Source: Alkalinema sp. FACHB-956
GTDB lineage: Bacteria; Cyanobacteriota; Cyanobacteriia; Leptolyngbyales; Leptolyngbyaceae
NCBI RefSeq assembly: GCF_014697025.1
Contig: NZ_JACJRC010000002.1
Location: 310,001 to 374,000 of the forward strand
Length of the DNA stretch: 64,000 nucleotides
Reading direction: 5' to 3'
Numbering within the stretch: position 1 is the first letter of the stretch; each line of letters opens with the position of its first letter. Under the pieces are notes generated by a model. It was not told the origin of the DNA. It ran no database searches and saw only the letters and a program-made list of their open reading frames with translations. Shown here piece after piece: positions 1-64,000 of the stretch. The translations under genes were made by a program, and so were the position numbers.

Positions 1-283
1 TCCAGACGACTTCCAGGGTGATATTACCTTCAATAGGTGGCCCATCACTGGCGTCATACTTCCCAGCCCGCTGGAACAGGACGGCATAGGTCAGCGTTCC
101 GACCACACCCAGAAAAATAAAGGTTCCTAGGGTGACTAGGAAACTAAAGAGTTGATCCACCAGTACCGATTCCGCAGATGCCTGGGGTGGGAACCAGGCG
201 TAGGACTGTTGCCCCATCCAGAGACTGATAAGGGCAAGAACGATCGCCACGATTCCGAGTTTTAAGATTGTGCCTCTACTCAT
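1..283 (-). CDS. ctaC: Cytochrome c oxidase subunit II, N-terminal part (cut by window edge)
   Basis: Reading leftward from an ATG at 283 gives 94 residues beginning MSRGTILKLGIVAIVLALIS. There is one N-terminal hydrophobic segment, then a QQSYAWFPPQAS stretch and a second membrane segment (LVTLGTFIFLGVVGTLTYAV). A hydrophilic run ending GNITLEVVW marks the start of the periplasmic cupredoxin part. This two-helix hairpin followed by the ExxW motif is characteristic of COX2, which passes electrons from cytochrome c to the CuA site. The CuA domain lies beyond the left edge. The gene follows two DUF2231 genes by 8 bp, so the three are probably one operon. The gene continues out of the window, so intactness cannot be judged. 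Confidence 0.85.
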   Translation of the reverse strand, partial: MSRGTILKLGIVAIVLALISLWMGQQSYAWFPPQASAESVLVDQLFSFLVTLGTFIFLGVVGTLTYAVLFQRAGKYDASDGPPIEGNITLEVVW

Positions 284-291
284 GCCACCCT

Positions 292-897
292 TCACCGCAA
301 CAGCAAATTGGGATCTTCACCGATGCGCAACAGGCGATCGGCGGTGATATGCACGCCAAATTCCGCGGCCAGTTGCGCCCCTAGCGTCCCATGGACAAAC
401 ATCAACGCAAAGATCCCTATCCCTGCCAGGAGGTAACTCCACTGCACTTGCTGGGCTTGGTCTTTGCGCCAGAGAAACCGCTGAAACCCTCTCCAGACGG
501 TCATTGCTACAATCAGCAATAACAGGATCACCCCGCCCACTCCATGCCAGAGCATGGTTTCCATGGCCTGTAACCCCCAGGCACTCGTAACATCGGTGGG
601 CGGTGTTGCTAGCAAGATCTCGTAGAACCCAGCGGCAACGGTAAAAAAGGTAATGATGGCTGCCGCAACGATGTTGTACCATCCCACATCAAAGAAGCTC
701 GATCGGGTGGCAGGAATCGCCAAAAACTTGAAGACAGGTTTTTCCAGGGGAAAGAACACGCCAACGATATCAAAAGCGATCGCGGCGATAAACAGCCCCA
801 GGGTCAAGTGAACGAGATTGGGGTGAATGGGAATGGCGTAGGGCAGGCCGTTCTGACCCAGGTGATCCTTCAGCTGATCGATTAAGTTCAGATCCAT
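292..897 (-). CDS. DUF2231-family membrane protein (second of a pair)
   Basis: This is a protein of about 201 residues with roughly four hydrophobic helices. Two charged loops carry the DUF2231 hallmark 'IHPNLVHLTLGLFIAAIAFD' at the N-terminus. The longer reading from 990 is rejected because ATG 897 overlaps the TAA of the preceding gene (TAATG), a standard translational-coupling arrangement, and the extra 31 residues are not membrane-like. Members of this family are inner-membrane proteins of unknown biochemistry, with conserved His residues that could bind haem or metal. Its position directly upstream of ctaC suggests a link to respiratory oxidase assembly or function; that link is inference. 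Confidence 0.75.
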   Translation of the reverse strand: MDLNLIDQLKDHLGQNGLPYAIPIHPNLVHLTLGLFIAAIAFDIVGVFFPLEKPVFKFLAIPATRSSFFDVGWYNIVAAAIITFFTVAAGFYEILLATPPTDVTSAWGLQAMETMLWHGVGGVILLLLIVAMTVWRGFQRFLWRKDQAQQVQWSYLLAGIGIFALMFVHGTLGAQLAAEFGVHITADRLLRIGEDPNLLLR

Positions 898-1394
898 TAC
901 AGAATCCCCTCCTTCACGGCTTCCACAACGGGGACTGTATGCAGTCCATAGACCCAAACCAGAATATCTCCGAGATAAACCTGAACGCAAACTAACCCAA
1001 CTAACACAATTCCCACCCCCAGGAATGGGACGGGTAATTCCTTAGGATTGCCGGAGCGCAGGATATATCGCCACGCCGTAATCGCTGCAATAATGCCAGA
1101 CAGTGACCAACCCAGTAGGGTATGCAAATTCAGCGTGGATTCTGCGGCGGTGTAGGGTTCTGCCAATCCCGCTTCAACTTGTCCAAAAATAATGGCAATA
1201 AAAATAGAAATGGTTGCAAAAAATAAATTCCACCAACTCACTTCATACAAACGAACATTACGTGTGAAATAGCCGAGGACATCACAAAACACCGCAAATA
1301 ATACCATGGCAATCACAAAATGCACGACGATCGGGTGAATGGTATCGGGATAGGGCAAATTGTGATCATTGAGCGGGGGAAGATACTCCAGCAT
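897..1394 (-). CDS. DUF2231-family membrane protein (first of a pair)
   Basis: This 165-residue protein starts at ATG 1394 (MLEYLPPLNDHN). It has the family motif 'DTIHPIVVHFVIAMVLFAVF' near residue 17, followed by three further hydrophobic segments and a conserved His in 'LNLHTLLGWSLSG'. It is related to the next gene, with which it overlaps by one base, so the pair probably arose by duplication and may work as a heterodimer. The neighbour downstream is ctaC. No clear Shine-Dalgarno sequence precedes the start. The function is unknown; an oxidase-associated membrane role is inferred only from context. Confidence 0.75.
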   Translation of the reverse strand: MLEYLPPLNDHNLPYPDTIHPIVVHFVIAMVLFAVFCDVLGYFTRNVRLYEVSWWNLFFATISIFIAIIFGQVEAGLAEPYTAAESTLNLHTLLGWSLSGIIAAITAWRYILRSGNPKELPVPFLGVGIVLVGLVCVQVYLGDILVWVYGLHTVPVVEAVKEGIL

Positions 1395-1593
1395 AATTCA
1401 AATTAAATTTAAACTAAGAATGAGAAGAGTCTGCCGATCGAGTTTTCTGATATCGGGCTAGCTGAGGAAGCTAGTCAATTAAGTTAAAACCCGCAGCAGA
1501 CATCTGTCTGTATCATTGAGAGCAACTCCACAAAAATGACAAAAATCCAGCGTGGCAATGGCTAGAATGATACAAACCTGCTCATTGACAATA

Positions 1594-1637
1594 TTTTCCA
1601 TAGTCGCTTTTTCCATAGTCGTTTTTCCATAGTCGCT
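1594..1637. repeat. Three tandem copies of TTTTCCATAGTCG(C)
   Basis: The unit TTTTCCATAGTCG occurs three times in a row, with 1-2 bp between copies, inside the spacer upstream of the DUF2231 genes. It is non-coding. It resembles the other short tandem arrays in this window and probably arose by slippage. Confidence 0.8.
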
Positions 1638-1757
1638 ATCGCTTCCTATTTCTCGTCCTTTCTGCGTGTGAACACCGATCGGACAAGAACCCTATTATTT
1701 GGCAGAGAATCAATCACGGCGATCGACTAATCACCAGGCTACAATCACCGGAATCTA

Positions 1758-1777
1758 TGTTGCAACATGTTGCAACA
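1758..1777. promoter_or_regulatory. Perfect 20-bp palindrome, possible operator
   Basis: TGTTGCAACATGTTGCAACA reads identically on both strands. It is also two copies of the smaller palindrome GTTGCAAC separated by AT. It lies 364 bp upstream of the DUF2231 start. A dimeric or tetrameric repressor or activator site is one explanation; no T-tract follows, so it is not a terminator. The bound factor is unknown. Confidence 0.4.
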
Positions 1778-2273
1778 GTCCATTGGGAGAGTCTAGCGTG
1801 GTTTCACTCTTTCGTAGCTTACCGAGGAAATCTCCTCTCTGGTGGGGTTTGTAGGATTTTTTTAAGACTCATCGGCTAACCTATCCTTGAGTTACAAGTG
1901 CGACACGCTGTCTTAGAATTATCTAAACTTTAGAATTGCCTTAACTTTAGACTTGTCCTAGATTAAGCTTGATGGACTATCCTTGACCATTGCCCTTTAA
2001 GCTTGCCAGTAGATATTCCGATTAGACATTTACCTATTAGACATTGACCCATTAGACCTTCCCCAGCAGATTGCAAAGTGAGTTGAGCGTCTCTACCGGA
2101 CTGATCCAGGTGATCACAGTGGTTGGTGATGGGGTTGGCGACGGGGTTGGCGACGGGGTTGGTGACATGGCTTCGTTAGGAGATTGACATCTATGTTGAC
2201 ATCTGTATTGACATCTCTTGCGCAACCCATGCCCCATCCCTTGTATGAATCCCTTGCATAACCCATACCCCAT

Positions 2274-2340
2274 CCCTTGTATAACCCCTTGTATAAACCC
2301 CTTGTATAAACCCCTTGTATAAATCCAATGTATAAACCCA
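2274..2340. repeat. 13-bp tandem array overlapping a gene start
   Basis: Degenerate copies of CTTGTATAAACCC run up to and into the DUF2809 gene, whose first codons (ATG TAT AAA CCC) are the last, mutated copy. More diverged copies (TTGTATGAATCCC, TTGCATAACCC) extend back to about 2240. Confidence 0.8.
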
Positions 2341-2705
2341 GCTGGTTAAAATTTAATCGGACTTCCTTCACACGCTTTGCAATTTTATTAGCAATAGTTG
2401 TGGTGATCGCTCTCTTTTTTCGAGATGACTGGATTCGGCCATTGTTGGGTGATGTTTTAATTGTGATGGTGATTGCTTATTTCATTCATGCGTTTGTTGC
2501 AGTGTCCCTGCGTAAAATTGCTATTGGGACACTGGTCTTTGCTTACACGATCGAGTTGCTTCAATTTTTCAATATAATTGATATTCTCGGCTGGCGTCAT
2601 TCTCAACTAGCCCATCTCACCATTGGCTCCACTTTTGATTGGCGAGATTTAGTCGCTTATACGCTGGGGATTGCGATCGTGCTTTTCACCACCGATCGCG
2701 GATAG
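2328..2705 (+). CDS. DUF2809-family small membrane protein
   Basis: This 125-residue protein has about four hydrophobic helices. Features seen in DUF2809 proteins are the 'RPLLGDVLIVMVIAYFIHA' segment, the 'YTIELLQFFNIIDILGWRHS' segment and the C-terminal 'FDWRDLVAYTLGIAIVL'. The family is an inner-membrane protein of unknown activity. The ATG at 2328 sits in the final unit of a tandem repeat and lacks a clear Shine-Dalgarno sequence, so the exact start is uncertain; the hydrophobic core begins at about residue 17. No partner gene is obvious, since the next gene downstream on this strand is at 5191. Confidence 0.7.
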   Translation: MYKPSWLKFNRTSFTRFAILLAIVVVIALFFRDDWIRPLLGDVLIVMVIAYFIHAFVAVSLRKIAIGTLVFAYTIELLQFFNIIDILGWRHSQLAHLTIGSTFDWRDLVAYTLGIAIVLFTTDRG

Positions 2706-2864
2706 AAACCAAGGCAATGAAGCCTGCTCTTCCGGGGTCAAATCTGCTTTTCCAGGGTCATTTGTGCGAGTTGAATGATTTATGGAAAACAGCGTAGGAC
2801 GGAGGCTCGCCAATACTAGTGGGTGAAATACTAGTGGGTGAAATTTACTCCCAGCCAACTGTCC

Positions 2865-3126
2865 TTATATGGCCGTTTGGACTTCGGATTCCTCATGCGG
2901 ACTTGAAATCCGTCCCTCTCCAACCTGCCGTCCTCACACCTGTTGGGGTAAGACAGCATCGCCGTAGTGTTCATACTGGCACCACCACTCTGAGACTGTG
3001 TACGATACACACCCAAATATTCGCTAATCTCGTTCACTCACTTTCCCTGCTGTCACAGTCGAATAGCTTGCTATCGTAGATAATCTTGGGTTTCAATGCT
3101 GAGGTGTCGGGCATCAGGTTTATCCA
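2865..3126 (-). pseudogene. Relic of an IS630-family transposase (N-terminal part)
   Basis: Reading leftward from ATG 3126 gives MDKPDARHLSIETQDYLR, a stop, QAIRL, a stop, QQGK, a stop, then VNEISEYLGVYR. A frame change continues into TVSEWWCQYEHYGDAVLPQQ, another stop, and GRQVGEGRISSPHEESEVQ before a final stop at 2865. Together these pieces match the N-terminal helix-turn-helix region of IS630/Tc1-mariner-type transposases. The original AAGGAGG ribosome site is preserved 7 bp upstream of the ATG. The DDE catalytic domain is absent. At least four in-frame stops and one frameshift show it is dead. Confidence 0.75.
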
Positions 3127-3271
3127 TCGCAAACCTCCTTGGCCCTCTATTTCTATCATAGCTCCACTGTAATTGCCTTTCGCCTAATATTTGATTGCCG
3201 AGGTAATAGTTCATACCAATGGCATCATTAACTTGCTTAACCAGAACTCTCAAGATTCCCCCCATGCTGTT

Positions 3272-4162
3272 TCAAGTTGATTGAAATCGCATACTAATAT
3301 CCAACCAAGGCGCACGGGTAATCGGCGCACTACTAGAAATAAAATCTACCCCCGTCTCCGCGATCGCTCGAATCGTCTCCAAACTCACATTCCCCGATGC
3401 CTCAATCTTTACCCGTGGATTATGGGCACGAATCTTCTGCACCGCCTCCCGCATCCGTTCCAGCGGCATATTATCCAGCATAATGATATCTGCCCCGTGG
3501 GTCAGCGCCTCCGCCACCTGCTCCAACGTCTCCGTCTCCACCTCGATCGTCAACGGATAGGGTAGGCTCGATCTCACTTGAGCGATCGCAGGGCCAATTC
3601 CGCCCCCCGCCACAATGTGGTTATCCTTCAACATCGCCGAATCATCCAACCCCATGCGATGGTTCACCGCTCCCCCCACCTGGGAAGCATATTTTTCTAG
3701 AATCCGCAGTCCCGGTGTTGTTTTGCGCGTATCGGCAAACTGTGTCGGCAGATCTTCAATCTTCTCAACAAACTGCCGCGTTGCTGTCGCAATTCCACTC
3801 AACCGCATCACCAAATTCAACGCCACCCGCTCCCCCGACAGCAACGCATCAAAGGAACCGTTGATCTGGGCGATCGGCGTTCCCGCCCTGACAAATTCCC
3901 CCTCCACCACCTGCGGCACAAATTCCACCGCTTGATCCAAGAGGTAAAACACCCGCCCCGCGATCGGCAATCCCGCAATCACCCCATCGGCCTTCGCAAT
4001 CCACAGCGCTTGACTGGTCTGCATTGCCGCTGCCCCGTCGCCAAGCCCCAACGCCTGCGTCGCCCGATCGCCCCGCCCAATATCCTCCCGTAGCCACTCC
4101 TGCAAACTGCGATCGAGGACAACCCAATGCGGCAGCGCGTATTTTGAACCCTTCATACCCAT
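3272..4162 (-). CDS. nadC: Nicotinate-nucleotide pyrophosphorylase (quinolinate phosphoribosyltransferase)
   Basis: This is a 296-residue cytosolic enzyme that converts quinolinate and PRPP to nicotinate mononucleotide, the committed step of de novo NAD synthesis. The family signatures are present in order: 'DIGRGDRAT' near the N-terminus, 'ADTRKTTPGLRILEKYA', 'GGAVNHRMGLDDSAMLKDNH', 'IEVETETLEQ', 'ADIIMLDNM' and 'IEASGNVSLETI'. Length is normal. The partner gene nadA lies about 5 kb away on the other strand, so the pathway is close but not co-transcribed. A coiled-coil protein gene ends 12 bp upstream on the same strand and may share a promoter. An alternative start is the second Met (MKGSKY). 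Confidence 0.95.
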   Translation of the reverse strand: MGMKGSKYALPHWVVLDRSLQEWLREDIGRGDRATQALGLGDGAAAMQTSQALWIAKADGVIAGLPIAGRVFYLLDQAVEFVPQVVEGEFVRAGTPIAQINGSFDALLSGERVALNLVMRLSGIATATRQFVEKIEDLPTQFADTRKTTPGLRILEKYASQVGGAVNHRMGLDDSAMLKDNHIVAGGGIGPAIAQVRSSLPYPLTIEVETETLEQVAEALTHGADIIMLDNMPLERMREAVQKIRAHNPRVKIEASGNVSLETIRAIAETGVDFISSSAPITRAPWLDISMRFQST

Positions 4163-4174
4163 TCATCCTGCTAA

Positions 4175-4768
4175 TTACTGACCCATCTTGCGTTTGAGTT
4201 GTTGTAACTCCTCCTCCGCTTCCCAATTTTGGAATTGTTTTTCCAACGGATCAGCCGGATTCACATTCATACGAGGAATTTGGTTCCAAGTCGCCTTCCA
4301 GGTTGCATTGGGAGCGGGGTTGGGCTGAGCTGCCCGCTGGGTTGCCTGCTGGGCCTGTACCTGTTCCAGCTTTGCCTTGACCTCCTGCCGCTGCCCCTGA
4401 ATTTTCTTCTGCAATTCTTCCGTTTGCTTCACCCGATCGCGCAGCAGTTCCATCTGCCCCCACAGTTGGTTCCCTGTGCGAATCAACGAGGCTTCATGGG
4501 CTTGGGCCGGTTCCGCCAAATCCCGCCGATTGGCTGCCTTCGCCTTTTCGATGCGTACATGCCAACGCTGCACATCCTGGGCCGTTTCCCGGATTTTTTG
4601 CTCCACCTGTTGAATGCGCGATCGCAAGTCGGCAAGTAAGCGACCCGTTTCCTGCTCCTGCTGATAGAGCTTTTCCTCCAGCGCTTGCAGTTCCAGATGG
4701 GGATTATTTTTGAGAAATTCGTCAATCCGATCCTCTAGAAATTGGCTGACATCATCGAATAGACCCAT
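4175..4768 (-). CDS. TIGR04376-like cyanobacterial coiled-coil protein
   Basis: This 197-residue protein begins MGLFDDVSQFLEDRIDEFLK, followed by NNPHLELQALEEKLYQQEQE. I recall this as the conserved start of the cyanobacterial TIGR04376 family. Residues 25-145 are almost entirely heptad-like Glu/Gln/Leu/Arg sequence and should form a long coiled coil. A Pro/Asn/Ala linker follows (about 148-165), then a short C-terminal amphipathic helix (LEKQFQNWEAEEELQQLKRK). There is no signal peptide or membrane segment. The function is unknown. It is 12 bp upstream of nadC and probably co-transcribed with it. Confidence 0.75.
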   Translation of the reverse strand: MGLFDDVSQFLEDRIDEFLKNNPHLELQALEEKLYQQEQETGRLLADLRSRIQQVEQKIRETAQDVQRWHVRIEKAKAANRRDLAEPAQAHEASLIRTGNQLWGQMELLRDRVKQTEELQKKIQGQRQEVKAKLEQVQAQQATQRAAQPNPAPNATWKATWNQIPRMNVNPADPLEKQFQNWEAEEELQQLKRKMGQ

Positions 4769-5190
4769 CGCATAGCTCCTTCAGATAAGCTCTCCGCAAA
4801 CGTTGAGTCAGCTTACCCCCAGGCCAATGCTAGGCCGATTTTCTAGGACGGCATGGGAGGGGCAAACACAAGTTAGACATTGATCCAGAACCTTTCTATT
4901 CTAACCAATTCCCAGTCCTCCGCTGAACGGTGAGTCCAAGGCCAAGTCGGCAATCGGTTGAGCCGTTGAATCATCTACTGTTGCAAATTATGCGATTAAA
5001 TCGCTGATGATTCAGTTCGATCGAATGATTTCAGAAACTATTTTTGGTTATTTTTAATTAATTTTATTGCATTACGCTATTCTTTGCATTAACGACACTG
5101 CTTCTTGCGCTGTTACATATATTTATCCATCACACCCACACAGTATAGTACAATTGAATTAATCTAATCCATGCCATCCCTCAGCCCCCT
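4769..5190. other. 422-bp divergent intergenic region
   Basis: This spacer lies between the leftward coiled-coil gene and the rightward DUF2887 gene. The right half is AT-rich (about 5030-5160), and a TATAGTACAATT stretch near 5145 could supply a -10 element for the rightward gene. No repeat array or relic was recognised. Confidence 0.4.
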
Positions 5191-6105
5191 ATGCGGCGAG
5201 ACACCATCTTCTACAAACTCTTCCAAACCTATCCCACCCTGCTGTTCGACCTCCTCGGAACCCACCCCACCCATGCCCAGCAATACCGCTTCGATTCCGT
5301 CGCCGTCAAAGAAGCTAAATTCGAAATCGACGGCGTCTTCCTCCCTCCCGAAGACCAACCTCCCGCCACAGTCTACTTCTGCGAAGTGCAATTCCAACGC
5401 GACGAACAACTCTACGAACGCCTCTTCGGCGAATCCTTCCTCTACTTCTACCGCCAACGGCAACGCTTCACCGACTGGCAAGCCGCCATCATCTACCCCA
5501 CCCGATCGATCGAACAAGCCACGATCGGCCCCTACGAAGACCTATTCCACGGTTCCCGCGTCCATCATATTTACCTGGACGAATTGGGTAACCTCGACAA
5601 TTTGCCCCTCGGTGTTGCCCTGATGGTACTCACCATCCTGGATGAAGCCACAATTCCCCAAGCAGCCCGCAATCTCCTCGATCGTTCTAGCCAGACCGAA
5701 CTCCCAGAGCGCGATCGGCGTGGCATTATGGAAATGATCACCACCATTTTGGCCTACAAGTTTACCCATCTCACTCGTCGCGAGGTAGAAGCCATGCTCG
5801 GCATCACACTCCAAGAAACCCGCTTTTACCAAGAAGCCAAAGAAGAAGGCCGGGAAGAAGGCCGGGAAGAAGGTCGGGAAGAAGGTCGGGAAGAAGGGCT
5901 GCAAACGGGGCGGCAACAAGAATGCCGATCGCTCGTGCTGCGCCTACTGACCCGACGCTTGGGCACCCTGCCCGATGAAATTCCATCGCTCTTGGAAGCC
6001 CGATCGATTTCTAACCTGGAAGCCCTTGCCGAAGCCCTCTTCGACTTCACGACGATCGCTGATTTACAAACCTGGTTACAACAACATCCTGACGAGCAAT
6101 CATAG
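5191..6105 (+). CDS. Rpn-family / DUF2887 putative nuclease with DUF4351 C-terminus
   Basis: This 304-residue protein starts MRRDTIFYKLFQTYPTLLFD, the usual opening of DUF2887 proteins. These are a cyanobacterial branch of the Rpn (recombination-promoting nuclease, PD-(D/E)XK) group often labelled 'putative transposase'. Candidate active-site residues are Asp47 in 'FEIDGVF' and Glu65/Gln67 in 'VYFCEVQFQ', matching the D...ExQ form. Residues 218-235 are four EGRE repeats from a 12-bp array. The end (RSLVLRLLTRRLG...DLQTWL) is a DUF4351 region. The stop is 4 bp from the convergent end of mutS2. Such genes are usually multicopy; whether it acts in DNA recombination here is not shown. Confidence 0.8.
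   Translation: MRRDTIFYKLFQTYPTLLFDLLGTHPTHAQQYRFDSVAVKEAKFEIDGVFLPPEDQPPATVYFCEVQFQRDEQLYERLFGESFLYFYRQRQRFTDWQAAIIYPTRSIEQATIGPYEDLFHGSRVHHIYLDELGNLDNLPLGVALMVLTILDEATIPQAARNLLDRSSQTELPERDRRGIMEMITTILAYKFTHLTRREVEAMLGITLQETRFYQEAKEEGREEGREEGREEGREEGLQTGRQQECRSLVLRLLTRRLGTLPDEIPSLLEARSISNLEALAEALFDFTTIADLQTWLQQHPDEQS
5841..5897. repeat. 12-bp in-frame tandem array (EGRE codons)
   Basis: The unit GAAGAAGGCCGG and its GGTCGG variant are repeated about 4.5 times within the DUF2887 gene, encoding successive EEGR units. The unit is a multiple of three, so the frame is kept. Similar Glu/Gly/Arg runs are common at this position in related proteins. Confidence 0.85.
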
Positions 6106-6109
6106 ACCA

Positions 6110-8725
6110 TCATCGGGGGTAAGCGACCGTCACCCCCGATCCCCCATCATGCTTCTCGGCTGCTTCAAACTTGGCCACCCGAGGATGCTGCTTCAAAAAC
6201 TCATGCACCCCTTGGCGTAATTTTCCTGTTCCATGGCCATGGATAATCCAGATTGGGCCTTGGGCTGCTGAAATTGCCCGATCGATCGTAATTTCCGCAT
6301 CAGCAACCCGACTGCCCCGAATATCAAACGTATTACTCTCCGTCCGGATCGCAGGGGCTAACGGTGGAGGGGTCGGTTCGGCCTTGCGATTGTCCTTAGT
6401 TTGCTCCTTCGGTTTCTCCTCCCGTTGTACCTTTTGGCCTTGCAGCGATTCAATTTCATAGATCGAGATGGTCATCTTCATGATGCCGAACCGAACTATC
6501 AAATCCTCCACATCCACCGCCAGTACTTCCGCCGTCTGCCCTAAACGCGGAATTCTAACCCGATCGCCCACCTTTGGCTGAAATCCCGGTTTTTGCTTCG
6601 GTTGTGCGGAGGGTAAATGGCGATTGGCCACCTTTTGCAACTGTTCCGTCGCCGCTTGGGCATCCTGGGCAGTGGGTGTCCCTTTTTGCAATTGCTTAAT
6701 CACCTGGGCAATCTGCGACTTCGCATCCAACAGCATTTTTTGCACCGCATCTTCCTGGGCCTGCTTCAGTTCTCGCTCCCGTTCCTTCAGCTTTTGCGCC
6801 TTTGCGGTCACCTGCTCATAGAAAAACTCCGCCTGCTTAATCAAGCGATCGGCTTCCTTGGCCTTGGCTTCCTGTTCCCGCCGTTGTGCTTCCAATCCCG
6901 CAATCACGTCGTTAATATCCTGGGACAGCCCTCCCACATAGGTTTGGGCCGCATCCACCACAGAATCTTGGAGACCCAGCCGTCGCGCGATCGTCAAGGC
7001 GTTCGATCGGCCCGGAATGCCCCACAGTAGCCGATAGGTGGGCGAAAGTGAGACATCATCAAATTCCACCGAAGCATTTTCAAAGCGATCGTCCTGGTAT
7101 TTCAACGCCTTTAACTCGCCAAAGTGTGTCGTCGCGATCGTCAATTTTGTGTGATCGGCCAAATGCTTCAACAACGCGATCGCCAAGGCACTCCCCTCCG
7201 ATGGGTCTGTCCCCGCGCCAACTTCATCCAACAGTACTAGAGAATTCGACAACGCCTTAGAAACCGTAGCAGATGACTCAGAAGATAATGTGTCAATTAA
7301 CGCTGGGGACTCTGCTAGAGAATCTGCATTCTCCTCATTAAGCAACGTTTCAGTTAGTTCGATCGGTAATGCTTCCCCTGGAGATAACGCATTCAAAATC
7401 CGACCAATGCGGCGAATGTGACCAGAAAACGTCGATAGACTCTGCTGCAACGACTGCTCATCCCCAATATCCGCCAGAATTTGGCTAAACCAAGGCAGTT
7501 CCACGGGTTCCCGCGCGGGAACAAATAAGCCCACCTTCGCCATTAACACCGCCAGTGCCAGGGTTTTCAACGTCACCGTCTTCCCCCCGGTGTTTGGCCC
7601 CGTAATCGCCACGACCCGAATCTGCGGATCGATCGTTAAATGGATCGGCACGACATCACGCCCTTGTTCATGCTGTTGCTGCCAAATTAACAGCGGATGG
7701 CGCAAATTCCGTAGCACGATCGGCTCTGTTTTTCCCGCTTCCCCCCAATCAATAAATCGCGGCGGATTCGCTTCTAACCAAAAGCTATAGCGCGCCCTTG
7801 CCGTCGCCAAATCCAACCGCGTACAAATTGCCACTAACGCTTCTAAATCCTCTTGAACCGCAGCCACCTGTTCCGTTAGCTTGCGTCGAATGGCCTCTTC
7901 TTCCGCCTGTTCCTGCCGCAGAAATTGCCGCAACGCATTATTCATCTGCACCGTCGATTGCGGCTCCACATACAACGTTGCCCCACTCATGGATGCGTCA
8001 TGGACAATTCCTGGAATGGCATCCTTTTGTGGAGCCTTCACCGGAATCACAAAACGGCCATCCCGTTGAGTAATGACGGGTTCCTGAATCGCGTTACCGT
8101 GGCGACTCAGCATTTTTTGCAAGACGCTATAAATTCGATCGCGGGTGCTGCGAATTTTTTCCCGAATGTCCGCTAACTTTGGACTGGCCCGTTCCGTTAC
8201 CTTGCCCCGATCGTCAATGCAGCGATAAATTTCCTGTTCGATTTCAGGATAGGTGCGCAGTTCCGCTACCAATTCCGTCAGCGTTGGCAAATTGTCCTGA
8301 TTCTCGATCGTCCGTCGCAGATTGCGTGCCCCCGCCAAGGTCGTCGCAATCTCCAGCAACTCCTCTCCAGAAAGAATGCCTTGCAACGCCGATCGTTCTA
8401 AGGCATCCCCAATATCCTGAATGCCCGTAAACTGCAACCCGCTTGCCAATTGATTTTCCAGCGTATAGACTTCACGGGTTTGGGCCAATAATTGCAAGGT
8501 TTCGGCTTGAGTGGTGGGAATTTGTAAATTCCGCGCTGCGATCGCCCCTAACTTTGTCGCTGCAAAGGTCGCCAAATGCTGACAGAGCCGCGACCACTCT
8601 AAGAGGTCTAAGGTTTCTTGTTGGATGCGATCGGGCTGGGTCAAAGTTGCTTGGGTCAAAGTTGCTTGGGTCAAAGTTGCTTGAGTCAAATTTTGTGGGC
8701 TAGCAGGGGGAATCAAAGCGTTCAT
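6110..8725 (-). CDS. mutS2: MutS2-family endonuclease / ribosome-collision ATPase
   Basis: This 871-residue protein is of MutS2 size or slightly above. The ATPase has Walker A 'GPNTGGKTVTLKTLAL', Walker B 'LVLLDEVGAGTDPSEG' and the His loop 'ATTHFGELKALKY'. A coiled coil follows (about 590-690), then a KOW-like basic region and a C-terminal Smr domain with 'FDIRG' and 'HGHGTGKLRQGVHEFL'. MutS2 proteins lack the MutS mismatch-binding domain. They are reported to suppress homologous recombination or to split collided ribosomes. Two oddities are visible: an inserted Ser/Glu/Leu-rich stretch of about 40 residues (positions 7375-7245) between the ATPase signature region and Walker B, and an N-terminus (LTQATLTQATLTQAT) made by a 15-bp repeat. 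Confidence 0.95.
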   Translation of the reverse strand: MNALIPPASPQNLTQATLTQATLTQATLTQPDRIQQETLDLLEWSRLCQHLATFAATKLGAIAARNLQIPTTQAETLQLLAQTREVYTLENQLASGLQFTGIQDIGDALERSALQGILSGEELLEIATTLAGARNLRRTIENQDNLPTLTELVAELRTYPEIEQEIYRCIDDRGKVTERASPKLADIREKIRSTRDRIYSVLQKMLSRHGNAIQEPVITQRDGRFVIPVKAPQKDAIPGIVHDASMSGATLYVEPQSTVQMNNALRQFLRQEQAEEEAIRRKLTEQVAAVQEDLEALVAICTRLDLATARARYSFWLEANPPRFIDWGEAGKTEPIVLRNLRHPLLIWQQQHEQGRDVVPIHLTIDPQIRVVAITGPNTGGKTVTLKTLALAVLMAKVGLFVPAREPVELPWFSQILADIGDEQSLQQSLSTFSGHIRRIGRILNALSPGEALPIELTETLLNEENADSLAESPALIDTLSSESSATVSKALSNSLVLLDEVGAGTDPSEGSALAIALLKHLADHTKLTIATTHFGELKALKYQDDRFENASVEFDDVSLSPTYRLLWGIPGRSNALTIARRLGLQDSVVDAAQTYVGGLSQDINDVIAGLEAQRREQEAKAKEADRLIKQAEFFYEQVTAKAQKLKERERELKQAQEDAVQKMLLDAKSQIAQVIKQLQKGTPTAQDAQAATEQLQKVANRHLPSAQPKQKPGFQPKVGDRVRIPRLGQTAEVLAVDVEDLIVRFGIMKMTISIYEIESLQGQKVQREEKPKEQTKDNRKAEPTPPPLAPAIRTESNTFDIRGSRVADAEITIDRAISAAQGPIWIIHGHGTGKLRQGVHEFLKQHPRVAKFEAAEKHDGGSGVTVAYPR
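6112..6140. terminator. Hairpin at convergent gene ends
   Basis: ATCGGGGGT at 6112-6120 pairs perfectly with ACCCCCGAT at 6132-6140 across an 11-nt loop. It sits between, and overlaps, the last codons of mutS2 (stop at 6110) and just follows the DUF2887 stop at 6105. It could end transcription from both sides, although no strong T-tract follows on either strand. Confidence 0.45.
8641..8690. repeat. 15-bp tandem array encoding LTQAT repeats in MutS2
   Basis: Three full copies of TCAAAGTTGCTTGGG and a partial fourth lie in the first codons of mutS2, encoding ATLTQ units upstream of the conserved domain. The unit length keeps the frame, and the expansion affects only the non-conserved N-terminal tail. 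Confidence 0.85.
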
Positions 8726-8946
8726 CGGGAAAACAGGACTCTCTCTATTCTAAAGGATGGTGTTCGGAGCGACATCCTGGGCAAGGGGTTAACTAATCGG
8801 ATCGTCAATGCGATCGTGCAGCTCTGGGGTTTGCTGGGATTTGCTGTCCAACGGGATGCCAAAAGCCCTATCCTAGGATTTCTGGATTTCGCCAGCCCAT
8901 TCAATGGATCCAAAAAGCCACCTTCTTGGTAATTCCTGATAAAATA

Positions 8947-8979
8947 TTGACTTTTAATTTTGGTAATTTAAACTATAAA
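8947..8979 (+). promoter_or_regulatory. Possible nadA promoter
   Basis: TTGACT at 8947-8952 is followed by TAAACT (16-bp spacing) and TATAAA at 8974-8979 in an AT-rich stretch just before nadA. If this is the promoter, the ATG at 8926 lies upstream of the transcript and cannot be the start, which supports the GTG at 9019. The match is only approximate. Confidence 0.3.
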
Positions 8980-9018
8980 TATCTACTCTCATCCATCTCA
9001 CCCAAGGATCCTTCGATC

Positions 9019-9975
9019 GTGTTTACCACCGTTGCACCGACCCAAAATCCCCTACCTCGCGATCTTTTTGCGGCCATTCAAGATCTCAAAAAAGAGCTAA
9101 ATGCCGTGATTTTGGCTCACTATTACCAAGATTCTGAGATCCAAGACATCGCAGACTATCTGGGCGATTCCCTCGGCCTATCCCAACAGGCAGCCCAAAC
9201 CCAGGCGGATGTCATCGTCTTTGCGGGGGTTCACTTTATGGCGGAAACTGCCAAAATTCTCAACCCCGAAAAATTAGTGCTCCTCCCCGATTTGGCCGCT
9301 GGCTGCTCCCTAGCTGATAGTTGTCCCCCAGATGCCTTCGCTGACTTCAAACGGCAGCACCCGGATCACATTGTGATCTCCTACATCAACTGCACAGCGG
9401 AAATCAAAGCGATGAGTGACATCATCTGCACCAGTGCCAACGCCGTCAAAATCGTCAACCAAATTCCCCTGGATCAACCGATCATCTTCGCCCCCGATCG
9501 TAACTTGGGACGCTACGTCATGGAACAAACTGGGCGCGAGATGGTGCTGTGGCAGGGCAGTTGCATGGTGCATGAAACATTTTCTGAGAAAAAACTGATT
9601 GCCCTCAAAATGGCCCATCCCCAGGCAGAAGTCATTGCCCACCCGGAATGCGAAATTCCCCTGCTGAAACATGCCAATTACATCGCCTCCACCACTGGAT
9701 TGCTGAAATATTGCCAACAGAGCCGCAGTTCCTCCTTCATTGTGGTGACGGAACCGGGAATTATTCACCAAATGCAAAAAGCTGCTCCCGATAAGGAATT
9801 TATTCCCGCGCCCCCCACTCAAAACTGTGCTTGTAACGAATGCCCCCACATGCGGTTAAATACATTGGAAAAATTGTATTTAGCTATGAAAAATCGAGCA
9901 CCGGAAATTACCCTCCCGGAGGCAACTAGAGTTGCAGCGCTGCGTCCGATGCAACGGATGTTGGAGATGAGTTGA
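9019..9975 (+). CDS. nadA: Quinolinate synthase
   Basis: This 318-residue [4Fe-4S] enzyme condenses iminoaspartate with dihydroxyacetone phosphate to quinolinate. The core '[20 protein letters not shown]' opens the conserved region. The three presumed cluster cysteines lie in '[14 protein letters not shown]', '[12 protein letters not shown]' and '[17 protein letters not shown]'. I place the start at GTG 9019 ([17 protein letters not shown]) rather than ATG 8926. The intervening 31 residues are AT-rich and unlike the family, promoter-like elements fall inside them, and AAGGA lies about 10 bp before the GTG. The gene is divergent from mutS2. Its product feeds NadC encoded at 3272-4162. Confidence 0.93.
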
Positions 9976-10031
9976 AGGGCATCTACAGTCGCGATCTCGT
10001 TGCGATCGATGCGTGATTGAGGCGCGATCGG

Positions 10032-10072
10032 GCGCTAGCAGACAACGGGTTTGAGGGTCTGCTCGACAGCGC
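10032..10072 (+). other. Long imperfect hairpin between nadA and the next gene
   Basis: GCGCT+AGCAGAC (10032-10043) pairs with GTCTGCT (10057-10063) and, after a 4-nt bulge, AGCGC (10068-10072), giving a 12-bp stem with a 13-nt loop. GGAGG...CCTCC follows immediately (10075-10087). It could be a terminator-like end of the nadA transcript or a structured leader of the next gene; there is no T-tract. Confidence 0.4.
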
Positions 10073-10153
10073 TAGGAGGAATCCTCCGATGCGACTAAGG
10101 TCATGCAAAAATCATGCAATAATATTGCGTTGGCTTCTTACCCGATCATCCCG

Positions 10154-11254
10154 ATGTCACAGTTGTTCGATATCTCCGCCGAACTGATGGAAGTTGTGAA
10201 GGATGGATTTACCTTCCAACTTCCCGACCCTGATGATGAAGCAATCTCTGAGGTCGAGTTTCAGCAAAAAATCGAGCTAGCTTGGCAGGTGTGCGATCGA
10301 TTTGATCTGCAAACCGATATTTGGCGTGGACGCATTTTACGCACGATCCGCGATCGGGAAAAGCATTTGGGCGAAGGACGGAGTGCAGGCTTTCTCAACT
10401 GGCTCAAGGATCGGGAAATTAGCCGCAGCCATGCCTATAACCTAATCGATCTGGCCAATAGTGCCGACCATCTCTTAGAGCAGGGCTACCTCGAAACTGA
10501 GGATATTAATCAATTCACCAAACGGGCGTTTGTTGCCACGGCCCAATCCGCTCCAGAAGTGCAGCAAATGATTGCTGATTCCGCCAAACAGGGCAACAAA
10601 ATTACTCGGCGGGAAGTCCGACAACTTTCAGATGAGTGGACGGCCATGACCTCTGACTTGCTGCCGGAGGAAGTGCGGGCCAAAGCTGCGGATCAAACCA
10701 TTCCGCCCAAATATTTGGCTCCGCTGGTTAAGCAAATGGAAAAGTTGCCAGAAGTGCACCAAGTGACGATCCGGGATGCGGTTGCCGACAGTCCCAATGT
10801 GGATACGTTGAAACAGGTGACCGCTGAGGCGCGCTATCTGGCCCGGTACTTAGAATCGGCCAACCAGGTGCAGGCGCTGAGCGAATCGAATGTTGATCTA
10901 GAGTTAGCCCTAGAAGAAGCCTTGCGGGTGGGCGTGCTCAATTCAACGGCGGAATTAGTCAACCAAGCCGCAGCCCTAGAAAGCACGATCGCCAAGCTGT
11001 ATACAACTTGGCGACGGATCAATCAATTGTCTGAACGACTGTATGTGGATACGGGAGCCAGTACTCCCCATCTGCGGGGGCTGTTGAGCCGGTTGGATAT
11101 CCTCGCCAGTGATGTGGTGGAAGTCACTTTGGGCGATCCCCAAGGGCAAGGATTTTCCCGGACGATTCGGCTCACGATCGCAGAAGAAACATTGGGTGGT
11201 AGCCCGCTGTCCGATGTTCCGCCCGAGCTAGGAACTTGGGAAGTTGAATCCTAA
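10154..11254 (+). CDS. Conserved hypothetical protein with HTH-like N-terminal region
   Basis: This protein has about 366 residues from ATG 10154 (MSQLFDISAELMEVVKDGFT). The longer reading from 10103 adds 17 residues that look non-coding. Residues about 60-115 (GRILRTIRDREKHLGEGRSA then GFLNWLKDREISRSHAYNLI) resemble the helical 'grows-in/stays' region of DUF3102- and KorB/ParB-like DNA-binding proteins. The central part is helical and charged, with a coiled-coil-like segment (about 250-300) and a beta-rich C-terminus. There is no signal peptide or membrane helix, so it is probably cytoplasmic. I do not recognise a named family. A role in DNA binding or chromosome maintenance is only a guess from the N-terminal segment. 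Confidence 0.6.
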   Translation: MSQLFDISAELMEVVKDGFTFQLPDPDDEAISEVEFQQKIELAWQVCDRFDLQTDIWRGRILRTIRDREKHLGEGRSAGFLNWLKDREISRSHAYNLIDLANSADHLLEQGYLETEDINQFTKRAFVATAQSAPEVQQMIADSAKQGNKITRREVRQLSDEWTAMTSDLLPEEVRAKAADQTIPPKYLAPLVKQMEKLPEVHQVTIRDAVADSPNVDTLKQVTAEARYLARYLESANQVQALSESNVDLELALEEALRVGVLNSTAELVNQAAALESTIAKLYTTWRRINQLSERLYVDTGASTPHLRGLLSRLDILASDVVEVTLGDPQGQGFSRTIRLTIAEETLGGSPLSDVPPELGTWEVES

Positions 11255-11293
11255 GCCGTAAAATTCGCCCCCCACTGGCTGGGAACTTTCGAC

Positions 11294-11998
11294 TTACTTC
11301 ATCACAGGTTCCTGCGCCAGATCGCCTAGGTCAACGGATTGCAGTAAGCTTTTCCAGTCGTTTTGCACCGCAGGGTTTGGATTTTGTTCCCGCAGATCCG
11401 CAAGGATATTGACCGCTTCCTGCCAAACCCCCGATTCTGCATAGAGGTTGGAATGTTCCTTCACTGGCAGGATTTGTAATTTGCGCTGTACATCCTCCGG
11501 CAAGTTCACCCGCTCAATCCAACCTTCCGTTACCAAATCCCCCGATCGATCGTCCGCATCACAGACGAGGGCAAATTTCCACTGATAGGTTTGCCCAACA
11601 CGCAAGGACTGGGCTGTTTTGGGGATGCTCAAGCGCACGATACCCGCCTTCCCGCTCAAGGCAAAATCCTGGGAATACAGTTCATCACCTTGCTCATTCA
11701 GCAAGACAAACGAGGCAGAGGTGGCACTGGTTTGGGGGACATGCCACATCAACGTGGGATGGTCAGACGTGGTGGTGATGACATTATCTTGGGGCACGAT
11801 CGCTACCACAGAGTCTTGGAGTTTGCGTTGATCAGCCTGTAAAGTTGGGCAAGCTCCACGGGTACCACCGCCCTCCCGACGACCCGGTAACCCACGATTT
11901 TTCGGGGTGAAGCGTTGTGCCGATGCAACATCAGCCAAACTGACAGTCACCAACGTGGCAGCCACAAGGCAGAGCAAACCTGAACGAATAAAACCCAT
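11294..11998 (-). CDS. DUF928-family secreted protein
   Basis: This 234-residue protein has a signal peptide (MGFIRSGLLCLVAATLVTVS with cleavage near ASA-Q). A basic 'GLPGRREGGGTRGACP' segment follows, which is the conserved start of DUF928 proteins. The middle is beta-rich with 'HPTLMWHVPQTSATSASFVL' and 'YQWKFALVCD', and a short helical, tetratricopeptide-like C-terminus includes 'WQEAVNILADLREQNPNPA'. Two cysteines (in GACP and LVCD) may be disulfide-bonded. The family is almost confined to cyanobacteria and its function is unknown. It lies 149 bp downstream of the CHASE2 cyclase on the same strand, and from memory DUF928 genes often occur beside CHASE2, CHAT and two-partner-secretion genes. 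Confidence 0.8.
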   Translation of the reverse strand: MGFIRSGLLCLVAATLVTVSLADVASAQRFTPKNRGLPGRREGGGTRGACPTLQADQRKLQDSVVAIVPQDNVITTTSDHPTLMWHVPQTSATSASFVLLNEQGDELYSQDFALSGKAGIVRLSIPKTAQSLRVGQTYQWKFALVCDADDRSGDLVTEGWIERVNLPEDVQRKLQILPVKEHSNLYAESGVWQEAVNILADLREQNPNPAVQNDWKSLLQSVDLGDLAQEPVMK

Positions 11999-12147
11999 AG
12001 AAGTAACCCACAGTTAGGAACAATAGCAACGCGCTAGGAAATTAACCAGTACATGAACCAGTACCTTGATTGTTTGGGATTGCGAGACTCTCTCAATCCG
12101 GGAATGTCCGGAAAAATAGTTAGAACAACTAGTGGCACTGAGTAGGG

Positions 12148-14073
12148 CTACGGAATCGAGATTGCTACTGGATTCACGGGAACATCTTGATTCGCAACTA
12201 CTCGATAGACATTGACCTGTTGCTGTTTGCCAGCTAATCCAATCATGCCCCACGCTTCCAAGGCAAATTTTTCAGCTAGATATTGTTGGGTGGATTCACT
12301 AATGAGAATACGGCAGGGATCAGGTTGCCGTTGTTTTTCACAACTTTCCAAGCGTGATGCCGTGTTCACCGCATCTCCAATCACGCCATACTCTAGGTGA
12401 TCCCGATTGCCCAAGGTACCAACGACGACGGTTCCTGTACAAATTCCCACCCGCATTTGAATGGGGCCAAATCCCCGCTCTCCCCATTCTTGATTGAGCG
12501 TTTCTAGCCGTTGGGCCATTTCGATCGCGCAGTTCACTGCATCTTGAGCATCCGCCGCAATTTCTTCGGGGGTCGTGCGGGCGATCGGCACACCAAATAC
12601 TGCAAAAATGCCATCCCCCATGAATTTGTTCACAACCCCTTGATGGTGATGAATGGCGGCAGTCATGGTGCTGAGATATTCATTCAACCAGCGCATGAGG
12701 TCAGGGGGTGTCAGATTTTCGGAAATGCCGCTAAAGCCCCGCAGATCGGAAAATAACATGGTTGCTACCACCTGTTGCCCGGTTAAATGGCCGGATTGGA
12801 TCAAATCATGGCGATTTTCCCACAGGGTTTGGGCCACCTTGGGCGACGTATTTTGACCGAGCAACGTCATGGCCATGCGATTTTGGCGTTGTAGCATCTG
12901 GGCACGATAGGCAATCACGCAGCCCCCCCCCGCGATCGCGCTGACGATCGGAGCGACCACCGGAACCCAAAGTCCTTGCGTCAAGGCAATGAAGCCCAAA
13001 CTGGAAGAGGTCGCGAGGATACCGACTTGGACGATCGCCCAGGGAAAAATCCTGCGCATTCGCCAAGCCACAATGGCACTCACAAGCCCCCAAATGGCGA
13101 TCCATAGCCGTTCCGTGCCATTGGAGAACGATCGAATTAAAGGCCGTTTACCACTGGCAGCATCCAGAATTTGGCTGATGGTTTGCCCGTGAACTTCTAC
13201 ACCACTCATTTGGTGCTCATTTTTTTGGCTGGGGCTGTAGGGGGTGTAGAAAAAGTCCTTACTACTGATCGCAACATTGCCAATCAGCACAATTTTGTCC
13301 CGAATCCAGTCCGCGGGGACCTGCCGATCGAGCAATTGCGATAAGGTGACGCGACGACCAACCACTAAATTACGGTAATTCAAGAGAATTTGGTGACCCC
13401 TTGTATCAGCCGTGCGGTAGGCTCCGGCGGTGCTTCCGATCGGCCAAAAGGTACTCTTTCCTAATTTCAAAATCCCCGCTTCTTCGGGACTTTCCTCTGC
13501 CATCACCCCATCTTTTTCTAAATAGGTAAAGGCTAACTGCATTGCAAAGGACGTTTCTTCCTGGGCAAAAATTAACGTCCGCCGCACAACACCATCGCGA
13601 TCGATGGAAATGTCATTAAAACCAATTTGTTCCGGTGGCATTCCGGGTGGGGGCGGAATTTGTTCATCGGCAAGATTGGAAATGCGATGGATGGCCACCA
13701 CATTTTTGGCTTGAAGTTGCTGAAGCAGAGCGGACTGCCCTAGCCCTTGGGGTAAGTCGCGATAGAAATCAAGGCCGATCGCCCGCGGTTTTGCCGCTTG
13801 CAGAATGGCGAGGGTCTCTGCTAAGGTGCGATCGCTAGGGGTGGCGACATTGAGGCGGCGAAGATCGGTCTCGGTGACGCCCACAATCAAAAGACGATCG
13901 TCGGGTTCTTGCCCGGGGCGTAGGCGTACCATCAGGTCATAGGCTCGGAGCTCCAAGGGCTCTAAAATGCCCTTTTGTTCCATTACCAGAATGCTGGCAA
14001 TAATGCTCAAGCTCAGCAAGCTAGCTTTTAAGAGCGGTTTATCTAGGAGTCGGGATAGGGAATGTCGCATCAT
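12148..14073 (-). CDS. CHASE2-domain class III adenylate/guanylate cyclase
   Basis: This 641-residue membrane sensor has an N-terminal membrane helix (about 14-31) and an extracytoplasmic CHASE2 domain (about 40-310, with 'RAYDLMVRLRPGQ', 'RAIGLDFY' and 'GVEVHGQTISQIL'). Three membrane helices (about 322-388), a linker and a class III cyclase domain (about 432-600) follow. The metal-binding aspartates are Asp443 (FSDLRGFS) and Asp487 (GDGIF). Lys483 is the base-selecting Lys, and Asn570/Arg574 are the transition-state residues. The second base-selecting position (563) is Gly rather than Asp or Thr, so the nucleotide preference is uncertain. The product would be cAMP or cGMP. A cAMP phosphodiesterase-like gene lies at 25271. 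Confidence 0.9.
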   Translation of the reverse strand: MMRHSLSRLLDKPLLKASLLSLSIIASILVMEQKGILEPLELRAYDLMVRLRPGQEPDDRLLIVGVTETDLRRLNVATPSDRTLAETLAILQAAKPRAIGLDFYRDLPQGLGQSALLQQLQAKNVVAIHRISNLADEQIPPPPGMPPEQIGFNDISIDRDGVVRRTLIFAQEETSFAMQLAFTYLEKDGVMAEESPEEAGILKLGKSTFWPIGSTAGAYRTADTRGHQILLNYRNLVVGRRVTLSQLLDRQVPADWIRDKIVLIGNVAISSKDFFYTPYSPSQKNEHQMSGVEVHGQTISQILDAASGKRPLIRSFSNGTERLWIAIWGLVSAIVAWRMRRIFPWAIVQVGILATSSSLGFIALTQGLWVPVVAPIVSAIAGGGCVIAYRAQMLQRQNRMAMTLLGQNTSPKVAQTLWENRHDLIQSGHLTGQQVVATMLFSDLRGFSGISENLTPPDLMRWLNEYLSTMTAAIHHHQGVVNKFMGDGIFAVFGVPIARTTPEEIAADAQDAVNCAIEMAQRLETLNQEWGERGFGPIQMRVGICTGTVVVGTLGNRDHLEYGVIGDAVNTASRLESCEKQRQPDPCRILISESTQQYLAEKFALEAWGMIGLAGKQQQVNVYRVVANQDVPVNPVAISIP

Positions 14074-14485
14074 AGCAATCCAGGTAGAACTCTCAATGAA
14101 AGAGCAATTGCAGCCACAAAAATCTGTATTAAGCGTCGTGAAATTGATCTAGCGTGAAATTGATCTAGTGGGAAGCCCAGTGGAGAGGGCCAGTGGAGAG
14201 AGATAGCGGTTGAAATTGCCACTGTACCTGACTCTGGAAATTCTGGAGGAACCCCTGGCCTGATGGATACTCTTCCTGTATCTCTCAAAAAAGTGCACAA
14301 TCTGTTGAACTGGCAGCACTGGTTTGACTCAGTGAACTCATTCAACGCCCTAGACTAAGTTCCATGCCGCTTGATTGTAGGCTGGTTGACTTGAATCAAA
14401 ACACGATAAGCTTGAACGCTAAGAATATATTTGTGAGCGAATCGAACTAGAATTTCAGATTAAAACTTGCAACTAGAATTCATCA
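14074..14485. other. 412-bp intergenic region between cyclase and tpsB
   Basis: Both neighbours are leftward, so the cyclase promoter should lie here. Short duplications are visible (GTGAAATTGATCTAG twice near 14137-14168; CCAGTGGAGAG twice near 14176-14199; AACTAGAATT three times near 14446-14505). No coding sequence or terminator was recognised. Confidence 0.4.
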
Positions 14486-16222
14486 CTAAAATTCATAACT
14501 AGAATTAAAATAAAAGGCAGGTGAGAACGATCGTACTGACCCGATCGATCTCAAAGGCAACGCGACATCCACTTGAAAGGATATCTTTTCAGTGGGTTGC
14601 CAGAGTAAGCCAATCCCAGCACTGCTGATTAATCCTTTTGCATCCTGCGACATGACTCCCGAATGATTCCAGGTAACTCCTAGGTCAAGAAACGGTGATG
14701 CAGTCAAGACCGATCGACCTTTGGCATTTCGTTTGAACACCCACTGCTCCGAAAGTGAAAATGTCACACCATTATCTGTATTAAAAAAGTTCACAGGATA
14801 GCCTCGGAGTGTGGTAGCTCCCCCTGCACTAAACCGTTGGGACGGATGCAGTTCGGTCGAAGCAAGTTGCCAGCTTAGTTCAGCCAATAAAGCATGATTT
14901 TTACCTAACACCAGTTGCCGCTGAAACTGCCCTGACCAAGTAAGAAAACTGGTGGCTTCCGAGGCGGATTCCGTTTGCGTATTGCCCAAATTAAACTGGG
15001 AATTGAGTCGCCAAAAGCCCTGAAAGTCCCGCTTTACAACTTCCTGTCCAAACCGTAGCATCTTGGTCTGACTTTCGCTGGACAAGATATCAGCCACTAA
15101 CGTTTTTCCTCGGCGGTGAATCACGCCTAGGGAAAGGGCAACCTCTTCCGAGGGGATGCGCACGATCGGTTGGCGGAGGGTGATTTCTGCGAGATGGGAA
15201 CTCCCAGTAATGTCCAATTCCTTAAATTCTGGATCGGTGAGCCGGAATTGGTTAGGAGAAAACCGAACTAGCAGCGTTCCTTGTTTGCTATTGAGGGGAT
15301 ATTGATAAATTAAGTTTGCTAGGGCAGATCCGCCCGTGGTGGAACGATCGAAACTGGCAATGACTAAATCGCCAATACCAGACAGGTTGCGGCTGCCAGC
15401 CACAAACCCTAAACTCGTGCGACCGACCGCAGGGGCATTGTGATTACTCACCGTAAATTGCCCAAAGGTGGAAGGTGCTTCTTTGATGCGAATACTGAGA
15501 ATGCTATTCCCAACACTACTGCCTTCCTTCAGAGAAGCCTCAATATTTTCCACTAAGGGGTCGGCACGCAGCAGACGCAAGTGATTTTCGAGTGCCTCTT
15601 GATTGAGGGGCAATAATCCCGCCCGTTCAATCCGTTTGCGCAGGTATTGGGGATTAATCCTTTGGCTGCCTGTAATTTCAATTTTTTCTAACCGCCCCTC
15701 AATTACCTGAATAGCGACCTTGCCATTTTCGATCGTTTGATCTGCGAGAACAGCCCGTGACGTGAGGTATCCATGATCTAGATAGTATCGGGTGACGGCA
15801 TCTGCTGCTTTTTGCAGATCCTCTAGCTTTAGGGTTTGATCTTCATAGGGCTGGGTGACATTGGCCAGTTCCCAAGGTCGAAAAACGGTACTGCCCTTGA
15901 CCTCAAACTGCTGTACATAAACGGTGGGTGAACCTTCGCTAGGGCCAGAAGATACATCTGACGCAGAGGGATGTAACTGAGAAGAGGCTAAAAGAGGTGA
16001 TTGGTTCCGTAAAGGTAAGCTAAGAGGTGCGGTGATCGATGCAATGGGAGGCAAGGCGACTGGGGACTGAGCATCGATGGTCATTCGATCGATGGTCGTT
16101 CGATCGACACTGGTGCGATCGACGGTAGCTAGACAGGGGTGAGCGAGTCCCCCGATCGTAAGAAACAGTCCAAATCCTCCCAATGTGCGTTGCATACGAA
16201 AGATCAAGATTGGCCCATCCAT
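14486..16222 (-). CDS. TpsB-type outer-membrane transporter (ShlB/FhaC/HecB family)
   Basis: This 578-residue outer-membrane pore belongs to the two-partner-secretion system. From ATG 16222 (preceded by AGGTGA, 6-nt spacing) there is a signal peptide ending near 'HPCLA'. A low-complexity Asp/Arg/Thr/Ser linker comes next, then a POTRA_2 domain (starting 'VYVQQFEVKGSTVF', with 'YYLDHGYLTSRAVLADQTIE') and a second POTRA ('GRLEKIEITGSQRINPQYLR'). A 16-strand-type barrel with the L6 motif 'FSAGGATTLRGYPVNFF' ends in a terminal Phe (SSYEF), the outer-membrane signature. The longer GTG start at 16231 adds three residues. The likely substrate is the TPS-domain protein encoded at 20558. It is divergent from the secreted-protein genes to its right. 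Confidence 0.92.
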   Translation of the reverse strand: MDGPILIFRMQRTLGGFGLFLTIGGLAHPCLATVDRTSVDRTTIDRMTIDAQSPVALPPIASITAPLSLPLRNQSPLLASSQLHPSASDVSSGPSEGSPTVYVQQFEVKGSTVFRPWELANVTQPYEDQTLKLEDLQKAADAVTRYYLDHGYLTSRAVLADQTIENGKVAIQVIEGRLEKIEITGSQRINPQYLRKRIERAGLLPLNQEALENHLRLLRADPLVENIEASLKEGSSVGNSILSIRIKEAPSTFGQFTVSNHNAPAVGRTSLGFVAGSRNLSGIGDLVIASFDRSTTGGSALANLIYQYPLNSKQGTLLVRFSPNQFRLTDPEFKELDITGSSHLAEITLRQPIVRIPSEEVALSLGVIHRRGKTLVADILSSESQTKMLRFGQEVVKRDFQGFWRLNSQFNLGNTQTESASEATSFLTWSGQFQRQLVLGKNHALLAELSWQLASTELHPSQRFSAGGATTLRGYPVNFFNTDNGVTFSLSEQWVFKRNAKGRSVLTASPFLDLGVTWNHSGVMSQDAKGLISSAGIGLLWQPTEKISFQVDVALPLRSIGSVRSFSPAFYFNSSYEF

Positions 16223-16583
16223 GGTATTCACCTAGATGATTGGTCACTGTTAGGACTGGTCACTGTGGTAATTGGTGATTGTTAGAACTGATTGTTAGAA
16301 CTGTCTAGATACCTGTGCAGAAATCGATAGAAACCTGCGCATTCCTAGAGTCCTAATCCCAGACTGCCCTCAATTGGCGCTAGACAGATCAATGAGGCTG
16401 AGAAAACTCAACACTCAAGGGAACTCAATCCTGTTGGAAACCAGTATTGCTCATCAGCATCATTATTGATTTCCGTAAAGATGCGGTCGTTCAACCTGAA
16501 ACTCTTCGGTCAGTATAGGCTCACGACTCTCACCCGGAGAGAGTTGAAAAGTTTGTCAGGTATTCATCTCTAGGACATTGTTT
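16223..16583. other. Divergent intergenic region between tpsB and the small secreted protein
   Basis: This 361-bp spacer has short repeats close to tpsB (TTGGTCACTGTTAGGACTGGTC; GATTGTTAGAACT twice near 16277-16303) and should hold promoters in both directions. AGGA at 16572-16575 precedes the rightward ATG 16584 by 8 nt. No further feature was recognised. Confidence 0.4.
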
Positions 16584-17003
16584 ATGCAACGGTTTGTCAA
16601 ATCCTCTTTGGTTATCGCACAGGCTTCGGTTGGTATGCTAGGTGTAATCACCTTGGCAGCGGGCTCTGCATTGGCTGACAATGCATCCGTTAGCGGCTCG
16701 GTTAGCTTCACAACACCAGCAGGTTACACTACATCTTTTTCTGCTGAAAAGGTAGCTCCCACCGGCTATGGCTTTAATGGTGCAGTAACCGTGACTGCGA
16801 TTCCGGGTGCTGCGGATGGAACTCCCTCTGGAATGACTCTGGATAGCACAATGTCTACTGTGGTCGCTAACTCCACTGCTGGTGCGACATTGAAAGAAAA
16901 TGTGCTGACGAAGTTGGGTGGTTTGGATGTGTCAACTAAGAGTGGGTTGGATGCCTACACCGCAATTGTGAAGGCGGCGGCTGGTACTGACGGGCTGGAA
17001 TAG
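16584..17003 (+). CDS. Small secreted protein of unknown function
   Basis: This 139-residue protein starts at ATG 16584; a TTG two codons earlier is less likely because AGGA is better spaced to the ATG. The signal peptide is MQRFVKSSLVIAQASVGMLG followed by VITLAAGSALA, with predicted cleavage before DNASVSGS. The mature part is about 108 residues, rich in Ser, Thr, Ala and Gly, with no Cys, and reads as alternating short beta strands (SVSGSVSFTTPAGYTTSFSA) and a short C-terminal helix. I do not recognise a family. It lies between tpsB and two other secreted-protein genes and is followed by a strong terminator, so it can be expressed separately. A surface subunit or secretion cargo is possible. 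Confidence 0.7.
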   Translation: MQRFVKSSLVIAQASVGMLGVITLAAGSALADNASVSGSVSFTTPAGYTTSFSAEKVAPTGYGFNGAVTVTAIPGAADGTPSGMTLDSTMSTVVANSTAGATLKENVLTKLGGLDVSTKSGLDAYTAIVKAAAGTDGLE

Positions 17004-17087
17004 ACTGATTTGCAAACTGACTCATTGGCGGTATGACTTCCCATCAAGGGAATTTCTCATCCACCTAAATCATGAGAATTGAAACAG

Positions 17088-17118
17088 AAAGGGGCACTCT
17101 AGAGGATGGCCCCTTTTT
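17088..17118 (+). terminator. Rho-independent terminator after the small secreted protein
   Basis: AAAGGGGC (17088-17095) pairs with GCCCCTTT (17109-17116) and the right arm runs into a TTTTT tract. It separates the 16584 gene from the next gene, which begins only 33 bp later. Confidence 0.75.
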
Positions 17119-17150
17119 CAGTTCGCTTTGTTGGGTGAAGGCATTTCCCC

Positions 17151-20100
17151 ATGCGTTATTGTTGGTTTTGGATTAGTGCATCGATCGTTGGTTTAACCTA
17201 TGCGCAGCAGGCTGTAGCAAGAGAAGTGACTCTCTCCCCATCTTCTTCTGTTCTGGAGGCTTCACCAGTAGAACTGCCAGCCTTGTCTGCAGATCATTCC
17301 AGCACGACAAACAATTCCAGCACAGCTAACAATTCCAGCACAGCTAACAATTCCAGCACAGCTAACAATTCCAGCACAGCTAACAATTCCAACACCAATC
17401 CTATTGCATACAGCCAACCTGCATCTTTAATGACTGTCCGGCGTCAGCAAGGACAATCAGCAGCAGGTTTGTTGGAGTTTGCGTCAGAATCATCGGAGAA
17501 TACGGATTCGATCGAACTATCGACCAACAGCCTATCGACCAACAGCTTCCCCAGCGCTGAGGATCCTTTGGTAGGGCAGGTCATTTCAGTGGATACGGCT
17601 ACGAATGCACCCAATTCCTGGTTAGCTTCGCATGCTTGGTTAAAGACGCCAGTGGCCTCACCCCCGCCAGTTCAGCCAGCATCCCCGGTGTCTCCGCCGC
17701 AGTCAACCCCACGTACTCCAGTCCAATCACCCATTGCTTCTTCTCAAACTTTAGCGACTCCTAGGCCAGCAAATGCCTCAGGGGAAGGGCCATCGCGTCC
17801 CTCCGCGCCAACGATCGCGGCCCAACCGATTAATTCTGTAGAAACCGTTCCAACCCTGGAACCTACTGTCCAAGATGGCCGTGTACAGCTTGTCCCCAAA
17901 ACTGCTCCCGGTGCAGAGACCCTGATTTCTCCAGAAGAAGCACGGAAAAATCAGGTCTTTAATGCGTTGTCCAATAGCTCCCAGCGCTATCCGGCCTTAG
18001 TGAACCCCTATGGACGATCGCAGCCTCGGTTGAATTGGTGGGAGCAACGGAAAAAGAGTAATGCAGTCAGCTTAAGTACCTCTTTGGTGGGTCAGCAACT
18101 CACCGTCAAAGATTTTTCTATCACCTCCTTTGCCCCCGATCGCCAGTTGTATTGGATTCTGCCAGGGAACCGAATTGTGGTGGAAACCCAGGGCTGGGTG
18201 GGCGATCTGGACTATTTAGGACGGGCTACCGACACCACGATCGAACAGAAATTTAAAGTGACTCAGCCACTGTGGGGGATGCAAGCAGCATGGATGTTAC
18301 CCCAACCTTTACTGGATTTGATTGATCAAGGGGGGGCGCAAAATACCAGCATTTTATCGATCGCGGGTGAGGTCAATAGTTTAGGCAGTGCAGATACCAC
18401 TTCGATCGTTTTAGATAGCGGTGGGTTTCTATCAGCGCAAAGCAATGGGCAAAGCAATGGGCAAAGTAATGGGCAAAGCAATGGCCAAACCATTCCCCGT
18501 AGTACACCGATCTTGATTCAACCCCCTCGTCCAGGAGAAGCCTCAACCTACAATCCAGAGGGTGGGGGAGCATTGTTTGATTCATTGCTACCAATGAATA
18601 CGCCTAAAATTCTCCAAGCTTTCCCAAGTACTAACTTACAGGTGCTCTTAGAAGGAGAAGGCGTATTTGAAGGAGCCCGCATTGATGCAGCATTGTTAGA
18701 ACAAGCAGGGATTAGCTTTGGCAATCCCTTTACTGGGCAAGGATTTGCCTTCAATCCCGAAGTGACCTCGCTGCCGGGAATCAAAACCCTCCAGCGCGCG
18801 CAATTTGATAATTATGACTTGCTGAATGTTTTATCGAATCCATTTATTAATGAAAAACAGCGGCAAGCCTTTTATCTCAATTCGCTCTACTGGGTGTCCC
18901 TAGGACTGCGGAAGCCTAGAATTTTGGAGACTGCGGTCACCAAAAGCGCTGAAGATTGGTATCTAGCTCGGCTGAGTCGCCCCCATAACCGGACTCTACT
19001 GCAATATGAAAAACAACCCGGCCATGCAACTTACTACAATTTATTTATCAATCCAGGAGTGGCGATCGCCTTTTCCAAGGATGCCAGTGAGTTTCACCAG
19101 GCGCAAAGTATTAATACCAGCCTGGGCTATCTCTTGGGTGGGATTTTCACATTTGTCCATCCCTATCGGTTAGAAAAAAGCCTTTGGGAAGCGAACCTAC
19201 GCCGGAAGCGAGAAGAACCCTTTGCAACACTCAGAACCAACACAACCCTCGAACAGCGCAAGCAAATTAATGCCCGGATTAACCAGTCTCTTAATATCGC
19301 CCAGTTAAGTTCTGGCTTACATTTGGTGTCTGGAGCCTTTACCTACCCCAGCCCGATTACCCCCACGAAATCTCATTTATTTCAAGTCCGTACGGGCACT
19401 CACCGTCGCTTTGTCCGGTTTATCCAAGCGGATCAATCCACGAGATCGGGTGAGATTTATATTTCTAAATTGCGATTATCAGATCAAACCTTTGGGCCGT
19501 TGGCAACGATCGGTCTCCCTGTACCGACTAAACTAACTTCGATCGATAAAGACCGCAAAACCGCTGTCAAAACCATTCTCACGAACGATCGACAAACGGT
19601 TCAGTTTGAATTATCCGACGACTTAAATTTAGTTGCCATTCCCATTGGCATTCGACTCTTTGACATGGCCTTCGATCGCCTAGAACTGTCGCAAATTGGC
19701 TATGTCACGACTGAGTTGCAAAGCTTTGAAGGCTATCTTCAACTCCCAGCAGTAGAAGCGGTGTGGCAAAAATCCAGTGGCAAGTTTTACTATGCAGTGG
19801 CCGCTGGAGCTTGGCTGAATTTCAGTAAAAATGTTGCTCCGAATGTGTTGCGGAATGATATCGGAACACCAGAACCTGGATTTGGATTGTATGCCAATGC
19901 TGTGATGAACTGGTCGAATCCCCAATTCAAACTGAATGCCGATAAAAAAATTGTTGCCGTTACAAATAACATTGTGACTCTGCAACTTTCGTGGAATAGT
20001 GCCCAAACTCGCAATAATCCAGCCTATGCCAACTTCAGTTATGTCCATCTGCGCCAAACGCCATCGGTCAATTACACCCTCAGTGCAGGGTTATTCCTAG

Positions 20101-20444
20101 CGGCCAATTCCCGGGCTGAAAACGGTGAAAAATCAGTGACGCTCACCAATTTTTTAACGGGACAATTTAACTTTGCTTCAGGATTCGATTTGAACACCTC
20201 GTTAGAAATCAGCGATCGGGGATATTTCACCTTAGAAGCCATGCAGTCGATCAGTCCCCGCTGGTCATTGGGAGCCTATTACCAAAATTATCAAACTCGC
20301 ACCGGATTAAACCGCCGTCTGGATGGCTCCCAAGTTGGGGTGATTATCCAGCGCCGTAGCCGTAAGGGCAATACCTGGCAATTGCGGATAGGACGGCAAC
20401 GGGAAGATTGGGAATTCCAATTGCAAGGGGATTTTCGGTTTTAG
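17151..20444 (+). CDS. Large predicted outer-membrane/surface protein, unrecognised family
   Basis: This 1097-residue protein has a signal peptide (MRYCWFWISASIVGLTYAQQ, cleavage near AVA-RE). A long low-complexity Ser/Thr/Asn/Pro linker (about 25-260) follows, including five SSTANN repeats and a Pro-rich stretch. The rest is mainly beta: the last ~400 residues alternate aromatic/hydrophobic strands and turns (for example 'YFTLEAMQSISPRWSLGAYY') and the protein ends '...WEFQLQGDFRF' with a terminal Phe, typical of outer-membrane barrels. A QSNG repeat lies near residue 430. It sits just before the TpsA-CHAT gene on the same strand. I know no family for it; a barrel or surface scaffold acting with the exoprotein is inference. 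Confidence 0.65.
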   Translation: MRYCWFWISASIVGLTYAQQAVAREVTLSPSSSVLEASPVELPALSADHSSTTNNSSTANNSSTANNSSTANNSSTANNSNTNPIAYSQPASLMTVRRQQGQSAAGLLEFASESSENTDSIELSTNSLSTNSFPSAEDPLVGQVISVDTATNAPNSWLASHAWLKTPVASPPPVQPASPVSPPQSTPRTPVQSPIASSQTLATPRPANASGEGPSRPSAPTIAAQPINSVETVPTLEPTVQDGRVQLVPKTAPGAETLISPEEARKNQVFNALSNSSQRYPALVNPYGRSQPRLNWWEQRKKSNAVSLSTSLVGQQLTVKDFSITSFAPDRQLYWILPGNRIVVETQGWVGDLDYLGRATDTTIEQKFKVTQPLWGMQAAWMLPQPLLDLIDQGGAQNTSILSIAGEVNSLGSADTTSIVLDSGGFLSAQSNGQSNGQSNGQSNGQTIPRSTPILIQPPRPGEASTYNPEGGGALFDSLLPMNTPKILQAFPSTNLQVLLEGEGVFEGARIDAALLEQAGISFGNPFTGQGFAFNPEVTSLPGIKTLQRAQFDNYDLLNVLSNPFINEKQRQAFYLNSLYWVSLGLRKPRILETAVTKSAEDWYLARLSRPHNRTLLQYEKQPGHATYYNLFINPGVAIAFSKDASEFHQAQSINTSLGYLLGGIFTFVHPYRLEKSLWEANLRRKREEPFATLRTNTTLEQRKQINARINQSLNIAQLSSGLHLVSGAFTYPSPITPTKSHLFQVRTGTHRRFVRFIQADQSTRSGEIYISKLRLSDQTFGPLATIGLPVPTKLTSIDKDRKTAVKTILTNDRQTVQFELSDDLNLVAIPIGIRLFDMAFDRLELSQIGYVTTELQSFEGYLQLPAVEAVWQKSSGKFYYAVAAGAWLNFSKNVAPNVLRNDIGTPEPGFGLYANAVMNWSNPQFKLNADKKIVAVTNNIVTLQLSWNSAQTRNNPAYANFSYVHLRQTPSVNYTLSAGLFLAANSRAENGEKSVTLTNFLTGQFNFASGFDLNTSLEISDRGYFTLEAMQSISPRWSLGAYYQNYQTRTGLNRRLDGSQVGVIIQRRSRKGNTWQLRIGRQREDWEFQLQGDFRF
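17295..17396. repeat. 18-bp tandem array (SSTANN codons)
   Basis: About five copies of AATTCCAGCACAGCTAAC occur in the linker of the 1097-residue protein. The unit is a multiple of three and the copies are nearly identical, so expansion is recent. Confidence 0.9.
18441..18489. repeat. 12-bp tandem array (QSNG codons)
   Basis: AGCAATGGGCAA is repeated about four times within the same gene, encoding SNGQ units. The frame is kept. Confidence 0.9.
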
Positions 20445-20557
20445 GGGAGTCGTGGTTTGGGGCATGTTAAGAAGTGGTCGATCGTAGCAATGAACAGGCT
20501 TCATCGATCGACCAATGACAACGATCGACCCCACTGCAATTTTCCGAAGGGTGCACC

Positions 20558-23500
20558 ATGGGAAACTGGACTGGTTTAATTTACATTCTAGTGGGCGGCA
20601 GTGTCCTCGGACTGGCCTGTATCCCTGTCAGTGCACAGGTTACGCCCGATGGCTTGGGCACCCAAGTCACCACCACCGGCAACCAAATCGAAATTCAGGG
20701 AGGCACTCGATCGCGCAATGGCGATAACCTATTTCATAGCTTCGATCGCTTCAATCTCAATTCTGCACAAACTGCCAATTTCCAGGTAGAGGCCGCCACT
20801 CGCAATGTATTTGCGCGCATTCGAGGGGGTGAAGCTTCCATCATTGACGGGTTACTTAAGCTGAGTGGTGGTTCAGCCAATTTGTACTTAATGAATCCAG
20901 CGGGAATGTTCTTCGGCCCCAATGCACGGCTCAATCTACCTGCGATGTTTTCCGCAACCACGGCAACGGGGATTGGGTTTGAGCAAGGTCGCTGGGAGAT
21001 CCAATCCAACGGGTCTCCAGACCAGTTCACCAGTGCTCCCACGTCTTTCAGCTTTGCGCTCTCCCAACCCGGCGCGATCGTCAATACCGGCCATCTCGCA
21101 GTACAGTCTGGCCAAGCCCTGAACCTATCAGCGGGCACGATCGTCAACACCGGAACACTGCAAGCCCCCGGCGGCCAAATTACCCTGACAGCGGTTCCCG
21201 GTGGCCAGCAGGTGCGCCTGAGTCAAACGGGCAGCGTCCTGGGGTTGGAACTCTCGACCCAGCAGCCGATCGCCCAGTGGACTCCGGAAACGATCGGGCA
21301 ACTCCTAACCAAAACCCAAAACATTCACCACGCCACGCAACTCGAAACAACCCCCGATGGCAAAATTCATCTCAAAGGCTCTGGTACAACAATCTCGCCC
21401 AATTTAACTGCTGGAACAGTGGTTCCTGGAACGGTGGTTTCTGGAACAGTGGTGGCATCGGGCACCTTGGATACGGCTTCAACGGGGCAGGGCGGACGGG
21501 TGGAAGTGCTGGGCGATCGGGTTCAGGTGGCTCAGGCAACTGTAAAAGCCGATGGGCAAACCGGGGGCGGGACGATTTTGATCGGTGGAGAAAAACAAGG
21601 TCAGGGCCGACGGATTAACGCAATCACCACCGAGGTCGATCGCCACAGTGTGATGACGGCCAATGCAGGGCAGCAGGGCAAGGGCGGACAGGTGATTGTC
21701 TGGGCCGATCGGGATACGCAATTTGCGGGAACCATTCAAGCTCAGGGCGGCCAACAGCAGGGTGATGGCGGATTTGTGGAAGTGTCGGGCAAGCAGCGCC
21801 TCCGCATGGCCGGATCTGTGGATGTTGGCGCACCTCAAGGGAATTTGGGTCAGGTTTTGTTAGATCCCACGGATATCCTGATTAGTAAAACGGGGAGCAA
21901 TACTTTACCCGATGCAAATTCTCCGGATAGTACCTGGACGATTAGCCCCGATGCGCTCTCAACAATCACTGGCAATATTACCCTCACCGCCGATCGCAGC
22001 ATTTGGTTTCAAACCAATCCCAATAGTTCTGACAATACGGTTGCTTTGGGATCGGGCGGACAAATTACGTTTCGGGCAGGGACAGAGTTTCGATCGGATG
22101 TGGGGTTGACCAGCGAAGGTCGATCATTACTGATTCAAGCACCCAAAATTCAGCTACAAACCATCAATACATCCCTGGCCCAAAATCGACAGGGATCGGT
22201 AACCCTCCAAGGTTTACCCAGTGATGAGATTATCAATTCTTCTAGTGATTCTTCTAGCAATGCTTTAAATTCTAAAAAATCGGTTCAGGTCAGTTTTCGG
22301 AACATTATTACCCCTGGCCAAGATGTCACGATCGATGCCGATCGCATCAATGGCGATCTAATTTTAACATCTGCGACCGATAAAGTATTAACGACTGGTA
22401 AGGTGAGATTAACTGGAACCCGCAACTTAAGTGTCTCGGGGGTCATTACCCAAGGGCAAGATGTGACGTTGACCAGTCGCTTAGATCAGACCTCTGGACA
22501 GATTCAAACGGGGCCAGTTATTACCTTTGGGGGCTCTGTACAAATGACTGCCAATCGAATTCAAGCGGGTTTGATTTGGACCACACCTAACGGCACAACG
22601 AGCCAATTCGATCGGGCGGGAAATATTACATTGCAAGCGAGTACCGATCTCATGGCTCGCCACTTAGAAGCTAATGGCCAAGGGCCAGGACGGGCAGGCG
22701 ATATTCGTTTAATCAATCCTTCTGGCGATATCATTGTAGATAGTATCCAAGCCTATGGCGGGAGCGGGGGCGGTAATGTAGACCTTCAGGGAGATACCAT
22801 TCGCATCGTCGGTGCACGCTATGAGAGCAACGCTAACAATAGTCAAGGCGCGCCGACCTATGAACCGAGTAGTATCAAAGCGGGGGAATCCCTCACCATT
22901 ACTCAACGGGGGGGGCCTACGAACCAGCCCTTCATTGTTGGAGATGCCAGTTTGAATGGTAGCAACCGCAAAATTGTTGTTGCAGGTCAAGCGATAGAAG
23001 GCGGATCATTTGCGATTCAAAACCAAACGGTTCAATATCAACCGCTCAAAAACTTTACCCTCACAGCGGAGAATCAGAGTCCCTATTTTCCCAATTTAGA
23101 TGGAGCAGATTTCCTCTACAAAACCGTCGATCCAGGAAGTCGTTCTGTTTTTACCTTGGCAGAGTTAGGATTTACGAATCCAGTCGATCCCGATCGCGAT
23201 CAAGTGCAAGTTTATCTTCGTCCCGTGAATCCAGGGGGCCAAGGGATTGGACAACTGTTTGATGCCACCGGACGCCTGATTACTAGTACCACGCCAATTC
23301 GGTTAACCGATCGGCTAACCTATGTTGCACCCAGCAATGGAGCAGATTCTACCCGGTTTGAAGTCCTTGCTTTAGATGGCACTCGGACTGAGGCGTCACT
23401 CGCAACCGCCCCTCGGGTTTCGCTGCTGCTCTCAGCGCCCCTAATACCCACAGTGGAACCACCTGTTCCAGAAACCAATTCCACCAAAATTTCCCTAGAT

Positions 23501-24721
23501 ATGGGAACCTCGCTGTCCAATGTTTCTTTGGAAGAAGCTTCTCGCGTCGATAATCAGCTCAGCCAAGAATTTATTGCCGTATTTGGGGGTGAATTGCCTA
23601 AGTTTGTCGATGGAGCAGAGTTAGTTCGCCAAATTGAAAAACAGTTGAAAATCCGGCCTGCGCTCGTCTATCTGCGGACGCAAATGAACGAATTAGAACT
23701 CACCTTAATTACAGCGAGGGGACGCTTTCGGAAACGGGTGGTGATTAGTCGCGATCGTCTATTAGATTTAGTCAAAACCTTTCGCCGGGAAGTGACTAAT
23801 CCCTTAAAGACCCACAGTACCAGCTATTTAGCCAGTGCTCAAAAGTTATATGAGTGGATAATTACTCCCCTGAAGACTGATTTGGAACAACAGGGGATTA
23901 CGAATATCGTCTTTCTCCCTGAAGCGGGGTTACGAGCCTTGCCCTATGCCGCACTCCATGATGGGCAGAAATTTTTAATTGAGCAATACAGTGTGGGGTT
24001 GATGCCTAGTGTTGGGTTAACCCAAACTAACTACTTCGACCTGCGCCGGAGCCGTGTCCTGGCGATCGGAATTTCTGAAGTGACCCAAGGGCAAACGCCG
24101 CTACCCATGGTGAAAACGGAATTAGCCACCATTGCCCAACTCTGGAATAAGCAAACCACCTACCTCAATCAAGAGGCTACCTTGAATAATCTGAAAACCG
24201 CACGACAAAAACAGGATTTTCAAATTGTGCATGTGGCAACCCACGCCAACTTTACCGCTGACTCTCCTAAAGATGCTTACATTCAACTCTGGAACGATCG
24301 CTTGAAGCTCGAACAAATTCGTCAATTGGATTGGAATAACCCCGCCGTGGAATTGTTAGTTCTGAGTGCTTGTCGAACGGCATTGGGCAATCGCGATGCA
24401 GAATTAGGGCTAGCGGGACTTTCGCTACAAACTGGGGTCAAAACTGCGGTGGCCAGTTTATGGTACGTCAATGACACCGCCACCATGTCACTTATTAGTC
24501 AGTTCTACCAATCCATGCGCACCTCTCCGGTGAAAGCGGAAGCTCTGCGGCAAGCCCAGATAGCCATGGCTCGCGGAACCCTGCGCTTCAAAGAGGGCAA
24601 AATTACTGGCCTCTCTTCTGCACAAGACATCGACATTCCAAACGCTCAAACGGTGAGTGACTCTAGTTTCAAACATCCCTACTATTGGGCTGCGTTTACA
24701 ATGATTGGTAATCCTTGGTAG
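20558..24721 (+). CDS. TpsA-like exoprotein: filamentous-haemagglutinin N-terminal (TPS) domain plus C-terminal CHAT domain
   Basis: This 1387-residue protein has a signal peptide (MGNWTGLIYILVGGSVLGLA, cleavage near VSA-Q). The TPS secretion domain (about 30-250) has 'FHSFDRFNLNSAQTANFQV' and 'SANLYLMNPAGMFFGPNARL', the latter the NPNG-type motif. A beta-helix-like Gly/Asn/Ser-rich body extends to about 830, then a beta-sandwich-like region to about 965. A C-terminal CHAT domain (about 980-1387) includes 'IVFLPEAGLRALPYAALHDG'. The caspase-like dyad is present: His1229 in 'VHVATHANF' and Cys1272 in 'LVLSACRTALG'. Export is presumably through the TpsB encoded at 14486-16222. A protease role is predicted from the dyad only; no substrate is evident. 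Confidence 0.88.
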   Translation: MGNWTGLIYILVGGSVLGLACIPVSAQVTPDGLGTQVTTTGNQIEIQGGTRSRNGDNLFHSFDRFNLNSAQTANFQVEAATRNVFARIRGGEASIIDGLLKLSGGSANLYLMNPAGMFFGPNARLNLPAMFSATTATGIGFEQGRWEIQSNGSPDQFTSAPTSFSFALSQPGAIVNTGHLAVQSGQALNLSAGTIVNTGTLQAPGGQITLTAVPGGQQVRLSQTGSVLGLELSTQQPIAQWTPETIGQLLTKTQNIHHATQLETTPDGKIHLKGSGTTISPNLTAGTVVPGTVVSGTVVASGTLDTASTGQGGRVEVLGDRVQVAQATVKADGQTGGGTILIGGEKQGQGRRINAITTEVDRHSVMTANAGQQGKGGQVIVWADRDTQFAGTIQAQGGQQQGDGGFVEVSGKQRLRMAGSVDVGAPQGNLGQVLLDPTDILISKTGSNTLPDANSPDSTWTISPDALSTITGNITLTADRSIWFQTNPNSSDNTVALGSGGQITFRAGTEFRSDVGLTSEGRSLLIQAPKIQLQTINTSLAQNRQGSVTLQGLPSDEIINSSSDSSSNALNSKKSVQVSFRNIITPGQDVTIDADRINGDLILTSATDKVLTTGKVRLTGTRNLSVSGVITQGQDVTLTSRLDQTSGQIQTGPVITFGGSVQMTANRIQAGLIWTTPNGTTSQFDRAGNITLQASTDLMARHLEANGQGPGRAGDIRLINPSGDIIVDSIQAYGGSGGGNVDLQGDTIRIVGARYESNANNSQGAPTYEPSSIKAGESLTITQRGGPTNQPFIVGDASLNGSNRKIVVAGQAIEGGSFAIQNQTVQYQPLKNFTLTAENQSPYFPNLDGADFLYKTVDPGSRSVFTLAELGFTNPVDPDRDQVQVYLRPVNPGGQGIGQLFDATGRLITSTTPIRLTDRLTYVAPSNGADSTRFEVLALDGTRTEASLATAPRVSLLLSAPLIPTVEPPVPETNSTKISLDMGTSLSNVSLEEASRVDNQLSQEFIAVFGGELPKFVDGAELVRQIEKQLKIRPALVYLRTQMNELELTLITARGRFRKRVVISRDRLLDLVKTFRREVTNPLKTHSTSYLASAQKLYEWIITPLKTDLEQQGITNIVFLPEAGLRALPYAALHDGQKFLIEQYSVGLMPSVGLTQTNYFDLRRSRVLAIGISEVTQGQTPLPMVKTELATIAQLWNKQTTYLNQEATLNNLKTARQKQDFQIVHVATHANFTADSPKDAYIQLWNDRLKLEQIRQLDWNNPAVELLVLSACRTALGNRDAELGLAGLSLQTGVKTAVASLWYVNDTATMSLISQFYQSMRTSPVKAEALRQAQIAMARGTLRFKEGKITGLSSAQDIDIPNAQTVSDSSFKHPYYWAAFTMIGNPW

Positions 24722-25270
24722 GTTGGGGGGCAAGAATCAGTCCAAGAATGAGCCCTAGGGGGGATTCGTTGGGCAAATGTTGCAAAAATTGTGATATGGA
24801 TCAGCCTAGGGCTTGAGATCGATCTCCGTAGTCTCCCCAACGCCTCGCTATACTGATGACAAAAAATCAAATATCATCTCAGGTGCTCTATCCAATTCAT
24901 TCAGTCGCATACCAGATTGACGCCCTTTATATAGATGCTTTATAGCATCATGAAGGATCCCTGTGGGCTGATTCCTGTAATCTGCTGATTCCTGTAATCT
25001 ATTGAGCAATGGTTCCTCTGCTTAATATCCAGTAATCTGCTCAGTCCTTCCCACTGTTTGTAGTCCGATCCCATTTGTCGATCGATGAAGGGTCAGTCTT
25101 GCAAATATTAGGATTCATTCACCAGGATGGGGGCGAATCATCTTGAGACGTTGCCCAGCCAATTCTCGGGGTTTAGGTTGAAAGCTGAGGCGATAGAAGT
25201 CAGTGTTCATTGATTGATCGGTGTTTCTATTTTTTGACGTTCTCTTCTGTTCCATAGATTTAGATGACTG
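24722..25270. other. 549-bp intergenic region
   Basis: Nothing coding was recognised. The region contains GATGCTTTATAGCATC (imperfect inverted repeat, near 24931) and GCTGATTCCTGTAATCT twice (near 24968-25003). The promoter of the rightward phosphodiesterase gene should lie in the right half. Confidence 0.4.
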
Positions 25271-26071
25271 ATGGTTCCTGTTTCTCCCCTCAAAATCGTC
25301 CAATTGACGGATACGCACCTGTTTCGTGAGCGTAATCAAAATCTAATTGGTCTTCCAACAGCAGATTCGTTAGAAAATGTTGTTAAGCAAGTGATGCAAT
25401 TGCCATCGCTGCCCGATTTCATGTTACTGACGGGAGATCTGTCCCAGGATGGTTCTCTAGTGTCCTATGAGCAGGTTTATGATAGCCTGCACGGATTAAA
25501 TATTCCCATTTACTGGCTTCCGGGTAACCACGATTGCCTAGAAAATATGGTGCCTATCCTGACCCAAGCTCCTTTTTTGGGAGACAAGCAGTTTAAACAG
25601 GGAAATTGGCACTTTATCTTATTGAATTCACAAATTCCTGGGGAGGTTCCGGGTTACCTATCCCAAGAAACCTTGGATTGGCTCGATCGCCAACTCAGCC
25701 AACAGGCAGAAACCCCGGCGTTGCTTTCTCTGCATCATCCACCGTTTTCTTTAGATACCGCTTGGCTAGACAATAGTGCGCTCCAAAACCCCGATGATTT
25801 GTTTGCAGTCATCGATCGCCATCCTCAAGTTAAGCTTGTCCTGTTTGGCCATATTCACCAGGAGTTCCAACTGGAGCGTAAGGGTGTGACTTACTTGGCG
25901 GCTCCCTCCACATGCATCCAATTTGCTCGGGGAAGTGCAACCTTTGCCCTAGACGATTGTTCCCCAGGATTTCGCTCTGTAGACCTCTATCCCGACGGAT
26001 CTTGGCACAGTAGGATTCACCGAGTAAACTACGATCGTCAGGTGGATATGACCTGTTATGAGGGATATTGA
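25271..26071 (+). CDS. cpdA: CpdA-like cyclic nucleotide phosphodiesterase (class III metallophosphoesterase)
   Basis: This 266-residue calcineurin-like enzyme is of CpdA size. All metal-binding motifs are present in order: 'QLTDTHLF', 'LTGDLSQDG', 'LPGNHDCLE', 'LSLHHPPF' and 'LFGHIHQEF'. The C-terminal 'YLAAPSTCIQFARGS' segment resembles CpdA. It would hydrolyse 3',5'-cAMP to AMP in the cytosol. No cofactor or signal region is seen. It lies 549 bp downstream of the TpsA-CHAT gene and about 11 kb from the CHASE2 cyclase, so it could close a local cAMP loop, but the distance makes co-regulation uncertain. Related phosphoesterases with other substrates cannot be excluded. Confidence 0.82.
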   Translation: MVPVSPLKIVQLTDTHLFRERNQNLIGLPTADSLENVVKQVMQLPSLPDFMLLTGDLSQDGSLVSYEQVYDSLHGLNIPIYWLPGNHDCLENMVPILTQAPFLGDKQFKQGNWHFILLNSQIPGEVPGYLSQETLDWLDRQLSQQAETPALLSLHHPPFSLDTAWLDNSALQNPDDLFAVIDRHPQVKLVLFGHIHQEFQLERKGVTYLAAPSTCIQFARGSATFALDDCSPGFRSVDLYPDGSWHSRIHRVNYDRQVDMTCYEGY

Positions 26072-26099
26072 ACCCAGCTTGAATCTAGACTGCCTTGCA

Positions 26100-26144
26100 A
26101 ACTAGATTCCCTGCCGTTTCCCGTTACTTGTCGGGAGTCTAGTT
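26100..26144. terminator. Hairpin downstream of the phosphodiesterase gene
   Basis: AACTAGA (26100-26106) pairs with TCTAGTT (26138-26144), with CCC/GGG extending the stem inward. There is no T-run, so function as a terminator is uncertain. Imperfect repeats of CTCTAGGCTGAAC / CGCTCTAGGATTAA continue to 26260. Confidence 0.35.
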
Positions 26145-26241
26145 GTGCTAATGAACCCACTCTAGGCTGAACGCGCTCTAAGCTGAACCCACTCTAGGCT
26201 GAACACGCTAAGAGTAACGCTCTAGAATTAACGCTCTAGGA

Positions 26242-26682
26242 TTAACGCTCTAGGATTAACGTAACGGGGCCGTCATTCTCGATCGCTACTTGCATATTCG
26301 CTCCAAATTTTCCAGTTTCCACGGTCAGTCCACTCGCCCGTAACTTGTCAACAAAGCGATCGTAAAGTTGTTCAGCCAGAGCTGGATTAGCGGCCCGATC
26401 GAAGGAAGGGCGGCGGCCTTTGCGACAATCCCCATAGAGTGTAAATTGGCTGACCACCAATAGTGCGCCCTGAATTTCTTGCACTGAACGATCGAACCGC
26501 CCCGCTTCCCCCGCTGGAAAAATGCGCAGATCTAGACATTTTTGGGCCATCCAGTCCAGTTCGGCTTCGCTATCGCTATCGGTAATGCCGACTAGTAAAT
26601 TCAGCCCTCGCCCAATTTTGCCCACCACCTCTCCCGAGATCGTGACTTGCGAAGCCAGTACACGTTGCACAACCACTCTCAT
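26242..26682 (-). CDS. dtd: D-aminoacyl-tRNA deacylase
   Basis: This 146-residue proofreading enzyme removes D-amino acids (and Gly from tRNA-Ala) mischarged on tRNA. The start '[20 protein letters not shown]', the '[17 protein letters not shown]' motif and the cross-subunit Gly-Pro motif 'ENDGPVT' are all canonical, and length is normal. ATG 26682 is chosen over the in-frame GTG at 26691. That GTG is part of a GAGGTG Shine-Dalgarno sequence placed 6 nt before the ATG, itself the last copy of a tandem repeat. The gene is leftward and the next gene upstream begins at 27116. Confidence 0.95.
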
Positions 26683-26683
26683 C

Positions 26684-26743
26684 GTTTTCACCTCAATATT
26701 TTCATCTCAATATTTTCACCTCAATGTTTTCACCTCAGTGTTT
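26684..26743 (-). repeat. 14-bp tandem array carrying repeated Shine-Dalgarno sequences before dtd
   Basis: On the minus strand the unit TGAAAATATTGAGG is repeated about four times. Each copy provides GAGGTG or GAGATG, at 26731-26736, 26717-26722, 26703-26708 and 26689-26694. Only the last is correctly spaced to dtd ATG 26682. The repeated sites may act as ribosome standby sites or be neutral slippage products. Confidence 0.75.
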
Positions 26744-26804
26744 GGGCAGGGTGTCAGTGGTGCAAAAATACCAGTCGAATAGTCAGGTGATTTCCGTTAC
26801 TGAT

Positions 26805-27116
26805 CTAGTGATCTCTCGGCAATACCCCATTCCAGTGAAAACGAGGATTGAGTAACGCTTGAACGGGCTGATTCTGTTGCAAGTGTTGCTCGATAATCAG
26901 ATCAATGTGCCGGGGTTTGACCTCGCAATACCACACCTGATCGGGTAGCACCTGTACCGAAGGCCCCAAATTACATTGGCCCAGGCAGCCACTAGCCACT
27001 AATTCAACATTCTCTGGCAGCGATCGCGCTTGCCATTGCTCCAAAAGTTCTGTGGCCCCTCGTGCCATACAGTTTTGATATTGACAGACGAGAACTTGGC
27101 GTGGCTGAATTGTCAT
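26805..27116 (-). CDS. Thioredoxin-like [2Fe-2S] ferredoxin-domain protein
   Basis: This 103-residue protein has the cysteine pattern of thioredoxin-fold [2Fe-2S] ferredoxins: 'VLVCQYQNCMARGA' (C-x4-C) and 'ASGCLGQCNLGPSVQVLP' (C-x3-C). The 'GP.V.VLPD..WY..V' strand follows, then a C-terminal helix pair. It should be a soluble electron carrier or cluster-bearing accessory protein. It lies directly downstream of the CobW-type GTPase gene (19-bp gap, same strand), so the two are probably co-transcribed, with metal handling as a common theme. The electron partner is unknown. Confidence 0.85.
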   Translation of the reverse strand: MTIQPRQVLVCQYQNCMARGATELLEQWQARSLPENVELVASGCLGQCNLGPSVQVLPDQVWYCEVKPRHIDLIIEQHLQQNQPVQALLNPRFHWNGVLPRDH

Positions 27117-27135
27117 AGATCATGGAAGACCAGAA

Positions 27136-28407
27136 TTAACTCCCAAACCCTTTGCCCCGACCATGACTGGCGATCGTCAAGCAGGCATTTAACTGCTGCC
27201 GGAGCGCATCATGATCGAGGTTTTGGCCAATGAGAACTAGTTGATTTTTGCGATCGTTAGTTTTCCACTGATCATCATCCAAGGAAAACCGTTTACCACT
27301 CAAATGGAAGATATGCCGCTTAGGGCTTTCTTCAAACCAAAGAATCCCTTTAGCTCGGAATACGTTTTCTGGCAGTTGATTGTCGAGGAAGTACTGAAAC
27401 TTTTTAATCGCAAAGGGGCGATCGCTTTGGAACGATAGGGATGTAAACCCATCCATTTCCAAGTGGTCGGAGTGGTGATGGTGGTGATGATGGTCATGAT
27501 GCTCGTGATGTTCATGCTCACAATGCCCATGGTCATGATCGCAGTTGGAATGATCGTGATGATCGTGATGGTGTTCATGATCACCATGATCGTGTTCACA
27601 ATGACCATGGTCGTGATCACAATTGGAATGATCATGGTGGTCATGGCTGTGGTCATGGCTGTGATCATGCTCGTGGCTGTGATCGTGGCTAGAACCATGG
27701 CTAGAACTGTGGCTGTGACCGGCGTGCTCTAACGCTTTGGGCTCAGTCTCAAAATACTTATCAGACTCAAATAGCCCCACGCTCAGCAGCAAAGACAGCG
27801 GCACATTCCCTTTGGTTGTGCGGAGAATGCGTGCGCCTTCCTTCATTTCCCGCACCCGCACTTCCAACAAATCCAAGTCTGCTGAATCGACGAGATCTGC
27901 TTTGTTCAGCAAGATGATATCGCCATAGGCCAGTTGGCTGTAAGCGGCTTGGCTGTTGAATAGATCAACACTGAAGTTTTCAGAATCGACAACGGTAATA
28001 ATGGAATCCAGTCGGGTCAAATCCCGCAACTCACTCCCCAAAAACGTCAAAGCCACCGGGAGTGGGTCAGCTAAACCCGTCGTCTCCACCACGAGATAAT
28101 CAATCTTGTCCGATCGCTCTAGCACTTTGTAAACTGCGTTAACCAAATCCTCGTTAATGGTGCAACAAATACAACCATTGCTGAGCTCCACCATCGTATT
28201 GTCTTCGTCCGTTTGGATAATTAACTCATTATCGATGCCAATCTCGCCAAACTCGTTGACCAATACCGCTGTCTTGACCCCCTGTTGATTGGACAAAATA
28301 TGGTTGAGCAGGGTGGTTTTTCCACTCCCCAAAAATCCGGTGATGATGGTGACGGGCATCCCCGTTTTAGGCGTATCCATTTTGTCGAGAACAGCAACTG
28401 AAGACAT
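27136..28407 (-). CDS. CobW/COG0523 metal-chaperone GTPase with long His-rich segment
   Basis: This 423-residue G3E-type GTPase has Walker A 'GFLGSGKTT' (24-32), the metal-binding CxCC motif 'GCICC' (78-82), the 'VVETTGLADP' switch region and 'LLNKADL' (NKxD). The CobW C-terminal domain follows (about 325-423). Between them, roughly residues 228-315 are a His/Asp/Glu-rich segment with four extra cysteines. It contains a duplicated block (HSNCDHDHGHCEH occurs twice). Such proteins insert or deliver zinc or cobalt; the His-rich loop suggests metal storage or buffering. The gene is followed by the [2Fe-2S] protein gene. No Zur box was identified upstream. Which metal is used cannot be told from sequence. 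Confidence 0.9.
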   Translation of the reverse strand: MSSVAVLDKMDTPKTGMPVTIITGFLGSGKTTLLNHILSNQQGVKTAVLVNEFGEIGIDNELIIQTDEDNTMVELSNGCICCTINEDLVNAVYKVLERSDKIDYLVVETTGLADPLPVALTFLGSELRDLTRLDSIITVVDSENFSVDLFNSQAAYSQLAYGDIILLNKADLVDSADLDLLEVRVREMKEGARILRTTKGNVPLSLLLSVGLFESDKYFETEPKALEHAGHSHSSSHGSSHDHSHEHDHSHDHSHDHHDHSNCDHDHGHCEHDHGDHEHHHDHHDHSNCDHDHGHCEHEHHEHHDHHHHHHHSDHLEMDGFTSLSFQSDRPFAIKKFQYFLDNQLPENVFRAKGILWFEESPKRHIFHLSGKRFSLDDDQWKTNDRKNQLVLIGQNLDHDALRQQLNACLTIASHGRGKGFGS

Positions 28408-28805
28408 GGCGAGTTTGCAGCAACAGAAAGTGGTTACACTGGAAAGATGCGCTTAATTAAAAATGCGCTTAAAGGCACGCTTGAGCGAAGGGTGGATTGG
28501 GCTCTTGAAGTCACCGCACCTTCTCACAATCTAGCTTACCTTAAACAACTAATCAGTTGTGAAAGTTCAAGGAAATGCCTGCAACGGATGTTCGGATCCA
28601 GTTCCCATTGGGAGCGCTGTTGGACGGGATCTTCGTTGGGTTGGCATTCTGCGATCGCTCAGGCTAGATCTCGTAGCTGATCGCTTCTGCCAAACGCTCC
28701 CCTGGGGTAGTTTTGCCATTGCTTGGCTACTGTCTGGTTTAGCGTTTAGCTACTGTCTGGTTTGGCTACTGTTTCGCTATTGTTTCGCTATTGCTGAGTT
28801 TCACC
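28408..28805. other. 398-bp divergent spacer between the CobW-type gene and cysS
   Basis: The right part has short imperfect duplications (GCTACTGTCTGGTTT twice near 28725-28766; GTTTCGCTATT twice near 28770-28792). A 77-residue open frame at 28447-28680 has no recognisable features and is rejected. Promoters for both genes should be here. Confidence 0.4.
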
Positions 28806-30269
28806 ATGTCCCTGACCCTATACAACACCCTAACCCGTCGTAAAGAAGCCTTCCAACCCTTGGAACCGGGGACGGTGAAGATGTATTGCTGTGGGGTCAC
28901 CGTTTATGATTATTGCCACCTGGGACATGCTCGATCGTATATTGCCTGGGATACGGTGCGGCGCTACTTGGAATGGCGGGGCTACCAAGTGCAGTATGTG
29001 CAAAATTTCACCGACATTGACGACAAAATCCTGCGGCGAGCCAGGAAAGAAGGATCCACCATGGATGCGGTGTCCGAAAAGTACATTGCAGCCTATTTTG
29101 AAGACATGGATCGGCTCAACATTCGCCGTGCTGACGACTATCCCCGTGCTACCCACACGATCGATGGAATTCAACGCCTGATCCATGAGCTAGAAACCAA
29201 AGGGGTTGCCTACGCCACCGATGGGGATGTTTACTACGCCGTGCGTTCCAAGGCCGACTATGGCAAGCTATCCGGTCGTAAGCTGGAGGACTTGGAAGCC
29301 GGAGCCAGTGGCCGTGTGGATGAGGAAACGGTGAAAAAGAAGGATCCCTTCGACTTTGCCCTGTGGAAAGCAGCAAAACCGGGTGAGCCCTCTTGGGAAT
29401 CGCCCTGGGGGAAAGGTCGTCCCGGCTGGCATATCGAATGCTCGGCCATGGTGCGCGATCGTCTAGGGGATTCGATCGATATTCACGTGGGGGGCGGGGA
29501 TCTAATTTTTCCGCACCACGAAAATGAAATCGCCCAGTCTGAAGCGGCCACCGGGCGACCCTTGGCGACTTACTGGTTACATAACGGCATGGTGAATGTC
29601 GGGGGCGAAAAAATGTCCAAGTCCCTGGGCAACTTCACGACCATCCGCGATTTGCTCGATAAAGGTGGCGTGGATCCCATGGTTATGCGTCTATTTGTTC
29701 TGGGTGCCCAGTACCGTAAACCGATCGACTTTACCGATGAGGCGATCACCGCCGCCAATAACGGGTGGAAAACGCTGAAGGAAGGTTTGCTATTTGGCTA
29801 CGAAGTCGGCGCGAAATTAGGTTGGCAGGATATTTCTACGGCTTGGTCTAAGGACAGACTGGATCCCCAAGCGATCGAAGCCTTCCAAAGCGCCATGGAC
29901 GATGACATCAATACCGCTGGGGCACTAGCCGTCATCTTCGATTTAGCGAAAAAATTGCAACGGGAAGCGAATCTCTTGGTACACCAAGGGCAGACCGAAA
30001 GTTCCCCAGATCAATTGAAAGGTCAATGGCACACGCTAGTCGCCCTGGCAGCGGTGTTGGGACTGGTGGCACAACCGACGGAAACCCATGAGGATCCGGA
30101 GTCAGGGCCTTCGGAGGCCGAGATCGAAGCGCTAATCGCCCAGCGATCGACCGCGAAGAAAGCCAAGAATTTCGCCGAAGCCGATCGGATCCGCAATGAG
30201 TTACAAGCCCAAGGGATTAGTTTGATTGATCAGCCGGGGGGGGTGACTCGTTGGCACCGTAATCCTTAA
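28806..30269 (+). CDS. cysS: Cysteinyl-tRNA synthetase
   Basis: This 487-residue class Ia synthetase charges tRNA-Cys. The zinc/substrate Cys '[19 protein letters not shown]' includes the HIGH-type motif (HLGH). '[10 protein letters not shown]' and '[13 protein letters not shown]' supply the zinc site, and the second signature is '[12 protein letters not shown]'. The C-terminal anticodon-binding helices end '[16 protein letters not shown]'. ATG 28806 (MSLTLYNT) matches the family start; the TTG at 28791 is rejected. Length is normal. The gene appears monocistronic, with 830 bp to the next gene. Confidence 0.96.
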
Positions 30270-31098
30270 GTCCTCCTTTTTCCCCTGCATTTCCTCGATC
30301 GTCCGTCATTAATGGTGGTGCTACGTTTTTGTCCCAGGACATCCCATAGGATATCTCACAGGACATCCATGCCACATCAGACATCACATCAAACATCACA
30401 TACAAACATCTATGCCAGATCAATTTGTTATGCCAGGGGAGCTTATCATGGGCGAACCAGCGATGATCGAACTAGAGAGGAGCTAGGAACGCTGCCGATC
30501 CCATGGGCGATGGTTGGGGGTGTTGGAGATTTTCAACACTTTGCTTCGGTTGTCAATGACTGAGCTAGCCAGTTCCTCTGAGGGTTAATAATTACCTTAT
30601 GACTTGGACTATGCAGCGATAAAAACTGTGGAATACACAAGATTGGGCTATTTAAAATCGAGAAATCATACTTTATAAGTCGATTGAAATGGTTTTGATT
30701 AAATCATCAAATTTAAACCGAGTTCTATAGGACTTTTTCTGAATTATTAACCCAAAAAGTTGAACCCTTCTTGCTGGTACAGACTTAGATTCTATCGGCA
30801 GATACTTGTCTAGGGAAGGGTTTGGCGTAGAATATGGAGACTTCTCGCAGTCTTGACTCCATAGGTCACGCCTATTCAAGTCCTGGCTGAATTCATTGTC
30901 CTGTTTAAACTCATAGTTTGTTCAACTGCACTGTCAGAAAAAATTAAGCTATGAAACTTCCTCCAAGCCGAGTTTCTACCCACCTCGCCTAGGCGAGTTC
31001 ACGATTAGAATTAAATTCCTGACAACTAATTTTTAATCGGAATTCCTTTGTCCGGGCACAACTGAAAATCGTTACCTCAGTGAGCGTCTACCACAGGC
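30270..31098. other. 829-bp intergenic region, no gene recognised
   Basis: After cysS there are CACATCA/GACATC short repeats (30330-30405). A 24-codon open frame follows from about 30411 (MPDQFVMPGELIMG) whose status is unclear. An AT-rich stretch covers 30590-31080, and a perfect 14-bp palindrome lies at 30984-30997. No tRNA-like T-arm or known ncRNA was seen. The tldD promoter should lie in the right part. Confidence 0.45.
30984..30997. promoter_or_regulatory. Perfect 14-bp palindrome upstream of tldD
   Basis: CTCGCCTAGGCGAG is self-complementary and lies 101 bp before the tldD ATG in otherwise AT-rich sequence. It could be an operator. It has no loop or T-tract, so it is not a typical terminator. 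Confidence 0.35.
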
Positions 31099-32538
31099 AT
31101 GATTGCTGAACTTGAATCTCTGATCCAATCTATTGACTTACCCGTAGACTGGATAGGTCTACGATCGGTAAAAGAAACTACCACCACCCGGACGGTACGC
31201 GATGGCCTGCCAGACAGCAATGGCAGTACTTTGAGCTCTGGCGTGATGGTTGAAGTCTTGGTAAAAGGCCAAGTTGGCTATGCCGCTACCAATTCCTTAC
31301 AGGCCGATCGCGTGCGAGCTGCCCTATGGGATGCCTACTACCAGGCGCTCGCGGCTAGTGAGTGGAACCTCCATCCCGTTCTGGTTACAGCCCGTCCAAA
31401 AGTCGTCGGGCAATATGTATCCCCTTTAAGCATCGACTTTGATGCCCTGGCTCCCAGTGAACTCTACGCAACCTTGACCCAAATTTGCGCCAAGCTGCGG
31501 GTGAGTGAACAGATCGTGCAAACCAGCGCAGCGGCCATGACGACGGAAACGGAATCCTGGTTTGTGAGTAGCAACGGATCCCAAGTTTATCAGCGTTTTT
31601 TTCGAGTGGGAACGGATTATGCTGCTACAGCCCAAGATGGATCCTGTGTGCAGCGTCGATCGGATCACGGTTGGTTTGCTCGCTGCTATCAGGGAGGATT
31701 CGAGTTTTTTATTGAAGATAACTTATGGCAACGGGTGCAAACCATTGGAGAACAGGCGGTTGAGTTACTCAGTGCAGAGGAATGCCCGACAGAAACAACA
31801 ACACTGGTGTTAGCACCAGATCAAATGTTATTGCAAATCCATGAAAGTGTTGGACATCCGCTGGAACTCGATCGCATTCTGGGGGATGAGCGCAATTATG
31901 CAGGGGGCAGTTTTGTCAAACCGGAGGATTTTGGTCAGCTGATCTATGGATCGCCGTTGATGAATATTACGTTTGATCCGACGATCGCGGGTGAATATGC
32001 CAGCTACGCCTTTGATGATACGGGGGTGCCTGCGACGCGGGAATTTTTAATTCGCGATGGAATTTTGCAACGGGGATTGGGTAGCCTGGAAAGTCAGGAT
32101 CGGTTAGGGGTGCCGGGGGTGGCCTGTGCGCGGGCCAGTACCTGGAACCGTCCCGCGATCGATCGCATGGCTAATCTCAATCTAGAACCTGGGCAAACGG
32201 CCTTTGCGGACATGATTGCCAGCATTGAACGGGGTGTGTATATGGAAGCAAACCGATCTTGGTCAATCGATGATCAGCGCCATAAATTTCAGTTCAGTTG
32301 TGAATATGCCAAACTAATTGAGAATGGACAATTCACAAAAACCCTGCGTAATCCCAACTATCGGGGCGTCACGCCACAATTTTGGAACAGCTTGGTGCAA
32401 GTGGGCGATCGGCAGTCTTGGCAAATGTATGGCACCCCAAGCTGTGGCAAAGGTGAACCCAATCAAATCATTTCCGTCGGCCATGGTTCCCCGGTGGCGG
32501 CATTTGCAAATGTTGAGGTGTTTGGAGGAGGCGCATGA
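31099..32538 (+). CDS. tldD: TldD-type metalloprotease subunit
   Basis: This 479-residue protein carries the zinc motif HExxxH in 'LLQIHESVGHPLELDRILGD', which distinguishes TldD from its TldE partner. Further family segments are 'AGGSFVKPEDFGQLIYGSPL' and 'YMEANRSWSIDDQRHKFQFS'. TldD-TldE form a heterodimeric protease that cuts unfolded peptides, for example leader peptides of some modified peptides and CcdA antitoxin in enterobacteria. Its stop overlaps the next start by 4 bp (ATGA), indicating translational coupling. No precursor-peptide gene was recognised next to it, so the local substrate is unknown. Confidence 0.92.
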   Translation: MIAELESLIQSIDLPVDWIGLRSVKETTTTRTVRDGLPDSNGSTLSSGVMVEVLVKGQVGYAATNSLQADRVRAALWDAYYQALAASEWNLHPVLVTARPKVVGQYVSPLSIDFDALAPSELYATLTQICAKLRVSEQIVQTSAAAMTTETESWFVSSNGSQVYQRFFRVGTDYAATAQDGSCVQRRSDHGWFARCYQGGFEFFIEDNLWQRVQTIGEQAVELLSAEECPTETTTLVLAPDQMLLQIHESVGHPLELDRILGDERNYAGGSFVKPEDFGQLIYGSPLMNITFDPTIAGEYASYAFDDTGVPATREFLIRDGILQRGLGSLESQDRLGVPGVACARASTWNRPAIDRMANLNLEPGQTAFADMIASIERGVYMEANRSWSIDDQRHKFQFSCEYAKLIENGQFTKTLRNPNYRGVTPQFWNSLVQVGDRQSWQMYGTPSCGKGEPNQIISVGHGSPVAAFANVEVFGGGA

Positions 32539-33917
32539 ATTTAGTGATGCCCCAGCGACTAACGTCGCGGCAGTCTATTAATCTTTCGCACAGTTTAGAA
32601 ATCGCTTTTCAGCAGGTGGTTGACTATCTCAACAACCAGCGGCGAAGCCACGAACAATTTACCCTGACGCTGATTGCAGAAAAAAGTCAATTTACACGCT
32701 TTAACCAAGCCAAAGTTCGGCAAACAGGGCAGGTTGAAGACGCCGTTCTACGCTTAATGTGGATTGCGAATCAACGGAGTAGCTATCGAGAATTTCCGTT
32801 AACTGGCGATTGGCTCACCGATCGCCAAATACTGGCAGAGGCACTCAAGTTTTTGCGTTGGGAATTACCCCAATTGCCTGAAAATCCTTACTTGGTGCTC
32901 CCCCAGGGCGATCGTCACAGCCATGAAGTGCACGTTGGCTCTCTCCTGCCCGCGCAAACCCTCATGACGGAAGTGTTATCCGCCGTTGCTGATGTGGACT
33001 TTGCCGGGATCTATGCTGGAGGGCTGATGGTACGGGCCTATGCCGATTCCCAGGGGCAATTTCACTGGTTCGCGACGGAAACCTTTTCCCTGGATTACTC
33101 GTTCTTTGCGGGGACGGGAATGGCCGTCAAAGGAACGTTCGCAGGGCGCGATTGGGATCAAGCCGCCTACTGGGACACCATTCAAAACTCTCGACGGCAA
33201 CTCCAACGACTCTCCTGCGATCCCCGACGGCTCGATCGCGGGCAGTATCGCACTTACCTGGCTCCTGCGGCGATCGCCGAAATGGTCTACATGATGTCCT
33301 GGGGGGGCGTGAGTGAAGCGGATATCCAACAGGGCAATAGTTGCTTCGGGATCATGCGCAGTGGTGAAAAACAACTATCGCCGAAATTTTCACTGAGCGA
33401 GAATTTCTCCCACGGTTCGGTGCCTCGCTTTAACGAGTTTGGGGAAATTGCACCAGCGGTTCTCCCGATTATTCAGCATGGGGTATTAAAAAACACGCTG
33501 ATTTCCGCCAAAACCGCTAAGGAATATCAATTGGTTGCCAATGGAGCGGCGGAAGGTGAGAATCTACGATCGCCGGATATTGCACCGGGAGACTTAGCGG
33601 AGGATCAAATTCTCTCAGCGCTGGATACGGGCTTGTATGTTTCCAATTTGCATTACCTCAACTGGAGCGATCGGCCCACGGGTCGGATGACGGGGATGAC
33701 CCGCTATGCCTGCTTCTGGGTAGAAGATGGGGAACTGGTCGCGCCGATCGAAAATCTGCGTTTTGACGATAGTTTTTATACATTTTGGGGAGAGAATTTG
33801 CTGGCGCTGACAGCCCATCAGGTCTACATTCCCGATGTGGGCACCTATGGCCATCGCGCCCTGGGCGGCATCTGGGCACCGGGCATGTTGATTGAAGATT
33901 TGACCTATACCCTGTAG
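32535..33917 (+). CDS. tldE: TldE/PmbA-type protease subunit
   Basis: This 460-residue partner of TldD lacks the HExxxH motif but shares the fold ('FNQAKVRQTGQVEDAVLRLM', 'SFSEN'-like 'FSLSENFSHGSVPRFNEFGE', and C-terminal 'RALGGIWAPGMLIEDLTYTL'). The gene overlaps tldD by 4 bp. Family knowledge says TldE is catalytically inert and completes the active chamber. A hairpin with a short T-run lies about 90 bp downstream and probably ends the operon. Confidence 0.88.
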   Translation: MNLVMPQRLTSRQSINLSHSLEIAFQQVVDYLNNQRRSHEQFTLTLIAEKSQFTRFNQAKVRQTGQVEDAVLRLMWIANQRSSYREFPLTGDWLTDRQILAEALKFLRWELPQLPENPYLVLPQGDRHSHEVHVGSLLPAQTLMTEVLSAVADVDFAGIYAGGLMVRAYADSQGQFHWFATETFSLDYSFFAGTGMAVKGTFAGRDWDQAAYWDTIQNSRRQLQRLSCDPRRLDRGQYRTYLAPAAIAEMVYMMSWGGVSEADIQQGNSCFGIMRSGEKQLSPKFSLSENFSHGSVPRFNEFGEIAPAVLPIIQHGVLKNTLISAKTAKEYQLVANGAAEGENLRSPDIAPGDLAEDQILSALDTGLYVSNLHYLNWSDRPTGRMTGMTRYACFWVEDGELVAPIENLRFDDSFYTFWGENLLALTAHQVYIPDVGTYGHRALGGIWAPGMLIEDLTYTL

Positions 33918-34005
33918 GAAAAAATACCCTGTAGGAGGGCAATATCCTGGTCAGCAGTACCCTGGCCAGACAGCCCCCGACAAGAAGCCATACAGAACCC
34001 AAAAG

Positions 34006-34043
34006 AAAAAGGACTGGAAGCATGACCTTCCAAGTCCTTTAAG
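34006..34043. terminator. Bidirectional terminator-like hairpin
   Basis: AAAGGACT-GGAAG (about 34009-34020) pairs with CTTCCAAGTCCTTT (34027-34040) with one bulged base. A-run and T-run flank the stem, so it could end tldDE transcripts and, from the other side, the thrC cluster. Confidence 0.55.
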
Positions 34044-34180
34044 TACAGTGAAAACCACCGGTTATAAGCTGCTGAACGACGTTACATCGCTTGTATAGAT
34101 CGTGTACTATCGCGTTTACGCAGCTTTTAATGCTGTTGTGACTCACAGAACTGAGCCATCGGGTTGACTACTGAGGTGAG

Positions 34181-34244
34181 CCTGTTCGCGCACTGACCTG
34201 TTCGCGCACTGGCCTGTTCGCGCACTGACCTGTTCGCCCAGTGG
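34181..34244. repeat. Four exact-length 16-bp tandem repeats
   Basis: The unit CCTGTTCGCGCACTGA occurs four times, varying only in the last bases and in the final copy. There are no spacers between copies, so it is not a CRISPR array. Confidence 0.9.
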
Positions 34245-34340
34245 AAACCTTCGGGGAGCATTCTAATCGCCCCCTTCTGGCGCAAATCTCTCCAAGCCTG
34301 AACCCGTCCGTTTGAGGCGCTGTCCAAGCTGATCCCTGGG

Positions 34341-34616
34341 TCAGCCGCCTGCGATCGCGGGGACAATGCTGACTTCATCGCCATCGTTCAGAGCGGTTTC
34401 TTCGTTTTCCATGAAGCGAATATCTTCGCTATTCAGGTAGAAGTTGACAAAGCGGCGCAGTTTGCCACTGTCATCGCAGAGGCGAGCCTTGATGCCGGGA
34501 TGCTTGTTCTCCAGTTCATCAACCAACTGAGCGATCGTGCCAGCATCACATTCGATCGCGGCTTGGTCGCCAACAAACTTTTGCAAAGGGGTGGGAATTA
34601 GAACCTTAATTGCCAT
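34341..34616 (-). CDS. MoaD/ThiS-family beta-grasp sulfur-carrier-like protein
   Basis: This 91-residue protein begins [20 protein letters not shown] and ends '[14 protein letters not shown]', with the C-terminal Gly-Gly that is adenylated and thiocarboxylated in MoaD, ThiS and CysO. It is larger than the MoaD encoded at 36148, with an extra '[20 protein letters not shown]' segment as in CysO-like members. It follows thrC by 94 bp on the same strand. The family knowledge (sulfur donation) is firm; the acceptor pathway here is not known. The linkage to a PLP enzyme recalls CysO-CysM but ThrC is not a known partner. Confidence 0.85.
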
Positions 34617-34710
34617 GTCTCGGAAATTTACTGCTAGGAAGGATAGATGGACAAACTTAGATTCTGGGATCCATTGCAGTCCCCCAGAATCTGAAACTCA
34701 ATCTTTAAAC

Positions 34711-36018
34711 TTACACCAGAACTTGCTGCCACTCTAAACGATCCAGGGTGCGAGAGCGTTCCAGAGCGCGCTCAAAGCTATCCAACTTGGGCTCGATCGT
34801 CAGGGGCTCGCCGATGTAACCTTGAACCGCTTCTTGGGTCTTGAGGCCATTGCCCGTAATGTAGGCGACGGTAACTTCTTCGGGATCAATTTTGCCCGCT
34901 TCCACCAGCTTTTTCAGCGTGGCGATCGTGGTGCCACCCGCCGTTTCCGTAAAGATGCCTTCCGTTTCTGCCAGCAGCTTGATCCCTTCGACGATTTCCG
35001 CATCGGTCACCGACTCAATGTTGCCATTGGTCTTCTTGGCGATGTCGAGGGCATAGACGCCGTCCGCCGGGTTGCCGATGGCAATGGACTTGGCGATCGT
35101 GTTGGGCTTAACGGGGGAAATAAAGTCACGGTTTTCCTGGAAGGCGCTGGCAATGGGGGAGCAGCCTTCTGCTTGAGCCCCACTGAAACGGACGTGCTTA
35201 TCTTCCACCAGACCCACTTCCACAAATTCGCGGAAGCCTTTGTAAATCTTGGTGTAGAGGGAGCCAGAGGCCAACGGAGCCACAATGTGGTCAGGCAGTT
35301 GCCAACCCAGTTGCTCGATTACTTCGTAGCCCAAGGTCTTGGAACCTTCGGAGTAGTAGGGGCGCAGGTTGATGTTGACAAAGCCCCAACCGTGGGTGTT
35401 GGCGACTTCCGAGCAGAGACGGTTGACTTGGTCGTAGTTGCCATGCACCGCCATAACAGTGGGGTTATAAATCAGGGTTCCGAGAACCTTTCCAGCTTCC
35501 AGATCCGAGGGAATAAAGACGCAGCAGTCCAGCCCTGCGTGGGCCGCGATCGCGGCGGTGGAGTTGGCTAAGTTCCCGGTGCTGGCACAGGAAACAGTGG
35601 TAAAGCCCAATTCGCGTGCCCGGGAGAGCGCCACAGAAACCACCCGATCCTTGAAGCTTAGGGTGGGCATGTTGACCGCATCGTTCTTGATGTAAAGCTT
35701 CTTCAAACCTAGGCGACGGGCCAGACGGTTGGCTTCCAGCAAGGGGGTCATGCCGGTACCCACATCAATGTAGTTATCAGTCGCCACAGGCAGGAATGCC
35801 CGGTAACGCCAGATGGAGTTCGGCCCCGCCTCGATCGTTTCACGGCTGACAGTTTGCTTCAGCTTTTCGTAGTCATACTTCACTTCCAACGGCCCAAAGC
35901 ACAGTTCGCAGACGTGAATAGCTTTAGCTTCGTATTCCGCACCGCACTCCTTACACTTCAGGGATTCAAAGGCGGCGGTGAAATTTTGAGTATTGTTCAG
36001 AGAAACGGCGGCGGTCAT
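34711..36018 (-). CDS. thrC: Threonine synthase
   Basis: This 435-residue PLP enzyme converts O-phosphohomoserine to threonine. The PLP lysine is in 'NMPTLSFKDRVVSVALSRAR', the phosphate loop is 'ASTGNLANSTAAIAAHAG', and 'YITGNGLKTQE' closes the core. An N-terminal four-cysteine motif ('LKCKECGAEYEAKAIHVCEL' then CFGPL) should bind zinc, as in the plant/cyanobacterial-type enzyme. GGGAG lies about 9 bp before ATG 36018. The gene sits between two beta-grasp proteins ending in Gly-Gly on the same strand, an arrangement worth noting because PLP beta-replacement enzymes can use protein thiocarboxylates. Confidence 0.93.
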   Translation of the reverse strand: MTAAVSLNNTQNFTAAFESLKCKECGAEYEAKAIHVCELCFGPLEVKYDYEKLKQTVSRETIEAGPNSIWRYRAFLPVATDNYIDVGTGMTPLLEANRLARRLGLKKLYIKNDAVNMPTLSFKDRVVSVALSRARELGFTTVSCASTGNLANSTAAIAAHAGLDCCVFIPSDLEAGKVLGTLIYNPTVMAVHGNYDQVNRLCSEVANTHGWGFVNINLRPYYSEGSKTLGYEVIEQLGWQLPDHIVAPLASGSLYTKIYKGFREFVEVGLVEDKHVRFSGAQAEGCSPIASAFQENRDFISPVKPNTIAKSIAIGNPADGVYALDIAKKTNGNIESVTDAEIVEGIKLLAETEGIFTETAGGTTIATLKKLVEAGKIDPEEVTVAYITGNGLKTQEAVQGYIGEPLTIEPKLDSFERALERSRTLDRLEWQQVLV

Positions 36019-36147
36019 GGCTTAAAACTCCCGTTAGGTAAGGGCTTTGCGGTTTTTCACTGTATTTGAGAATTGATGGTATCACGGGGTTTTTACGCAC
36101 GTCAAACATAGCCGACTTTTTTAGTCGGGATTGCTGCGCAGTGAGGC

Positions 36148-36396
36148 TTAGCCTCCACTCACTGGTGGGATCAGGACAACTTCGTCACCCTCCTGAAGCA
36201 GGGTTTCTGCGGGGACAAAGGCGAAGTTGACACCAAATTGGGTGAGGTTGCGCCAAGCTTCTAATTGCGGCTGCTCCGCCAGAATGCGATCGAAGACATG
36301 GCCCACGGTGCTGCCCAAGGGCATTTGCCAATGCAGTTCAGGGCAGCCATAGACCTCTTGATACACGGCGAAAAGTTTAACGGTGATGTGAAGCAT
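36148..36396 (-). CDS. moaD: Molybdopterin synthase small subunit (MoaD-like)
   Basis: This 82-residue beta-grasp protein begins MLHITVKLFAVYQEVYGCPE, and its C-terminal 'EGDEVVLIPPVSGG' is the canonical MoaD tail. It donates sulfur to cyclic pyranopterin monophosphate when paired with MoaE. No moaE or other molybdenum-cofactor gene is in the window. It is 129 bp upstream of thrC and may share its transcript. A four-copy 16-bp repeat lies just upstream of its start. Confidence 0.85.
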   Translation of the reverse strand: MLHITVKLFAVYQEVYGCPELHWQMPLGSTVGHVFDRILAEQPQLEAWRNLTQFGVNFAFVPAETLLQEGDEVVLIPPVSGG

Positions 36397-36872
36397 AGTT
36401 TCTGCGGCTTGAGCGGGGTGAATTTCTAGCGGAATGAATTTCTAGCGGAATGAATTTCTAGCGGAATGAATTTCTAGCGGAATGAATTTCCAGCTAATGG
36501 GGTTCGCAACGATCAATTTCAGGCATAATCAACCTTCTGCTACTCCATAGAAGCGTTCAATGGAAGTCCTCTATGTCATTGTCGAATGTCATGGTCATGG
36601 TCGAATGTCATGGTCGGGGCTATCAGGCTTGCCGGGGATAGGTCGGGGATCGCAAGATTGTCAGGAATAGCAAGGCTGAACTGAGATGGCAGCCCCCCAG
36701 TTTCTCCACAGTTTTCTGTAGTGACATCCAAGATCGTCGGAGGTATCGGAAGTAGAATGACTAGAGGTAGTGCCCTAACCTGCTGATCGATTAATCCTCT
36801 GCGTTGCGCGAAAGTTGCCGATCGGATTTTTTGAATCCGTCCTCCTCCTGAGTTCCAGAGTGCTCCTTCCCT
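36397..36872. other. 476-bp divergent spacer between moaD and the kinase gene
   Basis: Apart from a 16-bp array near moaD, the spacer has GTCGAATGTCATGGTC repeats (36579-36618) and no recognised gene. A leftward open frame (36576-36905) overlaps the kinase start and is rejected. Confidence 0.45.
36419..36493. repeat. 16-bp tandem array upstream of moaD
   Basis: AATGAATTTCTAGCGG is repeated about 4.5 times with almost no variation, starting 22 bp upstream of the moaD start codon. It may therefore lie in its 5' leader or promoter. Confidence 0.9.
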
Positions 36873-39050
36873 ATGATTTATTGTTTGAATCCTGACTGTA
36901 AACAACCGCTCAATCCCGATGGCATCGAACAGTGCGAAAGCTGTGGTAAAAAGCTGGTGCCTTTGCTGCGGGCCCGCTACCGGATCTTGCGCACCCTAGG
37001 GCAAGGTGGATTTGGTAAGACCTTTTTGGCAGTGGATGAGGATCGGCTCAAAGCAAAATGCGTCATTAAGCAGTTTTCTCCCCAATTGAAGGGCACTAAG
37101 GCGCTGGAAAAGGCAATTCAGCTATTTGAACAGGAGGCGATGCGCCTTTACGAATTGGGGGAACATCCTCACATTCCTGCCCTCTTGGCCTACTTTGAGC
37201 AGGATAGTCGGTTGTATCTAGTCCAGCAGTTTATCGAAGGGCCAACGCTGGCCCAGGAATTGGCTAAAACCGGGTGCTTTGGGGAGCAGAAGATTCGGGA
37301 AGTTCTGGCGGGTTTGTTGCCTATCTTAAAATTTGTCCACGATCGCAATGTCATCCACCGGGACATTACCCCAGCCAACATCATTCGCCGCAAGTTAGAC
37401 CATCGCTTGGTTCTCATTGACTTTGGGGTGGCCAAGTTATTGCAGGAAAGTGGGACCTCTATCCAACCGGGAACCAAAATTGGCACCGAAGGCTACGCCC
37501 CGATCGAACAATTACGCAGTGGCTGTGCCTATCCCGCCAGTGATATTTACAGTCTGGGGGCCACTTGTCTGTACCTCATGACCCAAACTAAGCCGGAGGA
37601 ACTCTACGATCCCTTGCGGGGGAGATGGCTCTGGCGCGAGAATTTGCAACAGCGGGGCGTTACGTTTACGGATGGGATTGGACGCATCCTCGATCGCATG
37701 TTGAAGGATTTGGTCAGCGAACGCTATCAATCCGCCGCAGAAGTCATGCAAGATTTGCGGGTGGCACTTTCCCAGCCTTTAATCCATCCTGAGAAACAGC
37801 CCGCAGCTCCCCCCTCATCCTCAAATGTGACGCAGTTGCCCCTGTCCCAGCAATCTTCAGGGGGGGGGCAAGCTTCCGAAGATTTTCTCTCGGATAACAT
37901 TAGCGATCTGCCCACCACTGGGTTTCGAGCCCATCCCCTCAGTGGTTCCCCGTCTGCCCAGTCCAAGTCTGCCCAGCCCCGATCGACCGGAGGGACGAGC
38001 ACCCCACCCTCTGCGCCCCGCAACAGTAGTATCCCGCCCTCCACGCCCCCTTCTGTCCCTCCCAGTCGGCCTTCTGGGTCGCTCAAAACACCCCAATCTT
38101 TACCAGAGCGTTTTTCCAATGCCCAAGCATTTTCTGGGGGGCGGGCAACCGGTGGCGATCCGGACTCACTGTGCATTAATGTGCTGAAGGGTCACTCTTC
38201 CTGGATTTTGGCCCTCGCTGCCAGTCCGAATGGACAAGTGTTGGTCAGTGCAGGACTGGACGATCGCATTATCGTATGGGATTTGGTCAGCGGTAACCAA
38301 TTGATGGTCTTGGAAGGGCATCACAAGCCTGTGAATGGATTGGCCTTTACTCCGGATGGCAAAACGATCGTCAGTTGCAGTGATGACACCACCATTAAGC
38401 TGTGGGAATTATCGACGGGACGGCTGTTGCGCGTCTTAAAGGGTCATATTCGGGATGTCACTTCCGTCGCAGTCAGTCCCGATGGGCAATTTATTGCCAG
38501 TGGTTCTGAAGATCGCACCGTCTGCATTTGGCGCTTGAGTACGGGGGAACTGCTGCGGAGTTTTCCGGGGGTTTCAGGGATGGTGAAGTCCGTTTGCATT
38601 AGCGCCAATGGACAATTTATTGCCAGCGGGGGATTGGACAATCAAATCAAAATCTGGAATTTAAATGCAGGTACGCTGGTGCAAAACCTGACGGGACATG
38701 TGAACTCGGTCATGTCTGTGGCAATGAGTGAGAATGGGCGGTTTTTAGCCAGCGGGAGTAAAGACCGAACCATTAAGGTTTGGAATACGCAAACGGGGGA
38801 GTTAATTCGATCGCTGCAAGGCAACATGGACACTGTGAACGAAGTGGCCATGAGTCCCGATGGGCGATTTTTAATCAGTGGCAGTAGTGATAAAAGTGTG
38901 CGGGTGTGGCGATTATCCACAGGGGATCCTGTGGTGACGTTGATGGAGCACACAAGTCCGGTCAATGCCATTGCCATTAGCCCCAATCAACGCTGGTTTG
39001 CCTCGGCGGGGTCGGATAGTACGGTGCGGATTTGGTCAATGAAGTTTTAG
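36873..39050 (+). CDS. Zinc-ribbon Ser/Thr protein kinase with seven WD40 repeats
   Basis: This 725-residue protein starts with a zinc ribbon (Cys4, Cys9, Cys21, Cys24). The Hanks-type kinase domain (about 34-300) has Gly loop 'GQGGFG' (43-48), ATP Lys66 in 'CVIKQF' and 'HRDITPANI' (162-170), plus Asp183 in 'LIDFGVAK'. The catalytic-loop Lys is replaced by Thr166. A disordered Pro/Ser linker (about 305-425) is followed by seven WD40 repeats (about 432-725, each ending IxVW or IxIW), enough for one full beta-propeller. There is no membrane helix. This architecture is common in filamentous cyanobacteria. The propeller probably recruits partners; substrates are unknown. Whether Thr166 lowers catalysis is not known. 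Confidence 0.93.
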   Translation: MIYCLNPDCKQPLNPDGIEQCESCGKKLVPLLRARYRILRTLGQGGFGKTFLAVDEDRLKAKCVIKQFSPQLKGTKALEKAIQLFEQEAMRLYELGEHPHIPALLAYFEQDSRLYLVQQFIEGPTLAQELAKTGCFGEQKIREVLAGLLPILKFVHDRNVIHRDITPANIIRRKLDHRLVLIDFGVAKLLQESGTSIQPGTKIGTEGYAPIEQLRSGCAYPASDIYSLGATCLYLMTQTKPEELYDPLRGRWLWRENLQQRGVTFTDGIGRILDRMLKDLVSERYQSAAEVMQDLRVALSQPLIHPEKQPAAPPSSSNVTQLPLSQQSSGGGQASEDFLSDNISDLPTTGFRAHPLSGSPSAQSKSAQPRSTGGTSTPPSAPRNSSIPPSTPPSVPPSRPSGSLKTPQSLPERFSNAQAFSGGRATGGDPDSLCINVLKGHSSWILALAASPNGQVLVSAGLDDRIIVWDLVSGNQLMVLEGHHKPVNGLAFTPDGKTIVSCSDDTTIKLWELSTGRLLRVLKGHIRDVTSVAVSPDGQFIASGSEDRTVCIWRLSTGELLRSFPGVSGMVKSVCISANGQFIASGGLDNQIKIWNLNAGTLVQNLTGHVNSVMSVAMSENGRFLASGSKDRTIKVWNTQTGELIRSLQGNMDTVNEVAMSPDGRFLISGSSDKSVRVWRLSTGDPVVTLMEHTSPVNAIAISPNQRWFASAGSDSTVRIWSMKF

Positions 39051-39104
39051 GATGAAGGCAGCAACGATCGCGATTCCTGACCCAAATACCTGGTGGGACA
39101 TGGT

Positions 39105-39347
39105 ATGGATACGGCCCATTCGTTTGACTACCTTTACCGTCGCGCTGGCTATCGAGCTTGGAATCGGGACTATCGCCAGCAACAGATTCTACGATCGCAG
39201 CAGGGATTTGCCCAGGATTCCGATCCGGAGTCCCCAACGGTTTTTGTGCCGCCGATCGAGTGTCAAGGTTGCATCCACTACCACGGGGTGGCCTACGGAA
39301 TGAACCGGGCGCAGCGATCGCTTTGGGCTAATACCACCCCGTTCTAA
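39105..39347 (+). CDS. Small cyanobacterial Cys/His-motif protein, possibly truncated
   Basis: This protein has about 80 residues from ATG 39105 (MDTAHSFDYLYRRAGYRAWN); a GTG at 39093 is an alternative. The C-terminal part has 'PPIECQGCIHYHGVAYG', a C-x2-C-x-H-x-H motif I associate with small cyanobacterial proteins. In those the motif is usually followed by a second Cys-containing segment (like VCAMHPYG). Here the sequence instead runs through a GCGATCGC octamer to an early stop (QRSLWANTTPF), so the C-terminus may be lost or frameshifted. It lies 54 bp after the kinase gene, same strand. The function is unknown. Confidence 0.45.
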   Translation: MDTAHSFDYLYRRAGYRAWNRDYRQQQILRSQQGFAQDSDPESPTVFVPPIECQGCIHYHGVAYGMNRAQRSLWANTTPF

Positions 39348-39783
39348 TGCAGCAGGATTTTAACAGTGGGCATCGATCGTTTAGATAGATCCCTCTCTAT
39401 CGATCGTTGAGTGCTATATCAGCGATGTAGAAAGGGTCGTTTAATTCTATCAACTAAAATTAACGATCGCAGTACATGATACTGACATCGACGCATGAAT
39501 CTGATAAGTATTGTAAGTATTGAGGCAAGCTTTGTAGTACAAATGCTTCGTTTTGGTACTCACAGAAGGCTACTCCTATCAATTGATACCTATGGCATAT
39601 ACACTCCGATCGAAGTGAAATTGCAAAGTTGCACTTATAATTGTCGCAGCAGTCAATAACAGCATCGTTTTTAAACCATTCGATCAGAATGCTAGTTTTA
39701 GTAAAAACAGAGTCAAGATAGAGTAATCACATCAAGACATTCATTAAATTCATCGTCTTAAAGTCAGTACTGGAAATAGAATA
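39348..39783. other. 436-bp AT-rich spacer
   Basis: A hairpin-prone stretch at 39374-39406 (GATAGA/TCTATC flanked by CGATCG) lies shortly after the small gene and may end transcription. The rest is AT-rich with no gene recognised; the methyltransferase promoter should be here. Confidence 0.4.
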
Positions 39784-40419
39784 ATGCTTTTGAACATCAA
39801 GGGTAAAGGATACAAAACTAGACTGCTTAATCCCATTGACGAACTCTATGACAGACTCCTGCATGTAAAAACCTTTGGTCTCGCACAATACAACAGTAAT
39901 GTCGATCATCCTCACTGGACTTGTGATTACGTTCCAACACCCTATCGCCATCTTTTCCTATTGTTGCGACTAGCAAACATTGACCATAATACCGTTTTAA
40001 TCGATTTTGGATGTGGCCTAGGTCGTGCATTATTTGCTGCCCATCATCTTGGCGCAAAACAATGCATTGGGGTCGAATTTGACAGCGAACTTTGCAAGGC
40101 TGCTGAAAATAACATCCTTCGCTCAAGAACCCCATCGAAAATCGAGGTGCACTGCCTTGATGCTGCTCAATTTATGATTCCAAAGGAGGCCAATTTACTC
40201 TTTTTCTTTAACCCCTTTGGGATTGGCACAATGCGATCGGTGGTCAGCAATATCATCACATCCCTAAATAGAAATCCAAGAAGTATCCAAATTATTTATT
40301 TGAATCCAATTAAGCGAGAAGCATTTTCAGAATCTCCCTTTTTTAAACTAGAAAAAACCTTGCCAGAAGTCCCTGGAAAGCGCTATGCAGCAGATTTTTG
40401 GACCGCATCTAAAGATTAG
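39784..40419 (+). CDS. Class I SAM-dependent methyltransferase-like protein
   Basis: This 211-residue protein has motif I 'VLIDFGCGLGRALFAAHHLG', the acidic ribose-binding residue in 'CIGVEFDSELC', and a later 'LDAAQFMIPKEANLLFFFNP' segment where motif IV would lie. An N-terminal extension of about 75 residues precedes the Rossmann core. The substrate is unknown. Codon use is AT-richer than the neighbours (many AAT, ATT, TTT codons) and HIP1 octamers are missing, which hints at horizontal acquisition. No neighbour explains its role. Confidence 0.75.
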   Translation: MLLNIKGKGYKTRLLNPIDELYDRLLHVKTFGLAQYNSNVDHPHWTCDYVPTPYRHLFLLLRLANIDHNTVLIDFGCGLGRALFAAHHLGAKQCIGVEFDSELCKAAENNILRSRTPSKIEVHCLDAAQFMIPKEANLLFFFNPFGIGTMRSVVSNIITSLNRNPRSIQIIYLNPIKREAFSESPFFKLEKTLPEVPGKRYAADFWTASKD

Positions 40420-40586
40420 GGCAATCTAGCCCCGTGCTTCACCTGCGAGTAGCCCAGCACCCAACATTCCATTGCCCTGAAGATACATTGAGGAATCGCA
40501 GAATAATCAACCCTGGAATACATCAAGCGCGATCGAACTTTCCCGATCGCGCCTGCATAAATGACTACCGCACCAGCGAGCCGACC

Positions 40587-42743
40587 CTAGGGAGTCGTCA
40601 GCACTTCATAACTGCGGACTTCGATTTCCTTACCGCCGTAACCAATGTTGCAATTGCTGGCCACCACCTTACCGGGATGCACTCCATTCTGGTAACCCGC
40701 CCGGCAGATGTATAAACTCCGTCCGGGTTCTTGGCCACCGAGTACTGCACCGCCTGGAACCTGGCCGCCGGATGCCGCCACCCACCGCAGCGATCGTTGC
40801 CCCGGATTCGTCAGCACTTCGTAATTGCGGATTTCGATTTCCCGTCCGCCGTAGCTGATATTGCAATTGCTGGCCACCACCTTACCGGGATGGACTCCAT
40901 TTTGATAACCCGCCCGACAGATGTATAAACTCCGTCCGGGTTCCTGGCCACCCAACACCGCACCGCCCGGAACCTGGCCACCGGAAGCTGCCACCCATTG
41001 CAATGCCGCTGGTTGGGGCGTAGGGGTGGGGGTGGGATTACCGGCCACCGTGCAACCCGCTTCGCCCGGTTGCTTCATAAACACTTGGCGGTAGGCGTTG
41101 CAATCCCGTGCCAGCACCATGCCATTGGGCCATTGGTTATCCCCATCCAACGTGCGAATAAAGCCCAGCATGACATTGGCTGTTTGCAAGCGCGCCGGAC
41201 TGCCCAAATCGCTCATCAACCGGTTAATTTCCCCCTGCCCCAGCATGATCAACTTACTCATCGTCATCGTGTTGTAAGCCGCAGCCATGACTTGAGGGTT
41301 AAAGGATTCGCTGGGATTGGTGTAACCCGGATCGCTAATTTTCAGGTATTTCGAGTTAAACGCTTTCAGATTCGTGTTTTCCCCAGCACCACTACCCAGG
41401 ACTTGGTCAAAGTACTTGTCAGGACTCGTCAGGTATTGTTTGAGTTCCTGTTTCGTCATGCCGATCGAGGCTTTCAGCATGGTGTTCAGTAAATCTTCCT
41501 TGAGTTGCCGAATCGGTTGTAACAGAAAATCCGGTGTGATTGCAGCCACGATGTCACTAATTGCACCCGCTGTGAGTCCGACAAAATCCGGTGCGCCGGA
41601 CATCGACAGCAGATGATCCGTCACGTAGCGTTGCAACACATCCTCCGCCCGTTGCGTATCCGCCGATCGACCAGAATTGAAAAACAACGCTTTAGCCACT
41701 TCGTGACTGACTCCCGGCCAAGCCCGCAGCCCACTGTCAATGTCATCCCGCCAAGCTTCCTTATAGGTCGTTGGAATGGCATTTGCGGTCATGTAAGCCG
41801 CTTTCTGCGCCAGGAGAATCGTCTTGGAACAGGTGAAGTCCGTCAATCTGCAATTGTCGATCCGGCGATCGTAGTCGGCCTTAGTGGCGTAGTAGCCATC
41901 AATTTCCCGTTGCAGTTTCGCCCGCATGGTGGAATAAATCCGAGGCACCGAAAATTTCGTTCCCCCGCCGTCATTGCGTAACAATTGACCATCCAGCACC
42001 GTCCCCGGACGGGCATCGATCATATTGCTGTAAATAAAATCGGAAACGCCATCGATACTGGCATTAAAAAAGTTCGCATCCAGCGCTCTAGAATCCAGGC
42101 GCTTATCGGTATACCCTTCCACAACAATATGTTTAATGGCGTTGGCAGGGCCTTTAGGCGGTTCGATGACAAAGGGAGCACCGGAAAAGTTATTGACAAA
42201 GGTGTGGCCATACATGTCCCCCGCCGCGTGGGTCAGGTAACCCACCGTGAAGGCACGAATGGCGGGGGTGTTCGCCGCATTAGCGCGATCCCAGAGGTAC
42301 TGGAGCCAAGCGTTGGAACCGCCTGCAATCCCCGTGTCCTGATCTGAGGGGTGAATCACCTGCTGTCCAGTCAGGATATCGGGGTAGGCATCGGGGCCAA
42401 GAATCCCTGCACGGTATTGCGGGGCATTGCTGCGCAGGGCGGCCAGGATGGTCGGGTCTACGGTATAGGTCCCGATCGTGCCGGTGATTTCGCCTTTTTC
42501 GTAGTCCACGCGGGGAATGGTGACTTTGCCATCATCGAGGGCATCGTTGAGGGCTTGCTGACCCAGGTAGACGTGGGTAGTGGGTTTCCAAGCCAGTGCC
42601 TGGGAAGGCTGCCAAAACAGCGCTAACCCGATCGCCACTAGGCTCGTTAACCAAAGTTTGAAGGGGAATTGAAATAAAGATTGCAGAACGTTGCGAATTT
42701 TCTGGAGAAGTTGATTCCAGACTGTATAGAGCGATCGCACCAT
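40587..42743 (-). CDS. Secreted zinc-dependent phospholipase C-like protein with two DM9/DUF3421 repeats
   Basis: This protein has about 718 residues from ATG 42743; the longer start at 42806 is rejected because the signal peptide begins after MVRSLYTVWN. Cleavage after 'PSQALA' leaves Trp52 as the new N-terminus (WKPTTHVYLG), as in bacterial zinc PLCs whose N-terminal Trp is a metal ligand. His57, Asp118 (GILGPDAYPD) and His172/Asp176/His180 (THAAGDMYGHTF) fit the HxxxDxxxH zinc site. The enzyme-like region extends to about 560. A Thr/Pro linker is followed by two DM9/DUF3421 repeats ('WVAASGGQVPGGAVLGGQEP...LYICRA...HPGKVV...YEVL'), a fold that is mannose-binding in molluscs. A Fur-box-like site lies 117 bp upstream. 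Phospholipid hydrolysis is inferred. Confidence 0.8.
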   Translation of the reverse strand: MVRSLYTVWNQLLQKIRNVLQSLFQFPFKLWLTSLVAIGLALFWQPSQALAWKPTTHVYLGQQALNDALDDGKVTIPRVDYEKGEITGTIGTYTVDPTILAALRSNAPQYRAGILGPDAYPDILTGQQVIHPSDQDTGIAGGSNAWLQYLWDRANAANTPAIRAFTVGYLTHAAGDMYGHTFVNNFSGAPFVIEPPKGPANAIKHIVVEGYTDKRLDSRALDANFFNASIDGVSDFIYSNMIDARPGTVLDGQLLRNDGGGTKFSVPRIYSTMRAKLQREIDGYYATKADYDRRIDNCRLTDFTCSKTILLAQKAAYMTANAIPTTYKEAWRDDIDSGLRAWPGVSHEVAKALFFNSGRSADTQRAEDVLQRYVTDHLLSMSGAPDFVGLTAGAISDIVAAITPDFLLQPIRQLKEDLLNTMLKASIGMTKQELKQYLTSPDKYFDQVLGSGAGENTNLKAFNSKYLKISDPGYTNPSESFNPQVMAAAYNTMTMSKLIMLGQGEINRLMSDLGSPARLQTANVMLGFIRTLDGDNQWPNGMVLARDCNAYRQVFMKQPGEAGCTVAGNPTPTPTPQPAALQWVAASGGQVPGGAVLGGQEPGRSLYICRAGYQNGVHPGKVVASNCNISYGGREIEIRNYEVLTNPGQRSLRWVAASGGQVPGGAVLGGQEPGRSLYICRAGYQNGVHPGKVVASNCNIGYGGKEIEVRSYEVLTTP
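40590..41003. repeat. Two tandem copies of a 213-bp DM9/DUF3421 coding unit
   Basis: Protein repeats LQWVAASGG...YEVLTNP and LRWVAASGG...YEVLTTP differ at only about five of 67 positions, and the DNA copies (40590-40790 and 40791-41003) remain closely similar throughout. This indicates a fairly recent in-frame duplication or gene conversion. Confidence 0.9.
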
Positions 42744-42859
42744 GATTAATCCTTGATTGATCGTCAAAGTTTGACTCACGGTAACGCAGCGATTGGATGC
42801 TCTCAATAGATGTCATATAAATTTAATTTCTGGGTGTCATTCATTCGTAGTTATATTAA

Positions 42860-42878
42860 GATAATCATTATCATTATC
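42860..42878. promoter_or_regulatory. Fur-box-like site
   Basis: GATAATCATTATCATTATC matches the classical 19-bp Fur consensus (GATAATGATAATCATTATC) at 17 of 19 positions. It lies 117 bp upstream of the phospholipase-like gene (leftward) and would place that gene under iron control. The Uma2 gene ends at 43019 on the same strand, so the only promoter it could control is that of the leftward gene. Confidence 0.55.
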
Positions 42879-43018
42879 ATTCTCACTAGTATTTGTTTTG
42901 TATCCACTGAACCGATGGATCGTACTCCCCCAGGAAACAGAAGTTTCCAACTAACTCCTCAGGTACAACACTCAATGGAGCATTTTGAATTTTTAATTTA
43001 AAATTACTCATTAAAAAA

Positions 43019-43591
43019 TTATTCATTAAATACAACGTCCTCATAGATTTGTTCAATCTGGCAGGTAAAATTAACACTGGTTAGCTCCATCGTGTCTCCC
43101 TTTTGATAATTAATAATCCGCCAGTCTCCGGTTTCAGTTTTGCGGAATAGTTCGATCTCAATCCCATCCACGCTGACTAAAACATATTCTTGCAAGCAGG
43201 GATTACGACGATACATTTTGAACTTTTGACCGCGATCATAGGCTTCTGTACCCGGCGACAACACCTCAACGATCAGACAAGGATAGGTGATGTATTGGGT
43301 TGTAGTCTGATCCCGATCGTCACAGGTCACGCTGATATCAGGATAGACATACTTAGCCGCTCCTACAATACTGACCCGGCAATCAGAATTCAGCGTTCTA
43401 CAGCCGCTTCCTCTCAGATGGGCTTTCAGTAGAGCCAGAAAATTTCCAGCAATATTCCCATGATCGATCGTGCCGCCACTCATTGCATAAACTTTACCGT
43501 CGATATATTCATGGCGTTCGAATTGCTGTTCCTCCCATGCAAAGTACTCTTCTGGAGTGAGCTGCGGAAAATGGTCTTTTGAAGCAATCAT
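43019..43591 (-). CDS. Uma2-family (DUF820) putative restriction-endonuclease-like protein
   Basis: This 190-residue protein starts at ATG 43591 (MIASKDHFPQLTPEEYFAWE), preceded by GGGAG. It has the PD-(D/E)XK layout of Uma2: 'YEYIDGKVYAMSGG'-type strand (seen as HEYIDGKVYAMSGG), 'YVYPDISVTCDD' with the catalytic Asp, and 'PCLIVEVLSPGTEAYDRGQK' with the catalytic Glu and Lys. Uma2 genes are multicopy in cyanobacteria; their role is unsettled (DNA repair or mobile-element-related nuclease). The sequence looks intact. It stands alone, 275 bp from the phospholipase-like gene start. Confidence 0.88.
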   Translation of the reverse strand: MIASKDHFPQLTPEEYFAWEEQQFERHEYIDGKVYAMSGGTIDHGNIAGNFLALLKAHLRGSGCRTLNSDCRVSIVGAAKYVYPDISVTCDDRDQTTTQYITYPCLIVEVLSPGTEAYDRGQKFKMYRRNPCLQEYVLVSVDGIEIELFRKTETGDWRIINYQKGDTMELTSVNFTCQIEQIYEDVVFNE

Positions 43592-43816
43592 ATCAATCTC
43601 CCAATAGCAACTAAAATGCAAGTGCCGCCTTTGGATTAGCCAAGATTAGATTGGCCAATAGATTAGCCAAAAAAGCATGAATGATTTAGCGACTGCCCCC
43701 TCGATGAATCACATCTATCCGTAATTCCCTTTGCCATACCGTTATACTAATTTTAGCGGTAAATCCCGTAATACCCATTGATCGATCGCTGCTTGAAAGC
43801 AGAGTTGACTCCCCTT

Positions 43817-43854
43817 AACTAATAAGCCTCAACTAATAAGCCTCAACTAATAAG
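43817..43854. repeat. 14-bp tandem repeat, 2.7 copies
   Basis: AACTAATAAGCCTC is repeated in the spacer at the 3' end of the lipid-kinase gene; the last copy runs into its stop codon region. The unit is not a multiple of three. Confidence 0.85.
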
Positions 43855-44776
43855 ATTGACAAAAGAGACTCCGATCGGCTTTCTCGGGAACCAGCACTTG
43901 CAATGCACCAGGAACAACCTCAAAGCGCAACGGCGTGCGTCCGATAAAATCACCATCCACTTGAACGGGTAAATGCTTTTTGCCTTGAATTTCAATGCGA
44001 GTGGCGTGATAATACTCCACCTTGGGATCCCGATTGTAGTTACGGGTGAAGATGGAAAATAGCCGCAGCGGTGCAACCATCATACTGTGGCCTTTGATGA
44101 CGCATACATCTAGCAATCCATCATCCACAACCGCATGGGCTGTCATTTTAACCACCCCTCCGTATAACTGACTGTTGCCGATCACAATCATCAAAATGCG
44201 GCCCCGAATTCGCCTGCCATCAATTCTCAGTAAGGTCCGTACCCCTCGGAATTGGAACCCTGTGTGTAGTGCCTGCTTAAGATACGCGATCGCGCCCAAG
44301 CGTTTTTTCTCGTGGGGTTTAATGGTTTCCGTCACCGCCGCATCAAAACCCACCCCCGCCATCAGCAAAAAGTAACGATCGCCCGCCCGTCCCACATCGA
44401 TCGTCCGCACTTGGGCGGTTGCTAATCCCTGGGCTGCTCCTAGCACATCCATGGGCAAACCCATTTCCCTCGCCCAGATGTTGACCGTTCCAATGGGTAA
44501 TACCCCTAGCGCAGTCTGAGTATTGACCAATCCATTCATCACTTCATTGACCGTTCCATCTCCCCCCGCCGCGATCGCGATGTCGTAACCCTGTTCAGCG
44601 GCTTGCTGGGCGATTTGGGTGGCGTGTCCGGCAAATTGCGTGGGGGCTAGGTCCACCTGCCAACCGGAGCGGCTCCACAACTCGATCGCCGCTGGTAGAT
44701 GCTTTTGCAGAAACTGAGCCTGCCCCGCGTGGGGATTGAAAATACACAGAACTTTTGGCTTCATGGAAGGATTCAT
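43847..44776 (-). CDS. Diacylglycerol/lipid kinase family protein (DagK/YegS-like)
   Basis: This 309-residue protein has the DAGK catalytic signature 'IAAGGDGTVNEVMNGL' and the preceding 'CIFNPHAGQA' strand. 'LGVLPIGTVNIWAREMGLPM', 'GVGFDAAVTETI' and the C-terminal 'PVQVDGDFIG' with 'PLRFEVVPGALQVLVP' complete the fold. It would phosphorylate a lipid hydroxyl using ATP at the membrane surface; the exact lipid is unknown. The start may be Met1 or Met5 (MKPKVLC). It lies 42 bp downstream of cobN on the same strand and may be co-transcribed, though no functional link is known. Confidence 0.9.
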   Translation of the reverse strand: MNPSMKPKVLCIFNPHAGQAQFLQKHLPAAIELWSRSGWQVDLAPTQFAGHATQIAQQAAEQGYDIAIAAGGDGTVNEVMNGLVNTQTALGVLPIGTVNIWAREMGLPMDVLGAAQGLATAQVRTIDVGRAGDRYFLLMAGVGFDAAVTETIKPHEKKRLGAIAYLKQALHTGFQFRGVRTLLRIDGRRIRGRILMIVIGNSQLYGGVVKMTAHAVVDDGLLDVCVIKGHSMMVAPLRLFSIFTRNYNRDPKVEYYHATRIEIQGKKHLPVQVDGDFIGRTPLRFEVVPGALQVLVPEKADRSLFCQSY

Positions 44777-44818
44777 TGGGCGATCGTGGGTTGTTAGGGT
44801 CGGAATCGGTAACAGGGT

Positions 44819-47800
44819 CTAGGACTGACGTTCTTCGATCGTACCTTCTGCTTCCAGAACGATCGCCTGCAATTGCGCGATCGTGGTGGCGTTGGCCTGT
44901 TCCCACAGCCCCCGCTGGTGGGCCTCCAGTAACCGTTCTGCCATATCTCGCAATGCCCAGGGGTTATGCTGCTGCACAAAGGTTTGCACCGTGGGATCGA
45001 GGACGTAGGCTTGGGCAACGCCTTGGTACATGTGGTCTTCCACGCAGCGAGCCGTAGCATCGTAGGCAAATAAATAATCCACCGTCGCTGCCATTTCAAA
45101 GGCTCCCTTGTAGCCGTGGCGCATCGCTCCAGCGATCCACTTGGGATTCACCACCCGCGATCGATAGACCTTAGCAATTTCCTCCTGGAGGGTGCGAATG
45201 CGCGGTCGTTCCGGCAGGGCATGGTCGCCGAAATAGGTTTGGGGTTGGCGACCTTGGACGGTGCGCACGGCAGCAGTCAGTCCGCCCTGGAATTGGTAGT
45301 AATCATCGGAATCCAAGAGATCATGTTCGCGATTATCTTGGTTGTGCAGGACGATTTCTAATTGTTGTAACCGTTGCGTGAAGGCTTCCGGCGCAGACTG
45401 CCCGATCGCGGCTCCGGTGTAGGCGTAGCTGCTCCAGTTAATATAAGCTTGGGCCAGGTCGGCATCGGTCGTCCAGTTCTGTGCTTCGATCACTCCCTGT
45501 AAACCCGCACCATAGGCCCCCGGTTTTGAGCCGAAAATGCGATACTGCGATCGCTCGATCGCTTGGTCTTCCGGTAAACCCTGGGCTTGCCACGCGATCG
45601 ACTCCTGCCGACAACGGGCTGCAAGGGGGTTATCCTCTGCCGGTTCATCCAACGCAGCCACCTTGGCCACAGCTTGGTCAAACAAATCAATTAGATTAGG
45701 AAACGCATCCCGGAAAAATCCAGAAATCCTTAAGGTGACATCGACGCGAGGTCGATCGAGAATGCTGAGGGGAATGATTTCAAAATCCACCACTCGGCGC
45801 GAAGACCCATCCCAAATCGGTTGTACACCCAACAACGCCAACGCCTCCGCCAAATCATCGCCCCCCGTGCGCATCGTAGAGGTGCCCCAAATCGAGAGTC
45901 CCAGGGTTTTCGGATAATCCCCATTCTCCTGGGTGTAGCGTTCAATCAGGGCTTCCGCAGCACGGCGACCCACATCCCAAGCACTTTCGGTGGGGATGGC
46001 GCGAATATCCACCGAATAGAAATTACGCCCCGTCGGCAGCACCTCTGGACGGCCTCGGGTGGGAGCACCGGAGGGAGCCGCTGGAACATACCCGCCGGAT
46101 AACCCATGGAGTAACCCTGTAATTTCCTGAGTGGTTGCTTGCAAGTTGGGTAGTAACGTATTCACAATCCAGTGCAGTTCCTGCTGAAGGGCCTGGATTC
46201 GCGATTCTGAAAGTCCTGTTACAGGAAGATTAGGGGGATTTAGGAAGCTCGAAGGATTGTCAAGTCCCCCTTTAAAAGGGGGATTTAGGGGGATCGATCC
46301 CTCTAGGATCAACGCTAACGATTCAGATACTGATGAATCTAGCAATCGATCGACCAATCGGATTGCTTCTGCTTCGATCGCTGCGATCCCATCGCCTACC
46401 TTACGCCAAGTGCTTTTGCCTTCCCGATCGCCCGTGGATTGACTGGATTGGCTGGATTGACTGGGTAAAGCCTGAACAAACGGTTCCGCCGGATCTGCCG
46501 TCAGCGGATCGAACTCTAAATTCCAAGCTTCCGCGATCGCGCGGGTTAATCCCATGCGACCCGGTTGGGGATGGCGGGCGATCGCAATGATTAGATCCCG
46601 CAGTTGAGTGCCCTCGGGACATTGCCCAAAAATATGTAACCCATCGCGAATTTGGGCATCCTTCAGTTCACACAAATTACGATCGAGACTAGTCAAGACC
46701 GTTTCTTCAAAATCATTACCGGCTGCAATCTCGATCGCAGGCAATTGCCAATCCCGATCGAGATGTTCTTGGGTAAGCAATTCTGTAATTTTTTCGCTAA
46801 TTAAACCCATTCGGCCAGGGTTGAGATTAATCGCCTCATAGTATTCATCCACCAGATTCTCTAACTGTTGCAAGTTGCCGTACAGCTCCGCGCGAGTCAT
46901 GGGAGGCGTCAGGTGATCAATAATCACTGCTTGGGCGCGGCGCTTCGACTGGGAACCTTCACCGGGATCATTGACGATAAAGGGATAGAAATGGGGCAGG
47001 GCACCCAACGCCACTTCGGGATAACACTGCTCCGAGAGCGCAACACTTTTTCCGGGAAGCCATTCCAAATTGCCATGTTTACCCACATGGACGATCGCGT
47101 GACTGCCAAACTGCGATCGCACCCAACTGTAAAACGCTAAATATTCCAGTGTGGGTTCCAAGTCCGGCGCGTGGTAATTCAAAGCCGGATCGTGATCGTA
47201 GCCCCGCGAAGGTTGAACCCCCACAAAGACATTCCCCAGGCAAATCCCCGCGATCGGAAAAGCCTGCGATCGTCCATGGGTTTCCCCCGATTCATGACCA
47301 TTCCAGCGTTGTTGAATTTGTTGCTGGACAATTTCTGGTAAATCTGAAAATTCCCTATTGAAGCAATCTCGATCGTAGAATAAATCATGGGATATAACAG
47401 TTTGACTTTCTGGATCGTTCGTGAATCCTTGGGTCAATCGCCGAATCAATTCATCGCTCGTTTGCGGGACATCCTCGATCGTGTAACCCGCCTTTTGTAA
47501 GGCTTTCAGAATTTCCACACAACTGGCGGGCGTATCTAACCCCACACCATTGGCTAGCCGACCATTGCGGGTGGGATAGTTGGCCAGCACTAAGGCAATT
47601 TTACGATCGGCGATCGGCGTTTGCCGCAGTCGCACCCAATTCGCCGCCAAATCCGCCACAAACTTCACCCGATCGGCAATCGGCTCATAGCCCACCACTT
47701 CCGTTTGTAACTGCGGATGCTGGGTTTGCACCGCCTTAAAGGAAATAGCACGAGTGATAATCCGGCCATCCACCTCCGGCAGCGCCACATTCATCGCCAC

Positions 47801-48751
47801 ATCCCGAGGCGACAACCCCCGCACCTGCGATCGCCATTGTTCCGCCGTCCCGCCACTAAAAATCACTTGAAAAATCGGCACATCTAACCGTTGCCAAAGG
47901 GTTTCCCCCAGATCGGGCTCGAAGTCTGGTTGCGCTTGCCCAATCCCCAGGGGGGAAATCAGGGAAAAACTGGTCGTGTTCAGCAGGACTTGCAGACCAG
48001 GTTGCTCCTTGGGTTGAAATTCTGCCAATAAGTCCGCCGCCACATCCGGATCCCGTAGGGAGGAGACAAACACGGGAACTGGGGTTAACTGCCGATCGCG
48101 CAATGCCTCACACAACGCCGCGATCGGAGCCGTATTGCCCGCTAAATAATGGGCTCGGTAGAACAAAATACCGACCTTGGGCCAGGAGAGCGGCGTCGGT
48201 TCGCAGGGGTAGTAGCCCACCTTGGGCACTGGCTGGGGCGACACCACGGGATAGCTGCGGCCCAGGCAGTGGTTAGCCAGATCCAGCAGCCCATTCTTGA
48301 CATTCTCCAGTCCCCCTTCCGTCCAATAGCGCCAACAGCGATTCACCACCGGGAGCGGCAGGGTCGATCGGCTCATCAGCGCGGGGTCGGGTTTATCATC
48401 TCCGGGCAACAAAATTAAATGGGTGCCCCTGCGTTGGCTCAGTTCCTGCAAGACCTCCAAGCCGTAGCCCCAGTAGGCCACGCCCCCCAACAGCCGCACC
48501 ACGACGATTTTTGCCTCTTCCAACACCGTTTCAGCATAGGTATCGATCGTCAACTGCTGCTGGAGATTCAGCAAATTCACCGCTCGGATGGCAGGAAAGT
48601 CCGAGGGCAACTGGGAACAAGCCTGGGCCAGGGCTTGGATTTCGGTATCCGCAGCCGTGAGAAAGACGATCGGCGCTGGCTGCTGCTCAATGACAACAAC
48701 TCCCTCTTGCCCAGGATTCCACCCCCCTGGAATAGCCGCAATGCGATGCAT
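44819..48751 (-). CDS. cobN: Cobaltochelatase large subunit CobN
   Basis: This protein has about 1310 residues and starts at ATG 48751 (MHRIAAIPGGWNPGQEGVVV). It is the large subunit that inserts cobalt into hydrogenobyrinate diamide, working with ChlI/ChlD-type AAA+ subunits. Family segments include 'KVGILFYRAHYLAGNTAPIA', 'HVGKHGNLEWLPGKSVALSE', 'YHAPDLEPTLEYLAFYSWVR' and 'GYKGAFEMAATVDYLFAYDA'. This N-terminal region distinguishes it from ChlH. Two apparent insertions are seen: a Gln/Ser-rich linker near 46430 and, at about residues 813-850, a segment reading 'PLNPPFKGGLDNPSSFLNPP'. That segment is the translation of a dispersed intergenic repeat. No cobalamin riboswitch was recognised upstream. 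Confidence 0.93.
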   Translation of the reverse strand: MHRIAAIPGGWNPGQEGVVVIEQQPAPIVFLTAADTEIQALAQACSQLPSDFPAIRAVNLLNLQQQLTIDTYAETVLEEAKIVVVRLLGGVAYWGYGLEVLQELSQRRGTHLILLPGDDKPDPALMSRSTLPLPVVNRCWRYWTEGGLENVKNGLLDLANHCLGRSYPVVSPQPVPKVGYYPCEPTPLSWPKVGILFYRAHYLAGNTAPIAALCEALRDRQLTPVPVFVSSLRDPDVAADLLAEFQPKEQPGLQVLLNTTSFSLISPLGIGQAQPDFEPDLGETLWQRLDVPIFQVIFSGGTAEQWRSQVRGLSPRDVAMNVALPEVDGRIITRAISFKAVQTQHPQLQTEVVGYEPIADRVKFVADLAANWVRLRQTPIADRKIALVLANYPTRNGRLANGVGLDTPASCVEILKALQKAGYTIEDVPQTSDELIRRLTQGFTNDPESQTVISHDLFYDRDCFNREFSDLPEIVQQQIQQRWNGHESGETHGRSQAFPIAGICLGNVFVGVQPSRGYDHDPALNYHAPDLEPTLEYLAFYSWVRSQFGSHAIVHVGKHGNLEWLPGKSVALSEQCYPEVALGALPHFYPFIVNDPGEGSQSKRRAQAVIIDHLTPPMTRAELYGNLQQLENLVDEYYEAINLNPGRMGLISEKITELLTQEHLDRDWQLPAIEIAAGNDFEETVLTSLDRNLCELKDAQIRDGLHIFGQCPEGTQLRDLIIAIARHPQPGRMGLTRAIAEAWNLEFDPLTADPAEPFVQALPSQSSQSSQSTGDREGKSTWRKVGDGIAAIEAEAIRLVDRLLDSSVSESLALILEGSIPLNPPFKGGLDNPSSFLNPPNLPVTGLSESRIQALQQELHWIVNTLLPNLQATTQEITGLLHGLSGGYVPAAPSGAPTRGRPEVLPTGRNFYSVDIRAIPTESAWDVGRRAAEALIERYTQENGDYPKTLGLSIWGTSTMRTGGDDLAEALALLGVQPIWDGSSRRVVDFEIIPLSILDRPRVDVTLRISGFFRDAFPNLIDLFDQAVAKVAALDEPAEDNPLAARCRQESIAWQAQGLPEDQAIERSQYRIFGSKPGAYGAGLQGVIEAQNWTTDADLAQAYINWSSYAYTGAAIGQSAPEAFTQRLQQLEIVLHNQDNREHDLLDSDDYYQFQGGLTAAVRTVQGRQPQTYFGDHALPERPRIRTLQEEIAKVYRSRVVNPKWIAGAMRHGYKGAFEMAATVDYLFAYDATARCVEDHMYQGVAQAYVLDPTVQTFVQQHNPWALRDMAERLLEAHQRGLWEQANATTIAQLQAIVLEAEGTIEERQS
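46229..46295. repeat. REP-like dispersed repeat inserted within cobN
   Basis: A palindromic core CCCCCTTTAAAAGGGGG (46266-46282) is flanked by GGGGGATTTAGG-type sequence on both sides. This is the pattern of abundant cyanobacterial intergenic repeats, here lying in frame in a coding sequence and translated as LNPPFKGG...LNPPNLP. Confidence 0.7.
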
Positions 48752-49399
48752 AACCTTCGCCTCCCCCAACAATAAACCTGTTCTACCCTAACGTGGGATC
48801 GGCTGCGATCGCTGTGCTTGATCTTAGGTTTCACCCAAGTCAATGACAGGTTTTCCCAAAAAGATTGGTATTTTGCTTTACAATGTGTGACGATTAAAAA
48901 GTAAGCATTTCTTCCTTAAATCTATTAAAAGATTCCAAGGGAGCCATCTTTCTGCGCTAAATCTAGTTAGGCTAGTAACTAGAACACCATAAATACGAAA
49001 GCTTAAATCCTGACTGTAGACCAGTTTCACTGATTTCTGGCCACCTTGTATCTCCTAACTTGTATCGAAATTTTATTTGGCCTATGAGTTCCTGGCGAAC
49101 TGCCCCTATCCCCCACCTTTCTCCCCAAATGGGAGAAGAGAGCCGGAATTAAAAGTCCCTCGCCCCCAATGGGAGAGGGATTTAGAGTGAGGGAAAGTTT
49201 GCGTTACTCAAAATTCTATAAAGCTACGTTTGGTTTGTTTTTGTCAGGCTCCTAACAGGTAGATAAATTCTTCCTATCTGGGATGTGTCCTAAGGCATTC
49301 TTAGGATTTGGCAGATAGCCCATTCCGCGATCGTGAGTCGTTTGATCCCTGGTGGATGGATGCCCTGCGCACCCTCTCCTTTCGTTGTTATAGGCGCGT
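48752..49399. other. 648-bp divergent spacer between cobN and the histidine kinase gene
   Basis: The spacer contains a dispersed hairpin repeat (49111-49196) and otherwise AT-rich sequence. No cobalamin riboswitch box was recognised upstream of cobN, and no gene was identified. Confidence 0.5.
49111..49196. repeat. Dispersed hairpin-forming intergenic repeat
   Basis: CTCCCCAAATGGGAG and CCCTCGCCCCCAATGGGAGAGGG form two successive hairpins, followed by ATTTAGAGTGAGGG. This resembles a family of short repeats scattered in many cyanobacterial spacers. Confidence 0.6.
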
Positions 49400-51214
49400 A
49401 TGTCATCGAGTTCCTTCGAGGAAGAATTACGACAACAGGTTGAGCAGGAGCGGCTGATCAATCAAGTCACCACGTTAATTCGCCAAAGCTTAGAACTTCC
49501 CGTGATTTTGGAAACGGCGGTTCAAGAGGTTCGCAAACTCCTGAAAGCCGATCGCTTAATCATCTACCAGTTCAATATTTCGGCTCCGGCCTGTCCCGTC
49601 GATTTCGACCAGCCCACGACGGCGGTTCCGATCACCGTGCCCCAGTTGGATGGCATTACCTACGAATCCCGCGCCCACGATCGCATTCCCTCTGTCCTGA
49701 ACCTCATCGCGGACGGTTGGCAATTGCCTGCGACGGAATTGCGCAACAAGTATCAATCGGGCCAGTCCTGTAGCATTACTGACACCTCCAATTCCGCCAA
49801 TACCTCCGTTTATTTTTTACCGTTGGGCAGCGATTCCGTGCGATCGGAACTGGCGACGCCGATTTTGGTTCAGGGTCATCTGTGGGGTTTGCTGATTGCC
49901 CATCAATGCGAACAACCCCGGCAGTGGCGAGAGCAGGACTGTAACTGTTTAGAGCGTTTGGCAGATAATCTGGCGATCGCGATTCACCAGGCCAACCTGT
50001 ATGCCGAACTCCAATGTCAAAAAGACACCTTGGAACAACAGGTCATTGAACGGACGCAAAACCTGCGGGATGCCCTGTATGCAGCCCAGTCAGCGGATCA
50101 GGCCAAGAGTGAGTTTTTGGCAACCATGAGCCACGAGCTACGGACGCCGTTGACCTGTGTGATTGGCATGGCGGCGACGCTGCTGCGGCAAACGCCGGAA
50201 ACGCCCTTGCCCTCTGAAAAACAAAAAGCGTATCTGCAAATTATTCGCGATCGGGGAGAGCACCTGCTGTCCTTAATTAACGACATGTTGGAACTGTCGC
50301 GGCTGGAAACGGGCCGCACGATTCTCAATGTACGCGAATTTTCTCTGGTGGATCTGGCCAGCCAAACCCTCCGTCAGGTTCAGGATCAAGCCCAGAAAAA
50401 ACAAATTACCCTGTTCTTGAAATGTGCCAATGGGGCTAACGGCGAGAAAACCCCGCGCTTCCTAGCTGATCCACGACGGGTACAGCAAATTTTAATCAAT
50501 CTGCTCAGCAACGCGGTGAAGTTTACGCCAGCGGGTGGAACGGTCACCCTGCGAGTCTGGCAAGTGGCCGATACCGCCACCCTTCAGGTAGAAGATACCG
50601 GCATCGGCATTCCCGAAGACCAGCATCCTCTCCTCTTCCAAAAGTTTCAGCAGTTGGATCCATCCTATCGCCGTCACTACGAGGGCACAGGCTTGGGGCT
50701 AGCCTTGACTAAACAACTGGTGGAACTGCATGACGGTAGTATCTCGGTCGCTTCCAAGGTCGGGGAAGGGTCTACTTTTACGGTTCAACTGCCCAGCCAG
50801 GTGCGATCGGCCCTTGACTACGTGCGATCGCAGGAGCAACCCTTACCACTGTTGCATCAGCGGATTTTACTGCTCGAATCCAATGAGGAGATGGCCCATG
50901 TGGTTTGTGATCTCCTAAATCCAGCAGAATATCAAGTGGTGTGGATGACGGAAATTGATCTGGCGCTGCAAAACTTCCAGATTCTCCAGCCCCATGGTGT
51001 AATTGTGTCTGGATCCTTGCTTCCAGAATTCTGGACTGGGTTAACCCAGCAGAACGAAGCCATTCCCCCGTTATTGGTCATCTGGTCGGGGGATGGCGAT
51101 CGACCTATCGCTGACCTATCCTTAATGGGACTCTCGACGGATGTGCTGGTGCAGCCAATCTCGCAACCGGATGCTTTTATCGATCGCGTCGCTTCCCTGA
51201 TTGCTAGGGAATAA
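49400..51214 (+). CDS. GAF-domain hybrid histidine kinase with degenerate receiver
   Basis: This 604-residue soluble kinase has a GAF domain (about 20-195, with 'LWGLLIAHQCEQPRQW', the phytochrome/CBCR-type ending), a coiled coil (about 200-235) and HisKA with His245 in 'ATMSHELRTPL'. HATPase_c follows with Asn371 (NLLSNAVKF), 'DTGIGI' (399-404) and 'GTGLGL' (429-434). The C-terminal 120 residues have a receiver-like pattern. However, the acidic pair is Glu-Ser (ILLLESNEE, 493-494) and the phosphoacceptor site reads 'GVIVSGSLLPEF', so no phosphorylatable Asp remains. The GAF lacks an obvious Cys-His chromophore site. An LSDAT/SLOG gene follows 8 bp downstream, so the two are probably one operon. 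Confidence 0.9.
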   Translation: MSSSSFEEELRQQVEQERLINQVTTLIRQSLELPVILETAVQEVRKLLKADRLIIYQFNISAPACPVDFDQPTTAVPITVPQLDGITYESRAHDRIPSVLNLIADGWQLPATELRNKYQSGQSCSITDTSNSANTSVYFLPLGSDSVRSELATPILVQGHLWGLLIAHQCEQPRQWREQDCNCLERLADNLAIAIHQANLYAELQCQKDTLEQQVIERTQNLRDALYAAQSADQAKSEFLATMSHELRTPLTCVIGMAATLLRQTPETPLPSEKQKAYLQIIRDRGEHLLSLINDMLELSRLETGRTILNVREFSLVDLASQTLRQVQDQAQKKQITLFLKCANGANGEKTPRFLADPRRVQQILINLLSNAVKFTPAGGTVTLRVWQVADTATLQVEDTGIGIPEDQHPLLFQKFQQLDPSYRRHYEGTGLGLALTKQLVELHDGSISVASKVGEGSTFTVQLPSQVRSALDYVRSQEQPLPLLHQRILLLESNEEMAHVVCDLLNPAEYQVVWMTEIDLALQNFQILQPHGVIVSGSLLPEFWTGLTQQNEAIPPLLVIWSGDGDRPIADLSLMGLSTDVLVQPISQPDAFIDRVASLIARE

Positions 51215-51222
51215 TATGAGGT

Positions 51223-51993
51223 ATGAAACAATCCTTTCAAATCCAAATGTCTTCCCAGACATCAACCCCTTCCAATCATGCCCAGGTTGCCGTCCTGGGG
51301 GAAATGGCACATTTACGGAATGCCTTGCAAACGGTGGGTATCAGCCTGGTGCCCCATCCGGTGATGGTCGTGATTGGCGGAGCTTCCTATTTTGAACCGG
51401 AGCAAAATCGCCAAATTCAGCAACTGTTTACCGATGCGATCGCGCCGATCGCGGAACGGTACCAGACCTGTGTAGTAGATGGTGGGACGGATTCTGGGGT
51501 AATGCGGTTGATGGGGTCTGCTCGATCGCACATCCAAGGGACGTTCCCTTTGATTGGAGTTGCTCCCTTGGCATTGGTGGAGTTTCCCGGCACGAGCAAT
51601 GAGCATCCCGAGTCTTCGCCGTTGGAACCGAACCACACCCATTTTTTGCTAACACCTGGGAATTCCTGGGGGGATGAGTCCCATTGGTTAGCCAAGGTTG
51701 CCAGTGAGTTGTCGGGAACAACCCCTTCGGTGGCCATTTTGCTGAATGGGGGGAATGTGACTTGGCGGGATGCCTTGGAAAATTTGCGGGCGGGGCAAAC
51801 GGTGATTGTAATTGATGGCACGGGGCGGGCGGCGGATGAAATTGCGGCGGGCCTACGGGGGGAAGTCCATAATCATCGAGTCACTGATTTGATTGCCACA
51901 GGAAGAATTGAAGCGATTCCTTTGCAGGATGCGGTGCAGCAATTAACCGCTCGTTTAGAGACTGCGTTTCAGCCCCTCAGCAAATCCAAGTGA
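51223..51993 (+). CDS. LSDAT_prok (SLOG superfamily, TRPM-like) nucleotide-sensor-like protein
   Basis: This 256-residue Rossmannoid protein has the LSDAT pattern: 'MVVIGGASYFEP', 'TCVVDGGTDSGVMRLMGSAR', 'PLIGVAPLALVEFPG', 'LEPNHTHFLLTPGNSWGDES' and 'VAILLNGGNVTWRDALEN'. SLOG proteins bind or process nucleotide-derived ligands (NAD, ADP-ribose or cytokinin-type); the LSDAT branch includes the cytosolic domain of animal TRPM channels. No effector domain is attached here. The gene is 8 bp after the histidine kinase gene, suggesting a joint sensory role. Enzymatic activity cannot be judged from sequence. Confidence 0.8.
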   Translation: MKQSFQIQMSSQTSTPSNHAQVAVLGEMAHLRNALQTVGISLVPHPVMVVIGGASYFEPEQNRQIQQLFTDAIAPIAERYQTCVVDGGTDSGVMRLMGSARSHIQGTFPLIGVAPLALVEFPGTSNEHPESSPLEPNHTHFLLTPGNSWGDESHWLAKVASELSGTTPSVAILLNGGNVTWRDALENLRAGQTVIVIDGTGRAADEIAAGLRGEVHNHRVTDLIATGRIEAIPLQDAVQQLTARLETAFQPLSKSK

Positions 51994-52222
51994 ATTCAAG
52001 CCAAGGGCATTCAAGCCAAGGGCATTCAAGCAAATCTCAATTTCATTCAATCTGGGCTGCAAAAGCTGAATTGAGGCGTGAGTCTAGCGGATGGCCCGAT
52101 CGCCGAGTAGTCATATCAGGTCTTCATCAGCCAGATCTTCATCAGTCAGAGCTTTACGTTTGTCATCGCTGTTCATCAGGTAGCATCGTTCATCAGGTAG
52201 CATCGTTCATCAGGCAGCATTG
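51993..52222. repeat. Two tandem arrays (15-bp and 17-bp units)
   Basis: ATTCAAGCCAAGGGC is repeated about 2.7 times at 51993-52035, right after the LSDAT stop. TTCATCAGGTAGCATCG is repeated three times at 52172-52222, with related CTTCATCAG copies just before. This spacer has no gene other than the GST relic that follows. Confidence 0.85.
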
Positions 52223-52284
52223 GGTTGCATCAGACTGCTTCTGGAATGACTTGCTAAGCTAAGGAATCTTTGACGGAATTCCCT

Positions 52285-52442
52285 ATGCTGAAGTTTTACT
52301 ACAATTTTTTTACGACAATTTATTGTCGATCCCATCCCGTCGTATTTGGATTGTTTTGCTGGAAAAGCAGATTGCCTTTGAGCCTGTTTTAGTGGCATTG
52401 GATGGAGATCAGTTCGGAGCCGATTTCACTCGTGAAGCGTAG
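52285..52442 (+). pseudogene. N-terminal relic of a glutathione S-transferase
   Basis: ATG 52285 gives MLKFYYN, the usual start of a bacterial GST. The frame then shifts and the GST sequence resumes as 'LSIPSRRIWIVLLEKQIAFE' followed by 'PVLVALDGDQFGADF', ending at a TAG (52442) after about 55 residues. At the break, ACAATTTTTTTACG is followed by a partial copy ACAATTTATTG, so a 14-bp duplication is the likely cause of the frameshift. The rest of the gene is deleted; a thioesterase gene begins 47 bp later. Confidence 0.75.
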
Positions 52443-52489
52443 AAAGTTTATTAGTATTGTTGAATGAGTGTTGTTTCAATTATGGTCAG

Positions 52490-52969
52490 ATGGGTTTTAT
52501 CTACGATCGCACGATTCGTTTTAGTGATACCGATGCAGCGGGAGTTGTCTACTTTGCCAATGGGTTAAACCTGTGCCACGAAGCCTACGAAGCCTCACTC
52601 CAAGCCAGCGGCATCAACCTCCGAACATTTTTTTCCGCTGGACAAACGGTGGCCTTTCCGATCGTTCACGCTAGCATCGATTTCCGTCGCCCAATGCACT
52701 GCGGCGATCGTATCCAGGTTCATCTGCAACCACGATCAATCAGCGAAAGTGAATATGAAATTCAGTACCAAATTTTCATCTATGAAAACACTGTAGAAAC
52801 CGGATCAACTCCACTAGATACACCACCGCCACGATCAACATTCCCTGTCGCCACAGCTATTACCCGTCACGTCTGCATCGATACCCTGAAACGCAAACAT
52901 CAACCCTACACAACAGCAATCAAAACCTGGCTATCAATGCTGGGAGGATTGGATGACTTAAAAGCTTAG
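52490..52969 (+). CDS. Hotdog-fold acyl-CoA thioesterase, probably DHNA-CoA thioesterase
   Basis: This 159-residue protein starts at ATG 52490 (MGFIYDRTIRFSDTDAAGVV); the TTG at 52457 adds an unlikely leader. The 4HBT active-site segment 'RFSDTDAAGVVYFANGLNLC' carries the catalytic Asp. 'FPIVHASIDFRRPMHCGDRI' and a final strand 'ATAITRHVCID' complete the single hotdog domain. In cyanobacteria such proteins hydrolyse 1,4-dihydroxy-2-naphthoyl-CoA for phylloquinone synthesis. A Ser/Thr/Pro insertion (about 113-128) sits before the last strand. No other menaquinone gene is near, so the substrate is inferred from family resemblance. Confidence 0.8.
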   Translation: MGFIYDRTIRFSDTDAAGVVYFANGLNLCHEAYEASLQASGINLRTFFSAGQTVAFPIVHASIDFRRPMHCGDRIQVHLQPRSISESEYEIQYQIFIYENTVETGSTPLDTPPPRSTFPVATAITRHVCIDTLKRKHQPYTTAIKTWLSMLGGLDDLKA

Positions 52970-53230
52970 ATTGTGAACGTTTATACCAAATCAATTGGGT
53001 ATTAGGGATGGATTACTCGAATATTACAAAACATTACAGAATTGGAAGGAGCAAGATACAAGTGCAGTCGAATTAACTTGTCACAGGCGAGGTCTGCCGT
53101 TTTCAACGGGAAGAGGACACAGATGATTTGGCATCCCAATCAAGCAGTAATGCAACCAGGCAGTATAGCGGCAGCAATTTCTACGGCAAGTCGGGTTCCA
53201 GAAGTACAGGAGCACTACTACTGAATTCTT

Positions 53231-55234
53231 CTAGGTTCGGCTGCCAGTCAGCTTATCCCGTAGGTGCTTGATCTTGTCGCGGTATTTCGCAGCTTCCTCA
53301 AATTCCAAATTCTTCGCGGCCTCCTTCATTTGCGATTCAAATTGTTTGATCAGTTCTGGAATATTTTCCAAGGGAATGTCATCCGCTTGGACGTAAGCCT
53401 GCTCCAGTTCCTGGGAATTCAAGCGGCGAGACACTTCCAGAAAGGCGAGAATGGCATTGCTGGATTTCTTGACGATCGGCATGGGGACAATGCCATGCTT
53501 TTCGTTATGGGCCATTTGAATCGCGCGACGACGTTCGGTTTCACTAATCGCCTTGACCATACTATCGGTCATGTTATCGGCGTACAAAATCGCCTGCCCC
53601 TGTACGTGACGCGCCGCCCGCCCGATCGTTTGAATCAGCGATCGTTCTGCCCGCAGGAACCCTTCCTTATCCGCATCCAGAATCGCCACCAACGAGACCT
53701 CTGGCAGGTCTAACCCTTCCCGCAATAGGTTTACCCCAATCAGCACATCAAAAACCCCTTCCCGGAGGTCTTGAATGATTTCAATCCGTTCGATCGAATT
53801 GATTTCTGAATGCAAATAGCGAACCCGCACGCTACGCTCTTGGAAATACTCCGTTAAATCCTCCGCCATCCGTTTGGTCAATGTGGTAACCAACACGCGC
53901 TCTTTCTTAGTAACCCGTTCCTGAATTTCCGCAAGAAGGTCGTCCACCTGCCCTTCCGTGGGACGTACCACCACTTCCGGATCAAGTACGCCCGTGGGTC
54001 GAATCACCTGCTCAACAATGTGATCTTCGGAAATTTCCAGTTCCCAATTCCCAGGGGTTGCTGAAACAAAAATCCCTTGCTTGACCTTGTTCCAAAACTC
54101 ATCGGCTTTTAGGGGGCGATTGTCTGCGGCACTGGGTAGGCGAAAACCGTGGTCGATCAAGACCTTTTTGCGGGCTTGATCCCCGTTGTACATCGCGCGA
54201 ATTTGTGGAATGGTTACGTGGGATTCGTCAATCACCAGGAGCCAATCTTCTGGAAAATAGTCCACCAAGCATTCTGGAGGGGCTCCGGCTTCACGGCCCG
54301 CTAAGTGCCGAGAGTAGTTTTCCACCCCATTGCAAAAACCAACCTCTCGTAGGACTTCTAAATCATAACGAGTTCGTTGTTCTAAGCGTTGGGCTTCCAG
54401 TAACTTCCCCTCTTTTTCCAGTTCTTCTAGACGTTCCTTTAATTCCTGTTCGATCGCATTGCAGGCATCCTCCAACCGATCCTCCGGCGTAACGAAGTGG
54501 CGAGCGGGGTAGATATTGACGGCTTCTAGGGTTTGCAATGTACTGCCTGTCACAGGATCAACGTAGCGAATCGCATCAATTTCATCCCCAAAAAACTCGA
54601 CTCGAATAATGCGGTCTTCGTAGGCCGGCCCAATTTCCAAAACGTCCCCCTTCACCCGGAAACGCCCCCGCCCAAGATCGAGATCATTGCGGGTGTACTG
54701 TACCGAAGCCAGATCCCGCAGAATTTGCCGTTGGTTGACCTCCTCCCCCACACGAAAGGGAATCGCTGCGTTTAAATATTCAGCGGGAATCCCCAAACCG
54801 TAAATGCAACTAATCGACGCCACCACAATCACATCCCGCCGCTCAAACAGCGATCGGGTCGCGGAATGGCGCAGCATATCAATTTCTTCGTTAATGGAAG
54901 CCGTTTTTTCAATGTAAGTATCGCTAACGGGAATGTAGGCTTCCGGTTGATAGTAGTCGTAATAGCTGATGAAATATTCCACGGCATTGTAGGGAAAAAA
55001 TTCCCGTAGCTCGTTGCAGAGTTGAGCCGCCAGGGTTTTGTTGTGGGCCAAGACGAGGGTGGGTCTGCCCAATTGCTCAATCACACGGGCGATCGTGTGG
55101 GTTTTTCCCGTTCCGGTGGCTCCGAGCAGCGTTTGATAGCGATTTCCTTGGCTGATGGACTGTTTGAGCGCCGCGATCGCCTTCGGTTGGTCACCCTTGG
55201 GTTCAAAGGGGGCTTGGATGTTGAACTGTGGCAT
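53231..55234 (-). CDS. uvrB: Excinuclease ABC subunit B
   Basis: This 667-residue damage-verifying helicase of nucleotide excision repair works with UvrA and UvrC. Visible motifs are Walker A '[17 protein letters not shown]', the beta-hairpin region '[20 protein letters not shown]', and the '[12 protein letters not shown]' box. '[16 protein letters not shown]', '[20 protein letters not shown]' and '[19 protein letters not shown]' are the remaining helicase motifs. The C-terminal UVR motif is ([20 protein letters not shown]). Length is normal. An ADP-ribosylglycohydrolase gene ends 38 bp upstream on the same strand, suggesting co-transcription. Confidence 0.97.
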
Positions 55235-55272
55235 GGGTTAGCTATCAACGGGGGTAACGAGGGTCAATAGTT

Positions 55273-56118
55273 CTATGATAGCGAGACTTTTTGTAACAGT
55301 TGGGCATCCAGCGCACAGAGATAGTCCCGACCATAGCGATCGTTTTCTAGCCCATCTACCAAGTGCTGGGGCAAATCTGGGGTGACTTCTACGCTCCCAC
55401 TGGCGGCGGCCAGGGCGATCGTGGCAACGGTATCCACATCGCCACCAAAGGCAATGCAGGCCCGTAGAATTTCGCTGAGACGGTCATGGTTCACGATCGC
55501 GGTGATGGCAGCCCGCACCGCCATCCAGCCCTTTTCCCCCACGGGGTCGCCCCAGGGTTCGGCCCAGCTATAGCCCGGTATCTGGCGCTCTAGGAACTGG
55601 CCCAATGCCGCTTTGTCCCCTAACTGGTGCAAAAAATAATGGCTCATCAAAGCAGCGGCCTGGGCAGCGGCAATGCCTGCGGGGGTATTGTGGGTCAGCT
55701 TAGCTTGAAGGGCCGCTTTTTCTAAGACTTCAGTGGGATCGGAAAACACGCCGATCGGGCCAGCTCGCATCGCGGCTCCACTTCGTTCACTCCAAGGTTG
55801 AATGTTGGCGAGAAATTCATCCCCCGTTTGAGTGTCCTGCAAAAACTGGTAAAACCGAGAGGCGTATCCCTCACGCGGATCACGATGGAATACTTGAACA
55901 AAGCGATCGGCCAACGCCGCTGGGTTCCAATCGTCTTCTGCGACAATCGCTTCCGCGATCGCTAAGCTCATTTGTGTATCGTCTGTATATTTCCCCGGTT
56001 GAATCTGATATTTCGTATGTTGTAAATAACCCGATAAATCATTTCGTTGCAGTGCAAATTCGGGAACATATTCAAATCCAGCTCCGTAGGCATCTCCCAC
56101 CGCCATTTCTAGTAACAT
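55273..56118 (-). CDS. ADP-ribosylglycohydrolase (DraG/ARH family)
   Basis: This 281-residue protein opens 'LLEMAVGDAYGAGFEYVPEF'. The first metal-binding motif is 'GKYTDDTQMSLAIAEAIVAE', the family 'RSGAAMRAGPIGVF' follows, and the second metal-binding motif is 'AFGGDVDTVATIALAAA' (GGDxDT). It should cleave ADP-ribose from protein, nucleic acid or small-molecule substrates using two divalent metals. Length is that of the short bacterial type. It precedes uvrB by 38 bp. Whether the pairing reflects reversal of DNA or protein ADP-ribosylation in repair is speculation. Confidence 0.9.
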   Translation of the reverse strand: MLLEMAVGDAYGAGFEYVPEFALQRNDLSGYLQHTKYQIQPGKYTDDTQMSLAIAEAIVAEDDWNPAALADRFVQVFHRDPREGYASRFYQFLQDTQTGDEFLANIQPWSERSGAAMRAGPIGVFSDPTEVLEKAALQAKLTHNTPAGIAAAQAAALMSHYFLHQLGDKAALGQFLERQIPGYSWAEPWGDPVGEKGWMAVRAAITAIVNHDRLSEILRACIAFGGDVDTVATIALAAASGSVEVTPDLPQHLVDGLENDRYGRDYLCALDAQLLQKVSLS

Positions 56119-56353
56119 ACGTCGTTCCTTTGCACGAGTTTAACAAGGCTATGCTACAACCCTTCTTCCATCATAGAACAGCTCCTCGATCGCCCATCCT
56201 CCAGAATATTGAACAGAGCTACTCTCCCGGTACAGATGAGAGGGTGTCTTTGCAACGACGGTTTTAGTTTAAACGGGTGATGTCCCAAAAAGGGCTGCAA
56301 CAAACAGATCGAAAGCGCGTAAAATTTGCGTGAGTGTTTCGTAGGGAATAGGT

Positions 56354-57787
56354 ATGGTCTCTCCTCTGAATCAGCAGTTGTCTGCACGCCGGAAAAACCT
56401 TTGGTATGAGCGGGTAATGGCAATCATTGCAGTGGCCAATTTAGGACTCGTAGGATTTGACCTGACCTATGTGATGTGGCGCGACTTCTGGTTGCGAGGC
56501 ACGATCGCGATCGGCCCAGTGAGTTTTACGGTTCCCCTGCCCCCGATCACTCAATGGTACGACCCCCTCAAAGGTATTGAACCCCATCGCGATACCCAGA
56601 AATACCTCGATACCGTAGACAAATTAGAGCAGGAATTGCAACAGGGGGGGATTGAGTCCCCCCAAGTCCAAGCGCGCCTCCAAGACCTGCGGGAACAAAG
56701 CAGTGACATGGTGACCACGGATCCCTTCAAAGTTGCCAATAAAAGCGGCACCTTGGAAAAGATCAAAAATCGAGTCCGGGAGCATATTTACGGCAAAAAT
56801 AGTGACGCCCCTTCCCGTGAAGCCTTTAAGGTGTTTTGGAGCAAGGAACATCTGCAAAAGAATGTGCGGGAGGAAATGCAATTTTTCAACCAGCAAATTC
56901 GCCCACTGATTGCCACGAACTATTACCGTTCCATTGGTGAAAATGGTGAATTTAACAATCTCTTTTGGATACTGGATGCACCGTTTGTAGCATTGTTTGC
57001 CCTCGAGTATTTAGGTCGTACCTTTTATCTAACGCGGCGATTCCGCAATTTGAAATGGCTGGATGCAATGCTCTGGCGTTGGTATGATTTGTTGCTGCTG
57101 ATTCCCATGTGGCAGTGGCTTCGGGTGATTCCGGTGGCGATTCGGTTAGACCAAGCGGAATTGATTAACCTCGATCGTATCCGTGATCAAGCAACCCAAG
57201 GTTTTGTAAGCAACATTGCCGAAGAACTGACGGAAGCGGTGATTGTCCAAGTGATTAATCAACTACAAGCCAATATTCAGCAAGGAACGCTTTCCCAATG
57301 GTTGCTTCGATCGGTCAATCGGCCCTACGTAGATCTCAACGAGCGGGATGAAATTCGGGAACTGACGAACCATGTTTTAAAGCTGACCGTGTATCAAGTG
57401 CTCCCCCAGATTAAGCCGGATTTGGAAGCATTGATTCGCCACAGTTTAGAAGGTGTGCTGGAACAAGCTCCCTTGTACAAGGGCTTTAAAGCCGTGCCGA
57501 TTATGGGTAGCATTCCCAGCCAAGTCAACGAGCAACTGGTGGCCACGGTAACCGCTGGGGCCTATGACGCGATCGTCAAAGCATTAGAAGATACCCAAGC
57601 CGCTGAACTGCTGAGCCAATTGGTGAAAAACTTTGGCAAAGTGATGGTGGAGGAATTGCAGAAGGGGAAATCGATCGAAGAAATGGAATCGTTGATCAGT
57701 GACTTAATGGAAGAGATTAAAGTTAACTATGTCAATCAAATCGATTCCATTACCGAAGATATCAAGGCTTTACCGACCCGTTTTTGA
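56354..57787 (+). CDS. Cyanobacterial membrane protein of unknown function
   Basis: This 477-residue protein has an N-terminal membrane helix (about 20-42). A soluble, coiled-coil-like region follows (about 80-190), then helices at about 205-222 (FWILDAPFVALFALEYLGRT) and 236-262 (DAMLWRWYDLLLLIPMWQWL). A long helical C-terminus has repeated '...LVKNFGKVMVEELQKG' heptads. The middle segment loosely resembles the S1-S4 part of ion channels (Arg-rich TRRFRNLKW beside helices) but no pore motif is seen. I do not recognise a named family. The gene is monocistronic and convergent with fumC across a perfect 8-bp hairpin. Confidence 0.7.
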   Translation: MVSPLNQQLSARRKNLWYERVMAIIAVANLGLVGFDLTYVMWRDFWLRGTIAIGPVSFTVPLPPITQWYDPLKGIEPHRDTQKYLDTVDKLEQELQQGGIESPQVQARLQDLREQSSDMVTTDPFKVANKSGTLEKIKNRVREHIYGKNSDAPSREAFKVFWSKEHLQKNVREEMQFFNQQIRPLIATNYYRSIGENGEFNNLFWILDAPFVALFALEYLGRTFYLTRRFRNLKWLDAMLWRWYDLLLLIPMWQWLRVIPVAIRLDQAELINLDRIRDQATQGFVSNIAEELTEAVIVQVINQLQANIQQGTLSQWLLRSVNRPYVDLNERDEIRELTNHVLKLTVYQVLPQIKPDLEALIRHSLEGVLEQAPLYKGFKAVPIMGSIPSQVNEQLVATVTAGAYDAIVKALEDTQAAELLSQLVKNFGKVMVEELQKGKSIEEMESLISDLMEEIKVNYVNQIDSITEDIKALPTRF

Positions 57788-57796
57788 GGGGAATGG

Positions 57797-57827
57797 GGGA
57801 GAGATCGTCGGAATGATGCTCTCTCCC
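57797..57827. terminator. Convergent terminator-like hairpin
   Basis: GGGAGAGA (57797-57804) pairs perfectly with TCTCTCCC (57820-57827) across a 15-nt loop, midway between the stops of the membrane-protein gene and fumC. The T-tract is absent, so efficiency is uncertain. Confidence 0.45.
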
Positions 57828-57836
57828 GATGGCTTC

Positions 57837-59234
57837 CTAGCCTGGATAGATCATCTGCTCCGGGCGCACCCATTGGTCAAATTCCGCTTCCGAGAGCAAC
57901 CCTAACTCCACACAAGCCGCTTTCAGCGTTGTTTTTTCCTGATAGGCTTTGTAGGCGACTTTGGCCGCGTTGTCATAGCCAATGTGGGGATTGAGCGCTG
58001 TCACTAACATCAGCGAATTGCTCAGAAAATGCTGAATCTGATCGGGATTGGCTTGAATGCCAACGACCATGTGATCGGTAAACGATCGACAACCATCGGA
58101 CAAGAGCCGAATGGAATGCAGCAGATTATGGATCATCACAGGTTTAAACACATTCAGTTCGAAGTTCCCTTGACTGCCTGCAAAGCCGATCGTGGCATCA
58201 TTGCCCATCACCTGTACACATAGCATCGTCATCGCTTCGCATTGGGTGGGATTGACCTTCCCCGGCATGATGGAAGACCCCGGTTCATTGGCGGGCAACG
58301 TGATTTCACCCAAGCCACAACGGGGGCCGGAACCCATCCAGCGCAGGTCATTGGCAATTTTCATCAAGGCACAGGCCAAGGCTTTGAGTGCCCCGCTGGT
58401 CATGACGATCGCATCGTGGGCGGCCAAGGCTGCAAACTTATTCGGCGCACTGATAAAGGGTAAATCGGTCAGTTGGGCGATCGCCGCTGCGGAACGATCG
58501 GCAAATTCTGGATGGGTGTTTAACCCGGTACCCACTGCCGTTCCACCGATCGCTAACTCGTACAATCCCGGCAAGGTCATTTCAATTTGCCGCAGGGCAA
58601 GATCCAATTGCGCCCCATAGCCGGAAAATTCCTGCCCCAAGGTCAATGGTACCGCATCCATCAAATGGGTACGACCAATTTTAATCAGAGTCTCAAACTC
58701 GCTAGCTTTTGCATTCAAGGCTTTTCGCAACTGCTGCACCGCAGGAAGCAACTGTTCATGAATTGCTTGGGCTGCCGCAATGTGCATCGCAGTGGGAAAC
58801 GTATCATTTGACGACTGCGACATATTAACGTGATCGTTAGGGTGAACAGGGGTTTTACTGCCCATTTCTCCCCCTGCCAATTCGATCGCCCGGTTGGAAA
58901 TGACCTCATTGGCATTCATATTCGTCTGCGTACCACTACCCGTCTGCCAGACACTCAGGGGAAAGTGATCGTTCAACGTACCCGCAATCACCTCATCCGC
59001 CGCCTGAATCATCCAATCTGCTGTATCCGCTGGCAATTTACCCAGATCCCGATTGACGATCGCTGCTGCTTTTTTCAGAATGCCAAAGGCGCGAATCAGT
59101 TCCGCAGGCATGGTGTCGTGGCCAATGGCAAAAAAGTGAAGCGATCGCTGGGTTTGTGCGCCCCAGTAGCGATCGCTGGGCACTTCCAGCGGCCCCATGC
59201 TGTCTGTCTCGATCCGAACTGCCACGTCTGCCAT
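57837..59234 (-). CDS. fumC: Fumarate hydratase class II
   Basis: This 465-residue homotetrameric enzyme interconverts fumarate and malate. Signature segments are '[20 protein letters not shown]', '[20 protein letters not shown]', '[20 protein letters not shown]' with the catalytic His, and the fumarase/aspartase signature '[17 protein letters not shown]'. Length and order match FumC. The gene is monocistronic, with an M23 peptidase gene 46 bp upstream on the same strand. Confidence 0.97.
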
Positions 59235-59280
59235 GATGCTTTAGGTGAGCTTGCGCGTTGTCAGGTTTCCTCGAAAGATT

Positions 59281-60078
59281 TTACCGTTCTACGGTCATCC
59301 GTTGCACCCAAGCCCGTTCTTCCATGAACTGGCGTTGTTTAAATAAGGCTTGAGTAGTGCTTTGCCTGTCCCCGCTGCTAGGCAGTTTGGGCAGGGGATC
59401 GATCGCGACCCAATCATCCCCTTGACGCTGCCGAACTTCAAAATGGAGGTGCGGCCCCGTAGACAGGCCCGTGCTGCCCACCTTACCGATGATTTGTCCA
59501 GCCTGGATTGCCATGCCAGGGTAGACCAAGATTTCTGACAGATGCCCGTAGAGGGTCTGAAAGGAACCATCTAGGTGCTCAATCACGATCGCCAAGCCAT
59601 AGCCGCCCATGTCCTCCGCCTCGTGAACATAGCCCCCCGCTGCCGCAACGACTGGGGTGCCTGCTGCCGCCCCAAAATCAACCCCCGCATGGAACCGCTG
59701 TTCGCCCAAAATGGGATGGGTACGCCAACCAAAGCGGGAGGTGATGGGAGCCGGAACGCTGAGGGGAAACCCCAGCCGCAAATCGCCTAGGGGACTCGAT
59801 CGGGCAATCTGAGATCGGGTCAGCGGGGATTGTGCCCCCGATTGAGGGGGCTGACCAGCGGTGAAAGACGCGCTGCGGATGGTTGATTCTTGCCGGGTCA
59901 ATCCTCGCGTTCCAGAATTGGGAGCTGGAATGGGAATGTTTGCTGAGGTGGACGGGGAGGGCCGATCGATCCACCCAGGTGGGACGATCGAAGACGTGGG
60001 CCGAGTATGAACGGGTAAGGTGGGCTTAGGGGGTGGAATCGGAATTTGGGCAATGGGTGCAACGGGCAAAAAAAACAT
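59281..60078 (-). CDS. M23-family (LytM) peptidase
   Basis: This 265-residue protein has a C-terminal LytM domain (about 108-225): 'ITSRFGWRTHPILGEQRFHA' followed by GVDFG provides the His and Asp ligands, and 'LYGHLSEI' and 'GPHLHFEVR' provide the others. Such enzymes cut peptidoglycan peptide bridges. The first 105 residues are Pro/Ser/Thr-rich and disordered. The N-terminus (MFFLPVAPIAQIPIPPPKP) is only weakly hydrophobic and an in-frame stop lies two codons upstream of ATG 60078, so a normal signal peptide is lacking. Export could be non-classical, or the 5' end may be degraded. Confidence 0.85.
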   Translation of the reverse strand: MFFLPVAPIAQIPIPPPKPTLPVHTRPTSSIVPPGWIDRPSPSTSANIPIPAPNSGTRGLTRQESTIRSASFTAGQPPQSGAQSPLTRSQIARSSPLGDLRLGFPLSVPAPITSRFGWRTHPILGEQRFHAGVDFGAAAGTPVVAAAGGYVHEAEDMGGYGLAIVIEHLDGSFQTLYGHLSEILVYPGMAIQAGQIIGKVGSTGLSTGPHLHFEVRQRQGDDWVAIDPLPKLPSSGDRQSTTQALFKQRQFMEERAWVQRMTVER

Positions 60079-60194
60079 GGATCAGAACTCAAACGATCGC
60101 CACTCAACCCTGACATTCAAAGTTGAGAAGCTGCTAAATTGTCCCCAACATCAAGGGCCGCCAGCGGTTCCCCAGACTCAACATCAATGGCCGA

Positions 60195-60246
60195 GATCAT
60201 TGGTCTGGATCATTGGTCAAGATCATTGATCAAGATCATTGGTTGA
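60195..60246. repeat. 13-bp tandem repeat, about four degenerate copies
   Basis: Degenerate copies of GATCATTGGTCAA lie in the spacer between the M23 gene and the next membrane-protein gene. The unit is not a multiple of three and there is no coding role. Confidence 0.8.
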
Positions 60247-60348
60247 GCGGTGGGGCGCTGCTGACCGTTCCCAGTATGGCAAATACTGGTGCGATCGTCA
60301 GTAGCGAGTTCTAGGCGTTCACACAGCGTTCACATAGCTTTTATCGAG

Positions 60349-62187
60349 CTAAGCTTTTTCTGTGCTTTTCGGTTTACTACCCGTATTCCGAACGTTCACC
60401 ACCTTACCCAAGAGGTCAAACCAGAACGGAGCCCCCATGGAAATCGCAATCCCACTGACTAACCAGCCCGAGACCATACGGAAAAATCCGAGGGGTTTCG
60501 CCCCAATCATTTGTACTACTTGCAGCGGAATTGACGTATTTTCTGGAACTGTGTCAATTCCTAAACAAGCTTTATACAAGTCGTTCCACTGATCACGGGT
60601 CAGTAGACTATAAATTTTGTCTTCCCCCGGTCGCAGATCCGTCGTACTGGGCGCATAGGGACAGCCTAGTTGACGGCTCAAATTACTGGGGTTCCAGGTA
60701 ATGGGCAGGGCAATATCTGCTAAAACCCCTTCTGTCTCGTCTTTTAACCGTTCTAAATCCTGACGGACAGCATCCGGACGGCTATCCTGGGATGGCGCAA
60801 TTTGGCTAGCTCGATCGGTAATGACTTTCCGTAAGCTTTCATCACTGGCAATCCGATTAAAAATGTGAAAGGTGTCAGAATTGGTAAACATTGCGATTGC
60901 AATACCGACGATAATTGCAACCCCCTTAGCATTGCGTTTGTATACCCCGGAGGCGCGGCTCATGGAATCATCAAACCACAGAGCAACTTCTTCACGGAAG
61001 TGTTCTACAGAATTCTGGGTTGATTGCACTCGATTTTGGGCACGGCGCGCCAACACCGCCAAACTTTGCTGCACAGAACTGGGTAAATGATCCAGGGCCT
61101 GTTCCACCCGTTGGTAGACTTGATAGTCCTGGTAGATTTGGTATTCTTCCTCATCCAAATCCCGTAGAGCCTGCTCCCGGCAAATGTTGCGTTCTTCCTC
61201 CGTGGGCTGATGCTCCGCCATGCTCTCGATATCTAAGCCACTGCGTTCTTGCAGCAGGGCTTCCGTTTGATACATCACCCGTTCGTTAATGGCCAACGCT
61301 CGGGTTTGAGCAGCGGTAAAGCGCCCAGCCACCTGCTTATAAACAGCTGAACCTTTATTGGCCAAGGCCACCACATCCGCCAAGGTGGGCTGAAGTCCGC
61401 CGGATAGAATGGCGCGTTCGTTATTGGTCCCAAACAGGTTAAGTTTAAAGGCTGTGACCCGATCGCAGAAATAGCACAGGTCTTCGGAGCGTGGATCGGG
61501 ATAGCTGGCGACAAAGCGATCGAGGGCTTCAGACAGGCGATCGATGGAAAACAAAATCGTCGTACAACCCTTGCGATAGTCCTGCTGAACGTTATAAAAA
61601 TCTTCGACTAAACTTCGAAAACTCCGAGAGGTCGTTAAATCGATCCCACTGGCGTCAGCAATTTCCCAAATTCCCATTAACACCGGCGGATCGGCCAGTG
61701 TAATTGTGCTATCGCTGATAGAAATTTCGCCAAGGATTCGCTTGATAAATTCATCTAGCCGCACATCAATCAACTTATCCACAAAGGTCGAAATCCCCAA
61801 CCGCTCTAAGAGCGCTGCCGCAAAGGTGTCTGAAGCGATATAGGATGGCCCCGAGGTTTGGTTTAACCCAAACGCCCCTTTCCGGTTACTGGGAAAAATC
61901 CATTGGGTAATTTTGCGAAATCCCTGGGCCCACAGTCCCCGTGCCCCTTGGTTGAGATCCCGAATCAACGGATCGTCGTAGATAGACTGCACCAGAGCTT
62001 TGACCTTTTTTTGTTCGGCTGACTCTGTTCCGCCTGCGATCAAATTTTCGATCGAGTCTCTCAAATGTTTTGCCCGCCACTGCAAGAGTGTAGTGATCAG
62101 TTCCTGAATTTCCGATGCCAACAAACTCAGGATCAGGTACACAAAAAACAGGCCGATGATCACATCAAGAATAAAAGGCAGATTCAT
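60349..62187 (-). CDS. Large membrane protein of unknown function
   Basis: This protein has about 612 residues from ATG 62187 (MNLPFILDVIIGLFFVYLIL); the TTG at 62256 is less likely. An N-terminal membrane helix is followed by 'SLLASEIQELITTLLQWRAK', a conserved opening I have seen in unnamed bacterial membrane proteins. A long soluble, mostly helical and acidic region covers about 60-410. Further hydrophobic segments lie near 425-445 (GVAIIVGIAIAMFTNSDTFH) and 570-595, and the C-terminus is 'GAPFWFDLLGKVVNVRNTG'. No catalytic motif is seen. The gene is transcribed leftward, divergent from no neighbour; ctaE upstream ends with its own terminator. Confidence 0.7.
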   Translation of the reverse strand: MNLPFILDVIIGLFFVYLILSLLASEIQELITTLLQWRAKHLRDSIENLIAGGTESAEQKKVKALVQSIYDDPLIRDLNQGARGLWAQGFRKITQWIFPSNRKGAFGLNQTSGPSYIASDTFAAALLERLGISTFVDKLIDVRLDEFIKRILGEISISDSTITLADPPVLMGIWEIADASGIDLTTSRSFRSLVEDFYNVQQDYRKGCTTILFSIDRLSEALDRFVASYPDPRSEDLCYFCDRVTAFKLNLFGTNNERAILSGGLQPTLADVVALANKGSAVYKQVAGRFTAAQTRALAINERVMYQTEALLQERSGLDIESMAEHQPTEEERNICREQALRDLDEEEYQIYQDYQVYQRVEQALDHLPSSVQQSLAVLARRAQNRVQSTQNSVEHFREEVALWFDDSMSRASGVYKRNAKGVAIIVGIAIAMFTNSDTFHIFNRIASDESLRKVITDRASQIAPSQDSRPDAVRQDLERLKDETEGVLADIALPITWNPSNLSRQLGCPYAPSTTDLRPGEDKIYSLLTRDQWNDLYKACLGIDTVPENTSIPLQVVQMIGAKPLGFFRMVSGWLVSGIAISMGAPFWFDLLGKVVNVRNTGSKPKSTEKA

Positions 62188-62342
62188 AGACAACCGCTCA
62201 ATCCATGGATCAGATAAAGATGCACAGTCAATGTACCATAGGAAATCCGTCTCCAAGCATTTGTGTAACAGGACTCAACTTCAGGGGCTGATCAGCAGAA
62301 ATTGCAAAATAACTTTACCTCGATCGAGGAGAAGCAATACCC

Positions 62343-62372
62343 CAAAAAAAGACGGGAGAGCCAGACTCCCCC
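62343..62372 (-). terminator. Rho-independent terminator after ctaE
   Basis: On the minus strand GGGAG (62370-62366) and CTCCC (62358-62354) form a stem with a 7-nt loop, followed after GTC by seven Ts. It lies 38 bp beyond the ctaE stop and should end the oxidase operon. Confidence 0.75.
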
Positions 62373-62409
62373 GCGTTCCTAACTCATATTCAGGCTGTTC
62401 TCAAGTTGT

Positions 62410-63024
62410 CTAGAGAATGTAAAGCAAGAAAAATAAAACAATCCAGACGACATCAACGAAGTGCCAGTAAATTTCCGCAGCTTCAATGCCGAAGTGATGT
62501 TTGCTGTTGTAGTGATCGGGCTTGAGCGATCGCCATAGTACCGCCAAAATCAGCAATAGCCCGAAGGTGACGTGGAGGCCGTGGAAGCCGGTTAGAACAT
62601 AGAACGTACTGGCATAGAGATTGGTGGTGAGGCCAAATTCAAGGTTGAAATATTCAACCAACTGCCCCGCTAAAAACACTGCCCCCATTGCCGCAGTCAG
62701 GCCAAACCAAAGGCGCATCCCTTTCACATCATTTTTTTTGATTGCAGTATCTGCGTTGTGAATCACAAAGCTACTGGCAATCAGAATGGCTGTATTAATG
62801 CCAGGTAATAGCAGCTCCCGTTCCGGGGTTCCCTCCGGCGGCCAGACCGGAGCCACTGCACGAAAAGTTAAATAGGCGGTAAAGAGGCCGAGGAAGATCA
62901 TCGCCTCCGCCACGAGGAACACTAAAACACCAGTAATTCTTAAATCTGGGTGGGCATGATGCCCGGTTTCTTCAGCGGTCACGATCAGTTCAGCTTGGCT
63001 GGGATCAAGAGTGGAGCCGGTCAT
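62410..63024 (-). CDS. ctaE: Cytochrome c oxidase subunit III
   Basis: This 204-residue protein has five hydrophobic helices, as in the short bacterial COX3. Signatures are 'GVLVFLVAEAMIFLGLFTAY' with the conserved Glu, 'TFYVLTGFHGLHVTFGLLLI' and 'AAEIYWHFVDVVWIVLFFLL'. It supports the stability of the catalytic core. It lies 110 bp downstream of ctaD and is the last gene before a strong terminator. Confidence 0.95.
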   Translation of the reverse strand: MTGSTLDPSQAELIVTAEETGHHAHPDLRITGVLVFLVAEAMIFLGLFTAYLTFRAVAPVWPPEGTPERELLLPGINTAILIASSFVIHNADTAIKKNDVKGMRLWFGLTAAMGAVFLAGQLVEYFNLEFGLTTNLYASTFYVLTGFHGLHVTFGLLLILAVLWRSLKPDHYNSKHHFGIEAAEIYWHFVDVVWIVLFFLLYIL

Positions 63025-63134
63025 GGTTTAAGGGCTAAAAAACGTCTTAGGTGGATAAAGCGCTAGGTGCGATCGGGTCGGTCAGCGGTGGATAAGGATA
63101 CTCAGTGGACAACGCGACTAGGTCGATCAAGAGA

Positions 63135-64000
63135 CTAGGTCGATAAAGACGTGGCACCCGCATCCAGATTACTGGGTGGAGCAACTTGGGGCCGCTTGCC
63201 ATAGGCATAGGGATGGCAAAGGATGACAGGCTCCTCCTCAAAATTTTCCTCCGGGGGTGGGGAACTCGTAGACCACTCTAGGGTGAGCCCCTTCCAAGGA
63301 TTGGCCAGCGCTTTTTCGCCCTTGATCCAACTCCAGACCGCATTAATCAGGAAAGGAAAGGTCGATACGGCAAGCAGATAGGTGCCGATCGTGCAAATCA
63401 TGTTGATCGTGGCATATTTCGGATCGTATTCTGCAATACGGCGATTCATGCCATCCAAACCCAGTTTATGCATGGGTAGGAACGTTAAGTTAAACCCGAT
63501 AAATGTCAACGCAAAGTGAATTTTCCCTAACGTTTCGTTCATCATGCGACCCGTCATTTTAGGGAACCAGTGATACACACCGGCGTATATCCCAAAGACG
63601 CTGCCCCCAAACAGCACGTAATGAAAGTGTGCAACCACGAAGTAGGTGTCGTGGACGTGAATATCAAAGGGAACCGCTGCCAGCATCACGCCGCTAATGC
63701 CCCCAATCACGAACATGGACACAAAGCCCATGGCAAAGAAAAGGGCACTGTTAAGATTTAACTTACCACCCCAGAGGGTCGCGACCCAACTGAAGACCTT
63801 AATCCCCGTGGGGACTGCAATCACCATCGTGGCGAACATAAAGAACATGCGTAACCAAGGTGGGGTTCCACTGGTAAACATGTGGTGCGCCCAAACGATC
63901 AACCCTAAGAAACAAATCGCCAAGCTGGAATAGGCGATCGCTCGGTATCCGAAGATCGGTTTCCGGGCATGGACGGGAATAATTTCCGAAATCATGCCAA
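63135..64000 (-). CDS. ctaD: Cytochrome c oxidase subunit I, C-terminal part (cut by window edge)
   Basis: The visible 288 codons start in mid-protein, with GMISEIIPVHARKPIFGYRA at the edge. The CuB histidine pair is in 'GLIVWAHHMFTSGTPPW', the K-channel Lys in 'VPTGIKVFSW', and the haem ligands in 'HVHDTYFVVAHFHYVLFGG'. The residues needed for haem-copper oxidase chemistry in this half are intact. The spacer to ctaE has GGTCGAT(C/A)AAGAGAC-like repeats. Because the other cta locus (DUF2231-DUF2231-ctaC) at the left edge is about 62 kb away, this belongs to a different oxidase set. Confidence 0.95.
   Translation of the reverse strand, partial: GMISEIIPVHARKPIFGYRAIAYSSLAICFLGLIVWAHHMFTSGTPPWLRMFFMFATMVIAVPTGIKVFSWVATLWGGKLNLNSALFFAMGFVSMFVIGGISGVMLAAVPFDIHVHDTYFVVAHFHYVLFGGSVFGIYAGVYHWFPKMTGRMMNETLGKIHFALTFIGFNLTFLPMHKLGLDGMNRRIAEYDPKYATINMICTIGTYLLAVSTFPFLINAVWSWIKGEKALANPWKGLTLEWSTSSPPPEENFEEEPVILCHPYAYGKRPQVAPPSNLDAGATSLST

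Follow-up and report, generated by a model that had tools for sequence, protein, structure and literature searches.

A cyanobacterial gene cluster joining a candidate extracellular-tube operon with two-partner secretion and a CHASE2 adenylate-cyclase sensor

PDB entry 9BTQ, with the molecule name 'pilin', is the extracellular tube subunit of Microcystis aeruginosa PCC 7806SL. In the open literature one subunit of a cyanobacterial extracellular tube has been solved, but no described machinery for such tubes was found, and neither was a paper on 9BTQ or on the Microcystis extracellular tubes. Chaperone-usher pili offer an analogy, as they combine small secreted subunits with a dedicated large outer-membrane barrel that carries a plug-like insertion. 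In two-partner secretion of the FhaB/FhaC type, a TpsB transporter with POTRA domains and a barrel is paired with a TpsA exoprotein that contains a TPS domain. In the CHASE2-DUF928 neighbourhoods of cyanobacteria, DUF928 lies directly beside CHASE2; one such cluster was previously noted in Nostoc punctiforme (PMC5587647).

A cluster of six genes with likenesses to these systems was analysed in Alkalinema sp. FACHB-956. The window, meaning the whole stretch of 64,000 nucleotides (C2:310001-374000), belongs to a nearly complete host genome of 6.16 Mb, and a check of its open reading frames placed all six genes where the earlier note had located them. The cluster is composed of two divergent arms. 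The minus strand carries the genes encoding a DUF928 protein, a CHASE2-cyclase and TpsB, and the plus strand carries those encoding a small exoprotein, a large barrel and a TPS-CHAT exoprotein. Promoters for both arms are expected, from the gene arrangement, in the intergenic region between the TpsB gene and the small gene (16232-16577); promoter and terminator scans of the cluster gave nothing above chance.

The DUF928 protein (11294-11998, minus strand; Pfam PF06051, E 1e-58) has a signal peptide, is predicted to be periplasmic or secreted and is a partner of CHASE2 sensors. The adjoining gene (12148-14073, minus strand) encodes a CHASE2 sensor (PF05226, E 1.2e-61) fused to a class III adenylate-cyclase domain (PF00211, E 4.2e-26) with intact catalytic motifs (FSDLRGF, NKFMGDG and GDAVNTASR). 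DUF928 is thus placed directly beside CHASE2, as in the neighbourhoods noted earlier, whereas here the association has been measured as a general one and is joined to an appendage operon. The third gene (14486-16231, minus strand) encodes TpsB, a two-partner-secretion outer-membrane transporter with POTRA domains (POTRA_2, PF08479, E 2.4e-23), a barrel (ShlB, PF03865, E 6.7e-16) and the (V/L)RG(Y/F) motif in the form LRGY. The TPS exoprotein (20558-24721, plus strand) contains a TPS domain (PF05860, E 3.6e-39) with an NPAG motif, at the same locus as TpsB and two genes apart from it, and a C-terminal caspase-like CHAT domain (PF12770, E 1.1e-67). In this putative protease the CHAT His-Cys dyad is intact (HVATHA at 1225 and LVLSACRTALG at 1267). 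In contrast to the FhaB/FhaC type, this TpsA ends in a CHAT domain, and the small and barrel genes lie between its gene and that of TpsB. The closest TPS-CHAT copies found (51%) are that of genome G290 and that of the tube locus of genome G015. The open literature yielded no paper that treats CHAT together with two-partner secretion in cyanobacteria.

The small gene (16584-17003, plus strand), for which a start at ATG 16584 is more likely than one at TTG 16578, encodes a signal peptide and a domain of about 110 amino acids with a C-terminal AAAGxxGLE motif. Pfam and NCBIfam gave no match for this protein or for the 1097-aa barrel protein, and Pfam assigned no family to 43 relatives of the small protein. 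In the AlphaFold model, whose pLDDT is 80-96 for the greater part of the domain, four main strands are combined with a pair of helices at the C terminus. When this model was compared with 350,542 PDB chains, only 9btq matched meaningfully, at Foldseek rank 1 with E 0.036; the VIA Z was a modest 5.4, with an rmsd of 7.2 over 106 residues. The window protein is a distant relative, with about 22% identity to the Microcystis subunit in the structural alignment. By sequence, the window protein on its own gives no match to 9btq, and the link runs through the family and the model. The first profile of the small family and three single sequences did not recover 9btq, which was recovered once the profile took in divergent relatives. 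The resulting profile of 32 members, which includes the window protein and was gathered before any Microcystis sequence was known in the analysis, matches 9btq over nearly its entire length (E 1.4e-10), and a single divergent family member used as a query matches it with E 1.1e-15. The homology covers the full domain, and the two also have a signal peptide and the C-terminal region in common. Descent of the small family and the Microcystis tube subunit from a common ancestor is well supported.

Small-family loci contain one to five tandem copies of the gene, or genes encoding proteins with two to four repeats. Relatives with two to four repeats stand beside single-domain copies at L096:10577-12211, L105:8660-10261, L149:14440-16029, L146:1578-2669 and L150:10992-14293, and these fused forms are perhaps tip, base or cross-linking subunits.

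A terminator-like hairpin with a T run (17086-17118, plus strand; -22.3 kcal/mol, z -4.15) lies between the small and barrel genes. It was missed by the terminator scan because its loop is longer than the limit of that scan. Hairpins of this kind occur 3' of 21 of 65 small-family genes, against 0.65 expected from shuffles. Judged from the sequence, the hairpin is likely a partial terminator that would yield the small protein in excess over the barrel, which fits a structural subunit that is needed in excess.

The next gene (17151-20444, plus strand) encodes the 1097-aa partner of the small protein. Its residues 1 to about 220 form a signal peptide and a low-complexity linker, and AlphaFold predicts one large outer-membrane beta-barrel from about residue 303 to 1097 (mean pLDDT 78, pTM 0.66), with more than 20 strands and, between strands, a low-confidence plug-like insertion and three helices. 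The C-terminal residue is Phe, with which outer-membrane proteins typically end. Fold searches returned generic barrels only (Z up to 13.8). In contrast to chaperone-usher loci, the six genes show neither an usher nor a PapD-like chaperone domain in Pfam; the barrel itself has no Pfam family, and Pfam on 27 of its relatives gave no family and no usher match. Two tandem repeats are present in the barrel gene, one of period 18 in its N-terminal part (17296-17395), where it encodes a linker of NNSSTA type, and one of period 12 (18437-18489) that encodes QSNG within a loop. Both resemble variable spacers that relatives lack.

Across 390 genomes of the class, the barrel gene is present in 34, the small gene in 33 and both in 32 (P 2e-43), so that 32 of the 35 carrier genomes have the pair. 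The two genes lie within 5 kb of each other in 29 of 34 genomes and within 1 kb in 23. The use of the Microcystis sequence as a query adds a 33rd genome with both. A small gene without a barrel gene is found in G290, where the contig stops just past the small gene; a barrel gene without a clear small gene is found in G247; and in G006 the two are 4 Mb apart. The distribution of the pair is patchy (20 of 160 genera). Barrel carriers include records of Leptolyngbya, Phormidium, Alkalinema, Fischerella and Nostoc, and Fischerella sp. PCC 9431 is one strain with both genes. Among 58 related genomes, barrel relatives were detected in six, the host included, and the small gene adjoins them in most. 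This near-obligate partnership, together with the size and the plug-like insertion of the model, suggests that the barrel is likely an export or anchoring platform for the tube.

The barrel is tied to an observed tube by a gene run of the Microcystis lineage. This same-strand run opens with two genes that share 77-80% identity with 9btq and continues with two GT41-type glycosyltransferase genes, a short open reading frame and a gene of the same barrel family as that of the window. No TpsB, CHAT or cyclase gene was seen beside these genes, where GT41-type glycosyltransferases are found instead. The same holds more widely, as the small-barrel pair has no adjacent TpsB, CHAT or cyclase gene in most of its carriers, and these genes are therefore accessory to it at best. 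Other neighbours of the pair include genes for DUF4347/RTX or Calx-beta exoproteins, TPR-GT41 proteins and GT2/methyltransferases. The system encoded here is real and conserved, and probably a largely undescribed surface appendage.

GT41-type (OGT-like) glycosyltransferase and GT2/methyltransferase genes lie beside the tube genes of Microcystis and Nostoc relatives at L167:1848-9440, L151:2841-6710, L048:16513-20925 and L091:11062-16068, which suggests that the tubes of these organisms are glycosylated. In one genus of the same family, large exoproteins are encoded beside the small genes (L040:13087-17964, L047:13716-18638, L051:12979-17190 and L089:4499-9502). The two of these that were scanned contain DUF4347 with RTX, cadherin or Calx-beta repeats.

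The remaining genes of the cluster belong to a second, recurrent neighbourhood. The host genome contains 18 CHASE2, 38 CHAT, 7 POTRA_2, 22 TPS and 12 DUF928 places. Ten of the 12 DUF928 genes lie no more than 5 kb from CHASE2 (chance 0.029 per gene, P 3e-14), eight lie that close to CHAT, and 11 lie that close to at least one of CHASE2, CHAT, TPS and TpsB. In relatives, 20 DUF928 genes were chosen by score and contig position, blind to their neighbours; CHASE2 was present in 12 of these regions and TpsB in five others. One or the other was thus found in 17 of 20, whereas 20 arbitrary regions taken from genomes of this kind had neither (P 2.6e-8). The statement in the earlier note that DUF928, CHASE2, CHAT and TPS genes tend to cluster in cyanobacteria is borne out by these counts, from which it follows that DUF928 has two habitual partners, CHASE2 and TpsB. 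DUF928, a family of unknown function, thereby gains a firm partner in the CHASE2 sensors. In several relatives, at L110, L116, L119 and L122 (near position 9600), DUF928 is next to TpsB with no CHASE2 or TPS exoprotein within about 10 kb, which suggests that it also serves two-partner secretion.

Contiguous clusters of all six genes occur in the window and in G015, that is, in two genera and two gene orders, as the cyclase and DUF928 genes of G015 are downstream of TPS-CHAT and not of TpsB. In G290, the DUF928, cyclase, TpsB and small genes run up to the contig end, and the best TPS-CHAT begins another contig. In G010, one short contig carries TpsB, the small gene and a frameshifted barrel gene, while another carries a broken TPS-CHAT with CHASE2 after it. 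All six are probably present in both genomes, split by contig ends. The broken barrel and TPS-CHAT frames of G010 (contigs C296 and C318; L042 and L181) belong to a low-coverage draft and reflect either decay or assembly error. In G031, TpsB, the small gene and the barrel gene are present and TPS-CHAT is absent nearby. The TpsBs of five tube loci form one clade (100/100) that excludes the remaining TpsBs, among them the six further copies in the host, and the DUF928 and CHASE2 copies of three sampled tube loci likewise form clades (100/98 and 100/99, respectively).

The joint six-gene cluster is a lineage-specific state of two conserved modules. Whether these modules act together bears on the strongest alternative, according to which the tube pair and the DUF928-CHASE2-CHAT/TPS genes are independent and share a site for surface genes. 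The usual occurrence of the pair without the other four genes, the DUF4347 exoproteins or GT41 glycosyltransferases that adjoin it in other lineages and the nine other DUF928-CHASE2 sites of the host, none with tube genes, are all in keeping with this reading. Against it, the six genes stay together in two genera, and probably in four genomes, despite a changed order, and the tube-locus copies form exclusive clades; on balance such independence appears unlikely. The linkage of the cluster genes is conserved far above chance, and the separate phylogenetic histories that the earlier note had named as a refutation were not seen.

A second alternative assigns export of the small subunit to TpsB and leaves the large barrel as an anchor or porin. 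The single clade of the five tube-locus TpsBs is compatible with it, as is G031, which keeps TpsB with the small and barrel genes but has no adjacent TPS-CHAT. It is improbable, since most genomes with the small and barrel genes have no TpsB nearby and a TPS domain is lacking from the small protein. Lower still in probability is a barrel acting as receptor or pore for a soluble small ligand or toxin-like partner with no appendage, which the tight gene pairing and the differing copy number and repeats of the small genes would also allow. Against it stand the homology of the small family to a protein whose solved structure is an extracellular tube, and the tandem or multi-repeat copies and the hairpin, which fit a structural subunit.

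The cluster is probably a surface-tube system that has a dedicated outer-membrane barrel and, in addition, a CHAT exoprotein of the two-partner type and a sensor with an adenylate-cyclase domain. In this system, the small protein would be exported by Sec and then polymerise outside the cell into a tube like that of its Microcystis relative. The barrel would be the dedicated outer-membrane component of the tube, most likely the exit channel or platform for subunits as well as the tube anchor, and the hairpin would keep the subunit in excess over it. TpsB would secrete the TPS-CHAT exoprotein, a pairing suggested by adjacency and by the clade, to the surface, where its role may be to process the tube, to decorate it or to act on adjacent cells. 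The CHASE2 adenylate cyclase and its periplasmic DUF928 partner would convert an envelope signal into cAMP. In cyanobacteria, cAMP governs pilus-dependent motility and surface behaviour, and the gene content suggests that it may control the operon. A bolder proposal, held tentatively and at somewhat less than an even chance, is that the barrel family represents an undescribed pathway of tube secretion and assembly unrelated to ushers, two-partner secretion and type IV pili, which has here recruited a CHAT exoprotein and a CHASE2 adenylate cyclase as a switch.

The earlier note was right in placing the products at the envelope with a cyclase sensor among them, and its description of the large protein as barrel-like agrees with AlphaFold. 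Its proposed function, a surface protease or self-recognition system, stands only in part: with its dyad intact, the CHAT exoprotein could be a surface protease, self-recognition finds no support, and the appendage core was missed. That core, the tube-subunit family and the barrel, is present in most genomes without protease-like or cyclase genes.

Candidate tube machinery can now be named, namely large barrels without a Pfam family that are accompanied by the subunit in almost every carrier genome. The accessory genes vary with the lineage: they are TPS-CHAT and a cyclase in this one, glycosyltransferases among Microcystis and Nostoc relatives and DUF4347 exoproteins elsewhere. Tube biogenesis and regulation thereby become testable by gene deletion as a genetic system. 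Elsewhere in the window, an open reading frame at 27136-28407 encodes a protein that, as a guess from its sequence, is a CobW-like GTPase, with a very long His-rich stretch.
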